DNA from: Amyelois transitella
Taxonomy: Eukaryota > Arthropoda > Insecta > Lepidoptera > Pyralidae
Length of the DNA stretch: 64,000 bases
Direction of reading: 5' to 3'
Assembly (NCBI RefSeq): GCF_032362555.1
Contig: NC_083516.1
Coordinates: 2,877,001-2,941,000, forward strand
The notes below the pieces were generated by a model, which worked only from the letters and a program-made list of their open reading frames with translations, did not search any database and was not told the origin of the DNA. Of the stretch, positions 1-64,000 are shown piece by piece. Both the position numbers and the translations under genes were made by a program. Each line of letters begins with the position of its first letter. Within the stretch, counting starts at the first letter, position 1.

Positions 1-100
1 CTGATTGGTTTCCTTTCGCCCAAAGGTGGACTGGAAGAGATTGCATTAGCAATAAGTCCGCCTTTGTATCACTCTGTCTCTTTTGTGCTGTTATAATTAA
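1..100 (+). repeat. Probable retroelement 3'-end fragment
   Basis: The stretch 'ggaagagattgcattagcaa' followed by a 'ccgcctttgta' block resembles the 3' ends of common lepidopteran non-LTR elements as I remember them. No other copy is recognised in this window, so the assignment rests on recall only. It lies in the intron upstream of the first visible exon. Confidence 0.3.
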
Positions 101-180
101 TTTTACTCGTATGGTTCAATCAAGTATTTTATGTATCTATGAGTACCTTTCTTACATGATATTAATATAATATGTTTCAG

Positions 181-1393
181 ACCAGAATGTCTAACAGTGG
201 AGGGTTCCGTGGCAAGAGTGATATCAAACTTCAAGCACGTTCTCGAGTTGCACATCATTGCAATCATGACCAACGCGATGGTCTACCAAGTACAGCAACT
301 GAGTTCATTGGTTAAATGTGGTATGTATCATCCAAAAACGACCTGGCAAAAGGTCAAGTCGAAAGTACCCGAAACCGCCGAGCTTGCATGAACAGAGTGC
401 CGATAAAAGTTTACAAGAATTGTAGCAAATGGCAAGATGTATTCTTTGCCTACAACACCGAGAAAGGTTCATGATTTTATGTATGTAGGTATGTATGTAT
501 GTATAATCTATAAAAATCGGAGTACACATGACAATAGAGTTGACATGCTGTACTTGAAACCTATGTTACCTCCTTAAAACTATAGGAATGATGCCTCACC
601 GGTGTCCAACACATGCATTTTTTTTTTTGCGCAGGAATACAACTATCAAAAATTTGAGACACAAATTTGATGATGCAAGAATAGATATCTGAATAAAATA
701 TCATTGTCTTTTACAGTACCCACACTCGTTGCGCAAAACAACAACTTGACGGGAGACACAGGTGCTGATTACAATTCAATACCAGGAGAGAATACTGAAA
801 TAAACGCACTTAACAAAAAAATTTACGAAAGAAGCTGTATCAAGACAGATGGAAAAGGGAAGAAAACGAATGAATGTGATACTCTATACATCAACGAAAA
901 TAATTGTATATTTCGAACACGTCCAAATAGAAGCGAATTGTGTTGCAATTCTTCATTTTCTCTATCAGGGCGCGGTTATGATGAAAATACTAAAATAATA
1001 TACAAACATAATGGAAAGGGTTGTATTATTCAAAATCCTGGAAGGAACTTTGTGTGCTGTTTTGCTTTTAATAAACTTCCTAAAATAATAAAACATAAAA
1101 ACAAAACTCGCAACAGTTTTCAGGAGAATGGCCAACTTAGTCTTCAAGTGCGTCCAGCCACTAAACCTAGAAGAACACCGCCAAAAAGACGCATTACTAA
1201 ACATGTAATAAGCTCCGAAGTCACTACTAATAATGCAGAGAATGGTGATTACGATTTAACGACTACAGATATGTATAATGGTGACTATGATGTAACCACT
1301 AAAGATTTGAATGGCGACTATGACATTACCACAGACATGGTCAATGGTGATGATGAAATGTCCAGACCCGCAAAGAAATTCAAAATTCGTTAA
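181..1393 (+). CDS. C-terminal two exons of an unrecognised Cys-containing protein with NGDYD repeats
   Basis: Two exons join in frame: 181-320 (acceptor tttcag, donor gtatgt, phase 1) and 717-1393 (acceptor ttttacag, stop TAA). The upstream part of the gene lies outside the window. The first exon encodes a hydrophobic stretch (FKHVLELHIIAIMTNAMVYQ) that could be a buried or membrane helix. The second carries a cysteine-rich segment with two CC pairs (ELCCNSS and FVCCF), a Lys/Arg-rich linker, and then four imperfect acidic repeats of the form NGDYDxTT, ending in the basic tail AKKFKIR. An AATAAA signal lies at 1433-1438. I do not recognise the family. The cysteines suggest an extracellular part, the basic C-terminus a nuclear signal; neither is established. 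The splice structure and continuous 271 visible codons make it very likely a real gene. Confidence 0.65.
345..510 (+). repeat. Diverged LINE 3'-end fragment (family L) with GTAT microsatellite
   Basis: This intronic piece matches, with mutations, the C-terminal coding and 3' tail of the LINE seen better at 19584-20037. It shares 'ccgccgagcttgcatga' and ends with repeated gtat units. It lies in the intron between the two exons of the first gene and is the most decayed copy in the window. Confidence 0.55.
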
Positions 1394-1432
1394 AAAATAA
1401 GAATTTTATAAGACCGTGCTACTGTATCGAGA

Positions 1433-1438
1433 AATAAA
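1433..1438 (+). terminator. Polyadenylation signal of the first gene
   Basis: AATAAA lies 40 bases after the TAA stop and is the first canonical signal downstream of it. Confidence 0.6.
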
Positions 1439-1514
1439 GTCAATTTAATTTTATGTTGAATTTTCTTTCTGTAGAATTTATTAATTTCCGGTTACCTGTG
1501 TATTTCGATTAAAA

Positions 1515-1785
1515 TCTATACTAATATAATAAAACTTAAAAGTTTGTTTGTTTGAACGCGCTAATCTCAGAAACTACTGGTTCGAATGGAAAAATTATTT
1601 TTGTGTTTAGTAGATCATTTATCGAGAAAGTCTTTAGGCTATTTATCATCACGCTGCAACTATTAGGAGCGAAGAAATAATGGAAAATATATAAAGAAAC
1701 GGGGAAAATTATTCCTCCTTGAGTACTTCAATGATTGCCCAAAATAACTATTCCACGCGGACGAAGTCGCAGGTACAGCTAGTTA
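1515..1785. repeat. Interspersed repeat, family R
   Basis: About 270 bases shared with 5695-5970 and, inverted, with 26447-26690. Shared blocks include 'gtttgtttgaacgcgctaat', 'actactggttcgaat' and an end with 'cgcggacgaagtcgc'. All three copies are diverged. The GGTTCGAAT block resembles a pol III B box, but I cannot decide between a SINE and a non-autonomous DNA element. The rest of 1394-3177 shows no gene. Confidence 0.65.
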
Positions 1786-2176
1786 AGATTATAAGAGTAT
1801 TTTTTATAAGTACCGTAAAAGTCATATTACAAAAATTCTTTTCTGGTTTACGTTTCGAAAGTGGTGCGAAACTATTAAATTGTATGCAAAGAATTAAATA
1901 GAAATAACACGCTACATAGATCCTCTTACATTTAGGTATCAGAGTTATGGGGGCCCACTGACCAAACGCAGAGTGTCTCTTTGTATTTATACCCGACTTT
2001 CACACTCCGAGTCTCGGCAATATTGGCCGCCAAAAACTTACCGCCGAAAGAAACCGAATTAAAACTCAAAAACGAAATGTCTGTTATCCTACTACACAAT
2101 AACACAAAAATAAATAGTGGACATACCGGTTCGCGATAACAAAAAGAAAATGTGTTCAAATGATAGGACAACTGCT

Positions 2177-2276
2177 CAAAAATATTTTCGCGCCATTCAA
2201 ATAATAGACTTACGCGCTATGGCTGCGCGATTCTGCACAGGTACATTGATGTAGCTTATAAAAGTGGTAATAACCA
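2177..2276 (+). repeat. Interspersed repeat, family M
   Basis: A block with 'ttcgcgccat' near one end and 'cttataaaagtggtaata' at the other. The same pair occurs at 17433-17538 and inverted at 8993-9090. The short 'tatggcgcgaaaatat' piece at about 6346 may be a further remnant. It looks like a short non-autonomous element. Confidence 0.5.
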
Positions 2277-2667
2277 AATGGATCCCGTTTGCTTCTTCAC
2301 GAGGACGTATCTAGTAACTATGACAAAAGCAATAGACCCTTTACGACTGTCATCAACTGAAGTCCAAATTTTAACAATCAAGAAATTTTCTTATCACATA
2401 GGGTTCAGCATATCTTACCTGTCGCCTAAAAGACGAATCCAGCTGCTGAAGCACGGTACGCGCGACGCCATTTTTATCGCGCAAAAAGCTATCGTTTTTT
2501 CACATCATAACAATAAGCGAAACAGCTATTGTTTTTGTTTAGCTTAGAAATCCACAGTCTTCGGCTACCTTCCTCTGAACGAAGCGTGATGCATGTTATA
2601 AAAATTTATTGTAACTTTGTCTTTGTGTAACTTTGTCTTTTTCGATATCCAGAATGAAGAGATGAAT

Positions 2668-2805
2668 ATAACCGCCGAGCTTGCATGAAAATATGTAGTT
2701 ATGAATGTGTATGAAGCGAAGGAAGTATGCAGAAATCGTGGCAAGTGGAAAGAGGTAGTCTCTGCCTACCCCTCCGGGAAAGAGGCGTAATTTTATGTAT
2801 GTAAG
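2668..2805 (+). repeat. LINE 3'-end fragment (family L)
   Basis: 5'-truncated copy of the LINE tail. It carries the codons for the family's C-terminal motif WKEVVSAYPSGKEA, a stop, and the tail 'attttatgtatgta'. It lies between the first gene and the TULIP-like gene. Confidence 0.75.
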
Positions 2806-3177
2806 AGATTAATTGATCCTATTTCAAGATTCGAGGGGCCACTTTAGGATTAGTTTCTTTAAAATGTAGTGTAACGACCAAGGTAAATCTAGCATAGCTA
2901 TCGCTTGCATCATGCAGTAAATCTCACATCCAGTGTCATGAAAAAGGACGATGACAACTTGGCATTCCCTATTGTCATAGTCAATGTCAAACACATACAA
3001 ATCTGTCAAATCGTGTCAAATTAAGTAATCAAATGTCAAATCGTATTTAATTTTTTTTGTACATACTTACCTACTTAATTTCAATTCAATATGTTTTGGT
3101 ATTTGTAGAATAAAACATTAATTTCACCTTATCAATTACGCTGACTCAAAAGTTCTAGTTGGAATGTATTTATCGAA

Positions 3178-6100
3178 ATGACCAAGGAGAACAGTATTGA
3201 TATCGAACAAGAATTGGATAATCTTTTGACGACAGTCCAGCCTAATCTTCAAGATGTTATTAAAAGGGTATGTTTAGGTTTACTCTTAAATTAAATAAGT
3301 GATAACTTGGCCCTATGGCTCCCCCGCAAAAAATCTCTGAAGTGTCTCGGGTCGACTCATCGCAATTACATACAATATACCTTATTTTTTCTTAATGCTT
3401 AAAAATTCATAAATCTTTTTTTCCTAAATATATAACTTCTACTTTAACTGCTAAAGTTTGAACCAAACAACCCTTACTGAAGTTGATATACATAAAAACC
3501 ATTTTTTTTTCTCTAAAGTTGGTATACTAATTTAACATAAATTAGACAGTAAAAGTCCAGTAGTGAGTTGATAATCATCTTATTTTCAGAGTTTTACCAA
3601 TGTCATACTACAACAATCAAAAAATGGTGAACAGAATAAACGGGACACCTTGGAAGACACATCATATTTTGCCAAAAATACCCAAGTGTAAGTTAGAAGT
3701 GAACATTCCAGTTATTCGTATATACCTATATATTAAAAAGATTTTTTTATTTAATATTTGGGACCCTGCAAGGGATAAAGATGTGATTATATGTGTGTAT
3801 TATACATACCTACTGGTTTAGTTAACTTTTAATTTGCATCTTAAATCATACATAATATTGTGTTAGTAGTACAATATAAGTTTGTACTTTTTATTATTCT
3901 CTATCATTTAAATATAATATAACACATCTAGATATATGTTTAAATTACTATGCAAAAGCCTAATCGCAAGGGTCTTATAAATTTTTTTTTAAAGTGTACC
4001 ACAATAATTTACTGGCAGTGGGACAGCGTCTTTCAATATTTATGCCAATTTATAAAACATTTCTTTGTATTTTTTTATCTCATTTAAATTTGTAATGGTT
4101 AATTATTTTCTAATTGCGTATTAAACATCAATCATGATAATGTTTTTGCCTAATAATTTCATTATTCTAAAAGATTACCTAGGACTTCACTAAACTTCTA
4201 CAGTGTGTTTGACATAAAAATGTTTCTTTTCATTACCTATTTATTTACTGTACCATATAACAGGTAACAAAAATTAGGTTCTGATGATCATATTAATAAT
4301 ATTAGTAATTATATTAGATCAATGTTTGATATTACTGTCCGCCACACTAATATTATAAAATTCATTATTTTCTATGCAAATTGGTAAATGTGAAATCACT
4401 TTTGAGCACCATGTGATTTATTTCTATGTTTCAGAAACCTCACAAGACTGGAGCTAGTCAAGCCACCAACATTCCACGTTCAGAGCCTCTCCCTGGACCT
4501 CAAGTCGATGGGGCTCAAACTAACATGTTCCTTAGGAGAGGTCAGCGTCAGAGGTCTATACAGTGCGTTCAATGAGAACTTGTATAACCTCATACCTGTG
4601 ATGTCGGAGGGCCATGTTTTGTAAGTAAACATCAAGTTTTGATACTTTTTTAGCCTGTCCTACTACTTGAGCATAAGCCTGTTTGTTCCAATAAACTATA
4701 TTCAGAACAATTGGAAAGACACTTATGAGAGAAAGAGCGAGTCATTTAAGAATGCTTTTGCGAATAAAGCTTTATTACCCTTGTAGCTTGAAAGCCCTAT
4801 GGGACAGGATCAGCAATTTCTACTATTGCATATTGCCACAAAAACAGTTGCAAAAAATTCATATTATCTCTAAATCCAAATGATTGTGCTTCAAAATTTA
4901 ATAAAATCAATTTACTGACAGGTCTCCCTTTGGATTTATTGGTAAGAAGTAATATTTGAAAACAAATATTAAGTACTGAAGCCAATGAATGCTTGAATTA
5001 TTTGATTCAATAATGTCTTTCAGATTTAATTTACTTCTTGGTACACCTTTTAAATACTGGTCACTCTACTATAACAAGGTAATGTGTATCTAAAATCATG
5101 GACATTTGATCCTTTTTGTGCGTCAGGTTAATTCGAGAATGGCGCATTCAAGATAAAAAAAGTTCTATCTGAATATTTTAATTTTTATAGATTATTTGAC
5201 TTTGTACAAAATAATTAATGTTTATAATATATTCAAAGAAGCTATTCCAGCGTGTATTTTTACAATTATCGCACTACTAAATTCCCAATTTTTAAGGGCT
5301 TTCACGACAATTTATTGTTAAAAGTAGTTTACTTTTAACAAATAATTGCTTACTCTTGCTTCTATATAGAATAGAATAGATTTATTTTCAAAATTGGATA
5401 AGAGGTATCACTTATTGACGTCACATCACTAAAATCTAATTATAGGATATCTCTGTCAAACATGACCGCTGACGTGGAAGTGGGCCTCGTGCTGAAAGAC
5501 GACGCATACTCCTTCATCAACCCTGGGATACAATTTGTACATGATGAAGTACTTGTCAAGGTAGAGTTGTGTGCACTCATTGTAGGTAAATTATGTTTTC
5601 CGATAACTCAATGTAACCCCGTAACCGCGGGAATTTCGGAAAATCTTCAAAACAATTCAAATTCAATAATATTATTCATTATTATGAGACATTGCAATAT
5701 CTATACTATTATTATAAAGCTGAAGAGTTTGTTTGTTTGAACGCGCTAATCTCAGGAACTACTGGTTCGAATTGAAAAATTATTTTTGTGTTGAATAGAA
5801 CATTTATCGAGGAAGGCTTTAGGCTATATAAAATCACGCTTCAACTATTAAGAAATAATGGAAAATGTGAAAAAAAACGGGGAACATTATTCATCCTTGC
5901 GGGCTTCAATGATGCCACGATGAAAAATCTATTCCACGCGGACGGAGTCGCGGGCACAGCTAGTCAATTAATAACTGTCATATCTTTTTGTTTCACAACA
6001 TTGGTTGACGTCAAATAAATTATTTAAAACTAAGTTTACTGCCGCTTCCAAAGCGTCTGTGCAGAAGAAGCGGTAACAAACACTGCAGCATTTTCTTCAA

Positions 6101-9100
6101 TAACGTCAACATCACAATTATCCAAACTATGAATAGAAATATGGATGAGAGAATACTTTGTTATGATTAATTGATTTGTACGAAATTTTAACAATAAAAA
6201 ATTATAATGCAGGCCTAAACCACATAAAGAACCTACATGTCAAATTTCAAACTCTTGATGTAAATGCCTTTCAGCATTTATCATTATCCAAAACAGTTTT
6301 ATAGGTTATACCGATGTACCTGCGCCGGAGTCTATCTTATATTTGTATGGCGCGAAAATATAACTACAAATGTTATTCTCCGTTTCAGTTGTCATGGCCG
6401 TCACCGCAAAGAGGTGGAGGATACGAGTTCGCCACCACCGAGCAGTTAGCTAAACATATCGGTAAGTCTCTTATTGCTATACAAGCGGCCCGCCCCGGCT
6501 TTGCACGGATAACATTTATAGATTTAAACCTTTCTCAGTCCGGATTTTGTAGGACCTAATTAAAATGTTGGAAAGAGGGTTTTATGCCCCCGTAGCATGG
6601 CACGCGCTATAAAAACGGCATCGCGCGTGTCATGCTACGGGAAAAGAAAACCCATTTACCATCATTTTAAACAGGTGCAAAATCCGTCCACAACTTTCCG
6701 ACATTAGCGCATACATACAGACTTACAAATTATAGGGAACCTTATAATATGTAGTGATAGTGACTGCCCGCATGGAATGCAAGTTGCATGTATCTGCGTA
6801 TTCCAATAGAATAGATGACACAGTTACTGTGCAAAGAACTACTGATAAGCAGCAATTATGAAATACTTAGACACAGCCTATCAGTTGTGCAATAAGTGAC
6901 AATTGAAAGTGAAACTTGAACTACTTAAAGCGAAGGCCGGTTTCATTGCGCAAAATGTTCTGCAAAGTATTTTTGTTATAACTACATTTTTACATAGATT
7001 CCATGCCATTTCTTTATAATACCTATAATCTAATAATAGAATTTTCTCTTTATTTCCCAAAAAATTGTGAAAGTGATGTCTCAAATTAGTGACAAAGTTG
7101 TAAAAAGGGTCACCGAGGTCAGAATCGGAATCACATTTTTGGACTTGCAAATCTTGGATTGGACCTTTCCAATACTAGATTATGATCAGACGCCAGAAAG
7201 AGAGGAAATAACGCCAGGATGATGATGACGCTGCGTGTAAAACATATTCCTCATTTGCTATAGGTTAATGTATTTGTTACGTTTCGTTAACGTTACGTTC
7301 GTTAAAGATTCGATTAACGTTATGCGTAATTTAACATTCTTCTTTCTCCTGGCGCCTGGAGCTGAGGATATAACCGGGACTAACCCAGGAGAGGAGCACA
7401 GGTTGCGCATTTACAAAATGCAAAATAATCATTATTCAAAGAAAACCTCTTATCTGAGTCAATATAATAATATACAACCTGTAACACACTGGCCAAAAAA
7501 TTTAACATATAAATCGTTCCTGAAAAAAAAAATTTTTGTCTATGTTCAGATGACCTGCCGCTAACAGCAGCTATATCGTTACCTCTGTACGCGCTGTTGA
7601 GAGAGAAATTGGAAAGTCATCTGAAGGTGGTACTGAGGCAGGCCACCAGTGTGTCCGACGTCATGTGTTCAAACCCCAGCCTTTTAGAAGCTTATAGGTA
7701 AGAAAACATATTTTTCTTTTGACTTTAAAAAAAGAAGGTTTTCAATTCGTCCATATTTTTTTTATATTATATACCGCATATCTCCGGTATTTGTTATCCG
7801 ATTTTAAAAATATTTTTTTTTCATTTAAAGGAGCAATGTGTTCGATTGGTCCCATAGAAATTTGGTTGAGGTCAGGTCATAAATCAAAAATCATTTATTT
7901 TAGGTACCACTATTCGCCTGGGTACGACGTATTGTCAATTTAATTTTTAATTAAGTATTTCTAGATTTTTAGTGTTCTTTTTTTGAAGTCGATAAAATTT
8001 TTTTTTAATCTGAATTTATTGTTCAATTGCCCGCTTCTCGTCCTCGGGGTAGTTCCCGGATCAATTCATAAAGGAATCATTGGTATTAAATATGTATATA
8101 ACTTTCTTTCAGTTCAATGGTAGAATGTTTGGCTCAGAACGGCAACAAAATAATAGACATGGTGCTCATCAACATGCGAAGAACTCTGCTGCAGAACTGT
8201 CGTGAGGTGCTCGAAATGCCGCCTCTACATGCCACTTTTATGCATAAGGTATTCTATTCCTCTCCCTTTCACTTTCTCCTGCTCTCCTCTAATGTGTTCC
8301 ATTCACAAGTCAGTCTCTCTCTCTCTCATCTGTGCGTGTTCCTTGTTGCACCTTCCACAGAATTGTTTCGAGGCCCGGGGTTCGCCTTTCGACTTTTTTC
8401 TCTCCACTTGGTCGGGTTTTCGGCGTCCTCGGATTTCAGTCCATGGGGTCGGGTATCATCTTGATCTTGGTCTTGTCAATGGTGGTTCCGCCCGCGTTAA
8501 AAGAAAATTCTCTTCACTCTTTATAACCATGTAAGGAACTGACACCAAATTTAAAATCTCAAGGCTCTAGGTCTAGATGCACTGAACATTGTAATGTCAG
8601 TCAGTCAGTCTTTTTCCACTTTTAGCGCAGGTTGCATCCTCACCACTCTGGAGAGGAGCCCGGGGTCTTTGACCATGGATCCTGGATTGGGTGAGCCAGG
8701 TTTTTACACGAAGCGACTCCCATCTGACCTAAGCAACCTCGCGATGTTTTCCCTCCCCGAAGAGCATCGGTTAGCACTCAAACTAATGTTCATAACCATA
8801 ATGTTCTTTCCAGATAGGATCGATATCATTCGTAGGCAAATTTGAGACGGACACGGGATGGGTGAAGAACTTGTCGACTGTGAACAGGATCAGTGACGTC
8901 AGCGTGAGCACCTCAGACCCCATGAAGAGCAGTTTCCGCGCCACGCTCAGGATAAAGGACCTTCAGGTGAGGACAACGATAGAACCTATCTACAATATTA
9001 CCACTTTTGTAAGTTACGCCTGAAGAAGTCGTAATTTTTGTATGGCGCGAAAATATTTGGGCGATTGAGCCTATCAGAGCACGCCATTTGCTATTGCCAC

Positions 9101-11319
9101 CCGCGTACTGAACTGCTCGCTATTGGGTTTTAGGTTTAATGTACATGTAATAAAGTTGTTTTTTTATTCGGTTTGATTCGGCGGTAAGTCACGGTATTCT
9201 GCGCCGTCGATTATTACCGATGCGATTTATAAAATTGGAATTGGTAGTACTGTACTATCCCTATACGAGCATTCCCGTGAATAACCGCCCCACGCCCTAG
9301 TAGAATAAAGTGTGTTACAGTTTGTATGACACTTCCCTGTTCTGAATCATTCTGATGTTCTGATGGGGTTAAAAGTCAACATCGGGTCCTGACATTTACT
9401 GACGTGGCCACGTTTGAGGGCTGGTTTCTTCAACCCACTCTGAGGGTGGGCCACAGCCCACTGATGTAATGTTGACTGTTTAGGTGGGCTACGACTACCG
9501 CATCAAGGCGATGGGCGTGTCGTGCGGTGGGCGGCTGGTGGTCACGTTTGTGGGCTGTCTTCATCTCACTCTGAGGGTGGGCCACAGCCCACTGATGTAA
9601 TGTTGACTGTTTAGGTGGGCTACGACGAATACCGCATCAAGGCCATGGGCGTGTCGTGCGGTGGGCGGCTGGTGGCCACGTTTGTGGGCTGTCTTCATCT
9701 CTCTCTCAGGGTGGGCCACAGCCCACTGATGCAATGTTGACTGTTTAGGTGGGCTACGACGACTACCGCATCAAGGCGATGGGCGTGTCGTGCGGTGGGC
9801 GGCTGGTGGCCACGTTTGTGATCTATTTTCTTCATCTCACTCTGAGGGTGGGCCAAAGCCCACTGATGTAATGTTGACTGTTTAGGTGGGTTACGACGAC
9901 TACCGCATCAAGGCGATGGGTGTGTCGTGCGGTGGGCGGCTGGTGGTCATGTTTGTGGGCTGTCTTCATCTCACTCTGAGGGTGGGCCACAGCCCACTAA
10001 TGTAATGTTGACTGTTTAGGTGGGCTACGACGACTACCGCATCAAGGCGATGGGCGTGTCGTGCGGTGGGCGGCTGGTGGCCACGTTTGTGGGCTGTCTT
10101 CATCTCACTCTGAGGGTGGGCCACAGCCCACTGATGTAATGTTGACTGTTTAGGTGGGCTACGACGACTACCGCATCAAGGCGATGGGCGTGTCGTGCGG
10201 TGGGCGGCTGGTGGCCACACTGGTGGGCTGCTCGCTACATCTGGCGATGAGCGTGGGCCTGGCGCGGTGGGAACCCTACGCGCAGCTCACTGACCTACGG
10301 ATAGACAGGATGGGGTGAGCATTTATATGGTTGAATTTGACCTCCTAGTGTTGTTGACTTTTTCAGCAGTGTCGCCAGTGTTTTTTATTATAGTATTTTA
10401 CTGAGCGTTGGTGGTCGAATAGTTAAGGCACCGGTTCGAATCACACCGCGGTCATGTACCAATGACTTTTTTTGAGTTACATTAGTTTGAATACTAATAT
10501 AACCTACGCTTACGGTAAGGGAAAACAACGTGAAGAATCCTGCACATTAAGGCAACGGATGTATAACCGTGATCGATCCAATACGGGTTGCAAAGGTCAG
10601 ATGGGAGTCACTTCGTGTAAAAAACTGACTCACCCACTGCAAGATCCATGGTCAAGGGCTTACCCCGAGCTTCTCCAGAACGGTGAGGATGCAACTGGAA
10701 CTAAAGCCAGAAGAAGAAGTTATCATCATATTATATATTTCTAGTTCAGATATTGTATTAATTAATTAGTTTCTTCCGGCGTCAAAAAAAAGTATTAAGG
10801 AATCATCTTTTATATTTATTTCGCTTCATGATTCTTCTTATATATCGCAACTTCGGTGCAATAAAGTCACAACAACTCTTTTTTAAATTTTACAGGAGAA
10901 GACTTTTATTTTATTTTTTCTCATGTATTTGTTCATTTCTGGATTACTATTTATAGTAGGTTTAACATCAGTGCAATATTAATTGTTTACTTTCGCAAAT
11001 GTTTTTTTTTCCCCAAGTAAAGGTATGATTCAAAAACAATTTGGCAAACTTAGTTCGTTTTTGCAATTTTGGCTATCTGTGACTTTGTTTCACCCAAGGA
11101 GCGATATATTAAGAAGACAATAACGTTCCGCACAGCGCCATGGACCTCCACGTGACGGGGCTGGGCCCGCTGAGCGGCGCGGCGCCGCTGGCGGCCGCGT
11201 GGCTGCGCGGCGCCGCGCTGGCCGCCGCCGCGCCCGCCGCCGCCTCACAGCTACAGCACGAGGCGCGCATCGCTTTACAGGAGTTGCCGCTGTGGGACAT
11301 ACTGCACGCCAAGCAGTGA
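3178..11319 (+). CDS. Double-domain TULIP protein, group-7-allergen-like/JHBP-like
   Basis: Eleven exons join without a frame break: 3178-3267, 3590-3687, 4435-4620, 5446-5585, 6213-6259, 6389-6461, 7550-7697, 8113-8248, 8814-8966, 10154-10314 and 11136-11319 (1416 nt, 471 residues). An in-frame TGA at 3142-3144 precedes the ATG, so this start is the first available. Each half has a helix followed by amphipathic beta strands, as in TULIP-fold lipid binders. The C-terminal half (about 262-445), with VGYDDYRIKAMGVSCGG, DLRIDRMG and DLHVTGLGPLSG, recalls the arthropod group 7 allergen family; this is recognition from memory. Family members are usually secreted and about 200-250 residues long, whereas this one is about twice as long and shows no signal peptide. 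Its substrate is probably a lipid or hydrophobic ligand (inference). Exon 4 ends at 5585, not at the earlier gtagag, because only that choice keeps the next exon open. The C-terminus is Ala-rich and GC-rich. Confidence 0.8.
3755..3810 (+). repeat. SINE family B tail fragment
   Basis: The block 'gggaccctgcaagggataaa' followed by 'gatgtgattatatgt' matches the 3' part of the SINE at 30378-30590. Only the tail is present. It sits in intron 2 of the TULIP-like gene. Confidence 0.5.
5695..5970. repeat. Interspersed repeat, family R
   Basis: Second copy of the repeat at 1515-1785, in the same orientation and well preserved over the whole length. It lies in the intron after exon 4 of the TULIP-like gene. 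Short open frames inside it are not genes. Confidence 0.7.
6535..6695. mobile_element. Foldback MITE-like palindrome
   Basis: Two arms of about 75 bases (6535-6608 and 6622-6695) are reverse complements with mismatches and small gaps, separated by about 13 bases. The inner arms contain 'cccgtagcatg' and its complement plus 'cacgcgcg'; the outer arms contain 'ggattttg' and 'caaaatcc'. The structure fits a foldback-type MITE. It lies in the intron after exon 6 of the TULIP-like gene. Confidence 0.65.
7735..7925. repeat. Possible lepidopteran interspersed repeat
   Basis: The run beginning 'gaaggttttcaattcgtcca' resembles a repeat I know from many lepidopteran genomes. No second copy is recognised in this window, so confidence is low. 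It lies in the intron after exon 7 of the TULIP-like gene. Confidence 0.3.
8630..8735 (-). repeat. SINE family A fragment
   Basis: Reverse complement of part of the SINE at 10396-10735, sharing 'ccatggatc', 'ggtgagcc' and 'cgactcccatctgacc'. It sits just upstream of exon 9 of the TULIP-like gene. Confidence 0.6.
8993..9090 (-). repeat. Interspersed repeat, family M
   Basis: Inverted copy of the family M element: 'attaccacttttgtaagtta' at one end and 'tatggcgcgaaaatattt' at the other. It lies in the intron before the tandem array. Confidence 0.5.
9413..10219 (+). repeat. Six-copy tandem array of splice acceptor plus partial exon
   Basis: A unit of about 134 bases repeats six times. Each unit has intron sequence ending 'gttgactgtttag', followed by about 66 bases of exon coding for VGYDDYRIKAMGVSCGG and RLVAT. 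Acceptor-exon boundaries fall at 9484, 9615, 9749, 9886, 10020 and 10154 (spacings 131, 134, 137, 134, 134). Only the last copy continues into the full exon with donor gtgagc at 10315. In copies 1 to 5 the reading frame runs on and reaches a TAA (in 'gatgtaatg' or its variants), with no good donor. Copy 1 lacks one GAC codon, copy 2 has GAA in place of that GAC, and copy 3 has 'gatgcaatg' in place of 'gatgtaatg'. High identity between copies points to a recent expansion or ongoing homogenisation. Confidence 0.95.
10396..10735 (+). mobile_element. tRNA-related SINE (family A)
   Basis: The head carries a tRNA-like region with 'gtggtcgaatagttaaggc' and a B-box-like 'ggttcgaatc'. The body holds 'ggtcagatgggagtc' and 'gccagaagaagaag'. 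Partial copies occur at 8630-8735 (inverted), 30640-30870 and 32200-32270. It lies in the last intron of the TULIP-like gene. Confidence 0.7.
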
Positions 11320-11330
11320 TACCCATAGAA

Positions 11331-11447
11331 TATAGCTTAATTGAGAGTATGCAGAGATCGTGGCAAGTGGAAAGAGGTAGTCTCTGCCTACCCCTCCGGG
11401 AAAGAGGCGTGATTTTATGTATGTTATGTATGTATGTATAGCTTAAT
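11331..11447 (+). mobile_element. 5'-truncated LINE tail (family L) with 11-bp target duplication
   Basis: A family L tail of about 95 bases, from 'gagtatgcagagatcgtggc' to repeated gtat units, is flanked by the direct repeat TATAGCTTAAT at 11331-11341 and 11437-11447. It inserted 12 bases after the stop codon of the TULIP-like gene, so it very likely forms part of that gene's 3' UTR. Confidence 0.8.
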
Positions 11448-11810
11448 AGAGCCCGCCCGCGACTTCGTCCGCATGGAAACCCTGTCAATCCCACAGGAAT
11501 TTCGGGATAAAAAATAAACGTGAGAAAATGTACCTATGTTTTGTAAAACTCGATAGACACACATCTCTGATGCGATCTGACTGAAGCATTTGATAGGTAC
11601 TCATTAAATATAACCTACTAGAGAAACCCTATCAATCCCGCGGGAACTCCGGGATAAAAAGTAGCCTATATGTTATTCTGGATCTTCAGCTGCCTACATG
11701 TCAAATTTCATCGTGATCGGTTCAGTAGTTCTTGCGTGAAAGAGTAACAAACATCCATACTGACATACTCACAAATTTTCGCATTTATAATATTAGTAGG
11801 ATGATGTAGA
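11448..11810. repeat. Nested repeats: family T interrupted by a LINE fragment
   Basis: Family T sequence ('cgcgacttcgtccgcatgg', 'ggaatttcgggataaaaa') occurs at 11455-11512 and again, fuller, at 11617-11805. Between them lies about 95 bases (11512-11605) also found at 12697-12770, which is part of a LINE reverse-transcriptase region. A further family T copy lies inverted at 49575-49766. Confidence 0.6.
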
Positions 11811-12696
11811 CTATGACACATACAACTGGTGGTTCTACACGTCAAAATTCAGAAGGAAACCGAAATATTGCGAGAGGTGGAGCATTTATCGTGGAGATTT
11901 AGATGATAATAACAGCGCAGTTTTTGCGCATCGGGACTCCGTCGTGGCAAGCAAGAGACAAGAAAGTGCAGTCTGGCTAGTAGTTTTTATATTCGAATTC
12001 ATGGGGTTCACATGATTTCATACATTGTTTTTATTTTTTTTATTGTGTTCTATTATCACCAACGAATAGAAATTGTGTGTACAGTTTATTTGGTCCCGTG
12101 TCCGACACTTATGCTGGGTCGTCAATGTAGGTACATTTGGGGTGTCCCTATTCAGTACATATCGTTTCTCTTAGTTAATTTATAATAACTTGCCTCAGAC
12201 AGACTGTTGTGTGTAGCTTTATGTTTGACTTTGTATATGTTTGTTTTTTTTTTTATTTTTTTTTTTATTTGAATTAAGATATATTTTTTGACTTTTTGTG
12301 TATCTTTTTCATCGTTCATCTTTCTTGAAACTTTTTAAGATGTACTACTTTATATGAGATATAATTCCCTGCTGTAATTCCGCTTATATCGTTATTATTA
12401 TACCGTTGATCAAGACAGCTTTCTAATATCTGAGAATATTATGTTGTGTGTTTGATGATAGCTTTTTGCGCATTGGACATTGACCTCTATCTATGCACAG
12501 GCTGTTCCATACAAATGACAACTAATTTTGTGTGGCATATGAAGCGCCACTGCAATCATTGCGATTGTCCGGAGAACTAATTTTGACGTTCATTGCAAAT
12601 GTCTACCGTAAGAGATTGTGACACCGGCGAATGTTTTTTTAAAAATCTTTATTTTATTTTGTGAAATGTTATTCATTTGTAGAAATTGAGCTAAAT

Positions 12697-12928
12697 AAAC
12701 GTGAGAAAATGTGTGTTTTGTAAAACTCGCTACACACACACATCACTGATGCGATCTGACTGAAGCATTTGATTGCGTAGATCATGGAACTCTTATGCTC
12801 AAACTAGCTCATTACGGATTCGACACTGTTGCCATTGAACTAATTAAATCAAACCTTAGTGACAGATTACAGACGGTAGATTTAAATAACACAAAATCGA
12901 AAGGAGCTAACGTAAAAATAAGCGTTTA
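12697..12928 (+). pseudogene. LINE reverse-transcriptase fragment
   Basis: The frame encodes LTEAFDCVDHGTLMLKLAHY followed by GFDTVAIELIKSNLSDRLQ, typical of the early catalytic region of non-LTR reverse transcriptases (the first catalytic Asp in the AFDCVDH motif). It stops at a TAG at about 12928 and has no partner domains. It is a dead fragment of an element different from family L. Confidence 0.8.
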
Positions 12929-13864
12929 GTTCTATGGACAATTGTCTTTGCCTTGAGCGCCAAAATGGCGACACCCAAATCGTCACAATAATATAATGAC
13001 AGCAGCCAGTCCTGTGTGTAAATATGAGGAGGTCAGTGGCATTGCGGTTCCATCGTGGATTTTGTACGTTACTTATGAGCGACAGGAGCAACAAAGATAG
13101 AACATAACAATATATAAATATAAACAGTTGTCATTCTAATTATAAATTTTATGAAGTAGGTTTATCATCAGGGCCTACAAGCCATGGAGCCTACAGGCGC
13201 CAACGGAGTTTTAGTAATTTTTTTTGGCAGTTTTTTATCTTTGTATTATTTATGTATTTTTTTTATTAATATATTTTTTTATATTTTTTCTATATTTCTT
13301 AATTTTTATTCCTCTCTTTATATCGTTGAACAAGGCAGCTTCCTCTTTGATATTTTTTCATTAAAAAAAAGATATTTTGTGTATTACTTCAATACTAAAG
13401 TCTTATCACGAGAAAGTACCTATTAATATAATGATTAAAGTGCCTTATTCACTTTTAAAGTAAACTTTATTGAAGGATTTTATTGCTGAATCTATGTTTA
13501 ATTTGCTTATAAAACATTTTTTTTTTTATTAATTTGTATACAAGCATTATTTTGTGTAATTTCTTACATTGACTGTGGCGGCTTTGCATAAAATCAATTG
13601 TAAAAAATACCTATTATTTATTTTTATCGTTTCAGATATATTGAGCTGTTTCGAAAGGCCAGTTTCAATTTGAGACTAATATACTTTTTGTGTGAAATGA
13701 TTCAACTTTGCACAGTGTCTTCATCACTAGCATCTTGGTTACCATAGTATCTACCTAGCGGTTCATTATTTTTGTGTTCAAAGATCAAGTTACCTTAATG
13801 GTATTCATCAATTACACAAATTCTGTAATTTCTTATGTGGTACATATACTATTATCGTTATTAT

Positions 13865-14030
13865 CCCAGCGTGGGACGGCCCCCCGCGAGATGAACCGAC
13901 CGTGGTAACCGACAGGTCTGGTGAATTCCGCGGGGAACGTTGAATGCAGGTCGCCTCCAACAGTGCGAGGTGGAGGTAGAACTCAGTAGGGGAGGCCTAT
14001 GTTCAGCAGTGGACGTCCTAAGTCGAATTT
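13865..14030 (+). repeat. Interspersed repeat with retroelement-like 3' end
   Basis: GC-richer block in AT-rich DNA ending 'gaggcctatgttcagcagtg' then 'gacgtcc', a phrase familiar from the 3' ends of lepidopteran retroelements. Single copy in this window. Confidence 0.5.
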
Positions 14031-14985
14031 ATGATAATGATGATATTATACCGTCAGTTGATTGTAATATGTATATTTGATATTATGTAGAATTCAATTT
14101 TTGTATAAGGCTGTTTCGTCCGTACGCTAGTATCTCGTTTGAGCTACTGTATATAATGTTGTTAGGAATAATAAATACCTACAATTGATACGATTATAAC
14201 AATATTAGGCTTAAGTTATTTAATTTATATTCCTAGATTAAATTAATAAAACGTTAAACGGATAATATGATATTGAGAAATTCGAAAGCAATAATTTTTT
14301 AAATTTGGATATATTTACATTGGTTGTGATTGATTTTCAAATTTGAGACTGTTGTAATTTTTAATCTTGTTAATAAAATGATTACAGTTTTATTTATAGT
14401 TTTTTTACATCCCTCCCTTATGTTAATTTTTGACTCAGCATATCGAACCAAATGAACATTGACATTATATTTTTAAGTAAATACTCCTAGCAAAGAAAGA
14501 GCTAACATAAAAAAGTAAAAAACGTGTGTGACATGAAAGAAGAATAGCCAAAGAGCTTATTAAAATCACTATGGTGATAGCCGTTTAAAGTTTAGAAGAA
14601 GCTCCTTGTTTTTACAAATTATTCATTTATGTTATTTAATCCAAACAATCCAACACTTTCGTCCTCTTATCGGAACATGACTTTTACCATTACTACACGA
14701 TATCGTTTATTATGAAGTGGTAGCCTATTTATTAGGTGAGTTACAATCATTGAAATAGCTTTTCAGGGGCTAGACTTTATCCAATCCACAGAAAATAGTC
14801 CTAAAATTTTTAAATTCGACCACTTAAGCTTGCCAATTTTTTTAACATTTCGTAAAGAATCCATAATGCTTTTTATTGTGTAAGTGATAATAAGTGGGGA
14901 AATACATGTCTTTATAGGAATTTGTTTAGATATTATTTCATTTAGTATAACTACTACTATGATATTTTGCAGATAATCATTGATC

Positions 14986-16604
14986 ATGGGACTTATACAA
15001 TCCATTGTTTGTTCTATAACATTCTGCGTTGAAAGGTAAGCACCTACTATGTTTTCATATTACTAACAATTGAGGGCCGGATTCGTTTTTATAAGCCCAT
15101 TTGGAAAAAGTTTCTACTGAAGGAATGTTCTTTAAGGTGTGTCTTTTTGCAGAAATTTTATTATTTTATTTATTCACAAAGTCGTTACTTATTGAAAACA
15201 TCATAAGTAAATAATTTGCGTAAGTAATTTATTTTTTAATTCACTTGCATTTAATAGCGGTATAGCTACCTAAGTAACACGTACGTATGAGGTGAGGTAT
15301 TCTATGGCGGGTAATTACTTACTTACTTTTTTTTTAGAGTTTTGACATGGACTTGCTGTGCTTTCCTGCTGATGCTGCTCATGTTCACAGTCATCGTCCT
15401 AATGATTTACGGCATCGCAGTGGGCTACCACTACGCACAAAAAGAATTGGCATCATTTGCCGGTGAGTCTGCAGGGTTATTTTTAATAAAATAGAAACTT
15501 TGCAAAGATACGAGTACTTAGATAGCTCACCTCACTTACTTATAACAACGTGTGTTCTACGACATTTGATAGTTTTTAGTTAAATGCGCTTAGAACAACA
15601 AATAAAAAAAAATTGGTTCTTTAACCATTCAAATTTAGCAAAAGGAAATTTGGTTCCAAAACATTAACCCAGCTTCCTGCCGAATGGTAGGTACCTATGC
15701 TGTATGAAGCGGGTAACCTCTCTATGATGTACCTCTTAAGTTCATGTAATTGATTTTAAAAGTTGATAAGATAAATTCTAACATCATATTGCGTACGCAG
15801 TGTCATCGCGATCGACCACAGAGCCTGGTCTGTCGAGGCGAAGGTCTGGAGACAGCGGTGTGGACGAGAGCGCGCCCGTGGTCCGGCTGGTCGCGGTCAA
15901 CAGGTCCGAGGTGGAACACGCGCCACAACCAGAACTCGGTAACGTTGTAATATAGGACGAAATTATGCAGTGTATCCCACCCCAATTTAGAGAATGCAAT
16001 TTTTTGTAGCTTCTTTGACGGAATGACGTTTTTCGAGGGAACTCTTAAAAATTTTGGAGGCATTATTATTGTTTTTTTTTTATATTGTTTTTAAAGCTGT
16101 TTAGACATTTGCATCTAAAGTTGATTGGATTATTTTACAATCAGCAAATTTGCCAATTCATCTAAATATTCATTTACAGAGGTGTATCAACAGCAGAGGC
16201 CGGGAGAAAAAATCTACATGGACGTTTCTGCAACTCCGATTGTCGTACTTGAAACGGAACGGTATTGTACTCTACACTCTTTCCCTTTATTCACAATCAA
16301 ATTTGGCATGCATCTAGACCTAGCAAGGGTCCATATTATGTCTAGGGGTGTAGGTACTAAGAGAGAAGAGTGTAATATAACGGCATTTTTTGCTTCACGC
16401 GTCCGCACTATAGTTTTTCTTAAATCTTTTATAACCAGGCCACCAAGAGAACCTGACCTATCACCGCAAGAGAAAGAACTCGCCCGAAGGCTGATCGGCC
16501 GCTTTCGGCGCTCCAGGAACACTACCATTCCCGCCGAACCATTCTTGAGGCCACTGCGACCTTCTAATGTCACCATATCCAGTTCTGTGGTGCCGACCAC
16601 GTGA
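14986..16604 (+). CDS. Small single-pass membrane protein, paralogue A
   Basis: Five exons join in frame: 14986-15035, 15338-15462, 15801-15938, 16180-16261 and 16439-16604 (186 residues). The N-terminus MGLIQS fits an N-myristoylation motif (Gly2, Ser6). One hydrophobic helix follows at about residues 20-45 (CCAFLLMLLMFTVIVLMIYG), ending in a GYHY motif. The long tail contains basic patches (LSRRR; ARRLIGRFRRSRN) and three N-glycosylation sequons (NRS, NTT, NVT). The neighbouring minus-strand gene encodes a related protein with the same first intron position and phase (GAA AG|), the same helix and GYHY, and an RR-x2-GR-x2-RR tail, so the two are tail-to-tail duplicates. AATAAA lies at 16646-16651. 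I do not recognise a named family. A signal-anchor protein with its tail outside the cytosol is the simplest reading; myristoylation would require a cytosolic N-terminus, which is compatible. Confidence 0.85.
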
Positions 16605-16936
16605 CCGTTTTAAAGCGGTTTTTGAACGATCATGTTCTTTTTTTAAATAAAATACGTGTTAAAAATAAATTCGTTTTATTAACAATCTGCTTCACATTTA
16701 CAAAAAGTTAAATATATAGTTCTACCTATGAGATCACATAAGGTAAGTTTTCGGCCGTTTACCCGCGGTTTCCTCGCTACATTGTCCTACCACTAGGGTC
16801 ACCTCTATTGGTTTGAGTCACGTGCTTTTTTTATTTCCTTTTTAAATAAAAACTATTTCAAAACAAAATCGATTTATTTTTTGCCTGAGGCATCACAAAA
16901 TATTTCGAAATAATAATAATGAAATAATAATGTCCA
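16605..16936. other. Convergent 3' region between the membrane-protein paralogues
   Basis: Both 3' UTRs end here. The plus-strand gene has AATAAA at 16646-16651 and the minus-strand gene has its complement TTTATT at 16873-16878. Nothing else is seen. Confidence 0.6.
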
Positions 16937-18214
16937 CTAGATCCACGTCTTGTTTTTTAGGTCGAATCGTTCGACGTTATAGGCAGTAATATTACCGTTG
17001 TGCAAGTCTGTATAGTTGACATTTTGGTTGGAAGTCATGGTGCCGTTGATCTCTCGGCGGGTTTTGCGACCGAAGCCGCGCCTCACCGCCTTGTCAACTG
17101 ATCGCATTACATTTCCCGAACGTTCCGCTTGCTCTGGGCCAGATCTTAGAGCCCCAGCGGCTTTTGCAGCCTTTGCTGAAATAGGATATAATCACATGTT
17201 TTGTTAAGGATATAAGATAGGTGCCTTTATTAGCGGCAAATATCAATCGTGCAATGGGAGTATGGTGCTAGGGTGACTCTTCTTGGTACCCCGCCTTGCT
17301 TAACCTCTGTTCTAGTTGTAATATCCAGATAATGAATTAGCTACCTTATTAACGCAACATTTTTTTCTATTCATAGAGATAAATTTCTTCTGCTATCCAC
17401 TCATAATACCGGACAGTTCCGTTTTCGGGTTCAAATGGCGCGCTCTGACAGGCTGATAGACTCAAATATTTCGCGCCATACAAAAATTTTAATTCTGCGC
17501 AGGTGCCCATCGGCGTAACTTATAAAAGTGGTAATACTGAAGTATACACTACATACCCATGGAATCCACGGAATTTGATACAAAACAATAATGGTAGCCA
17601 ATTCCGATTCCCATGACCATGACGGTGATGATGGTGAACAAGAGACAGCAGGTCAACATGGCGCAGACAGTGCATAGTGATATTCTGTAGACCACACAAG
17701 GATTATTTTAGCACATACCTACATAAAATGGACATAAGAAATCAAAAATGTCCTAAGTGAGATAGGTTTTGCTACTTCTAAGTAATGTGTTGTTGTGTGT
17801 GATGTGGGGTGAGAATAATAAGCCTTTATAATCGTCACATAGGCTAGGACATTCATAGGTACTCATAGGTATAGCTTTAATTTCAATTAAAATAAATTAA
17901 TGACTGTCGTGCGCCCTCGGTTTGGCTGTATCTGTATTAACCGCCCATTCAAAATCTAGGCAACTATCTGTATGAAAAATGTGATAGTAAATATAGTAAC
18001 AACTGTGCCGATTTTATTAAAATAAATCGGATCTAAATAAAAAATTATTGAGATAATCAGGATTTTTTAATATGATAATGTATGCATGGTATGGACCATA
18101 CATACATTGTGAGGAAAACGAATTGAATTTTAAAAAATAACAGTTAAAATACCTTTCTAAAGCATCAAGTACAATGGAGACGAAAGAACTCAAGGAACAG
18201 CACACACAACCCAT
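16937..18214 (-). CDS. Small single-pass membrane protein, paralogue B
   Basis: Three exons on the minus strand: 18153-18214, 17557-17684 and 16937-17175 (142 residues, stop TAG). The N-terminus MGCVCCS offers Gly2 for myristoylation and Cys3, 5 and 6 for palmitoylation. The helix at about 24-50 (CAMLTCCLLFTIITVMVMGI) ends in GIGIGYHY, matching paralogue A (GIAVGYHY). The tail has the basic motif VRRGFGRKTRREING, aligned with ARRLIGRFRRSRNTT of paralogue A, and then four N-glycosylation sequons within about 40 residues (NGT, NYT, NIT, NKT). The first two splice junctions have the same phases (2, 1) as in paralogue A; two later introns of A are absent here. Function unknown. The sequons argue that the tail faces the lumen or outside. 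Confidence 0.85.
17433..17538 (+). repeat. Interspersed repeat, family M
   Basis: Copy with 'atttcgcgccatacaaaaat' and 'cttataaaagtggtaatac', in the second intron of membrane-protein paralogue B. It matches 2177-2276 and, inverted, 8993-9090. Confidence 0.5.
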
Positions 18215-19087
18215 TTTTTAATCCTAACATTGACACCGCGACTGTTAATTTCTAAAGACATTTAGCTAACTGGATTCAGACATTTTGGTTCAACAATAAG
18301 ATAACTTGCAAAATTGCAAATTTAGCACCGTAGTACCTAATATCCCCAAACCACCTTTCAAATCGTGGGTGTCAACTGATCTTGACAAAGATTACCTTTT
18401 TAATATTTCATTATCCCAAGTTCTTTAGCAGATAGATGTAGGAAGCTTTTTTACGTTGATGTGCAAAGCTTATTTTGATAACGGTTTGTAACATTGTGTA
18501 TATGTGTTGCTCAGGTTCCCCGGGAATAGGCTATTTGACAAAGTTCTAAAAACTATCTTAGGGTATTTATTTGTTTATAAGGAGCCCTAAAATACTTTTC
18601 TTACTTTATTTTAGCAATTTTATTAAAAAATCGAAAAAGAACATGCAATATTCAAATATGCCGCCAAAACGCGACTCTTAGCAATATGGCGGCCATGGCA
18701 TGCAGTGACGTAGATTTCGCATAAGAGCTTGTTGGTGTTTCGGAGACGGATTTTGTTAAAATAATGCAACAATTTTATCTCGCGTTTTTGAAAAATTGCT
18801 CCAAAAATATAATATTTAGACTAATGACATAAAAGAAATGTATATTTTTATTATACTCATATAGCCAATTGCTTCATGTAAAAACTTGATTAACCAAATT
18901 CAGGTTCATGGTCGAAAGGCGCACCCTGGACTCCTCTACAGAGTATAAACTAAAAATGTATAAGTACGTATGTGGCGGGCTTAAGCAAGGAATCTATAAG
19001 TTCAAAATCCTTGGGCAGAAATCAAGCCAAAAAAAATCTTGGCGTACTATCCATCAAAAATGACATCGATAAGTTGTCATTTTCAAT
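18215..19087. promoter_or_regulatory. Divergent promoter region of paralogue B and POP7
   Basis: The two genes start 873 bases apart on opposite strands. A YY1/Pho-like motif AATATGGCGGCC lies at 18683-18694, with a second 'atatgccgcc' (a similar core) about 25 bases upstream. A third 'caatatggcag' spans the POP7 start itself. No TATA box is evident. Assignment as a shared promoter is inference from spacing. Confidence 0.4.
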
Positions 19088-21207
19088 ATGGCAGATGAAA
19101 ACAACTCTCAAAAGAAAGAGGAACCAAAGAAAAAGCACAAACGGTTTCAAAATAAGAATTATGCAGTTAAAAAGAGACTACCAGTTCGTCCAATAGACAG
19201 TGATAATGTAATTTTTATAACAAAAAAGACAAATTTTAAGGTAAGTACAAAGTTAACCGCGTCTCATGTTGGCTGTCTTCTACATCACATTTTATTTCAA
19301 TGTTATTTTTATTGTTTAATACTAACCTGTTTTATTTAGGCACAGCTGGACAAATGTTGCGATCTATTGACTAAAGGTGAAAAGGAAATAATCCTTCACG
19401 GACTCGGCGCTGCAATCCAGAGGTGCTGTAACCTAGCATTACAGCTCGAGATACTGTTTTCAGGAACATGTCAAATAGAAGTAAACACTGGCACTGTCGA
19501 TTTAGTCGGTGAGTTCAATTACCTATTATAATAGTATATTCATTACTATAAAGTAATTTCTAAAAGTAAGGTAAGAAATCATACATACATACATACATAC
19601 ATAAAATCACGCCTCTTTCCCGGAGGGGTAGGCAGAGACTACCTCTTTCCACTTGCCACGATCTCTGCATACTTCTTTCGCTTCGTCCACATTCATAACT
19701 CTCTTCATACAAGCTCGGCGGTTTCGGGTACTTTTGACCTGACCCTTTACCAGGACGTCCTTAATTTGATCAAGATACGTTCGTCTAGGTCTTCCCACTC
19801 CGACCTTTCCCTCCACACTCTCCTTGTATATCTGCTTAGTCAACCTGCTTTCATTCATCCTCTCCACATGACCGAACCATCTTAACATACCCTTTTCTAT
19901 TCCTGTAACTACATCTTCTTTCACATCACAACATTCCCTTATCACGCTGTTCCTTATCCTGTCACTCAATTTCACACCCATCATACTCCTTAACACTCTC
20001 ATTTCCACTGCATAAGAGAACTATATATATATTGCATGTAAGAAATCATAACTACAGTAATTTTACTAGTTCGTGATTTCTTACCTAAACTTAGAAAAAA
20101 CTACTTACTATTTTACTCTACGTTTTTTTACCTAGCTGCTTTTCTATTGCTATATTATTCCACGTGATTACGTGATACATACATAAAATCACGCCTTTTT
20201 CCCAGTGGGGTAGGCAGAGGCTATATCCTTCCACTTGCCATGATCTCTGCATACTCCTTTGTATTTCATCCTTTCTTCCATTCCTTCATCCACATTCATA
20301 ACCCTCTTCATGCAAGCTTGATGGCTTCTTGATGGTACTCTTGACTTGACCCTTTGACATCCTTAATTTGATCAAGATACATTCTCCAGGCCCTCCCGCT
20401 CCAACCTTTCTCTCCACACCCTCCTTGTATATTTGCTTAGTCAACCTGCTTTCATTCATCCTCTTAACATGCCCAAACTTTCTAAACATACCGTGGTTCT
20501 TTTCCTTTTTTGTATTGGTGCTAACATGACATGGCCCCACATAAATGTCTTTTCAGTTTATTCCACAGCATTAATTTTTTATGTCAAGTGTGAATACATT
20601 TATATGTGGTTTATGGCACTTTGGAATAGGTCAAACTCAAAACTTTAGTATTGATATTATATGAGGCAACACAAACAACCAAAAGCGTAACTGGACTAAG
20701 CATGGAGAACAGATTAGGCATCTCTGTGTTATTATATATTTTTTTTGACGTTTTTATACTTAGGCAGTCTTTTTCCTTTTGGTGTAAATCCCTGTTGTGT
20801 CCTCACCTTTCTGAAGACAGGCTCAAGGTCACTTATGACCTCACTCTTGAATTAAGAACATCAAGTTTTTACAGTGTCTTGCAACTGCTACTCTTATCTG
20901 AGGTCCACAACCTTTGCTGGAAAACCTAACCTAAATTTTGTTTAGGTTTACACATTCAGTTGGCTCACTGTAAAGCACTTTTTTATTCAGGCATTTTTAC
21001 TGCCTGACCACATGTGTTTTAAGTGGTAAAGCAACTTAAATAGTGATTTTGACAAAAAAAAAATATGAGAAATAATTTTAATATTATATTACAGATGATT
21101 TGGAGCCACTTAATGAAGACTTAGAATTTGGAGCTCAAGTGAGGCACTCATCATCTATTCACATTAGAATATTCCGGACAGCAATGCTTGGTGCCAATCA
21201 ATCATAA
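19088..21207 (+). CDS. POP7: Ribonuclease P/MRP subunit POP7 (Rpp20)
   Basis: Three exons: 19088-19240, 19340-19508 and 21095-21207 (144 residues, close to the usual length of about 140). POP7 is an Alba-fold RNA-binding protein that pairs with Rpp25 on the P3 domain of RNase P and RNase MRP RNA, acting in tRNA 5' processing and rRNA processing in the nucleus. The N-terminus is Lys-rich (KKEEPKKKHKRFQNKNYAVK), followed by the conserved KRLPVRP, then the Alba core: VIFITKKTNFKAQLDKC, the signature IILHGLGAAIQRCCNLALQL, VNTGTVDLVDDLEP, and the final strand SSIHIRIFRTAML. Intron 2 carries two LINE fragments. The TAA stop shares its last base with the ATG of the next gene, TMEM203. High confidence. 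Confidence 0.95.
19571..20050 (-). mobile_element. 5'-truncated LINE (family L) with 13-bp target duplication
   Basis: The minus strand encodes about 133 residues (20008 to 19607) of the C-terminal part of a non-LTR retrotransposon polyprotein, with MLRWFGHVERMNESRLTKQ, a Zn-knuckle-free tail, and WKEVVSAYPSGKEA before the stop. The element ends in (ATAC)n at 19584-19603. The direct repeat GTAAGAAATCATA at 19571-19583 and 20038-20050 is the target-site duplication, so this is a discrete insertion in POP7 intron 2. It is the best preserved of seven copies in the window. Confidence 0.9.
20170..20490 (-). repeat. Second LINE fragment (family L) in POP7 intron 2
   Basis: A diverged copy of the same element in the same orientation, 120 bases beyond the first. 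It has internal deletions; the residual frame FGHVKRMNESRLTKQIYKEG is still readable. It is not coding today. Confidence 0.8.
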
Positions 21208-21614
21208 TGTTTTTCACACTGAATGAAATAGTGCAGTGGATTGGACTAACAGTGTTTGAAATATGGATAAACTTGATAACAATCACTATTTTCTCAGTTC
21301 TGTTAGCTCTTAAAATAGATGGAATTGTAAACAGTGCATGGTGGACAATATTTGCTCCATTATTTGTTAGTGATGCAATGAATGCATATTTTTGCTGTAT
21401 TGTTTGTATTAGAATGAACTTGGAGAATTCATACAAAGCTTCACTATACAGAGCGTCATGGAGTGCAATTTTCTTGGGGCTCACATTTGTATTCAAGTTC
21501 TTACTTTGTAGAAAATTACAAGGTGACTCTGCCATAGAGTATAGTGAAGTCTTTGCACCTCTATTTATTTTGTTGCAACTGATAGCAGTTAGAGCATGCC
21601 AGTTGCATCAGTAA
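21207..21614 (+). CDS. TMEM203: Transmembrane protein 203
   Basis: Intronless, 135 residues, matching the known length of about 136. TMEM203 is an ER/lysosomal four-helix membrane protein linked to calcium homeostasis and, in mammals, to STING signalling. The sequence shows the expected pattern: MFFTLNEIVQWIGLTVFEIW at the start, four hydrophobic segments at about 10-33, 47-70, 85-103 and 114-131, the FSVLLALKIDG motif, FKFLLCRKLQ, and FILLQLIAVRACQ at the end. Its ATG begins on the last base of the POP7 stop codon (TAATG), and no splice acceptor or separate promoter lies between them, so it is probably translated from a POP7-TMEM203 dicistronic mRNA by termination-reinitiation. Confidence 0.95.
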   Translation: MFFTLNEIVQWIGLTVFEIWINLITITIFSVLLALKIDGIVNSAWWTIFAPLFVSDAMNAYFCCIVCIRMNLENSYKASLYRASWSAIFLGLTFVFKFLLCRKLQGDSAIEYSEVFAPLFILLQLIAVRACQLHQ

Positions 21615-21760
21615 TCTTCATAATATTGTTACATCATCATCATAAGCGTCTTAATATTTTATAATGGTAAATTAAACTTGTATATAAGAAAATGAATTTA
21701 ATTTCTAGCAATATTGAAAAACTAATTTTAAAATTACAATCACATAAAAAAATTATGTAA

Positions 21761-24700
21761 TTAACGGAACATACTAAATAAGCCGCCTCTAGTTTTCTTC
21801 TCATCTCCTCCAAAGTTGAAATTAAAATTATTTGATGAATTTTGTCCACTATTATCTGCATTTGTTTCTTGTACTGATGTCATTCCGAAAAAGGATAATC
21901 CTGTCTTCCGCAGTCCTGTACAAGGAAAGATAAAATAATATGTTCAAAATAAATTTCTATGTTAGCATCAAATTATTTTTTTAAATAAGTTGTGGTAAAA
22001 CCTGATAAAAAGTTAGGAACTTCCTGAGACAATACTTCTGCATTATCACCACTCATTGGCATTGGTAAATCTGCTTTTGGGGATAAAAGGAGGCTGGAAT
22101 CTGAAAAGTATTGTTATCATAAGAGCATTTGCATACAGCCAGAAGATTTCCTCAAAATATTTGACGATTTTATACGAAATACCGCTTCAAAATCCATTGA
22201 ATGAAAAACATACATAATACTATGAAGTATGTAGAGAAGAGTTATCTGTTTATTAATAATACAGGTAATAAACGCGCACGTCACGTTCCCTTATTTTATC
22301 TCGGTTATTATTTAGAAATACCACTATTTTTAAATAGTAAAATAAAAAAATGCAGTGACAACATAAATGTAATTATTATTATCTTACTAGGTATAAAAAC
22401 TATATAAATTAATGTCCCTGGTGAAACTTACCAATACAGTGAGGAAAATCACCATCTCCATCATCAAAACCAGTAGTACTAATAGACACATTCAATGAAT
22501 CTGGTATTTCTTGATTACCATGTTTGAAAAGAAAACCACTGACGGTATTTTCAACTTTTTGAGCTTTTATCTATAAAGTAATGGCAAATTTAATTGTTCT
22601 TTTGATGTACCACACCAGTTACAATAACTTAGCACGTATTTACAAAACTATCAATGGCGAGAAAATATCATAATGTAATTAAACTTAAAAGTCTAATTCC
22701 GATTAGTAATCTTTTCAATTATTAAATACGTCAGACTAATTATTTCACAAACCTTTGATTGAGAGACTGCAGGGTCTTTTTCTTTATCAGTAGCATTTTC
22801 TGCTTCATTTTCCACTTGCATGTCAAGTTCTTTATTCTTGCTATTAGCAGTAATTTCTTGTTGTTGAAGCACCTCAGTATTTTGAACATCTATAACCTTA
22901 GACGGCGGGAAAAATTTCGATGTCACGCTATCCTCACTTCTCTGTAGACAAAGTTACATTAAATTATGCCTCTTCCAGAGGGGTAAGCAAAGACTACATC
23001 TTCATACTTTCCACGATACCTGCTTCTTTCGCTTCATCCACATTCATAACTCTCTTCATACAAGCTCGTCGGTTTCGGGTACTCTTGCCCTGACCTTTTG
23101 CCAGAACGTCTCCAATTTGATCAAGGTAAGTATGTTGGTCTTGGTCTTCCCACTTCACCAGTCCCATTTACACTCCCTTTGTAGATTTAATTAGTCAACC
23201 TAACTTTATTCATCATTTCGACCAAACCATCTAAGCATTCCCTTTTCTATTCCTGTTACTATTTCTTCTTTTACATTTCCTTTTCACGAATTAATGGCAT
23301 AACAATCATCTAATGAAAAATTACATAAGTTACATACAGAAATTTATAAAAATTACCATTTTGATAGTGTTATTTTTAGCATACACAAACTGGGGTGACA
23401 GGTCCAGATTATGTTTTTTTAGTATCATATCTCTGATCTTATTGTAGCCATCGTCGCTAGCTCCAGTCATGTCTAGCTCGCTATTCGCAGTTTTGTTTGC
23501 ATCTGGTTCTACATTTTGTACCTCGTCACAGTCTTCATCTTCCATTGACGTAATTTGCACACTGCTGGTCAGATCAAAAGATACCCTTTTCTTCACATTC
23601 TCCTGAGAATTCTATAATAAATGTATTATGTATTATAAATTAATCCATTAATGAATTGTATTTAACTATGGAGGATTTTATACCTTCATACCAACAGCAT
23701 TGTTATTTTCTGATTCGGCTGTGTGTTGTGAAGCCCTGATGACTTCCTATAAGCATCACCCCAAAATGAAATTAACAATTATCATAAAATGTTTGTATTA
23801 CAAAAAACCAGCTATCATCTCACCTGTGTATAGTCCATGAATTGTGTGGGCGGTACCACAATATTTCTAGAATTAGTGTCTGTTATGTCAATTTCCTCAA
23901 TTTGTTCAGTGTCAATAGGCGTGTCCACCTTTAAATAATGATATAATATATTTTTTTTATTTATTACAACGTATTAAATAGTATTATCTTTTATTTGCCT
24001 TAGGTACCTTGTCAGTCGCAGAGGCGTGAATCCCAATAGACTCAACACCTTTAAGACTGTCTGCATTCACTTTCGAAACTAATTTGTAAGTGGCATTACT
24101 ATCAAGTGTTATATCTTCAAGAATGTTTATAAGTTTTCGGTTGGCGAAATTACATTTAGCGTGAATATCATTAATACTTTCCTCGACCGTTACAGGTTTA
24201 CTGAAGTAGTATGGTAGGTTTTCTGTTGATTTCTTAGGCTTTTTGTGCGCTGTTGCCTCTTCCTCTGTTAAATCTGTATCCGTCCTCTTTAAAGGAGTTG
24301 CCTGTAGCATTTCTACTTTCTTTATCTTAATCTAAAATAAATGAAAGTTTTAAGAGGGTATATGCTACAGTTAATAATTATTATTAAGTAATTCGAAAAA
24401 CATACCTCATCTAATTTCGCACTTAGTACATCAAAATCTGTAGCAAACAGCTTTAGTTCCGGAATCTGTGTAATTAAAAAAATATTGGTGAACACAAGTA
24501 AATTTATGATATTGTACGAAATAAGCATAGAAAAAACCAAATACCGGCAAAGATTCGTTGGTGTTCGAATATAAATTGGGCCAATTATCTACTGAATTCG
24601 ACATCTTGAGATCGCCGGCTGGTATAACTGCTTTCTTTGATTCAAGAGATGCGACATTTTTTTCTTCATTTTCTTTTGCTTCTTGTACTTTTCCAAGTTT

Positions 24701-26178
24701 TTCTAATTCTTGTGTGAGTATATTAATTTCAAGAGACCTCTCTTCTATTATTTTAAGTGTAACAGGCATTTCAGTCACAAAATAACTCGCCAGTTCTATT
24801 ACTCGTTTTTTATCCAAATTCATCAATTCTGTTTTCTTTGTATTAATTTCCTTAACTAGGATTTCAACCTCATTTTGTAAGGCGCTAATGTTTTCTGTCA
24901 ATATTTTAGAAATTTCTGTTTTTTGGAGTAGTTCTTGTACATATGGTATACCCTCGTATCTGGTTTTACATTCCAACCATAAATCTTCGTATTTCTTTTC
25001 ACCACGTTGAATATGATCCTCAATTTCAATTTTGTTATCTTTTGCTAAAAGTAGTTCTTTTCTGAGGTCCACATTTGCTGATCTAATACTTTCATACGCT
25101 GACCGTAAACTAAAAAACAATAAAAGATATTTTTTTATTGAATTTACAAGATGTGACTATTAAAATTTCTACACCATATAGGTACTTATAATAAAAATAC
25201 CTAATAAAAATAAAGTCAAATCCTAAACTATGAAAAAAAAATATATTACATTTGGACACACAGACAGCATTCCCGCGCTCTATTTTTTTATAATTATAAT
25301 TTGACGACAGGCGATAATGTGCTTGCCTATTCAGAAAGGTAGGGATATAACCGACCGGGTCGTAACTTATCAACCAAAAGTCGTCATGGGAAAGAAGAGA
25401 TACGATATAAAGAAAATTACTGGAGCCATTTCGATGATTCAAGTGTACCGATACTTAGTCATAGATAAAAATTTGGGCCAGATAATATTAATTGGAGAGT
25501 GGTGGAAAATAGTCAATCATGTCGTTACTCATCATTCTATTTTCTACGTTAATATATAAAGCCGGGGTGTGTCGCTAGGAAGTGGTGATCACGTTGGATA
25601 AAAGCTGTACCTAATTACTACCTTGTGGCGATATCTCTACGGCACAAGTCCACAACAACCAATCACGCGTCACTTTCAATAAAAAAAACAGCGAATAGTC
25701 TTAATCGCGAACTTGCCTAAGTAGGCATTTCCGATAATGGGTCAAATAATGAATAATGAAACAAACATAATACGGCAAACATGCACTTCTATTTTTAAGT
25801 TATTTAATTTTGAGAATTTAGTAATCGATAGGTACTACACCTACCTACTTAGGTTAGTTAGGTACCAACTTACCTTTCAATTTCTTGTTCGGCTTGTTTT
25901 ATTTCAGCCTCCAATTTCACATTACTATTGCTTAAAAAAATACAGATTTCCTTTTGTCGCTCAGACTGTTTTCGTAACTTATTAACCAAAAAGGCTTGTG
26001 CTGCAAAAAATATTTGTCATCATAAACTTATGCATACAAAATTTTGGTTCCCTTGTAATAACAAGCAATAACAAGCGTTACCTTTGATGCAATGACTGGA
26101 TAAAATAATTTTAACTTGTGACTCATCTACTTCACTTGAAATTTTTTCCAAGGCCTGAACATCTGTACATTCGCTCAT
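21761..26178 (-). CDS. Coiled-coil protein, possibly SIX6OS1-like
   Basis: Twelve exons on the minus strand join in frame: 26082-26178, 25874-26000, 24545-25109, 24406-24465, 24008-24331, 23824-23928, 23684-23746, 23357-23611, 22753-22941, 22432-22570, 22002-22100 and 21761-21915 (725 residues). The N-terminal third (about 35-255) is heptad-rich coiled coil with the block YEDLWLECKTRYEGIPYVQE. The middle is acidic and Ser/Thr-rich with a basic motif (TAHKKPKKS). The C-terminus is Asn/Phe-rich and ends GGLFSMFR. The coiled coil with its YxxxP turn and the Gly/Phe-rich end recall SIX6OS1 (C14orf39), a central-element protein of the meiotic synaptonemal complex. That link is from memory, by pattern, and weak; a kinetochore or other cell-cycle coiled-coil protein is the alternative. 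An E2F-type site lies about 133 bases upstream. The donor of exon 11 (gttttacc) is non-consensus beyond GT. Confidence 0.8.
22965..23290 (-). repeat. LINE fragment (family L) in an intron of the coiled-coil gene
   Basis: Diverged copy of the family L C-terminal region, matching 19607-19950 with shared blocks 'cttcatccacattcataact' and 'caagctcg'. It lies between exons 8 and 9 of the coiled-coil gene, in the same orientation. Confidence 0.8.
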
Positions 26179-26310
26179 TTTGATAAAAATTATTCACAGT
26201 GCACCTTTATTATTAAAACGCAACGAAATTAAAAATAAATTAACCTAGTTTTAAAGGAAAATTTTGTTTCAAAAGACGCGCGATCAGAATCGGAATGTAC
26301 CTACCCAAAT

Positions 26311-26319
26311 GGCGGGAAA
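26311..26319 (-). promoter_or_regulatory. E2F-like site upstream of the coiled-coil gene
   Basis: GGCGGGAAA, read as TTTCCCGCC on the gene strand, matches the E2F core and lies 133 bases upstream of the ATG at 26178. E2F sites are typical of replication, mitotic and some meiotic genes. Confidence 0.4.
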
Positions 26320-26446
26320 ACTTTATTTTTAGCTACCTACTGCAAAGATCATAAAATGTAGAGACAAATCATTGTGGTACTACATATAAATTAATATCTG
26401 TGATTGTAGCTATTTTTTTAAATGATGGACTGTCCCCGTATTAAGT

Positions 26447-26690
26447 ACTAGCTGTGCCCGCGACTTCGCCCACGCGGAATTGTTATTTTGGGAATTATTC
26501 AAATGCTCAAGGATGAATAATTTTCCCCGTTTTTTTAACATATTCCAGTATTTCTTTGCTCCTTATAGCCTTCCTCAATAAATGGTCTATTCAACGCAAT
26601 AAGAATTTTTCGATTCGAACCAATTGTTGCTGAGATTAGCGCGTTCAAACAAACAAACAAACTCTTCAGTTTTTATAATATTAGTTTAGA
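26447..26690. repeat. Interspersed repeat, family R (inverted copy)
   Basis: Reverse complement of the repeats at 1515-1785 and 5695-5970, starting 'actagctgtgcccgcgactt' and ending with 'caaacaaacaaactcttcag'. It lies between the coiled-coil gene and the IP6K 3' UTR. Confidence 0.7.
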
Positions 26691-27063
26691 TTAAAAACTA
26701 ATTGGCCCAATGGTCATTACAATTAGGAATATGTGCCTGAATATCTACGGGTTATATGGCTTTTATTATAGTTTTCCAAGGACATGACCAGCCTATGCCA
26801 CATAGTTACGTTAGATGTTACTGTAGAAAACAACAGAGAAACCCATTTATTTCATGAGATTGTCGACGAACGAAGTCGGGCAATAGCTAGTCTAAAAAAG
26901 TTATGTTTTTGTAGAATCCATAAAAGGTTGACTTTAAGACCCCGATTATGTTATGAATTTAATACCAAAAAAATATCATGATAGCCGCTTTAGGCTTCAT
27001 TGAGGCCTACGCTATATATACCAGGCATCATCAGAAATCAAACAAATCATTCAATACCTAAAA

Positions 27064-28530
27064 TTTATTTAACAAAATAGTGTCATACAGTTATTTAAAA
27101 TAACAGACATAAATGATAATTTGTAATACAACCTAGCATCCTAATTTTAAACCAGGTACTTTTCATAAATTTATCCCACTAATAAAAAAAAGTATAAGGA
27201 CAAAACAATGACGAATGCAGCACAAAGGAATGTTGGCTAGCTAGTGGTCAATCACACATTCTGTCGTGTGCTCGCCGCTGCGCTGGTCCATGCTGTTAGA
27301 GCCAGTATAATTATAGAGCACCTAATAATAATAATAAATTAAATTAAGAAACCGTGATCGTGAACCGTTGTTGTAAATATAAATAAACTTAAGCCATTAA
27401 TCAAATTGCTACATAGGCGTGTGATAAGTTTTATATAAATTGTTCACGGCATTATTTAATTTTGTGCGCCCTACTAAAGTCAAAAGAAAATTCATTTTAC
27501 TACCGCTTAAGTAGACATTTAATTCAGTTTTAGCTTGGAACAGCGCGCGGCCGCAAGTGGCACCTCTATGCAAGTTCTCACAAGTATTCCTCCTTAAAAC
27601 GAACCAATGCCCAACATTCTCGCTGACAACTCAATAATACTGTTAGCAAAATTATGATAAAACCCTTTTGTCAAATGTGTGTTACTTGTAATTCACGACT
27701 ACTCAAAGGTACACACTCCACAAAAGATACTAATATTACTTTATCAGCGATTCAGTCAAAAAAACACATTGAATAGTTTGTTCACAAACACCAGTTTGGA
27801 TGTCAATAATATACCTACAAGCCTATCTTCTACACATTGAGAGAATATTTGTGATATTGTTGCAATTGGACACACAATGATCTACACTAAATTTACTTTG
27901 GCTTCACTGACTGGGGTCAATTAGTACCTTTGTGGTTTACATCGTTTAATATTTTGAACTAAAATGTGGGAACTAAATGCAAACCGAACTCCAATAGTAA
28001 CATATTTAGAATAAAGACCTAAACAACATTTACAATTCAATGAGGGGAATGTCTACTAATTTAAAGTAAAAATTACAAAACAACCATTTTCGTGCAGACC
28101 AAAACAAAAAAGCGAGGATTAAATCAAAAGCACGTCCATCTGGAATAACTTAATAGTAATACTTAAAAATACACGTTTTAAGAATACCTACTGGGTCCCA
28201 CTTTAAATTATAATAATTTTAACATTAAATTAACGTAGTTTGTAACGCCAACATTCACTAAGTGCGATATTACCGTGGGGTTACATAAAAAGATCGCGTC
28301 CTCTAATCGAAAGGCGGTACGAATCGTGTACGCCCCTCTCTATGTAATCACACGGCAGCCGGACGCTGTCTCCGAGCGGCGCACCACACCGACGAGCCGC
28401 GGGGCGGCGATTCAAAAACCGATCTACAACCGTACAATTTTTGGTGGGAAAGAGGCGCCGCCGCGCGGCGGAGATTTGCGAGCTCGCGCTCAAATTTCGA
28501 ATGCGATTCGTCGAGTGCTGGCGGCGGTCA
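27064..28530 (-). other. Probable 3' UTR of IP6K
   Basis: AT-rich stretch following the IP6K stop codon. The complement of AATAAA lies at 27064-27069 and is the furthest canonical signal I would assign to the gene. A GC-rich patch at 28320-28525 directly follows the stop; its open frames on both strands are composition artefacts. Confidence 0.4.
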
Positions 28531-31500
28531 TTAACTGTAGGGCTGCGGCGGGAGGATCTCGGTGAGCAGCCGCTTGAGGCTGTCGATGCCGGTGAGGAAG
28601 CCGCAGTCGGGCCCGTGGTGCGGCGTGGCGGTGGCCAGCGGCGACTCGGCCGCGGCGCCCGCGAACGCCGTGTGCGCGAAGTCGATCATGCGGATGTCCA
28701 CGCGCTCGGCCTCGGCGGGCCGCTCGCGCCAGGACTCGCTGCTGGCGGAGGAGTACGCCATCCAGCTGTCGGCGGAGTCGGGGCTGGGCGGCTGCGGGCG
28801 CGGGCTGCCGCCGGCCAGCTCGCCGTCCTCGTAGCCGCCCATGGTCTCCTCCGAGTGCGGCTGGAAGGCGGGGCGGCGCTCGATCTCGTGGTGCAGCGTG
28901 GACATGTCGAAGTGCTCGGCGTCGGCCGCGAGGTCGGCGGAGCTGCTGGACGCGTCGCCGTCGTACTCCTGGCCGCTGCTCGCCGGCGGGGAGCTCGTGT
29001 CGCCTTCGTACACTATAAGTAATGAACTGGAAAAGAAAAAATACACGTCAATCGATTTGTTAGTACTCATATTCAGTGTTTTAACCCTCGGTCATATTTC
29101 TGGTTTTAACCGATCTACAACTAACGGACATAAACCACTACATTTTCGTTCGCTGACGCATTATTCTTTTAAGAAAATTACCTAACTCTTAAAAATCACT
29201 TTTTCTTCTTTGTGATAACTCGACCTTGTACGTTATGCAACATTGAATAATTTTATGACTTAACCATCGCCTTTATCGCGTTAGGTACGTACGTGATGTT
29301 TTCACAAACGTTAATATTTTATCGGTTGTAAAATCACAATAATTACAAAAGAAAATATGACACATCTCCCAATTTATATAACCAGGTTATCGTTCATAAA
29401 GAACTATTAAAAACCAATATCATTTATTATAATGTGGTAGGTTAGGTTTGATAAAGTTCTGAGCGCTGACCCCGTAAACTTACATCATAATTCAAAAGGT
29501 GATTCTTTGTCATAACGCAATGTTATAGATTATAAATTGGTCAAAAATAGAAAGAAGAGCGCGTCAATAGAATCTACAACTACTTTCACGTTCGGAACTG
29601 TTATCCAGTGGTTTGGCCTTTCTTATTTCAAAACTGTTTTTGAAATTCGATTTCGAAAGTGACCGAATTGATTTTTTCGTCATCGGGTTAGCTTTGTAAC
29701 GGCCGATTTGAAGGAAATTCGACCATAGATATCGGTGTAAAATCCTCCATCATCCTCCTGGCGCTGACATCATCAACTTTAATAAGTTAATACTTAATTT
29801 ATAAAATAACCTATTGGTCTGCTTGGAAATAGTTCGTTGAGGTCTCACGACCCGACGTACGACGCACACGCAGCCACAAAGAATTCGCGCAGCCTTTCCC
29901 CTGACAGCACGCTATATAATAATACCTATGTATAAAAGTTGGCCTTCTTCGCAGGCCAACGTTTAATGCTAGCAACAGTGTTGGTTGAGGTGGCTTTATT
30001 TTATGGAGTAGAACGCCTTAACAAAAAGGTCGTTTAAGCTATGAGTGGGTTGGAATAGTACAGACACTCCATCTTCTGCAAAAATGAAAACCCATATAGA
30101 CAAACTCACCAAGAATAGAATCTGTAGTTGGTCTGCTTGGCGATGGCGCGCCGCAGCCCGTCCAGGTCGCGCAGCACGCGGCGCACCGCGCGCACGCGCA
30201 GCCCGCCGCCGCCCGCGAAGAACTCGCGCAGCGCGTCGCGCAGCCCCGCCTCCGACAGCGCGCGCCCCCAGTACTTGTCGCGGCGCACGCACGCGCCCGT
30301 CTCCGGCACGTATATCTGGTAATTGCAACAAATAATTTGTAAGTGCCGTGTGCTTGCCGGCAATTAGAATAGAACCATTCTTTTTCATGGATGTCGTAAA
30401 AGGCGACTAAGGGATCGGCTTCCAAACTTAAGATTCCTCTTGTAGGCGCTGGGCTAACAACCTGTCACTATTTGATTATCAATTCCAACATGAAGCCATA
30501 CAACTTATCGTAGCCTTTCAGTCTTTTCGAGAATGTTGGCCCTATCTGTCCCGCAAGGGATATAGACGTGACTTTATGTACGTGAATATTAGTCATCTTA
30601 CAGACATACAGAGTATCACATCGTAGATTAAGGTACCCGACTAAAAAGCGTCAGTAATTCGCATCGGCACAAGTGCAAAAGCTACTGCGGCCACGTACCA
30701 TGGACTCTTATGAACATCCTGAGGAAACCTGCCCATTCAGGATGTGGCGTAATCATGATTCCCACTAAAGGTCGCGGAGGTCAGATGGGAGTCGCTTCGA
30801 ATAATACCTAACTTGACTTATCCTCTATAAAGAGAGGATGTGACCGCAATTAAAGCCAGGAGATAAGAAGGCCGTTGAATTATTATTTTATCTAATACAA
30901 TGACTGACAATTCAAAGTTCCAAAAATTATATTATTATAATTGAAGATGCCTCAATTTGTGATAAGGTAAAACTTTTAATATGTCATTGTCAACAATTTA
31001 ACGCAATAGCGATTTAATCACACAGATGACACTGACCGAAATAATCTACGAAGCACGAGCGCCCGCCTAACTACATAATAATTGTCTGTATAAACTACAC
31101 AGATTAGCACTCTGCGACCTGTTAACACATAAACCTATTATTATTTACTTACCCGTTTGACAACATTGTGCCACGTGTATTGGTAAACTTGATGAGTTAT
31201 ACAATTTGTAGATACGTGTTTCTCAAATTATATGGGTTGTTGCAAGTCATTGCTGTTACGTTAAAAATTGCGTATAAATAATTTATATTAGGTATAGTGA
31301 AGGGGAGTTAAGTTCTTGATGACTGGCTGAGAATACTGGCGCCTCATTCAATTACGTTGACGAGGCATATCTCTTTCGCCTCTCTCTCTCTGACTCCGGT
31401 TTTGACAGGGTTGTCAGTGTTGTGTGTGACGGTACTTGGAAAAGATGGAATATATTGCCTATGCCAGTTGGTAAAGTTTCCATCGCGCCGACGGTGCCAA

Positions 31501-34500
31501 AATACTGGTACACCAGTCATCCTGTGACCAAAGTGGGTGCAACCCGGTCAAAACGTCAGGAAAAAACAACATAATGTTCGCGTTAATTCCCGTTTACACA
31601 TATATATCACGCAACGCGAAAGTATAAAAGAACTAATACCTACAACATCGCTTTGTCTTATCAGTCGGCTTGGCGTTCCACTTTCTTTTAAGTGCAATAG
31701 CGGTCATGCGTTTTCACTTGGCTGTTCAACAGCTTCAAATAAAGGTAAATTTCTCGGCCGTTAAATAAAAAGACTGCACTCGCATATTTAGAATTATTAA
31801 GTATAACGAGCTTAGATACAGCCACAACATCCCTTCTTAAATTATGGATGCGCCTAAACACACTGAACCGATTTTGATGAAATTAGATACAGAGATAGAG
31901 TAGACCCTGAGAAAGAACATGGGCTTAATTTAACCAGTTAGCGAACCAAATAAATAGAAATAAAATGAATATATAATACCTGCATGCCACAGAGCCTGAC
32001 CCCCAATGTGGCCGAGGTACTGGCAGCACACTTGGCGATCTGCTTGCTTCTCTTCTCCGCTGAGGCGTCGTCGCCGTGCTGCCGCGTGCCCATCTTCAGA
32101 TCTAGCACGCACGGCCGACGGTACGAAGAGGTAATGTTCTCCATCATCAGGAAATCTGGTGAGGAAGAAATGAAAATAATTTAATATAAAGGTGATGAAT
32201 GCTGCAAAAGTCGCGGAGGTCAGATGGGAGACGCTCCATATAAAAACTGACCTACACGATCAAGGAAGAAAAAGGGTAATTGTATTATATTGTCAGAAAA
32301 ATCGAAGAGAGCTGGCCACTAATGATCGTGGAAAAATTCTTAGTTTTAAAAATATGCAGGAGCAGGAGTTGCCAAAATGTCAAATTTTTCTCAGATTTAC
32401 TTCTAGTTGCGGAGGAGTTGTAATTTTCCCTTGGCTATTTATTTTTAGATAAGCCTGAATCAACAAAGACAACTTTTGTTTTATTTTCACTGTACATAAG
32501 TCAAGACTGACATATATTTAGCTGAGAAGCCAATGTGTATTTAATGATAAGGGTACGTCTGTGTTTGTTATATTTTCAGAACGGAAATTCATAAGGTGAT
32601 ATCGACTTGACTGTATTGACTGAGCCAGTTTGAAGGTAATGTTAAATTACAAACCAAACAGTTATCAAATAATTAAATAAAGTTAGTGGTTTTCATCGCC
32701 TACCTACGAATCTCTCAACTTAATAATGCACAATGGTAAACAACATAAAAGTAAAACAACCATGTCACGTAGACAAGTTGGGGAGAAAATTAATGAAAGC
32801 GTGACTTACATTGTTTATTCGAGTTGTCCATGTGTGCAATGCTCTTGAGCACTTCGCTCGCATTGCCATTTCGATGCACTTTAAATCTGCAATAGGAAAG
32901 TAGAGGTTATAGTGACAGCCGGAGCGTTAAAAGGTGAGCCATTTAGGAGCTAATTGAAACACAGAATTGATGTAATGTGTTATATTGTTACATTGCAATC
33001 AAATTGTATTATTACCAAGACTCCACGACGCAAGTCATCGGGGGCTCGCAGAGTCATCGCTCGCGCATTAGTGGGATTGTCATGTAAGTATTGACGTATG
33101 AATTAATGGCGACGTCGGGCGAGGGACCGGCGTACGTCAAAGCTTCTGAAATATGATAAAGGACACATGACAAGTGCCGAGGAGTGTCAACCGCAGACAC
33201 GACCGGCCAATAAAGGCATCGGCCGGGATACGCACTTGAACACGTCGTCACGCCGCCGCTTGCCGCCCAGGGACTGCTTTCGCCCGTTCTCCTCGCGAAA
33301 ACATGGCGAGTACCGCTTGTCCAATTTCGTGCTACCCGTGTTAGATGCCTGCATCACGCCTGCAACAAACAGCCTCGCCATAAGTCAGACGTTCGACTTT
33401 AACACACACAACACTAACTTATATCAACACTTTGTAATTCAAACAAATTTAACAAACAAATCAATTGACAATTATTTCACTTCACATTGATATGAAAAAT
33501 GGTAAGCGATAGAAGATTCAAACTCTACATGCTCTCAGCCAGGACTCGAACCTGGATCTCTGCGCGCCAGTGTGTTACTTACACCACTGAGATCTTAGAG
33601 TTCTATCTACTATCTACATTTAAAGGTCAATAGAGTGCAACTTGCCAGCGTTAATTTTGATGAGGGAGTGAAAATTAAGTTACGTCATTTTAATAAGGGT
33701 TTGTTTATGTGTGTGTGGTGTATTTGTATGGTTTGAATCGTGTTTGTTGCGTTGGGTTTAAAATTTGTAAATGTATTTCAGTGTTAATCGTTGTTTGTGT
33801 TCTGAATGTAGTTTAAGTAAAGGTTTACAAACCCAAAATGTAAAATTACCGCTAGGGCGCTATAAGAGGCGGGTGTGTGTTGCGCCGCCGCATCGCTCCG
33901 CCTGCCGCCGCGCCGCAGCCCTTGCGACAACAAGGAAACTAATATTGTGTCCTGACCCTGCCCGTCCCCGCTCCGTTCCCGCTCTCGCGCTCAAACCCGC
34001 CCCGCTCCTCACTAAGCTCGCGGCCGTAAGTCACCCACGCTACATCAGCCCTTTACTTTAACTTTTACCATTGCTTTTTAAGTTTTCTTAGTAGTCTACA
34101 GACTTTCTGATCTATTTATTTATTTCATTCATTACACATCTAATGGCAAATCTTAATATTAATTCGTTCTTCCATTTGTCATTGTCTAAATCACCTATCG
34201 GTAATAAGTTGCTTTTTTTAACAATAAACTGAAAATCACGACTATACGCCATTTCTTTCTTTCTTTGAGTGAAATCATTAGGATATTTTACCCGTATTTT
34301 ATGTAATGGATGAAAAAGAAATTAGTACCCCTTAGAAAAGTCTGTATACTTCTTTTAACTTAATCATGATTCATTCACTGTTTTACATAATGGCATAAGA
34401 ATATTTCTTATATGGAAAAAATAAACGTTAAAAATATTATAGTAATAGTTATTGCCCAGTAGGTTACTGCATAACTTTAAAAAAGAATGCTTATTTAGAT

Positions 34501-37500
34501 AGTTAACGTAATAAAAGAACGCTTACTTAGATCATGACAAGTGAATGAATCATTAAATATTTAAAACAACAATAAGTAAAAGTTATTCATATGCACAATA
34601 TGTTCTCATATACCAACTGGTTAATTTCCTAAGGTAATACTTACTTTGAGTTTTTTATACTTCATTTTAACTTTAATCCGTATTCAATAGTTGGAATAAG
34701 TCCAACATTTATAACCAAGTAAGGCAATGAATATTGTGCAGCTGACATCAAACACTAATAATTATATCATGACAACTAATTACAACTTATTAAAAGATGT
34801 AATGTAATCCGTCAGATAATATGAAGTGGATTTTTCCATCAAATAAATGTAGTTTAAATCCTAACAGCCTTATTTATACATAGTTAACTTATTTGTGTAA
34901 AAACTATGTGAAAAAAGATTTACGACTTATCGACGACGGTCAATACACGACCGTCATGATAAAACAGATATACTGACTGTATTCAAAATATGCGGAAAAT
35001 ATTGTAATAATATAAATTGCTTGTAATATAGTTGCCATGTGATATAATTTGTGTCTTGTCAAAGGATGAAATGCAATGCGGGACTTACCGCTTAGTGAGC
35101 CAACCGACATGTTACGAATTATTTATATATTTTATCTTTTATTATCTTTAATCATCAGAAGAAAAATTGATCTTGTTTTTGTAATCATTATAAATAATAA
35201 ATAAATTAACATCATACTTAATTATATTCGAAAGTAATTTAACAGCAATATGCACTGATTATATCAAATATCAAAAAGTATTCCTTTAATGTGCAGAAAA
35301 CCGTTTCGATGTAAAAAAAAATATGTCGTTTACGATTTCAAGAAAACCTAATGAAATAAATATAAAGAAAAGGGCACTGATCAAATAAAGACACTTAAAA
35401 ACTTGTTCATAAACTTAAGTAGTAAAAAAATAAAAACGAGTAACAAAATTACGAAAATAATGTTCATACTTTGTAAAATTTAACTAACATATCTACACAT
35501 TGAGAAGAACATAAAAAATCCTATAAATGCGGTCGGCGGGTTTGTATAACGAACATGCACACGTCCCTGTCACACTCATTACTCGACATGTACGATGATA
35601 TGAGCATTAAGGAGCTAGTATAAAACAAAACAATACATTTATAAAACATGTTACTTTTTATCACAGCCTTCAAACATACGCTGTGGCGCGTGGTCGAGTT
35701 ATCACTGTGATTGCGTTAGAAACAATAAATGACGCAAACGATAAAACTGTGATTAATCATCGATTAACATTATTATTGCACACAAACATGTTCCTCTTAC
35801 GGTATTTCAAAACATACACATAAAAGATAAACATATTATTGGTATGAAAGATTTGAAAATCGTACCTACGCATAACAGTCCTTAGTGCTCCAAAATGCAA
35901 ACATTGAACAACACAATTGATATCTATATAAACAAGACAATTCTTAAAAAAAAATTGAATATGTAAGATGCAATGAATGATTCATTACGATGCACTGAGC
36001 GAATCGGAAAAGCTTTTCGGGCACAATCTAATGTTTATAGAGAATCAAAATGTTTCTCACCTTTATATCTGGGAACGAAGTTCTGTATATCTTCAGGAAT
36101 GTTCTGGTAAAAATGCAGTTCACGAATATTCAGGGGTTTTATTACTGTGCTGTCATTTAGCACGAGTAACCTGGTGTGGCCGCCCACCTGTCGAGGAAAT
36201 AATTTAACGTTGACATTATCAGTACACACTCTAGAACGTGTTTTATCTGTTATGTAACCGCTACTGAGATACGCCAAAGCTGGTCTTATTTATGGGTCGG
36301 CAAAACATAATCCTTGACACATTGAAGTCTGTTTCTCACGTTAGAAATTCAATCATATTATAATTGGGATCACCACAGACAGGGAGACATATTTGGTCCT
36401 GTAGCTACATTAAAGTTAATCGAGGTTATATACGGTACGTATTTAAAAATTACTTTGGCACAATTGATTTATAGTGACAGTTTATTTATTCGGAGATAAA
36501 ACTGAAAACATAAGGAATTTTGAAAATATATTATGTATATAGGACATAAAAAAAACAATATTTCGGGCATCGGCCTTCGACACACAGAATAAGGCGACGA
36601 CTACTGTTTGGCATGTAGATAATTTAATTACAATGTATAAGTATAAATTTATATATAAGCGAAGATAGATCGTACGTCAACAACCCGGACAATGTGATTG
36701 TATTGATCGATAAGACACTGCATGTCGTCACCGACTCGGCCTTGGCGTTTTGCTAAAAAAACGATTTTCAAACAATTCTCCGTTTTAGTAATACCGTTAT
36801 CAGTATCCGCTTTGTCTATTACGCCGATTCTAGAACTAGTTTCATTAAAACGTTATTTATACACTAAGTAAGCAGTGCTCATACCTTACTAGTTCAAAAC
36901 AATTATCTGTCATAATTTTTATATTATTTCACATTCCGCAACATTAGAGTCGGAAAATTTGTTTTCGATATTATTTGAATTTCTGTTTAAAACAAATATA
37001 AACTGAATAAATTGTTGGTATTGCTGTCGACTACACCAATCGCAAACAGAAACTTCATAAAGTATGGTTACTTTCCAACGAGCCTCACAAAAAAAGCAAT
37101 AAAATCAATGCACCATACGTCTTCTGTGTGAGTGCGTTCGCATAACTCACACGTGCATGGAACAAACCCACTGCAGTCTGGTGAGCACGCTAGCGATGAA
37201 ATTACAAGGCGAGAAAAAGAAAAAATATGGCGGTGTACTGCCGTTGACCCGACAACGAACGACCCGACGTACTTACACCTGAACTGGGCTCAACGACCCT
37301 GTGTTACCCGATTTGACCTGATAAAGATTTTAAATAGATTTACTGAAATATTGATTTTGAATGTTACAAGGAAGACGCCTTAAAAACGAGTGTTTATTAC
37401 AATAACTAAGTATGTCTTGCAACACCATACATAATCTAAAGTATGGGAGCGCCCCGAAGGGAGTGCTGCTAGTACGTCATTTCACTACAACACCCAAATT

Positions 37501-38800
37501 CCATGAAGGTGCTGAACGAAATACATAAATTAAATTTAAAAAATATAATTTCAGTCTCCAACCGAGCAAGAAATTAGACTTCAAGCAATATGATGATGAT
37601 CAGATCACAAACGAGGAAACATTGTTTGTTCTTAATTTAAGCGCAGATTAAAATCTTATTAATATGACAAACCTAGCAAGGCATTCATTAACATTATCTA
37701 AACGATGGTATGCAATACAATGTCAAATATAGAATTGATATACGACATAGTGCGTGTCAAATAAAACGAATGCGCACCTGCTCAGCAGAATCCGTTCCGG
37801 CACGCTCCGTTAGTCATACAGACCGCAATTACGAATGTCGGAACAGTTATTAATATTAAACACAGCAAGCGAGAAGAAACCAGCTGTCTTGGCATAATAT
37901 AAATCTAACTCGGCTATAATAACTACCGCAACGTCAAGTCTATCACTATCTCTACCAAAAATCGCTTGGGCGGTAACAGCCATATAAAAATCATCATCTC
38001 GAACTACTACTTCTAATGCCAAAGAAAGCAACAGAGCGTGTAAAATCTCACAAATCATTTCATCTGTGACTCCCAATATTATTTTAACCTTATCCCGGTC
38101 AAGATCAAGTTCATCAAATCAGTTTGGATTATGTTTGTTCACAATCTAATTAGTGTAGGATCTAGACTTGCACAGCGTGAAATTACAAGCCGATAATATC
38201 GCGCAGGTATGCCGGTGCGCTTTGATGTCAAAAGCCGCTGGTGGCGGCCACGGTGACGTCCACCCGCCGCCACCCACCTACCCGCGTCAACCCTACCCGA
38301 GCTTTGTACCGCCACGAACGTAATTAGCTGGGATAAATATTTAGTTGGTTCCTCATTATAAAAGCTGTTGTTTTAAACGGCGTAAACCTCTAAAGTATAT
38401 GTATATCTTATACGTATTAGAGTAAATGCGTATTAAGTACTTGCAAAAACAAAGAGATGAAAACATCAACGCAATGTCTGCCTACTGTATCCATTAAGAA
38501 CTATAGTCAAAGCACTTGATATTATCGTATTAGGAGGGACTAACGAAACAAGTAGAATATAACAGAAAAGTCGAACGTGTATTTTTTAAATTAAACTAAT
38601 AATTTAAATGAAATAGTGTTACTTACCTGATTGTGCAACGGCAGAACATCGACTTCGTGGCCGTCGTCTGGCGACAACGCGTTGTGCTGCGCGGGCGGCT
38701 GCGCGCGCTTCCTGTCTGCGCCGCGCCGCTCCGGCTCACCCATGCCCCAGCCAAGAGAGTACACCATTACTTCAGCCGAGCCACCTCCGCCGCTGTCCAC
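28531..38800 (-). CDS. IP6K: Inositol hexakisphosphate kinase
   Basis: Seven minus-strand coding exons join in frame: 38627-38800, 36061-36187, 33236-33359, 32810-32886, 31980-32155, 30110-30315 and 28531-29026. IP6K phosphorylates InsP6 to 5-InsP7 in cytosol and nucleus. The first ATG in the first exon is at 38765-38767 and gives 448 residues, near the 410-441 of human paralogues; codons before it are also open, so a longer N-terminus from an upstream exon is possible. Family marks: [20 protein letters not shown] with the ATP-site Lys, the PxxxDxKxG substrate motif as [18 protein letters not shown] (about 171), [14 protein letters not shown], the SLL motif in [13 protein letters not shown] (about 284), and RMIDFAHT with the metal-binding Asp (about 396), followed by [13 protein letters not shown]. 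The last two exons are strikingly GC-rich. A Ser/Ala-rich insert of about 100 residues lies between SLL and DFA. Confidence 0.95.
30378..30590 (+). mobile_element. SINE family B
   Basis: A familiar lepidopteran SINE body: 'atggatgtcgtaaaaggcga' then 'ctaagggatcggcttccaaac' and the tail 'cccgcaagggatatagacgt' then 'gactttatgta'. It lies in the IP6K intron between 30315 and 31980. A tail fragment is at 3755-3810. The tail resembles that of LINE family L. Confidence 0.65.
30640..30870 (+). repeat. SINE family A copy
   Basis: Body of the SINE at 10396-10735 without the tRNA-like head: 'gtcgcggaggtcagatggga' and 'gtgaccgcaattaaagccag'. Intronic in IP6K. Confidence 0.6.
32200..32270 (+). repeat. 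SINE family A fragment
   Basis: Short piece containing 'aagtcgcggaggtcagatgg' directly beside IP6K exon 31980-32155. Confidence 0.5.
33531..33600 (-). tRNA. tRNA-like sequence, probably a tRNA-derived SINE head or tRNA pseudogene
   Basis: On the minus strand 70 bases resemble a tRNA. There is a perfect 5-bp T arm (CCAGG-TTCGAGT-CCTGG), a B box GGTTCGAGTCC matching consensus, and a 7-bp acceptor stem with one mismatch (CTCTAAG/CTGAGAG). An A-box-like 'ctcagtggtgtaag' is present, but the anticodon arm does not fold cleanly, so I do not assign an amino acid. It lies in an IP6K intron 172 bases from the next exon. Confidence 0.4.
33860..34030. other. GC-rich island in an IP6K intron
   Basis: About 170 bases rich in C, G and CpG ('gccgccgcatcgctccgcct') in otherwise AT-rich intron. 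It could be an internal promoter or enhancer. The small open frame across it (33771-34061) has no splice support or recognisable product. Confidence 0.3.
34035..36060. other. AT-rich IP6K intron
   Basis: Very AT-rich sequence between the GC island and IP6K exon 36061-36187. I see no gene and no repeat that I can name. Confidence 0.5.
38190..38330. promoter_or_regulatory. GC-rich block in the intron after the first IP6K coding exon
   Basis: GC-rich patch with 'ggccacggtgacgtccaccc', which contains a CRE-like TGACGTCC, and 'cgccgccacccacctacccg'. It lies about 300 bases downstream of the first coding exon on the gene strand. Possible internal regulatory element; inference from composition only. 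Confidence 0.25.
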
Positions 38801-41800
38801 CTGAACCAATTAAATGTACCGGTCAAATCTAACAAATTGAGAAAATACTGAGTACGTATAAGGCATCGTAACACACTTGGTGTTGAATCTTGTTGCTTTG
38901 TCTTTGTAAGGTTTTGTTTTGATTGTTGATACGTTAGTTCATTTCTTCTACTGCACATTTACAATAAAATAAAGATCAGAATTAATAATGTTTTATGGTA
39001 TAAAATGCAGTTTATGGAACAAAATTTAAGACTTCAAACAACAACACTGCTCTTTCAAATTATGATGACAATTAAAACTTAGAAATATCGTGAGCAATTG
39101 GTGAGGCTGTTTCTAATCAAATTGTGTCACAAACAGTAGTGGTAGTGCAGCGCCAGGCTGGCACTAAGAGTTTGATTGCACTTAGCTATCATTTGAAATT
39201 GGGTAGAAATTACTTCAACTCGACAGTTGAGAACAAGCTATGTATTTGCAGACGTTGTTATCAACATTTATGTGTTAATATTTATATAACTAGCTCCCAC
39301 CGTTTTAAATCTTTCGGTTAATTTTATTCTTCTTTCAACTTTCGGCAATCAGATTTTATTACTTTTTAAACATTCAATAAAAAAATAATCTATGAAAAGT
39401 TGGCTTATTGCATCAAGTTTTCATTAGCTTTCTACAGAATGAATAAATGATATTATCGTGCAGAATTTGCACGCAAACCCATTGCTGGCACTTACAACCA
39501 GTTAGTCATTTGAAATATGTACTAAGCTGACCTCCCATTTAATAGTGAAAGTCTGATGCAAGATAAGAGCACGCTTTCATCTACAACTAAACATTTATTC
39601 ACCAGCAATGCAACGGACTTTTAATGTTTATAAGTGACCTTTGCGCTTTGATAATGGCAATTTTATCAGCTGCGGGCACGAGCTCTTAATTAAAGTTCAA
39701 TAACGCCCTAGTTTAGTAAATTGTACGCACTCTGATATAAGGCGTGGCAAGTTCGCTTGAAACTAGTTTCAACCCAAGCAAGGAGTGCAGTGATCTGAGA
39801 TTGACTGCAAAGCTCGTCCGGGCACTTCAAAGGCGTTTCCAGCTCGAGGCAGTCACGTCCTAAAAAACCCGCACGCAAGAGCACAGAACAAACCAGAATT
39901 GTACGGAACAAATTCTGCCAAACCGAGACTCATTCCATTAAATTGGGTCTAGATGAAAACTATTAACTACCCGAGAAGTTTGTGTTTCGTTCGATATCAT
40001 TGTCTTATATTATCATTCAATTTCATTTGGGGTTCTGTTTAAATTAAATAAATGAAACAAACTCATTCACAAGATGAGCTTAACCCAACCAGTGCCGAAC
40101 TGAAATGTCTTTATCAGAAATAGTGAACAGCTGGTTGAGATACATACAGTTGAGAACAAACATGTTGTGGTTCAATGCCAACATAAAGTCAATGTTTTTT
40201 TTGTTTAAAAGAGTGATGACGCAAAGCAACGCGGGCGATTTCTACGGCAACGCTACACGTCGTCGTTGCGTCGAATGCTCGACGTGTTTTATTCACTGCC
40301 AGAAGCGGCGTCACCAAATTAGATTCGAACTCGCAAATGCAAATAGGAGAACTAGTGACGTACAAGCCCCGCCTCGCCAACCCGGCAGACTGTTTCAGAG
40401 AAATTTCACAATATATCAAAACAGAGACAGCAGAAATAGAGCAACAAAAATAAATAATGCTGCTATTATTGAAAACAACACACACAACTACAAAACCACA
40501 TTACATAAGATATGTAAAAATACATATCGAGAGTTGATTTATCCGAAATTTGAATCGTACAATTAGAGTGATTTTTTGCCAACACTAGAAATGAAAATGA
40601 TGAATTTATTTATCCCAAATTGAACCAAATATTTCTAGTAATGTAAATTATACAATTAAGCAATTCTTAAACGCCAAGAAAAATAAAAGGACAAAAAGTA
40701 ACCCTTTACTTTTCTTGTGGTAGAAGTCATTTTCATCGTCAACATATGTTTTTAGGAATATAATTCCTCCTCATATTTAATTTTAACTATTTCCAGATCG
40801 CTGCTGACCTAATTTCTGGGTTTCGCTGTGGTTGCCACGATTCGAAGAAATTAAAACTTACCATCAACGAAGCGAAATTAAAAACTCACAAATTATTCAA
40901 AATTTACCAATAGGGACAATAAGATAATAATTTCATGTTTTATAGTGATTAAGTAGCTACTATTAAGCAATGCCTTTTAATACCTATGATTTATAGATCA
41001 TTACAAAAGACATGCTCTAACGCAAACTTGACAACCTAATGACATTTTTAGACCTAACGAAACTTTAACGAAACGGAACTGAAAGGAAAAACAGACAATT
41101 ACACAGACACTCGTACAGACAAACATACTGAAGTAGTTTATCAAGCCACTCTAAAGACGACGCATCTCAAAGTATCTGCAGCCAAGCGCGACGTAGTGAG
41201 GGTGCGGTGGAAATATGGGTTACTGCCGGGTCACTGGGTCGTTTGCGGTTTCAAGCACGTGAGTTTTCATCTTAATGATAAACCAGTACACGATCTTGAT
41301 CTTAAAGCTGTACGAGATGCGAGAGTATTTCGGTAAAGAAAAAACTAAAAAGCATCTTTTTATGATTCAAGCACACACTTCTTAATATATGTACTAGTTA
41401 TATGATAGATAGATATATGGTATAGACTTAGATATATGGTATCGTACCGTGAGTGACGATAAATGTAACAATTAAAATTAATCAAAATTTGTATATGGTA
41501 TTCAGTTGCTGACATTCAGTTATTTTCATTAAAAGTATTAAGAACATCCAGAAGAACAGAGATAATAACTTTCTAATTGGAAGGCTTTCAGTTACTACTC
41601 ATAATGATAAGGCGACATACGACGCAGAAGATATCCAAGAATACCTCGATGATATTATTAATAGCTTCAGATTAATATTTATAGTATAACAGTTCAAAAT
41701 AGCGAGCTGTTTGTTTGTGAAACAAAATTTCACAATATTGACTTGAAACCTCTCGAGATCCTGTTTATTCAGTCTCTAATTTTAGTCAATATGCTATTTG

Positions 41801-44800
41801 TGTCGTCATCAGAGGAATTTTAAGGAGTTTATGAAAATTACTCTGGCTGAACTCACCTTATTATTCACACGTTTAAGAATTTCCGAAGTATTTGAAAATA
41901 TAACAAAGAAACTAACTTGCATTTTAATAATGATAAAAATATTGACTACTCAATATAATAATTTAATATTGAAACATAGCAGAGTGAATTCTTTTTTTAT
42001 TACAAACAAACTTTAAAATGAATGGAGCTGTGAGTTGTCATAATGACCTGACAACATATTCAATGAGTACACTGAGCGACATAACACTTACTCTATTCTT
42101 ACCTTGATCTTGGCCTGGAGCGGCTAAATAAAATCAACTATTGACTTTACAAATGTGACATAACACGCGGGGCAAGTCATTAGTATTACAGTCTTTATTG
42201 ATATGTTTTTGTCTCTAAGTAACACCCATTATTTGTGATATTTATTTTCACACATTATTCTATTTTTTTACGATAGGAAACTTAGAATAGTGTTATTAAG
42301 CGTGGATTGTCGCATGGTCACGTGGTTCCCCACGCGTTAGAGCCGGAATCATCCGCCAACAGCCCTGAGTGTGCCAGCTTTAACTACCCAAACGATATTA
42401 TTATTGTGTGATTGATAGATGTTTAACACAATTAAATGTGCAATGCAAACGCAGCTACTGTATCAGGAAAATTAGGGCTAGTATTGATAAGTTTGAAATA
42501 TTTTGTAACTAAAGGAACATTTACTTAATGTAGGTCTTATATGTCTTTCTTCAATTGTTTTGAGACATGTTATGAAATAGAAAATGGAATTAATATCTGT
42601 AATTAAGAATGGAGATTTAACAAAGCAAACTGCAATTCCTAATGGAAAATTTACAGTTGAGCTTTCTAGAACCCTCGATGTAACGCTGCTTGTTGCGATT
42701 GCGACAGCGGTGGTCCCGCGGCGCAATGCCACTTTCACTGCTCATAACAACAATAACTATAAAATTTAACGAAAATATGACCTCCACGATAACAATCAGC
42801 GCAGCGACTACTCCATGTGCGGACACCGGATGTCGAATCGGAAATCGAATGTGATTGTAAACAAGACAAGAAAGATACCGCTCTTACTATTGCTTGTTTG
42901 CTCAATAAAAATTAACGGACAAATACTAATGTTATATATATAGATAAATTTTATACTAGAAGACGGAGGTGAAGCCGCGGTCGGCTTCACCACCGTAAAA
43001 CGATTCGTCATTCATCATTATCGGTCATCGAAAGTTCGAAAGAAAGATAAGAGAATTTCGGGAAATCCTCTCTTAGTGCACCTCTAGACAACATAATAAA
43101 CCTACACGGCAAATTTCACATCTCTAAACTTATCGGTTTGGCCTGTAGGTTGCTAAGTATGTCAGTTGGACATTAACTTTATACAAGGGAGAACAAATAT
43201 GAATACAAATTGTGAAGTTTAATATAAAGTAACTTACAAAGATTGATGCAGACGTTTTAGATATGGTAAGGAAATGTTCATCTATTAATAATATTCTGTT
43301 TGCATATTTTGAAATCATAAACCTCATTAACATTCATAAGCATATGATGAGATTGTAATAACATCTGGCTTACACGTTAGCACTACCAATAAGTATGCTC
43401 ATATGTGCATTTTCCCCTTGGAATTGTATTTCATCTTATATTTACAAAGTAAAATATACACAGAAGCTTTAATTTGTAACTTGTGCTTACCAATTTCTAA
43501 AATTAACTTAACTTTATTTAAAGAATACTTCAATAACAACACTCAACAGTTCTTTGTTTAATTAATTGCGTCGCATATTCGTAAGTAAGGATGAGCAGAC
43601 TAATGTGAGGGAGCAGTGTGGACACACAATGCTATTATTGTATTAAACATATCATAAAGAAATGAATCTTGAAGTTCCTGATTAGGAAAAAAGGAAAACT
43701 TACTACTACGTATCACGCACATGACCAACGAACAACGCACAGCGACCAAAATATTTTCCCAAGTACCGACGCCGTAGCGGGGGCGCGGTGGTACAACTTG
43801 CAGCGAAGTAAACACGTGAACTGAAATAACACTGGCCACTGGTCTTTATTGACACACAGGGCCGTTTTATCCACGTATCGAAATCTAAATAAAAACCTTT
43901 TATTTTTTTTAAGTTACACTCAAGAAACCATTAATGTCCTATTTCCTTATGTCGCTCAGCTAAGAAATTTAATATTTCGATCATTCTCTGTGACATTATC
44001 CTTGAAAGTGTTGTTTATTTATTTTCCTTCCTTGTTTATTTAAATTTATTACAAACTTCTATTATTAAGTAGTAAAAGCAGCTATTAAATCATCTATAAA
44101 TCTTGATAAATGTTTTCTTTTTATTAGCACAAGTTTCCTACTGAAATTCAATAAATGTGTGAATCACCTGAATCTTAGTACGAGTAGGTTAAAATTGCGC
44201 CCTTTCGTCACAGCATAATTAAAGAGAATCTAGTGACTTTTTGTACCTATTCTATGATGATATCTAGAACTAAGTATCATAACAATGAATTGATGTTAGA
44301 TATGAACACGAATGCTTCGACGAAGTAAGGACAAGTGTGTCAATACAATCAAACCCACATGATATGCATTGATGCCACTTTACAACAATTGCTACAACAA
44401 CTACTTTGACAAGTGAATAAGAAGATAACAATAATGATCATCATAACTATACAGAAGCAGACGAAACCAATGTTATTGATTTCAGTACGGACGGAGATAT
44501 CTTAGATTTCATTGTTATTGATTTCGTTGAAGAAGGGAAATGCTTTGTTATGATATTTTGTGGTTCAAAAGCATGAGAATGTTCAATAAGAAGGCTCGTG
44601 ATACGGCGCGGTGTTTTCTATTTGAAAATCGAATTTCTTCTATATTTGTAATACAATGCATAACTGGTATCGTGTGACTGTCCCGTTATGGCGCTGTTGA
44701 ACAACTTTACAGTAGTCACACTGTCTACGCTCAGCTTGAAAACTAAATATACATCGGACTTTAATTAGGTATATATCTTATACTTCGATACACATACATA

Positions 44801-45290
44801 TATGTCAGCTGATAAATGATGATTAATTTTATTTTTCGGTATTGATTGACGTCAACAAATTATTTAATCAAAATTGATAATAATCTTATGAGTGATATCA
44901 TTTTGACAATAACAACTTAAAAAATAAACTATGATTGTAGTAATCGAAACTGCTGTTTTGAATATTTACTAAATTCTGTAACTTAATTATAATAGTTTGA
45001 ATGTGATGTTTAAATAAAAGCTGTAGATTTGAATGTAAAAGATAAAATTAAGAATGACCTTATGAAACAACCTCAACAAAGTTAACACTCAATATTTATT
45101 GAAAATCGTATAGTACCTATCCGATATTCACTTCAGACTTCAAATCGCCTGCAAGGTCGAGATAAGAATAAGTTAAGTAAACTATTAGCATTATGTCCTT
45201 TTTATATATTTGTAGATAATTTTTAATAGAATAATAAACTTCAAAAAAATTCAGGACCATTTTAAGTAACCATTGAGAAAAAAAAATCTA
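38801..45290. other. AT-rich region without a recognised gene
   Basis: I find no conserved protein and no repeat family seen elsewhere in the window. Open frames at 40105-40566 and 40189-40485 overlap a moderately GC-rich patch (40215-40400, with a CRE half site GTGACGTAC) but resemble nothing known. The region may be an upstream intron of IP6K. Confidence 0.5.
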
Positions 45291-45294
45291 TTGT

Positions 45295-45430
45295 CGAGTA
45301 GCGGGGTTGCCTCGACTGACGGTTTCGGCTGGTCGCGCTCAGTCGGTGACGTGGTGGTGGCGCGACGAGTGCTCGTACGAGCCGAGGCGATCTCACATCC
45401 ACGTCGTCGTCATACCACGAACGAAGGTGA
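45295..45430. promoter_or_regulatory. CpG-rich island, candidate promoter
   Basis: GC-rich, CpG-dense block in AT-rich DNA, with an initiator-like TCAGTCGG on the plus strand, the palindrome GCTCGTACGAGC and a donor-like GAAG|gtgatt at its end on the plus strand. It could be a first exon of a plus-strand transcript or a promoter of IP6K. No coding sequence is assigned. Confidence 0.35.
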
Positions 45431-45949
45431 TTTTTAAGCGCTTACCTATTCACTTTTTCAAGGAGTTTTATACCAAACTGGTTTGAACGAAGTGTGCGCT
45501 CAATGAAAAAATAATTTTAAAAATACTTTTAACGATTTGAATAAAGAAATTCATAGATGAATAAAAAACTAAAAACAATGGAAACATAATACCAGAATAA
45601 TAAAAAATACTATTTTAATAATATATAAAAAAAGTTAACAATAACATACTTGACTATAAACTTCCTTTAACCCGCTCGTGGTGAAATCCCAAATTGGAAC
45701 ACGTTCGCGTTGAAATCGTCCGATTCTATCACAAGCACAACCACTAGTAACTGGCACAGAATATTACCCAACACACAGGAACCAAACTAGGTAGAGAGCG
45801 AAACGATGTTAAAAAACACAAAATAAACGACGCTTCGATCTTTATTATTCACAGGGGAATAAAACATGAGTTTTAAAAACAGGTTTTCTTTGTTAGGCCC
45901 AGTGTTGCATAAAAAAAATAACGCAAAAATAAAAGTAGCGCTCCGAGGC

Positions 45950-46180
45950 GCTGAACACTTGTATCTCTTGGCGTTGCGCACTGGTGACTGAAGCGGGAGA
46001 GACCGACCGAGACGATCGCGCACGGACCACGAATCAATGTTGCGCAGCCCGCCAGTGTGTGCCGGCGGCGGCGACGGAGCACACGGTCGCACACATCCCC
46101 ACGAGGGACACCTAACCGTATGTCCGGGACTGGGGGACAGCATTGTCTCGCCGTCGCCACAGGAGCCCGGTCTAGAGATA
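45950..46180. promoter_or_regulatory. Second GC-rich island, candidate promoter/5' UTR
   Basis: GC-rich block ('gtgtgccggcggcggcgacg') with open frames on both strands that look like composition artefacts. On the minus strand an initiator-like TCAGTCACC occurs near 45985. It could be the start region of a long IP6K 5' UTR. Confidence 0.35.
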
Positions 46181-46319
46181 CCTGTTCAACCACTGTCAGT
46201 GAATGAACCTTCTTTGACCCCACACATTTTTTCTTCTATTTTGTACAATATTTATACTAGGACGTTGCCATTACCATTGCCCTTGAACAAGTGCAGATAA
46301 GGCTTTGTTATATGTAATG

Positions 46320-47117
46320 ATAAATTGTTTGCCAGAATAAGTATAAAAACGACACAAACTTTTGTAGAATGCTGAATAAACAGCTGATTGAAGTGACATT
46401 TAAGTAGGCAAATAATGCACATTCGTCAAAAAAATAGAATGTAGTGCAAAATAGCTAGTATACGATGTTATCGAACCAGATAAATCTTAGAATTCCTGAG
46501 AATAAGATCGTGTCAATTTTAAAACCCAGCGATTTGACATTTAAAAAAAAACAAGATTTTCCAAAAATGTATGATGACGTTATAGATACCGACGGGTATT
46601 GTCCTTACAAATGCGAATAAAATGACAACAATCAATAAGCAAAAGAAAAAAAATACGTTTCTACGTTATACCGATATCAAGACCTGTAACTGAATAATCA
46701 TAATAAATACGCAGACGCATAAACAAGAGCTTTTTGCTTGAGATGCTAACGATGTTAATTTATTCGTTAGTTGCCATTCGTTACAGACTTGTTCTCTTCT
46801 AACCAAGGACATGGATCTTACCAAATTGGATCATCATGCGATACATAATGAAGTCATAAATAAAAATAGCTTTTGAGAGCACTAAATTGAAACAATTCTG
46901 AAAAATAATGAAAACTTGACGTACTCCGCCTATTTCAAAATAAAAATTTAATTACAAATGTTAATGTAGATCTAAAAACAATAGAAGCAGGGACTAAAGC
47001 ATAATGACATCATTATGTTTTTTATCGTATTAAGGGGTTCAATAAAACTAGATTTTGAAAACGAAAGATGTTTGTATCAATGAGATCCGTATTGGCAAAT
47101 TTCTTTCGAAAACTCAC
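46320..47117. other. AT-rich sequence, nothing recognised
   Basis: No gene, repeat family or strong signal seen. Confidence 0.5.
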
Positions 47118-47203
47118 CTCCTTAAGTGTTTCAACAGTTGATAAGTTCGTGCAAAAGTCTTCGCGAGCGCTTGCTGCGAGGTACAGAGACGTGCGCCGGC
47201 TAC
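47118..47203 (-). other. Orphan exon candidate on the IP6K strand
   Basis: On the minus strand 86 bases are bounded by a strong acceptor (ttgttctcag) and a strong donor (AAGGAG|gtgagt). It is GC-richer than its surroundings and open in two frames. In one frame (SRRTSLYLAASAREDFCTNL, then STVETLKE) it ends in phase 0, which matches the phase-0 start of IP6K exon 38627-38800. It may be an upstream coding or 5' UTR exon of IP6K, or belong to an unseen gene. No homology recognised. Confidence 0.45.
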
Positions 47204-49570
47204 CTGAGAACAACATGATTTAATGAACAAAACCAAATAAGTACATATAGAACATTGATTACTTAGTACCAACTTAACAGATAAGATATCGTTCACAAAC
47301 GGTCAGAGTCGTTATTCTAGTTCAGTCGTTACTGTTGATTGATGTGATCGAAACATATAATTAGTCATTATAAAAATGCAGGATGTTATTCGTCGGAAAC
47401 CAAAAATAAATCGTTTTATCGTTATAGGATAAGATACTAATACTAATGATAGATAACGTTACATTTACTTTGGCATTTGATTTCTAGGTTTCTTGACCTT
47501 AACACAATCGTCTTACTATGACATACAATAAATTATCTGTTGTAGGAATTATTTTTGACTATACCACTTTTGAGGACAAGTTAAGCAACACCCGGCGACC
47601 AAATCTTTGCTCTACAAATGTTTACACTAAAACAATTTACAGTGGTATCCTAACTCGAGCAATAATGTGTTTATACTGTAACAGCTAACATTTCACAATT
47701 TGAGTACCACTATTGATTCTACCAGATTACCCCTATCAACATTACAGCTGTTTGATAAGAGCAAGTAAGTTTCCACAATAAATCATAACACGGATTACGA
47801 GTACTTTATATGGCGTTACTTCGTAAAACTTTTATAGTCTACAAATATACTTTTGGTAGTAAATTTTCAGTTTCTTGAAAAAGGAAAGTTACGGCGATAA
47901 AGATTTTTTTTTCTTCAATAACCAGCATTTTTCTTCGATAAACACGAAATGAAACAAAATTACATTCGCAGGAGTTCCCGTGAGCATGATAATTATACTA
48001 CAACACATAGGCCTAGACCTGAACCCCGTGATATTCAATTTTCTTTTTTAAAAAAAAAAATTGTATTGTAGAGAATGGATATTAAAATCCATTAACCTTC
48101 ACCTTATCACTTGCTTTATCAGTCACCAATTGGTATTAAGGTGTATTTGTGTTTTGAGAGCCTTTATACGGACCAAAGTTTTTTACGTAGTTTGAAGTTT
48201 CGGATCCGTAGTATCATATATGAACCGTATATATTATACATGATCCTTAGTATCATGTATCAAGGAATGCGTGATTTTATTACCTACATTCTCATGTACT
48301 ATACCTTACAAGTTAAAAATGCTGCCACGTGGTTCAGATGATGGCGTCAACTAAGGAATGGAGTGGCTACGTCTTAAACAATATGTAATATTGTAAAGCC
48401 TTTCTTCCAACTAAGGAAAAGTTCTTTCAAAGGAGTGCGATTAATCTATTTCAAGAAAACAAAGCGTCAAAGACAAAGATCAAACATCCAGTAAGCAATA
48501 CGACCGGCAACTTCACATATTTCTCAAATCTAAAGCACAGTGCGAAGAAAAAAGATGCACACGTATAAAAAGAACCTTTGTGTGAGTGAAACGAGGATGA
48601 TTTTCACAGACAGAGCCAATGTAAAATCAAGGACAACACCCTACATTAAAAATCCTTTATGTATTAAAACGTATAGCGTCAATCACAGGAGCGGAGTTGA
48701 GCGACAAGGTAAATAACGATACCTCACGTATGTGTGCTGATGATGTATGAAATTGACGCCAAAGATGAAGGATGATAGAGTAGGCCAATGACGAAAGCTC
48801 TTGTGACAGCATTCCATCGGACATTGTTGGCGTTCTTCCAAATCCCATCCCAGTGTTAATTAAAGTGCGTTGTACTTGCTCGCTGGTCCACTGTCATTTA
48901 TTGGGTTTGGAGGCTGCATGATATGCACTCCACAACAATGAGTTTGGTCAAGTATCAAGTTGTAAGATAATTGAGAATAAAAAAAAGTTTGATTGCATGT
49001 GCATAGTAGAAATTTAAATTTCCAATAATACAAATGACATAAAAAAACGGACATTATTTATGTTCTTCATTATTTGAATAATTTCGAACCAACCCTTTCA
49101 GAATGTAAAATGCTTGGTAACAAAGAGTCAAAGAAAGCCGTTTCATTATTTTATCTAGATCTGAGCTCAGAATCTACCTACACAGTAAAAATTGTGAACG
49201 AAACAAGCGTCATTATTGTTTATCATCGTTACATTTCTTCTTACCCTAAGATTTATAACGCCGGTCAACGACCGTAGATACTCCAAGTACTGTAGCTGAT
49301 GAAAACAGCTCTGAACTTCGTAGTAATATCGTTTGAGCTAAAAAGCATCACATATTAATCATTTATTTACTTTTTAACGATTGTAAGTACATACCTATCG
49401 CTATTTGTCATAAATATGATAAGATTTAGCCAATTAAAGTAAGATAACCTTGCTAAATATTTGAACGAAAAAAAATTAGTATTTTTTTCTGTAAGTACAT
49501 TGAATGGGGCGAGGAAAGTTCCTTGGTGTCATGATTTAGATTTTTTTGTTTGACTTCCTTATCACCATCC
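47204..49570. other. AT-rich sequence without a recognised gene
   Basis: Open frames at 48657-48848 (minus) and 49074-49277 (plus) have starts and stops but no recognisable product, domain or splice partners. Confidence 0.5.
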
Positions 49571-49574
49571 TACT

Positions 49575-49766
49575 ACTATTATAAAGGCGAAAGTTTGTAT
49601 GGATGTTTGTTACTCTTTCACGCAAAAACTACTGAACCGATTACCATGAAATTTGGTATGTAGGTAGCTGAAGACCCAGAATAACACATAGGCTGCTTTT
49701 TATCCCAGAGTTCCCGCGGGATTGATAGGGTTTCCATGCGGACGAAGTCGCGGGCGGCCTCTAGTT
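49575..49766. repeat. Interspersed repeat, family T (inverted copy)
   Basis: Reverse complement of 11617-11805 with 'ggatgtttgttactctttca', 'ccgcgggattgatagggttt' and 'gcggacgaagtcgcgggcgg'. Well preserved over about 190 bases. Confidence 0.7.
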
Positions 49767-52700
49767 AACAATATATTATTACGTTAAAACTTATTGCTTC
49801 ACCGTACATAGTAGGTTTTTCAGTTTTGTATCACCTGGTGGTCATATAACATAACCTTGTGGCTTCTGAAATTGTCCTGTCATCCTCATCCTCCATTTTT
49901 CGTCAAAAGGGAATATTCAATAAATGTAATGTAGGTACAAATTATCAAAGTAGTTTTATATGCAAAGAGTATAAACAATGACACACATAGGTTCTTTAAA
50001 GATATAAATATACTGTGCTGTAAAGTTTGAATCTAGAAAAATCCGGTTTTATCCACCGACGACAATGTTGATAATTTTGTACCATAGAAACGATAAGAAA
50101 CATCTACGTAATGGAAATTATACACAGTAATTAATAATTTTAATATCAATAAAGACATCGCAATCTGTAAAGAGATTCGATAATGTAACAAATAAGTAAT
50201 TTATTTTGTCCTCACAATACAATAAGCACGCGAACAACTTTAACAATCTATTGAAATAGGTAGAAATCTATTTATATTTATCGTAGAAGGATGGCCAGAC
50301 GATGTCAAATGTTAGTAATAATTTCACGAAAGGTTGCATTCAAGGACGATTCCAGATACAATCGCAAGCGTTAAAAATAGGCATTCCCAAAATTACTCCG
50401 ATAAACAAACTTATTTGAATAGATTTATGGATTTCCAATATCTATTTTATTTATATTACGGACAGGAAATGGGTGCTTCCAGTTCACAATTATATACAGG
50501 TCATTGAAGCAAAGGTACTCCTAAACGAAAATGTACATGTAGTATTATGATTTTTTTTCTTTTATCATTACCAGGTCAACCTGAACAAATATTGACAAAA
50601 AACACAAGCTGAACAAATTACATAGTACACTCGGCGTCGAATATAGGTACCTTTACGACCTTGCTTTGAATGGACAACCGTAGGTGGCCCACCCTATAAG
50701 AATTTATAGTATCTCACTTAACTCGGGACCAAGTATAATTTCTTATTTGCTCAGCTTGTGTTTTTTGATATTGTCGGTTTCGTAATCACATATGGCGGAA
50801 GCCATTCGTCTTACGTCTATAAACTTTTATGTATTACACAGAAGCCTTTAAAAATACAATAATTTGCGGCGTTGTAACATCAAGCCACGATGTATTGATG
50901 CAACCATAAGCAAAATTAGATTATAGCGGACTCTTATAACACTATAAAATTAAAGCCATTTGTAAAAATAAAAAAGCACGATTGCTTAATTTGTAGTACA
51001 GCCTTGATGACAACAAAATTAAATTTCTAAGAAGTTTTCAAAAAGCCCCCAAGAGAAAAGCTGGTCGTACAAAGTAGCAGGAGCAGGTTAATAAAAAACT
51101 GAATCATTATTTTGATATCTCCATTAAGCATTGATTGATGTAGTCTAACCCAGGGCAGACAATTTTCAAGGCAACACAGCAAACAGCGATACATTCTTGT
51201 TAACCGACAACGACTTGCCTTGCACCACCCCGAAATAAACGGCCCCTGACAACAAATGTTGGACAAGGTGACTATATAAATGAGAGCCCAAATAACAATA
51301 ATACAATTTGGACGAAAAAGACATTGTTATTCACGCGAGTATAATGCTGATGTTCTGTCATTTACTTAAATTATCTCACCTCACCACAAACGCAGACGTG
51401 CTGTTTGTGGTAAGGTCTCGAACTCACAGTCTACGAGTAGCTTGGGATAAAACATTAGAATCGAAATTATTCTTATATTATTCCGATTCCGAACTTGAAT
51501 TAACGTTTTTCTATCTGATACGTTATGTGTTAAGACAATTGGCAACAGAAAAACATGCCATTCCAAGTAGAAGTCACAATAAAATAATTGATAGTTTTAA
51601 ATTATTGACAATGATAAACATTAATACATAAAATCTAAAAAAACTTAAGTTTGAGAGTTAACAAATTAATATCGAGCGCAAAAGCATAAAGCAATTTCAA
51701 TGCAATCGAGGTAAGGTTTGGGAGCCGAGAGGCCCAAGTGAAAACAATGACGTATGAATTATTCAGTGAATACTAATCCTGAATTCGCATTGTGTTGAAA
51801 TTCAAGGTAAATATAAAGGAATAGTAAGTAAAGGAAAGGAAATTTAGTAAAATCAAGAACAAAACGTCAAATAGATAACATTACTAAATAAATTAATATC
51901 AAGACGTATAATTTCTAATAAATCAATTTTCTGTGGGTTATTAAATTTCTGAACAAATTTACATCCACGCAAAAATCTACAAAGGGAAAATTTCGAGAGT
52001 GCTTATATCTTAAAGTGTTCTTATCTAAATTAAGTTGATTTTACACAAGAGAATATCAATCTAAAGCACATCCCACACCACCCCTACGCTAGACTGCTGC
52101 CCACACAATGCGCTCTAGTTGGCACCCCTATTTAAAAACTACTGCCACTTAGGGATGAATTTATTAAATTTGTATAAAGGTCAGAGAGTAGAAGTCGACA
52201 AATACTTTAGTTCATAAAATTTGTTGCACAACCTTTTCATCGCTCAGGTGTACTGTAATCTGCTCGATCGAAATTCAAATTCTTTAGAAAAATGGAATAG
52301 TCGCACTCAGAGCCCAACTACGAAATTCAAATATTCAGATTTCAAGCAAGCACCAAATACTTGGCTGAAAACGGTCTGGCAATGCTCTCCTTATTCCACT
52401 AAGAAAATGTTTAATGTCAAGGTTACGCATAGATATATCCTTCATTTTCCAAGTTATTTTCCCAGGGTACCGCAATGCGTTACTCTGCTCACGATAAATC
52501 AGCCCAAGGTTAACGAGATATCCCTGGAGTTGTACCCCCGATGTGCGAAAGTTCGAGAATTGATAAGAATCAATCGAAAATGACGTTGATTTATTCAAAC
52601 GAATTCTTATGTTCAGTCCATTTATATCTATATTTTTTTCTGAACCACTGTGTTTTCGCGGTAACAGTAGCAGTATTCTTCATTTTCAATTTCACTTACC

Positions 52701-54211
52701 CAAAATGCCACTGCCGTCCGCTGTTCCTGAATCTTCTATTTACATGTTTAACCTTTTAAAGTGCATTATTGTATACTCCTTATCTATCGCATTACAAATA
52801 AACAGTCGGTCATATAAAGAATAAAGTGTCACAATGATATTATGTACGTTACTGACATACGAGCGAACAAAGTTGATTTATATAAGTAGGTATTTTTAGA
52901 AAACCAAGTGCAAATTGACAATTCAGTGTTTAACAAATATTTAAAGGAACTTCCTCAAGTCACATTTAGATAGCAAATAATATACCTTATCCAATGTCAA
53001 GTGTAGTTGAGTTGTAGCTTCAGGCCTTGGCCTCGGGTGCGTGAGGGATGACGTAGCAATGACGTCATCTCCGGTCATGCGCCCTCGCCCTCGAACTCAG
53101 ACAATACGTCGCCGAAAAACTGAACACGCTTGACCTTCTTCACTTCATTTCCTTTGCCTTTTATGTGGCCTCAAGAGCATAGTTGGTGTTGAAAAGTCAT
53201 AGTCAAACTTAATTGTCACAACCTTGCCATCGAGTCGTCAAAGCTCATAAATACTTGTTACAAATGTAAAAGTATGTGAGCTCATAAATTGACGCACTTA
53301 TAAAAATACCGTGTCCTCTTAATAATTCGCAATGCAGGGCCAGATCTTCCATTATTGTTTATATACGCAATTTCCTAACGCTTTGTGGCAGAATTTTGTT
53401 GAAACGCTACGAGAAACAAGAATTTAATGCGTAGAATCGCCTCGTTGAAATTTATATTCACAACTTGCTTTGCGCCAATGCAGAAAGCAGCTTTCGATCT
53501 CTCAATAAATTGCGTTTAAAATTTACAAACTAGGTCAATCCAATTATTTAAACGACGGTAGTACTAAAATAACTAATAAACTAACCAAACTATGATCTAG
53601 CTAAAACGTCAACAGTTCGTGAGAAACCTTAAGTTTCCCGCTCTATATTTAGCTTCCCTATTCAATTCTACGTAATAAGCTTATCGTCATGCATGGATCG
53701 GATTAACCATCGCGCACTATCGCTTAATACCTACTTACTAATGGGGTAATCTTTGTTGTTCGCTATAAAATACACTCTCTTATAAAATATCCAAAATTAA
53801 ATTACGTAGATACTGAATTAAACATTTTATGACTAAATTGGGAACGAACTTTATTTTATCAAGTATATATAAACTTTTGTTCGAAGCAGTATCGTACAAC
53901 ATGTGTCATGATTTATTGTCGTATTCGAGTATATCAAAGTAGAGATTAGAATTACAATAGATAGACAAAGCACTTTTTGCCTATTTGTAACACACAAACA
54001 CAAGCTCATGATCAAATATACCCCATCTGACCACCTGATTACAATGTTAATGTAACTTTTTATTTATAAGTATATAACCCAACGTTTTCTCTACGAAAAA
54101 ACGCTTATTCTCATAATATAGACTGGAATGAATTACAGACATTTTGAGAACCAAGATGCAAGTCAGAAACGTCGTCGGTATAAATTCGCGCACGAACGAA
54201 CAACGAAATAG
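49767..54211. other. AT-rich sequence with one CRE-bearing GC patch
   Basis: No gene recognised. A GC-richer patch at 53030-53160 is listed separately. Open frames at 51308-51631 and 52221-52598 resemble nothing and overlap others on the opposite strand. Confidence 0.5.
53030..53160. promoter_or_regulatory. GC-rich patch with a perfect CRE palindrome
   Basis: The palindrome TGACGTCA lies at 53060-53067, with a half site TGACGTAG at 53049-53056. Such spacing is typical of CREB/ATF-bound regulatory DNA. The target gene is unknown; IP6K is the nearest recognised one. Confidence 0.35.
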
Positions 54212-55470
54212 ATAGATAGATAGATAGATAAAACTCTTTATTGCACCAAATGAGTAAAACATACAAAACAACACAAAGCAGACATATGTATATGGTACAA
54301 AGGCGGACTTATCGCTAAAGCAATCTCTTCCAGTCAACCTTTGGGTGGAAGGAAATCAAACAGGAGATTGGCGTTGGCGCAGAGCAAGAAAAATAAATGT
54401 TTGAACATAATAAAATACATACATAATATATATCTATATATAATATATACAAAAACGCATAAATACATAAAAATAACATATACTTAGGATAGAGTAGAAA
54501 GATAATGAGACCTAACGAGATTTTTGAAACTATTAATAGTCTGGGCTTTCCTGATATCGACAGGGAGAGCATTCCATAGACGGACAGCTTGTACAGTAAA
54601 AGAGTGGGAGTAAAAATTGGTGTTGGATGTCGGTACTCTTAGTCGTAGAGTAAACGTGCTACGCAGACTGCGTGTGGCGCCTTGGGCATCGCTATAAAAA
54701 TTGAAGCGCTCCTTTAAATAAGATGGAGAAAACGGATCAAATAAGACCGAATAGAGCATTGTCACAATGTGCAAGTTGCGACGAAGTCGGATCGGGAGCC
54801 ACTTCAGTTGCGATCGAAATGAAGAAACATGGTCGTATTTACGAAGCCCAAATATGAATCGAATGGATAGATTTTGAAGACGCTCTAATTTGTTTAATTG
54901 TTCTTCAGTGACATCCAGATAACAAGTATCAGCGTAATCAAGAAGAGGGAGGAGAAGGGATTGTGACAGCGCAATTTTGGTGTCATAAGGCAGAAAATTA
55001 CGAAGCTTTCTGAGTGAGCTGAAAGCAACAAAAACTTTCCTGCTCACATCATTAATGTGAGGCGTCCAAGACAAAGTTTTGTCAAATATCAGACCCAAAT
55101 TTTTCACCTTGTCACTGAAAGGAATAACCACATTGTTGAATATAAGGGACGGTATATAATTCCAGTCTATACGGGAAACAAAATAAGGGCTGCCGATTAT
55201 AATTGCCTGCGTTTTGGAAGGATTAACTTTTATGCCAAAAGATCTGCTCCAGTCTGATATGCTCATCAAATCGTTGTTAATAGTCGCAATTGCAGAGCGC
55301 AAACCATCAGCGGAGGAATGACAATAAATTTGAAGATCGTCTGCATAAAGGTGGTAGGAAGACCGAAGGTTATCAGAGATACGGTTAATAAAAAGCGCGA
55401 ACAATAAAGGAGAGAGAACACCGCCTTGAGGTACCCCAGCCGAGATGTGACACCATGAAATACGAACTAA
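54212..55470 (-). mobile_element. 5'-truncated non-LTR retrotransposon (reverse transcriptase part)
   Basis: The minus strand is open from about 55470 to 54484, encoding the C-terminal half of a reverse transcriptase: AGVPQGGVLSPLLFALFINR, the catalytic box YHLYADDLQIY, SDWSRSFGIKVNPSKTQAII, KNLGLIFDKTLSW (thumb), then the C-terminal domain ending AVRLWNALPVDIRKA and a stop. The 3' UTR ends in (GATA)n on the plus strand at 54212-54232. The N-terminal endonuclease and first part of the RT are missing, as expected for 5' truncation during target-primed reverse transcription. The frame is intact, so the insertion is fairly young. The class is CR1/jockey-like; I cannot name the clade with confidence. 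Confidence 0.9.
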
Positions 55471-55799
55471 CCAAATAACAACATTTAATTAATCTAAAAA
55501 AAATAATCCTAAAAACACTAAACAAATGAAAGTCAATACTAAACAAAACACACTTAGACATGTCATTAATAAAGCTTATAATAATGGTAAATAGAATCGT
55601 CATTAGGTCATTGACGGTCCGAAGGACTATCTGTATTTTATAAACATAAATAAATCAACACTAGATTAAACAATTATTATTAATAAAATTATTATAAGGT
55701 ATTTATTCATTACAATTTATCTATAAAGTAAAACAAAAGCGGATATGAATGAAAATATAGCAAATCTTATCACTGAATATGAATAACAGTTGGTTGATA

Positions 55800-56192
55800 T
55801 CAATATGACTCGACTCCACTGATTTTAAAATTGTCGTAGTAATCTAGTCTTAAACAGAAAACAAATTGATAATTCAGAAAATAATTCTTATTTGTTGTAA
55901 GGAACCAATAGCATAGGTCCTTCCTATTAACCGAAATTATAATGGCGGCAAACCTGAAGAAATATGCCAGAAACACATCGTATACAAAATATAGGTAGCA
56001 GATGAAGTAGCAATAACTAATAACAAGAATAATAGCTGAAAGCACGAATATAATCATTCCGCTAATATAGCAAAAGATATGAATTATCTTCTCGGAAGAG
56101 TTCTTATTGCTCTCAGTCATCAGAAAGAAGTCAGTCTCTCTATGTAATACGCATATTGCGCCTATTCCAATCAAATTAGTTTTAGTGACCAT
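55800..56192 (-). CDS. Hypothetical membrane protein ORF
   Basis: A 130-residue frame starting with ATG. It has two strongly hydrophobic segments (YISGMIIFVLSAIILVISYC and a second one around VFLAYFFRFAAIIISV). T-rich DNA readily gives such frames by chance, and I recognise no family, no splice partners and no promoter. Listed because of its length in AT-rich DNA. Confidence 0.2.
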   Translation of the reverse strand: MVTKTNLIGIGAICVLHRETDFFLMTESNKNSSEKIIHIFCYISGMIIFVLSAIILVISYCYFICYLYFVYDVFLAYFFRFAAIIISVNRKDLCYWFLTTNKNYFLNYQFVFCLRLDYYDNFKISGVESY

Positions 56193-57240
56193 AACGTTAT
56201 ACCACCGATCATGCCATCGAACTTTGACTTTCTTTTGGCATGCTTATCTTATCCGATGTCGAACGAAGCTTGGCGTTTTTCCAAGCTAATGTAATAAATA
56301 GCAATCTCGCCGTTATAAACTAAGCGATCGTGACGGAAATAGTGCATTTAAACGTAAAACCGTACGGTCTCAAAAAGACTAATGGCGCCATTTCAAAATT
56401 ATAGACGGGATGCCTCGTCCGTGACGCAAGTTATGTGCATTCCTGCGCGAAATTATTTTCGGGGCGCCACTGCTGGAAAACACTGGAATTATAAATTTAT
56501 TTGTGTAACGTGTAAGGTGTCCTGACAATCTTATAAAACCCAATAATACTTCAGAATAATAAACTTTAACCCACTGTCACTTATGTATGCTAAGTGCAAA
56601 GTTTTTTTAAGAGTTTTAATCTGATCTGATATTTCAGATCTTGATTTAAAAAAATCGTTAATACGTTTCTTTCGAAAGATAGTAGCTTCACCGTCATGGT
56701 TAAGGAATCGATAAAAACAAGATTTAACTTAAATTTTGGGAACGCTAATATTACGGCTATCCAATTTATCTAAAAGTACCAACTCTCTTACTCTACACAT
56801 GTCGAGTGGGTTAAATTAATAAACTAGCACTACGTAAAATTCAAAAAACAAATTCCCAACCAGATTTTCTACTGTACAAAGTGCTAAAATTCTCCTAATA
56901 TATGGTTAGCAATTTTTAATTCACGCATGCAAATATAGGTACATTGCAATTTGTCATGTCATTACGTATGCTTAATGTGGGCGCGAATTTAACACTATCT
57001 ATGGCGCCTTCGCAGAATTGGACCTTACAGGATAGAGTTTCAGCTTCGTAGACATTCTCTGCATTAGCTAATGAATGCAAGTCTCCTTTAATTGCCGTGT
57101 CGTTATTTTCATATTTTATCTACCCAGTGCTTACTGCACCGTTTAATTTGACTTAGATCAGGCTTTGTAACGTTATACTTATATCCAACGCTCCCTGTTG
57201 TTAAGTTTGTATTGTCTCAGGAAAATCTAAATATAATTAT

Positions 57241-57507
57241 TTACAGTGTATATACATTCCTTACAACGATATCGGTCATGAAACTGATAACAATATCGTG
57301 ACAATAACAATGCGACCACATGTCAGAGAGATGTTTTGTAAATAACGTTCTGACACTTTCGTCGATGCATAACACAAAGCATTTTAGCTCCTTGGCGCAA
57401 TCTTTCGGGCTCTGTAAGACACAAATAAATATAAATGCGAAAATCTGTCCGCCTTTTGTTAGTGGTAGGAATAAACAACTATGTAGGTACGTACTAAATT
57501 TCATCAT
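57241..57507 (-). CDS. Hypothetical small cysteine-containing ORF
   Basis: An 88-residue frame beginning MMKFSTYLHSCLFLPL with a hydrophobic stretch (FAFIFICVLQ) and then six cysteines (DCAKELKCFVLC and SHCYCHD among them). An acceptor-like TGTCTTACAG lies just before the Cys region, so the second half could be a separate exon. A secreted peptide is possible; chance is not excluded. Confidence 0.25.
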   Translation of the reverse strand: MMKFSTYLHSCLFLPLTKGGQIFAFIFICVLQSPKDCAKELKCFVLCIDESVRTLFTKHLSDMWSHCYCHDIVISFMTDIVVRNVYTL

Positions 57508-57689
57508 AAAGTTTAACTAAATTCCGGTGTTTTGGGGATAAGGCATAACCATGGGCCAATTTTCAAGAATATTAGTATCAAAGAACAGCACAAAAAAGAT
57601 TACTTTTCTATTCATCCCCCAAAAGATTATAATTAAAGTCTTTTTGCCGTTTCATTTTATTTCTTAACCTTTCACCCAATTGGATGTGA

Positions 57690-57815
57690 CAGTGTATATA
57701 AAAATCGTGTCAACTGACTGTCCGGACGAACAGAACAAACGGATATGATGAAACTTTCGGATAGCGATCTACTATTCGATCGTAGATAGTAGAAAGTCGC
57801 GGGCAAACAGCTAGC
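57690..57815. repeat. Interspersed repeat fragment
   Basis: Contains 'tatataaaaatcgtgtcaac' and 'agtcgcgggcaaacagctag', similar in kind to the ends of families R and T. Remnant of a related element. Confidence 0.35.
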
Positions 57816-58463
57816 TAGTTAAGAGATACTTAAATGAATGAACGTCAGAGGCACTTGCCAAATTCATCGGCGTGTGTCAATCCAATTATATTGATATACA
57901 AATGTTATTTATCACTAGCAAAGTGCCGAAAATCAATAAATTAGATAGTTTGTCAAATTGGATCGTTCAGAATTCTTAAAATGAAATGCGCAATATTTTT
58001 ATGGCATCTTTGACTATAATGTCACCAAATGTGCTGATTAATAGTGATAGCCAAATAAATATATACGGGACAAAATACACAGATTGAGTTAGCCTCGAAG
58101 TGAGTTACAGACATGTGTTACGAGATTATTATAAGTCTGAGGTGTGATTGTTTTATGAAAACGCACTTATTTGGGCCGGAAAAGATCATTTGTCGAATGC
58201 TGTTAGTTACCAGTACTTTAAGGAGTAATTGGCAGCTATTGTTTCATTTTGAAGTCATGGTGAAGATATCAGCGATTTCAAAAATTGTCTAAAATGACAT
58301 AGCCACAAAATGCTGGGACACTGAATGCGTTAAGTTGGCCACACTGCCAATCTATTTTTCTGCGTATAGCGGAGGAAAAAATAGAGACATACATTGAAAT
58401 TGCTATAACAATGTATTTTGGTACATTTGACCAAAATCTATTATCAATCAAGCATTTATTTTC

Positions 58464-58526
58464 AGGTTTTTCCCTGTTTAATATCTTGTCTGGTTGTACA
58501 GGCAAGTTATTAAACAGGGAAAACCT
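58464..58526. ncRNA. Near-perfect 63-nt hairpin, candidate miRNA precursor or MITE
   Basis: Arms 58464-58492 and 58499-58526 pair over about 28 bp with one mismatch (58484/58507), one G-T wobble and a one-base length difference in a T run. The loop is GTTGTA. The geometry suits a small pre-miRNA or a hairpin MITE. The minus strand folds equally. No sequence similarity to a known miRNA is claimed. Confidence 0.35.
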
Positions 58527-59707
58527 ATGTCATAAGTGAGTGAGCTGAAGGTCAATCTTAATAATATAACGGGACTGACATGATTCTTAATGTATCTAAT
58601 AGTAATTTCGAACTTGCTACGAAACATACCTATGATCCAAAAGAAGACTTAAGGAAGGCTTAACTTAATTCAAGTAAAATAAATTAATTGTATCACGATC
58701 GTAGATCAACTTAAATATTACAAATAGTATTTTCACCGAAAAGTGAGTAGTTGAAATGTTTGCTCGGCAAACACCAGTAAACGGAATTTTCCAAAACGAT
58801 AACGAGATAGAAACTTTTCCTCAAGCTACCCGATGTTCAAATATTATATTTGTCAGCTACATTTACTTTCCAATTCTAACGATTCACCAGGCTTAGTAAT
58901 GCGCCGCCTATTCGTCGAAACGAATACAATATTTTTATGAATCTTACAAGGATTTTATCTTAACATTTTCTTACTCAATATCTTGGCAAATGTTTATGGT
59001 AGGACGAGTTAACCTTATTATATGTAAACCCATGCAGTTTTTAACACACGCACTATCTATCACGCCTTTGTCGTCGGTTACGTAACGAGATTCAAAGACA
59101 ATCACAAATTGCAAAAAGAGTCCCAAGTTTATAAGACTTTCTCTTGATCGAAGTTACCATTCTGCGTGAGAAATTAAGCAGACCAGCATTCTAGCGGCGA
59201 AAATTAATCCTTTAATGCAAAAGTCATGGCTTGCTAATAGACAATTTAATTTGATGTCATAAGTATTTCAAATTAAAACTAAACATTCAATACACGACCG
59301 CCCATGATTGTGGTAAGATCTAGATTGATCTTGAATGAAGGCGATATTCCTGCCAAGATGTCTTTTATCGTCTGACACTCGGAAAATCAATAACCAAGGA
59401 CGTGGGTATATATTCTTCCTTTCCATATTAAAATCAACGCAATCGCAATCAGCCCCATACTTATGTAACATATCGTACTTACGTCCATTACAATTTATCT
59501 CACACATATCTATTATTACTTCAACTTAATGGTGCAATAGATTACAAAAAAAATTATGCAATGACGACGCTATGAGAAGAATTCTGGTGAAGTGCCCAGT
59601 TGATTAGTTCCTCTAGTCTACAACAGTGGCTAATTAACTATATTTAGAGTTTGATTGGAGTTGTTGCGTCATGAAAACATTTTGAATCATAACTAGATAA
59701 AGAATAA

Positions 59708-59881
59708 AATTGATAACTAAATACATACATAAAATCACGCCTCTTTACCGTAGGGGTAGGCAGAGACTACCTCTTTCCACTTGCCACGATCTCGGCATAC
59801 TTCCTTCGCTTCATCCACATTCATAACTCTCTTCATGCAAGCAACTAAATAATAAATAATATAAATAATTGATAACTAAAT
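59708..59881 (-). mobile_element. 5'-truncated LINE tail (family L) with 15-bp target duplication
   Basis: About 120 bases of the family L tail are flanked by the direct repeat AATTGATAACTAAAT at 59708-59722 and 59867-59881. A short AT-rich filler sits at the 5' junction, as is common in target-primed insertions. Confidence 0.85.
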
Positions 59882-62800
59882 CTTTGGCTTAATAGAACAA
59901 AATAATAAAGCTGACAAACGACTTGAGAAAACTCAATCATTACTAAAAGATACATCTTTAATTACATTAATTTATCCCATATGAATAAGTTCAATGTCGA
60001 TTGACGACTCTCTAGTCGTCAATCATTGACTTGGATGTGCTCAGAAGAAAGCACCAAACAATTTCTAAAGCAAGATTAAAAGACTTGTTCCCCGTGACCA
60101 TACCAACACCAGCCTGCGTCCATAAGTGACGACTACTCACCCCGCTCACGCGATTCGAAATAAACATACGCAGCTACGCAATCGCGGAAAAATACCAAAC
60201 ACTTGCAAAATACTAGAAGGAACTGTTTGCTAGCCTATTCTTGATAATTATACCTAGGTAGAAGTGTACAGGCGACTAGCTGATATTATCTAAGGTTGAC
60301 TAATTATCTTATTTATTGTTTGAGTGCTTATCCTCTAGGCAACTGGCTGTTTGTTGATTTATAATAATTAGAGACTTATTTTTAAAACTACAAAAAAAAC
60401 ATACATAATGATTTTGAGGTTTAAAGAATCATTTGTAGTAGAATACTTAAAAAATAAAATAACAAAAGCGAGGATTACGTAACTAATGACCGTCCATGGG
60501 TAATTTTTATGGTTGGATAAACTCAACTCTAAATGGGCAAGTTAAAATGTGGCATTGATGAAACAGCCAGCTTCGTCTCGACCAACATATAGCGAAACAA
60601 AAATAAACTTTAAAAAGTACTGAAAAAACTAATTATTCAGTAGTTTCTCTTTTCGCACAGATTGTTAAAGCAAAGGGTAAAAAAGGGGTACTGTCACATC
60701 TCTGAACTGAATCTTATTTCCATTCATCCAACTAAACGTGGATAACAAGCCTTTGATGTGTTTCAAGGATACGAGTAACATAAAGGCCTGTAATAATGTA
60801 GATTTGATTCTGAACTTTCTATAGTTTGATCAAACTTGATAAATCGCGGTCGTTGGCTTGACTAATCGTGAACTACTGTTATATAACTAGTTTAATCAAA
60901 TCCAATCAAATACTTAATGTGATCTTCCTAAATCGACGTCAACAAAAGACTCTTATATTTTGAACGGATTTTGAAATTTATTTTTTCTATTTATTTGAAA
61001 ATAACATTTATTGAATAAGATTTATTAAACAATTTTTGTATATTAATGCAAATCAATACAGAGTAAGTAGGTAGAGTGTTAAGACTAAGGACCAGCTTAT
61101 CATAGTCGACTGAAATGTAAAAAAAAGATACTTATTTATCTCTATCTATATAAAGAGCTAAAATTATACAAAAAGTTAACCTAAATAACATAAGCATCTG
61201 TAAGACTTTCAAAGAAAGGAGTACATTTTTAATTGAAAAAAGTTATGATAGAAAATTATTCATGCATCTGATCAGCCTAGTTGAAGCAATAAAATCAGTC
61301 GATAAAGCCTCAGTGACTGCGCAAATGCAGTGAACCTACCCAGGAAATACATGTTCAAATATGAAACACGGAGGTAAATGGAAGAAGCATTTTACTGAAA
61401 GCATTTAATTTTTTGCCCATAATGAAAGCATCTCGTAATTTGATTAAACAAATTGACTCGAAAGCCATCACCGGCTAAATGATGTTTGGTTTTCAGATAG
61501 TGACAGATTGCTAACACAACGCCTGAAAGAAGAATTCCGAGACTCCTTTCCATTTTAAATAAACCTCCCAAAACATCAATCTTGAGAAATTAGCAGCACA
61601 TTCAATAATCGGAACTTTAATAACTACGCACGAGTCATATGATTAAGTCAATCTATCACTATTTAGACAGATGTTTATTTAACAATACTTTTGTATTATC
61701 CGCAAACTTGAAAACTAAGTACGCACTTGAATCAATATACCTCGACACATATGTACCTACCTAACAAACAAAGTATATATGTATTTATGCTATTTGGTTT
61801 TTTAGGAAGTATTTTTTCGGTCTAGCTTCTATATAGGCGTACCAATGGGAAAATACAAAAAGAGGACGCTATTCTATCGGATCAAAAATAAATGAAGTTA
61901 AGTATTATCAACTCCATAACACGGCGGCGAAGTGAACTTAAAATCACCCAGCACACTTAAATAATTAAATCTCCAATAAAATATAGGTAGTCATAGAATT
62001 ATTCAATAAAGAATATCAATTATTTTCTAAATATTAAATATTATGTCTAGATATATATCTATTAATATTGTCTGTGTTTTCATATTATTCTACCTTTACG
62101 GTAAAGGTAAGTTTAATGCCACCTCTCGAACTTTGTTGATAAACTCTTATGAGAAGTTACGTTGACATTGCGTCACCTATGAATAAATGTCTACAACCAG
62201 CCATTACGTCGCCTCTGTATCCTCTCGAATAACCGTATCGTTGTTTAAATCAATATTTTTCCACAGTTTGCCGTAAAACTTCTTGTTATTACCACGTTTT
62301 CCCTGTAGATAAAAGGTTAGGCAAACATTTAACAAAGCCTAGGAAAGTACTTAGAGTACTACGCTGTGTTTGGTTTGTCGCATAAATAAGTTCTTAAATG
62401 AGTAGTTAGGCATGTTTCCAACACATTGCAAAATTATCAAAATATAAAAATGAATTAGCAAAAACTAACACACAGTCTCATAATATTCGTACAAACAACG
62501 TATCCCCGAGCAAGTGAATCATTTCCCATCGGCTAGCAAATTATCATACAATGCGCTGCGATGCAAACGTAAGGTGAAATAGATCAGACTGATTAAATTA
62601 AATTATGTAGGAATTTCATTTAATTTGAATAGTTCACGACATAAATAAAATTTACTGGAAAAAAAAACAAATGTTGAAGGTTTTTTTCAGGATCATTTAA
62701 AAGTAGTAGGTGTTATCATAAGACAATAATAAAATAACAAAAATAAGTTAGGATGAAACATTTACATACAAATACACACAAACATATCGTTCACGTCTTT

Positions 62801-63290
62801 ATCCTTACTACCTCAATTGGAAGCAAAGGCAACAGTTTCAATAGACATAGGCCACATTTAGCTGAAGGCCTTGATAATAACCCTTGAACCTTTAAATGAC
62901 ATCTACAATCTTTGCAGGAAGTGTGGCAGATATCCAATCGAAAAAGATGGACTGATCCTTTTTTAAGTTCCGTGAGCCACAAGGCTAATGCAAAAATATT
63001 TTTTTATACACCGTTAAAACTTAATAAAATTCAAAGTCACAAGCAGTTCCAGCGGTCAAAAGCTCAATGACTCAAGCGTAGACAAATGATATGCCTCCAA
63101 TATGTCTATAATTAGAACTTGAAACCGGTCAGGTAGGTAACTGAATATTCAAGATCATTATAAAAACGGTTACGCAATCCTTACAAAAAACATTGACTGA
63201 TGTTTAATTAAAACTTAAATTAATTAGATTCTCCAGTCAATATGGAAGTAGTAGAGTTTACCCTAAATGTAGACATAATTTTTTTTAAAT
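59882..63290. other. AT-rich sequence without a recognised gene
   Basis: I see no conserved coding sequence. A short perfect hairpin lies at 59999-60024 (11-bp arms GATTGACGACT and its complement, 4-base loop). A small palindrome 'tacctttacggtaaaggta' lies near 62091. Confidence 0.5.
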
Positions 63291-63432
63291 AAACAATACA
63301 GATATAATAGTTGAAGAAGAAAACGACGAATCAACATCATCTACAATAAACATGTCCTACAACGACGATAATATAACAAAGATACAAAGAAAAGCGAAAC
63401 AAATATACATTGCTTGATGAGTATTTGTTTAG

Positions 63433-63675
63433 TATTGTGTTCTTTATCCAAGTAATTTTAATTACTTGGATAAAGAACACAAACAAAAAACACTAGAACT
63501 CTCAGCAAAACCTAGTATGATTCATCTCATATTGTACCTTACAAAAACAGAGCCAGGAATGCTTGAACTTTGGCTTGATGCCACGAATGACTACGGGAAA
63601 TATCACTTAATCAGCACTACTGAAGATCAACAAGCTATTTATAATGAATCGATTCTCTATTTGATGTTCTTTTAA
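63433..63675 (+). pseudogene. Unrecognised open frame beside the inverted repeat
   Basis: Open from 63433 to the TAA at 63675 without an early ATG. The product contains KPSMIHLILYLTKTEPGMLE and WLDATNDYGKYHLIST, which look protein-like rather than random. A second open segment lies upstream at 63299-63418 (IVEEENDESTSSTINMSYND) and ends in TGATGA. Both may be pieces of one decayed or spliced gene or mobile element. No family recognised. Confidence 0.25.
63435..63482. repeat. Perfect 23-bp inverted repeat
   Basis: Arms 63435-63457 and 63460-63482 are exact reverse complements separated by TT (inner sequence 'ccaagtaattttaattactt'). It could be a cruciform-forming element, a MITE core or a recent inverted duplication. 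Confidence 0.8.
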
Positions 63676-64000
63676 TGCGAGCAACAGAACCCATAATACC
63701 AACTTAACCATTAGCCACTGTTAACATAACAGTAAAAAAGACGTATGTCAATACCTTAAAAAGAACTGCTTATAACCAGAAAGTTTATTAATATTAGATA
63801 ACAATAAAACCCTGTTTGACTATAACCAGTTTGATAAAATGCGTAGAATCGTGACACGTGGATATCACGTCGAGGTCAAGTTAAATGAAGCGATTGAAGT
63901 CAGAGACATCAAGATACATGGTATTTTGTTCTGATGATAGCTTGACTCTTGATCTTGACACGAGATTAAAGACAAAAGTTAATAGAGGTTGAACTATGCA

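Follow-up and report, generated by a model that had tools for sequence, protein, structure and literature searches.

Six near-identical 3' splice sites in tandem ahead of one exon: a candidate proto-splice-site minisatellite in Amyelois transitella

Ahead of the penultimate coding exon of a gene in Amyelois transitella lies a tandem array in which all six units present a 3' splice site followed by the same exon head. The explanation we judge best, and consider rather probable, is a tolerated minisatellite built on a proto-splice site, in which exon definition favors the last acceptor and re-splicing or NMD clears mistakes. We infer each splicing step, and the history of the array, from the sequence, the reading frames, and complementarity to U1. 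The array is probably harmless, because either the last copy could be used or the extra copies could be exactly spliced out.

Within the window, the whole 64,000-nt stretch of DNA that was analyzed, TRF reports the array (Table 1) at a period of 134 (131–137), with 6.1 copies, 93% matches, and a score of 1432; outside the array, no row in the window exceeds 79. Six occurrences of the string GACTGTTTAG/GTGGG (slashes mark splice junctions) were counted across the window, and they place the exon starts at 9484, 9615, 9749, 9886, 10020, and 10154, with spacings of 131, 134, 137, 134, and 134. These results bear out the first-pass annotation, which had described six tandem copies of an acceptor plus partial exon, with five extra acceptors ahead of the real exon. 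Pairwise, the units differ by 2–8%. Among the best candidates scored in the species' own 327-Mb assembly (33 contigs), seven matches to the unit were obtained at E values up to 0.001, every one at the array locus and none outside it. The exon-like tail of the unit likewise gave six matches at E values up to 10, all at the array locus, and no source for it was found elsewhere among the best candidates scored. A scan of viral contigs returned four pattern matches and no relatives. A background sample of 200 kb, drawn from 20 contigs as 20 stretches of 10 kb, yielded three TRF arrays with a period of at least 50, at 2.9, 2.1, and 2.0 copies; with background arrays of at most 2.9 copies in this small sample, a six-copy array looks uncommon in the genome.

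Table 1. Features of the array and of the exons around it (positions within the window)
Feature	Positions	Strand	Basis
Upstream exon (8th in hand-drawn model), donor CAG/GTGAGG	8814..8966	+	In-frame join, translation
Tandem array	9404..10230	+	TRF; repeat search; genome matches only at locus
Left edge: partial unit of exon-like tail and first acceptor, no recognizable exon head ahead	9404..9483	+	
Decoy 1, 131 nt, 3-nt deletion in head, AG/GT at both ends	9484..9614	+	
Decoy 2, 134 nt	9615..9748	+	
Decoy 3, 137 nt, tail 3 nt longer	9749..9885	+	
Decoy 4, 134 nt, begins GTGGGT	9886..10019	+	
Decoy 5, 134 nt, first 65 nt as in true exon	10020..10153	+	
True penultimate coding exon, 161 nt, donor GGG/GTGAGC	10154..10314	+	Joined frame, Pfam domain over joined exons
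Last coding exon including stop	11136..11319	+	In-frame join, single stop at end

The host gene probably encodes a lipid-binding-type protein. Joining 8113–8248, 8814–8966, 10154–10314, and 11136–11319 gives one open frame of 210 codons with a terminal stop, and the joined exons match the Pfam family Grp7_allergen (PF16984) at 37.8 bits against a gathering cut-off of 21 (E = 2.7e-9, profile positions 1–145 of 180). The upstream half of the gene, hand-joined from 3178 with less certain boundaries, gave a sub-threshold JHBP match (18 bits vs 29.2). JHBP, takeout, and Group 7 allergen proteins belong to the tubular lipid-binding (TULIP) group. A search of solved structures returned 14 weak matches (best E = 0.041), none named for the Group 7 allergen family. 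The gene model was drawn by hand and has 10 coding exons and nine donors; in it the array exon is the ninth, which makes the earlier label of exon 10 insecure. Upstream, the intron that reaches the true exon (8967–10153) spans 1187 nt, and one ending at decoy 1 would span 517 nt; the downstream intron is 821 nt.

Each unit is ordered as an exon-like tail, a GTGGGC/GCCCAC hairpin, a branch-site-like CTGAT, TTTAG, and the exon head. The motif CTGAT (CTAAT before 10020), with its A at −20, resembles the branch-site consensus. The amplified coding segment had been put at 66 bases. A shared head stands, with 65 nt identical between decoy 5 and the true exon; the resemblance, however, carries on as far as roughly nt 106. 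Past an interval of 4 nt, the tail of decoy 5 aligns to the exon over 37 columns, 27 of which match and 7 mismatch, with a single 3-nt gap, a score equaled in 0 of 2000 dinucleotide shuffles and at 0 of 3000 places in window positions 12000–63000, although GTGGGC words recurring in the region raise such scores. For the leftmost tail the resemblance is weaker, its score being reached by 10 of 2000 shuffles and at 0 of 3000 places. The likeliest source of the tail, from these alignments, would be an earlier, partial duplication of the exon that preceded the later burst. When the introns were searched for further decayed copies, the alignments of the exon were matched by 81 (8967–9403), 256 (10315–11135), and 8 (8249–8813) of 500 shuffles each, and those of unit R6, in the same order, by 233, 285, and 330 of 500. 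The candidate exon copy in 8249–8813 was set aside, being a gapped alignment within a stretch that also forms an inverted repeat.

Predicted RNA structure did not separate the true acceptor from the decoys. The fold of the whole array beats 20 of 20 shuffles (z = −4.27), and in short folds a GGTGGGC/GCCCACT hairpin lies upstream at five of the six acceptors; at 9749, GCCCAC pairs with the exon start instead. The hairpin was rejected as a mark of the true acceptor and is non-discriminating, since that acceptor carries the same hairpin as the decoys.

AG/GT stands at every unit boundary, within TTTAG/GTGGG at six of six. The decoys had been described as having no good donor; on the contrary, each unit carries AG/GTGGGC at its own start (GTGGGT in decoy 4) and AGG/GTGGGC closing its exon-like part. 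Were the upstream exon ligated to a decoy, CAG/GTGGGC would be restored as a donor; its calculated U1 duplex is −10.3 kcal/mol, stronger than eight of the nine donors of the hand model, on an energy scale that over-rewards G.U pairs. On the same scale the upstream donor reaches −11.6, the true exon donor −9.3, and the decoy tail donor −8.2 kcal/mol. Of 760 GT sites on the plus strand between 1 and 13000, a fraction of 0.001 pair with U1 as well as the regenerated donor. Under the usual consensus, GTGGGC is a weaker donor. If donors competed through U1 pairing alone, the regenerated donor (−10.3) would win over the true exon's own (−9.3) and the exon would be skipped, which shifts the frame. 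Something besides U1 pairing must therefore keep the regenerated donor at the true exon start silent.

These features suggest how the array may have arisen and how it may be spliced. A segment with the proto-splice site TTTAG/GTGGGC would have been tandemly duplicated and then multiplied in one burst, the unit straddling the 3' splice site; with AG/GT at each end, the unit has the makings of an intron of exactly its own length. Exon definition would be the main route, since the last acceptor is the only one whose distance to the donor at 10315 (161 nt) matches a normal exon. Were an earlier acceptor chosen, the junction would read CAG/GTGGGC and could be spliced to the next acceptor, a step that would take out exactly one unit, so that whole units would be deleted and the message left unchanged. 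Because each boundary is AG/GT and the donor is recreated, a decoy junction could be removed without trace, and the same mRNA can, by its sequence, result whichever acceptor goes first. When read through, all five decoys reach a stop, 38–41 codons past the junction and 175–714 nt ahead of the last junction, and NMD of unrescued products would be expected. The first-pass annotation had every decoy reaching a stop if used, which holds for read-through but not for re-splicing. Its account of the anatomy, NMD-prone read-through products included, stands; of the possible outcomes it offered use of the last acceptor or truncated or NMD-prone isoforms that could tune expression, and it missed the third route, in which the decoy junction recreates a donor. 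The sequence analysis yielded no evidence of a tuning role. The array would persist because correct mRNA can still be made.

We place exon definition first, with re-splicing as a rescue, by analogy with human genes. There, long flanking introns (>250 nt) are described as favoring those splice sites that lie nearest each other across the exon (PMC9225289, as outlined there). Both introns flanking the array exon exceed 250 nt, so this exon-centric rule, which derives from human data, points to the last acceptor. The same source also cites the classical intron-centric rule, by which the upstream acceptor wins; here that would mean the first acceptor. According to the account in PMC8605326, the strength of a donor does not settle the matter by itself: exonic elements and earlier splicing also count, and suppression of regenerated donors by the EJC has been reported for mammals, with a proposal that it extends to flies. 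By analogy, suppression of this kind would spare the true exon yet hinder the re-splicing of decoys. As it cuts both ways, re-splicing is allowed by the anatomy, not predicted by it.

Differences among the copies are informative about their history. R6 equals the consensus; R1, R2, R3, and R5 carry three substitutions each and R4 six, R1 and R4 additionally carry 3-nt indels, and one substitution is common to R2 and R5. This near star-like pattern fits a single burst of copying followed by independent change of ~2% per copy, and we infer such a burst from the sequences. The copy lengths of 131, 134, and 137 differ by multiples of three, although these represent about three events only. At a butterfly mutation rate near 3e-9 per site per generation, the burst would, as a rough figure, date back some millions of generations; if that is right, the gene has long tolerated the array. 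As a test of selection on the splice core, the finding of 0 substitutions in 20 columns across six copies was non-significant (preset core, P = 0.055; longest run, P = 0.67).

Beyond the favored reading, we consider unlikely, though worth stating, a self-erasing splice-site minisatellite: the AG/GT-bounded copies would be exact introns, copy number would be free to vary without a change to the mRNA, and the spliceosome would ratchet through five closely packed zero-length exons in one ordinary-sized intron. A little more doubtful still is recursive splicing as the main route, in which the first-made acceptor would be used first and AG/GT ratchet steps would release lariats of 131–137 nt. Acceptor and donor are juxtaposed at all five decoys, and the regenerated donor pairs better with U1 than the decoy tail donor does (−10.3 vs −8.2), an order described as general for ratchet points in PMC8605326 as outlined. 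Known fly ratchet points, however, are for the most part features of long introns, and they are conserved (same source), whereas the intron here is of ordinary length; the donor has G at +4; and competition alone would skip the true exon, as set out above.

That the decoys act as poison acceptors tuning output via NMD appears improbable. The positions of all five read-through stops ahead of the last junction would suit such a role, but the few changes among the copies show no sign of selection for decoy use, and both exon definition and re-splicing oppose it. We give slightly less credence to the decoys as in-frame cassette exons yielding protein isoforms with a 31–33-residue insertion. The AGG/GTGGGC donors at 9577, 9711, 9848, 9982, and 10116 do end stop-free, in-frame exons of 93, 96, 99, 96, and 96 nt; each cassette joined to the true exon leaves one stop only, at the end; the copies differ in length by 3 nt throughout; and the tail resembles the true exon. 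Against this, the tail donor lies only 38 nt from the next acceptor, an intron probably too short, so one copy would have to be skipped; the insertion would sit within the domain; and the copy changes are too few for a selection test. An assembly artefact, which the first-pass annotation had named as its refutation, is very improbable: assemblies are prone to error at tandem repeats, but the copies have private differences (2–8%) in a chromosome-scale assembly, no match is reported elsewhere in the genome, about 830 bp fits within one long read, and contig C12 spans 11.36 Mb.

Among known systems, the array appears from its sequence to be a tandem duplication across an intron–exon boundary, a kind already known, with more copies and with the boundary itself as the candidate donor. 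The closest case is the potato RdRp gene, in which a duplication across an intron–exon boundary gave a new intron (PMC4974935, as outlined there). In that account the duplicated block likewise comprises a putative branch site, an acceptor, and the exon start, the copies differ, and the acceptor of the new intron comes from the downstream copy, as in our reading of the array. In the potato gene there is a single extra copy, the splicing is backed by RNA, and the donor, GTAAG, sits in the former exon piece (PMC4974935, same account), whereas the array has five extra copies, has its candidate donor at the AG/GT boundary, and is known here from sequence alone.

The array consists of near-identical tandem copies containing an AG/GT proto-splice site, the arrangement looked for in intron gain by tandem duplication. 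The AGGT duplication model dates to Rogers 1989 (cited in PMC4974935), and AG/GY proto-splice-site duplications are described in Drosophila (PMC2891723, in outline). In these accounts a duplicated AG/GT yields an intron matching the duplication in length, as it would here; the duplications are described as exonic (PMC4974935, PMC2891723), whereas the array unit includes an existing acceptor. Ratchet points share the juxtaposition of acceptor and donor, found here at six of six sites, and the competition of a regenerated donor with a downstream one (PMC8605326, in outline); here the regenerated donor exceeds the decoy tail donor, as judged by U1 pairing only. In flies, known ratchet points are found for the most part in long introns and show good conservation (same outline), whereas here the five candidates are spaced 131–137 nt apart in a 1187-nt intron with a GTGGGC/T donor. 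We keep the array out of the ratchet-point class, because the motif is present but the long-intron setting is absent and the array is known from its sequence. Human paralogs with internal tandem repeats that alter gene structure (PMC2812944) likewise involve minisatellite expansion inside genes, going by the outline. No acceptor array of this kind was found in the literature among the matches listed (titles and abstract beginnings, with most subscription papers outside).

Other features were observed in the window. Two copies of one element, inverted relative to each other, form a repeat that pairs 8669–8738 with 10586–10655 (70 nt, 89% complementary), and a second pair joins 8609–8654 with 10672–10717 (46 nt, 76%). 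Their arms sit in the introns flanking exons 8814–8966 and 10154–10314; pairing in the pre-mRNA, as the complementarity permits, could favor circular RNA or bring the exons together. On the minus strand, 54484–55488 holds a 334-codon open frame that by eye reads like a non-LTR retrotransposon reverse transcriptase. The GC-richer stretch at 28281–29091 has long overlapping open frames on both strands and is perhaps an exon of another gene.

Lining up six near-identical acceptors ahead of a single donor, the array amounts to a natural competition experiment. Junction counts would separate exon definition, first-come pairing, and recursive stepping in the choice of a 3' splice site. The array also bears on whether tandem duplication makes introns neutral at birth; the origin of introns by tandem duplication is a model that is often cited, yet the cases that prove it are few (PMC4974935, as outlined). 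It thus offers a natural test case for both splice-site choice and the origin of new introns.
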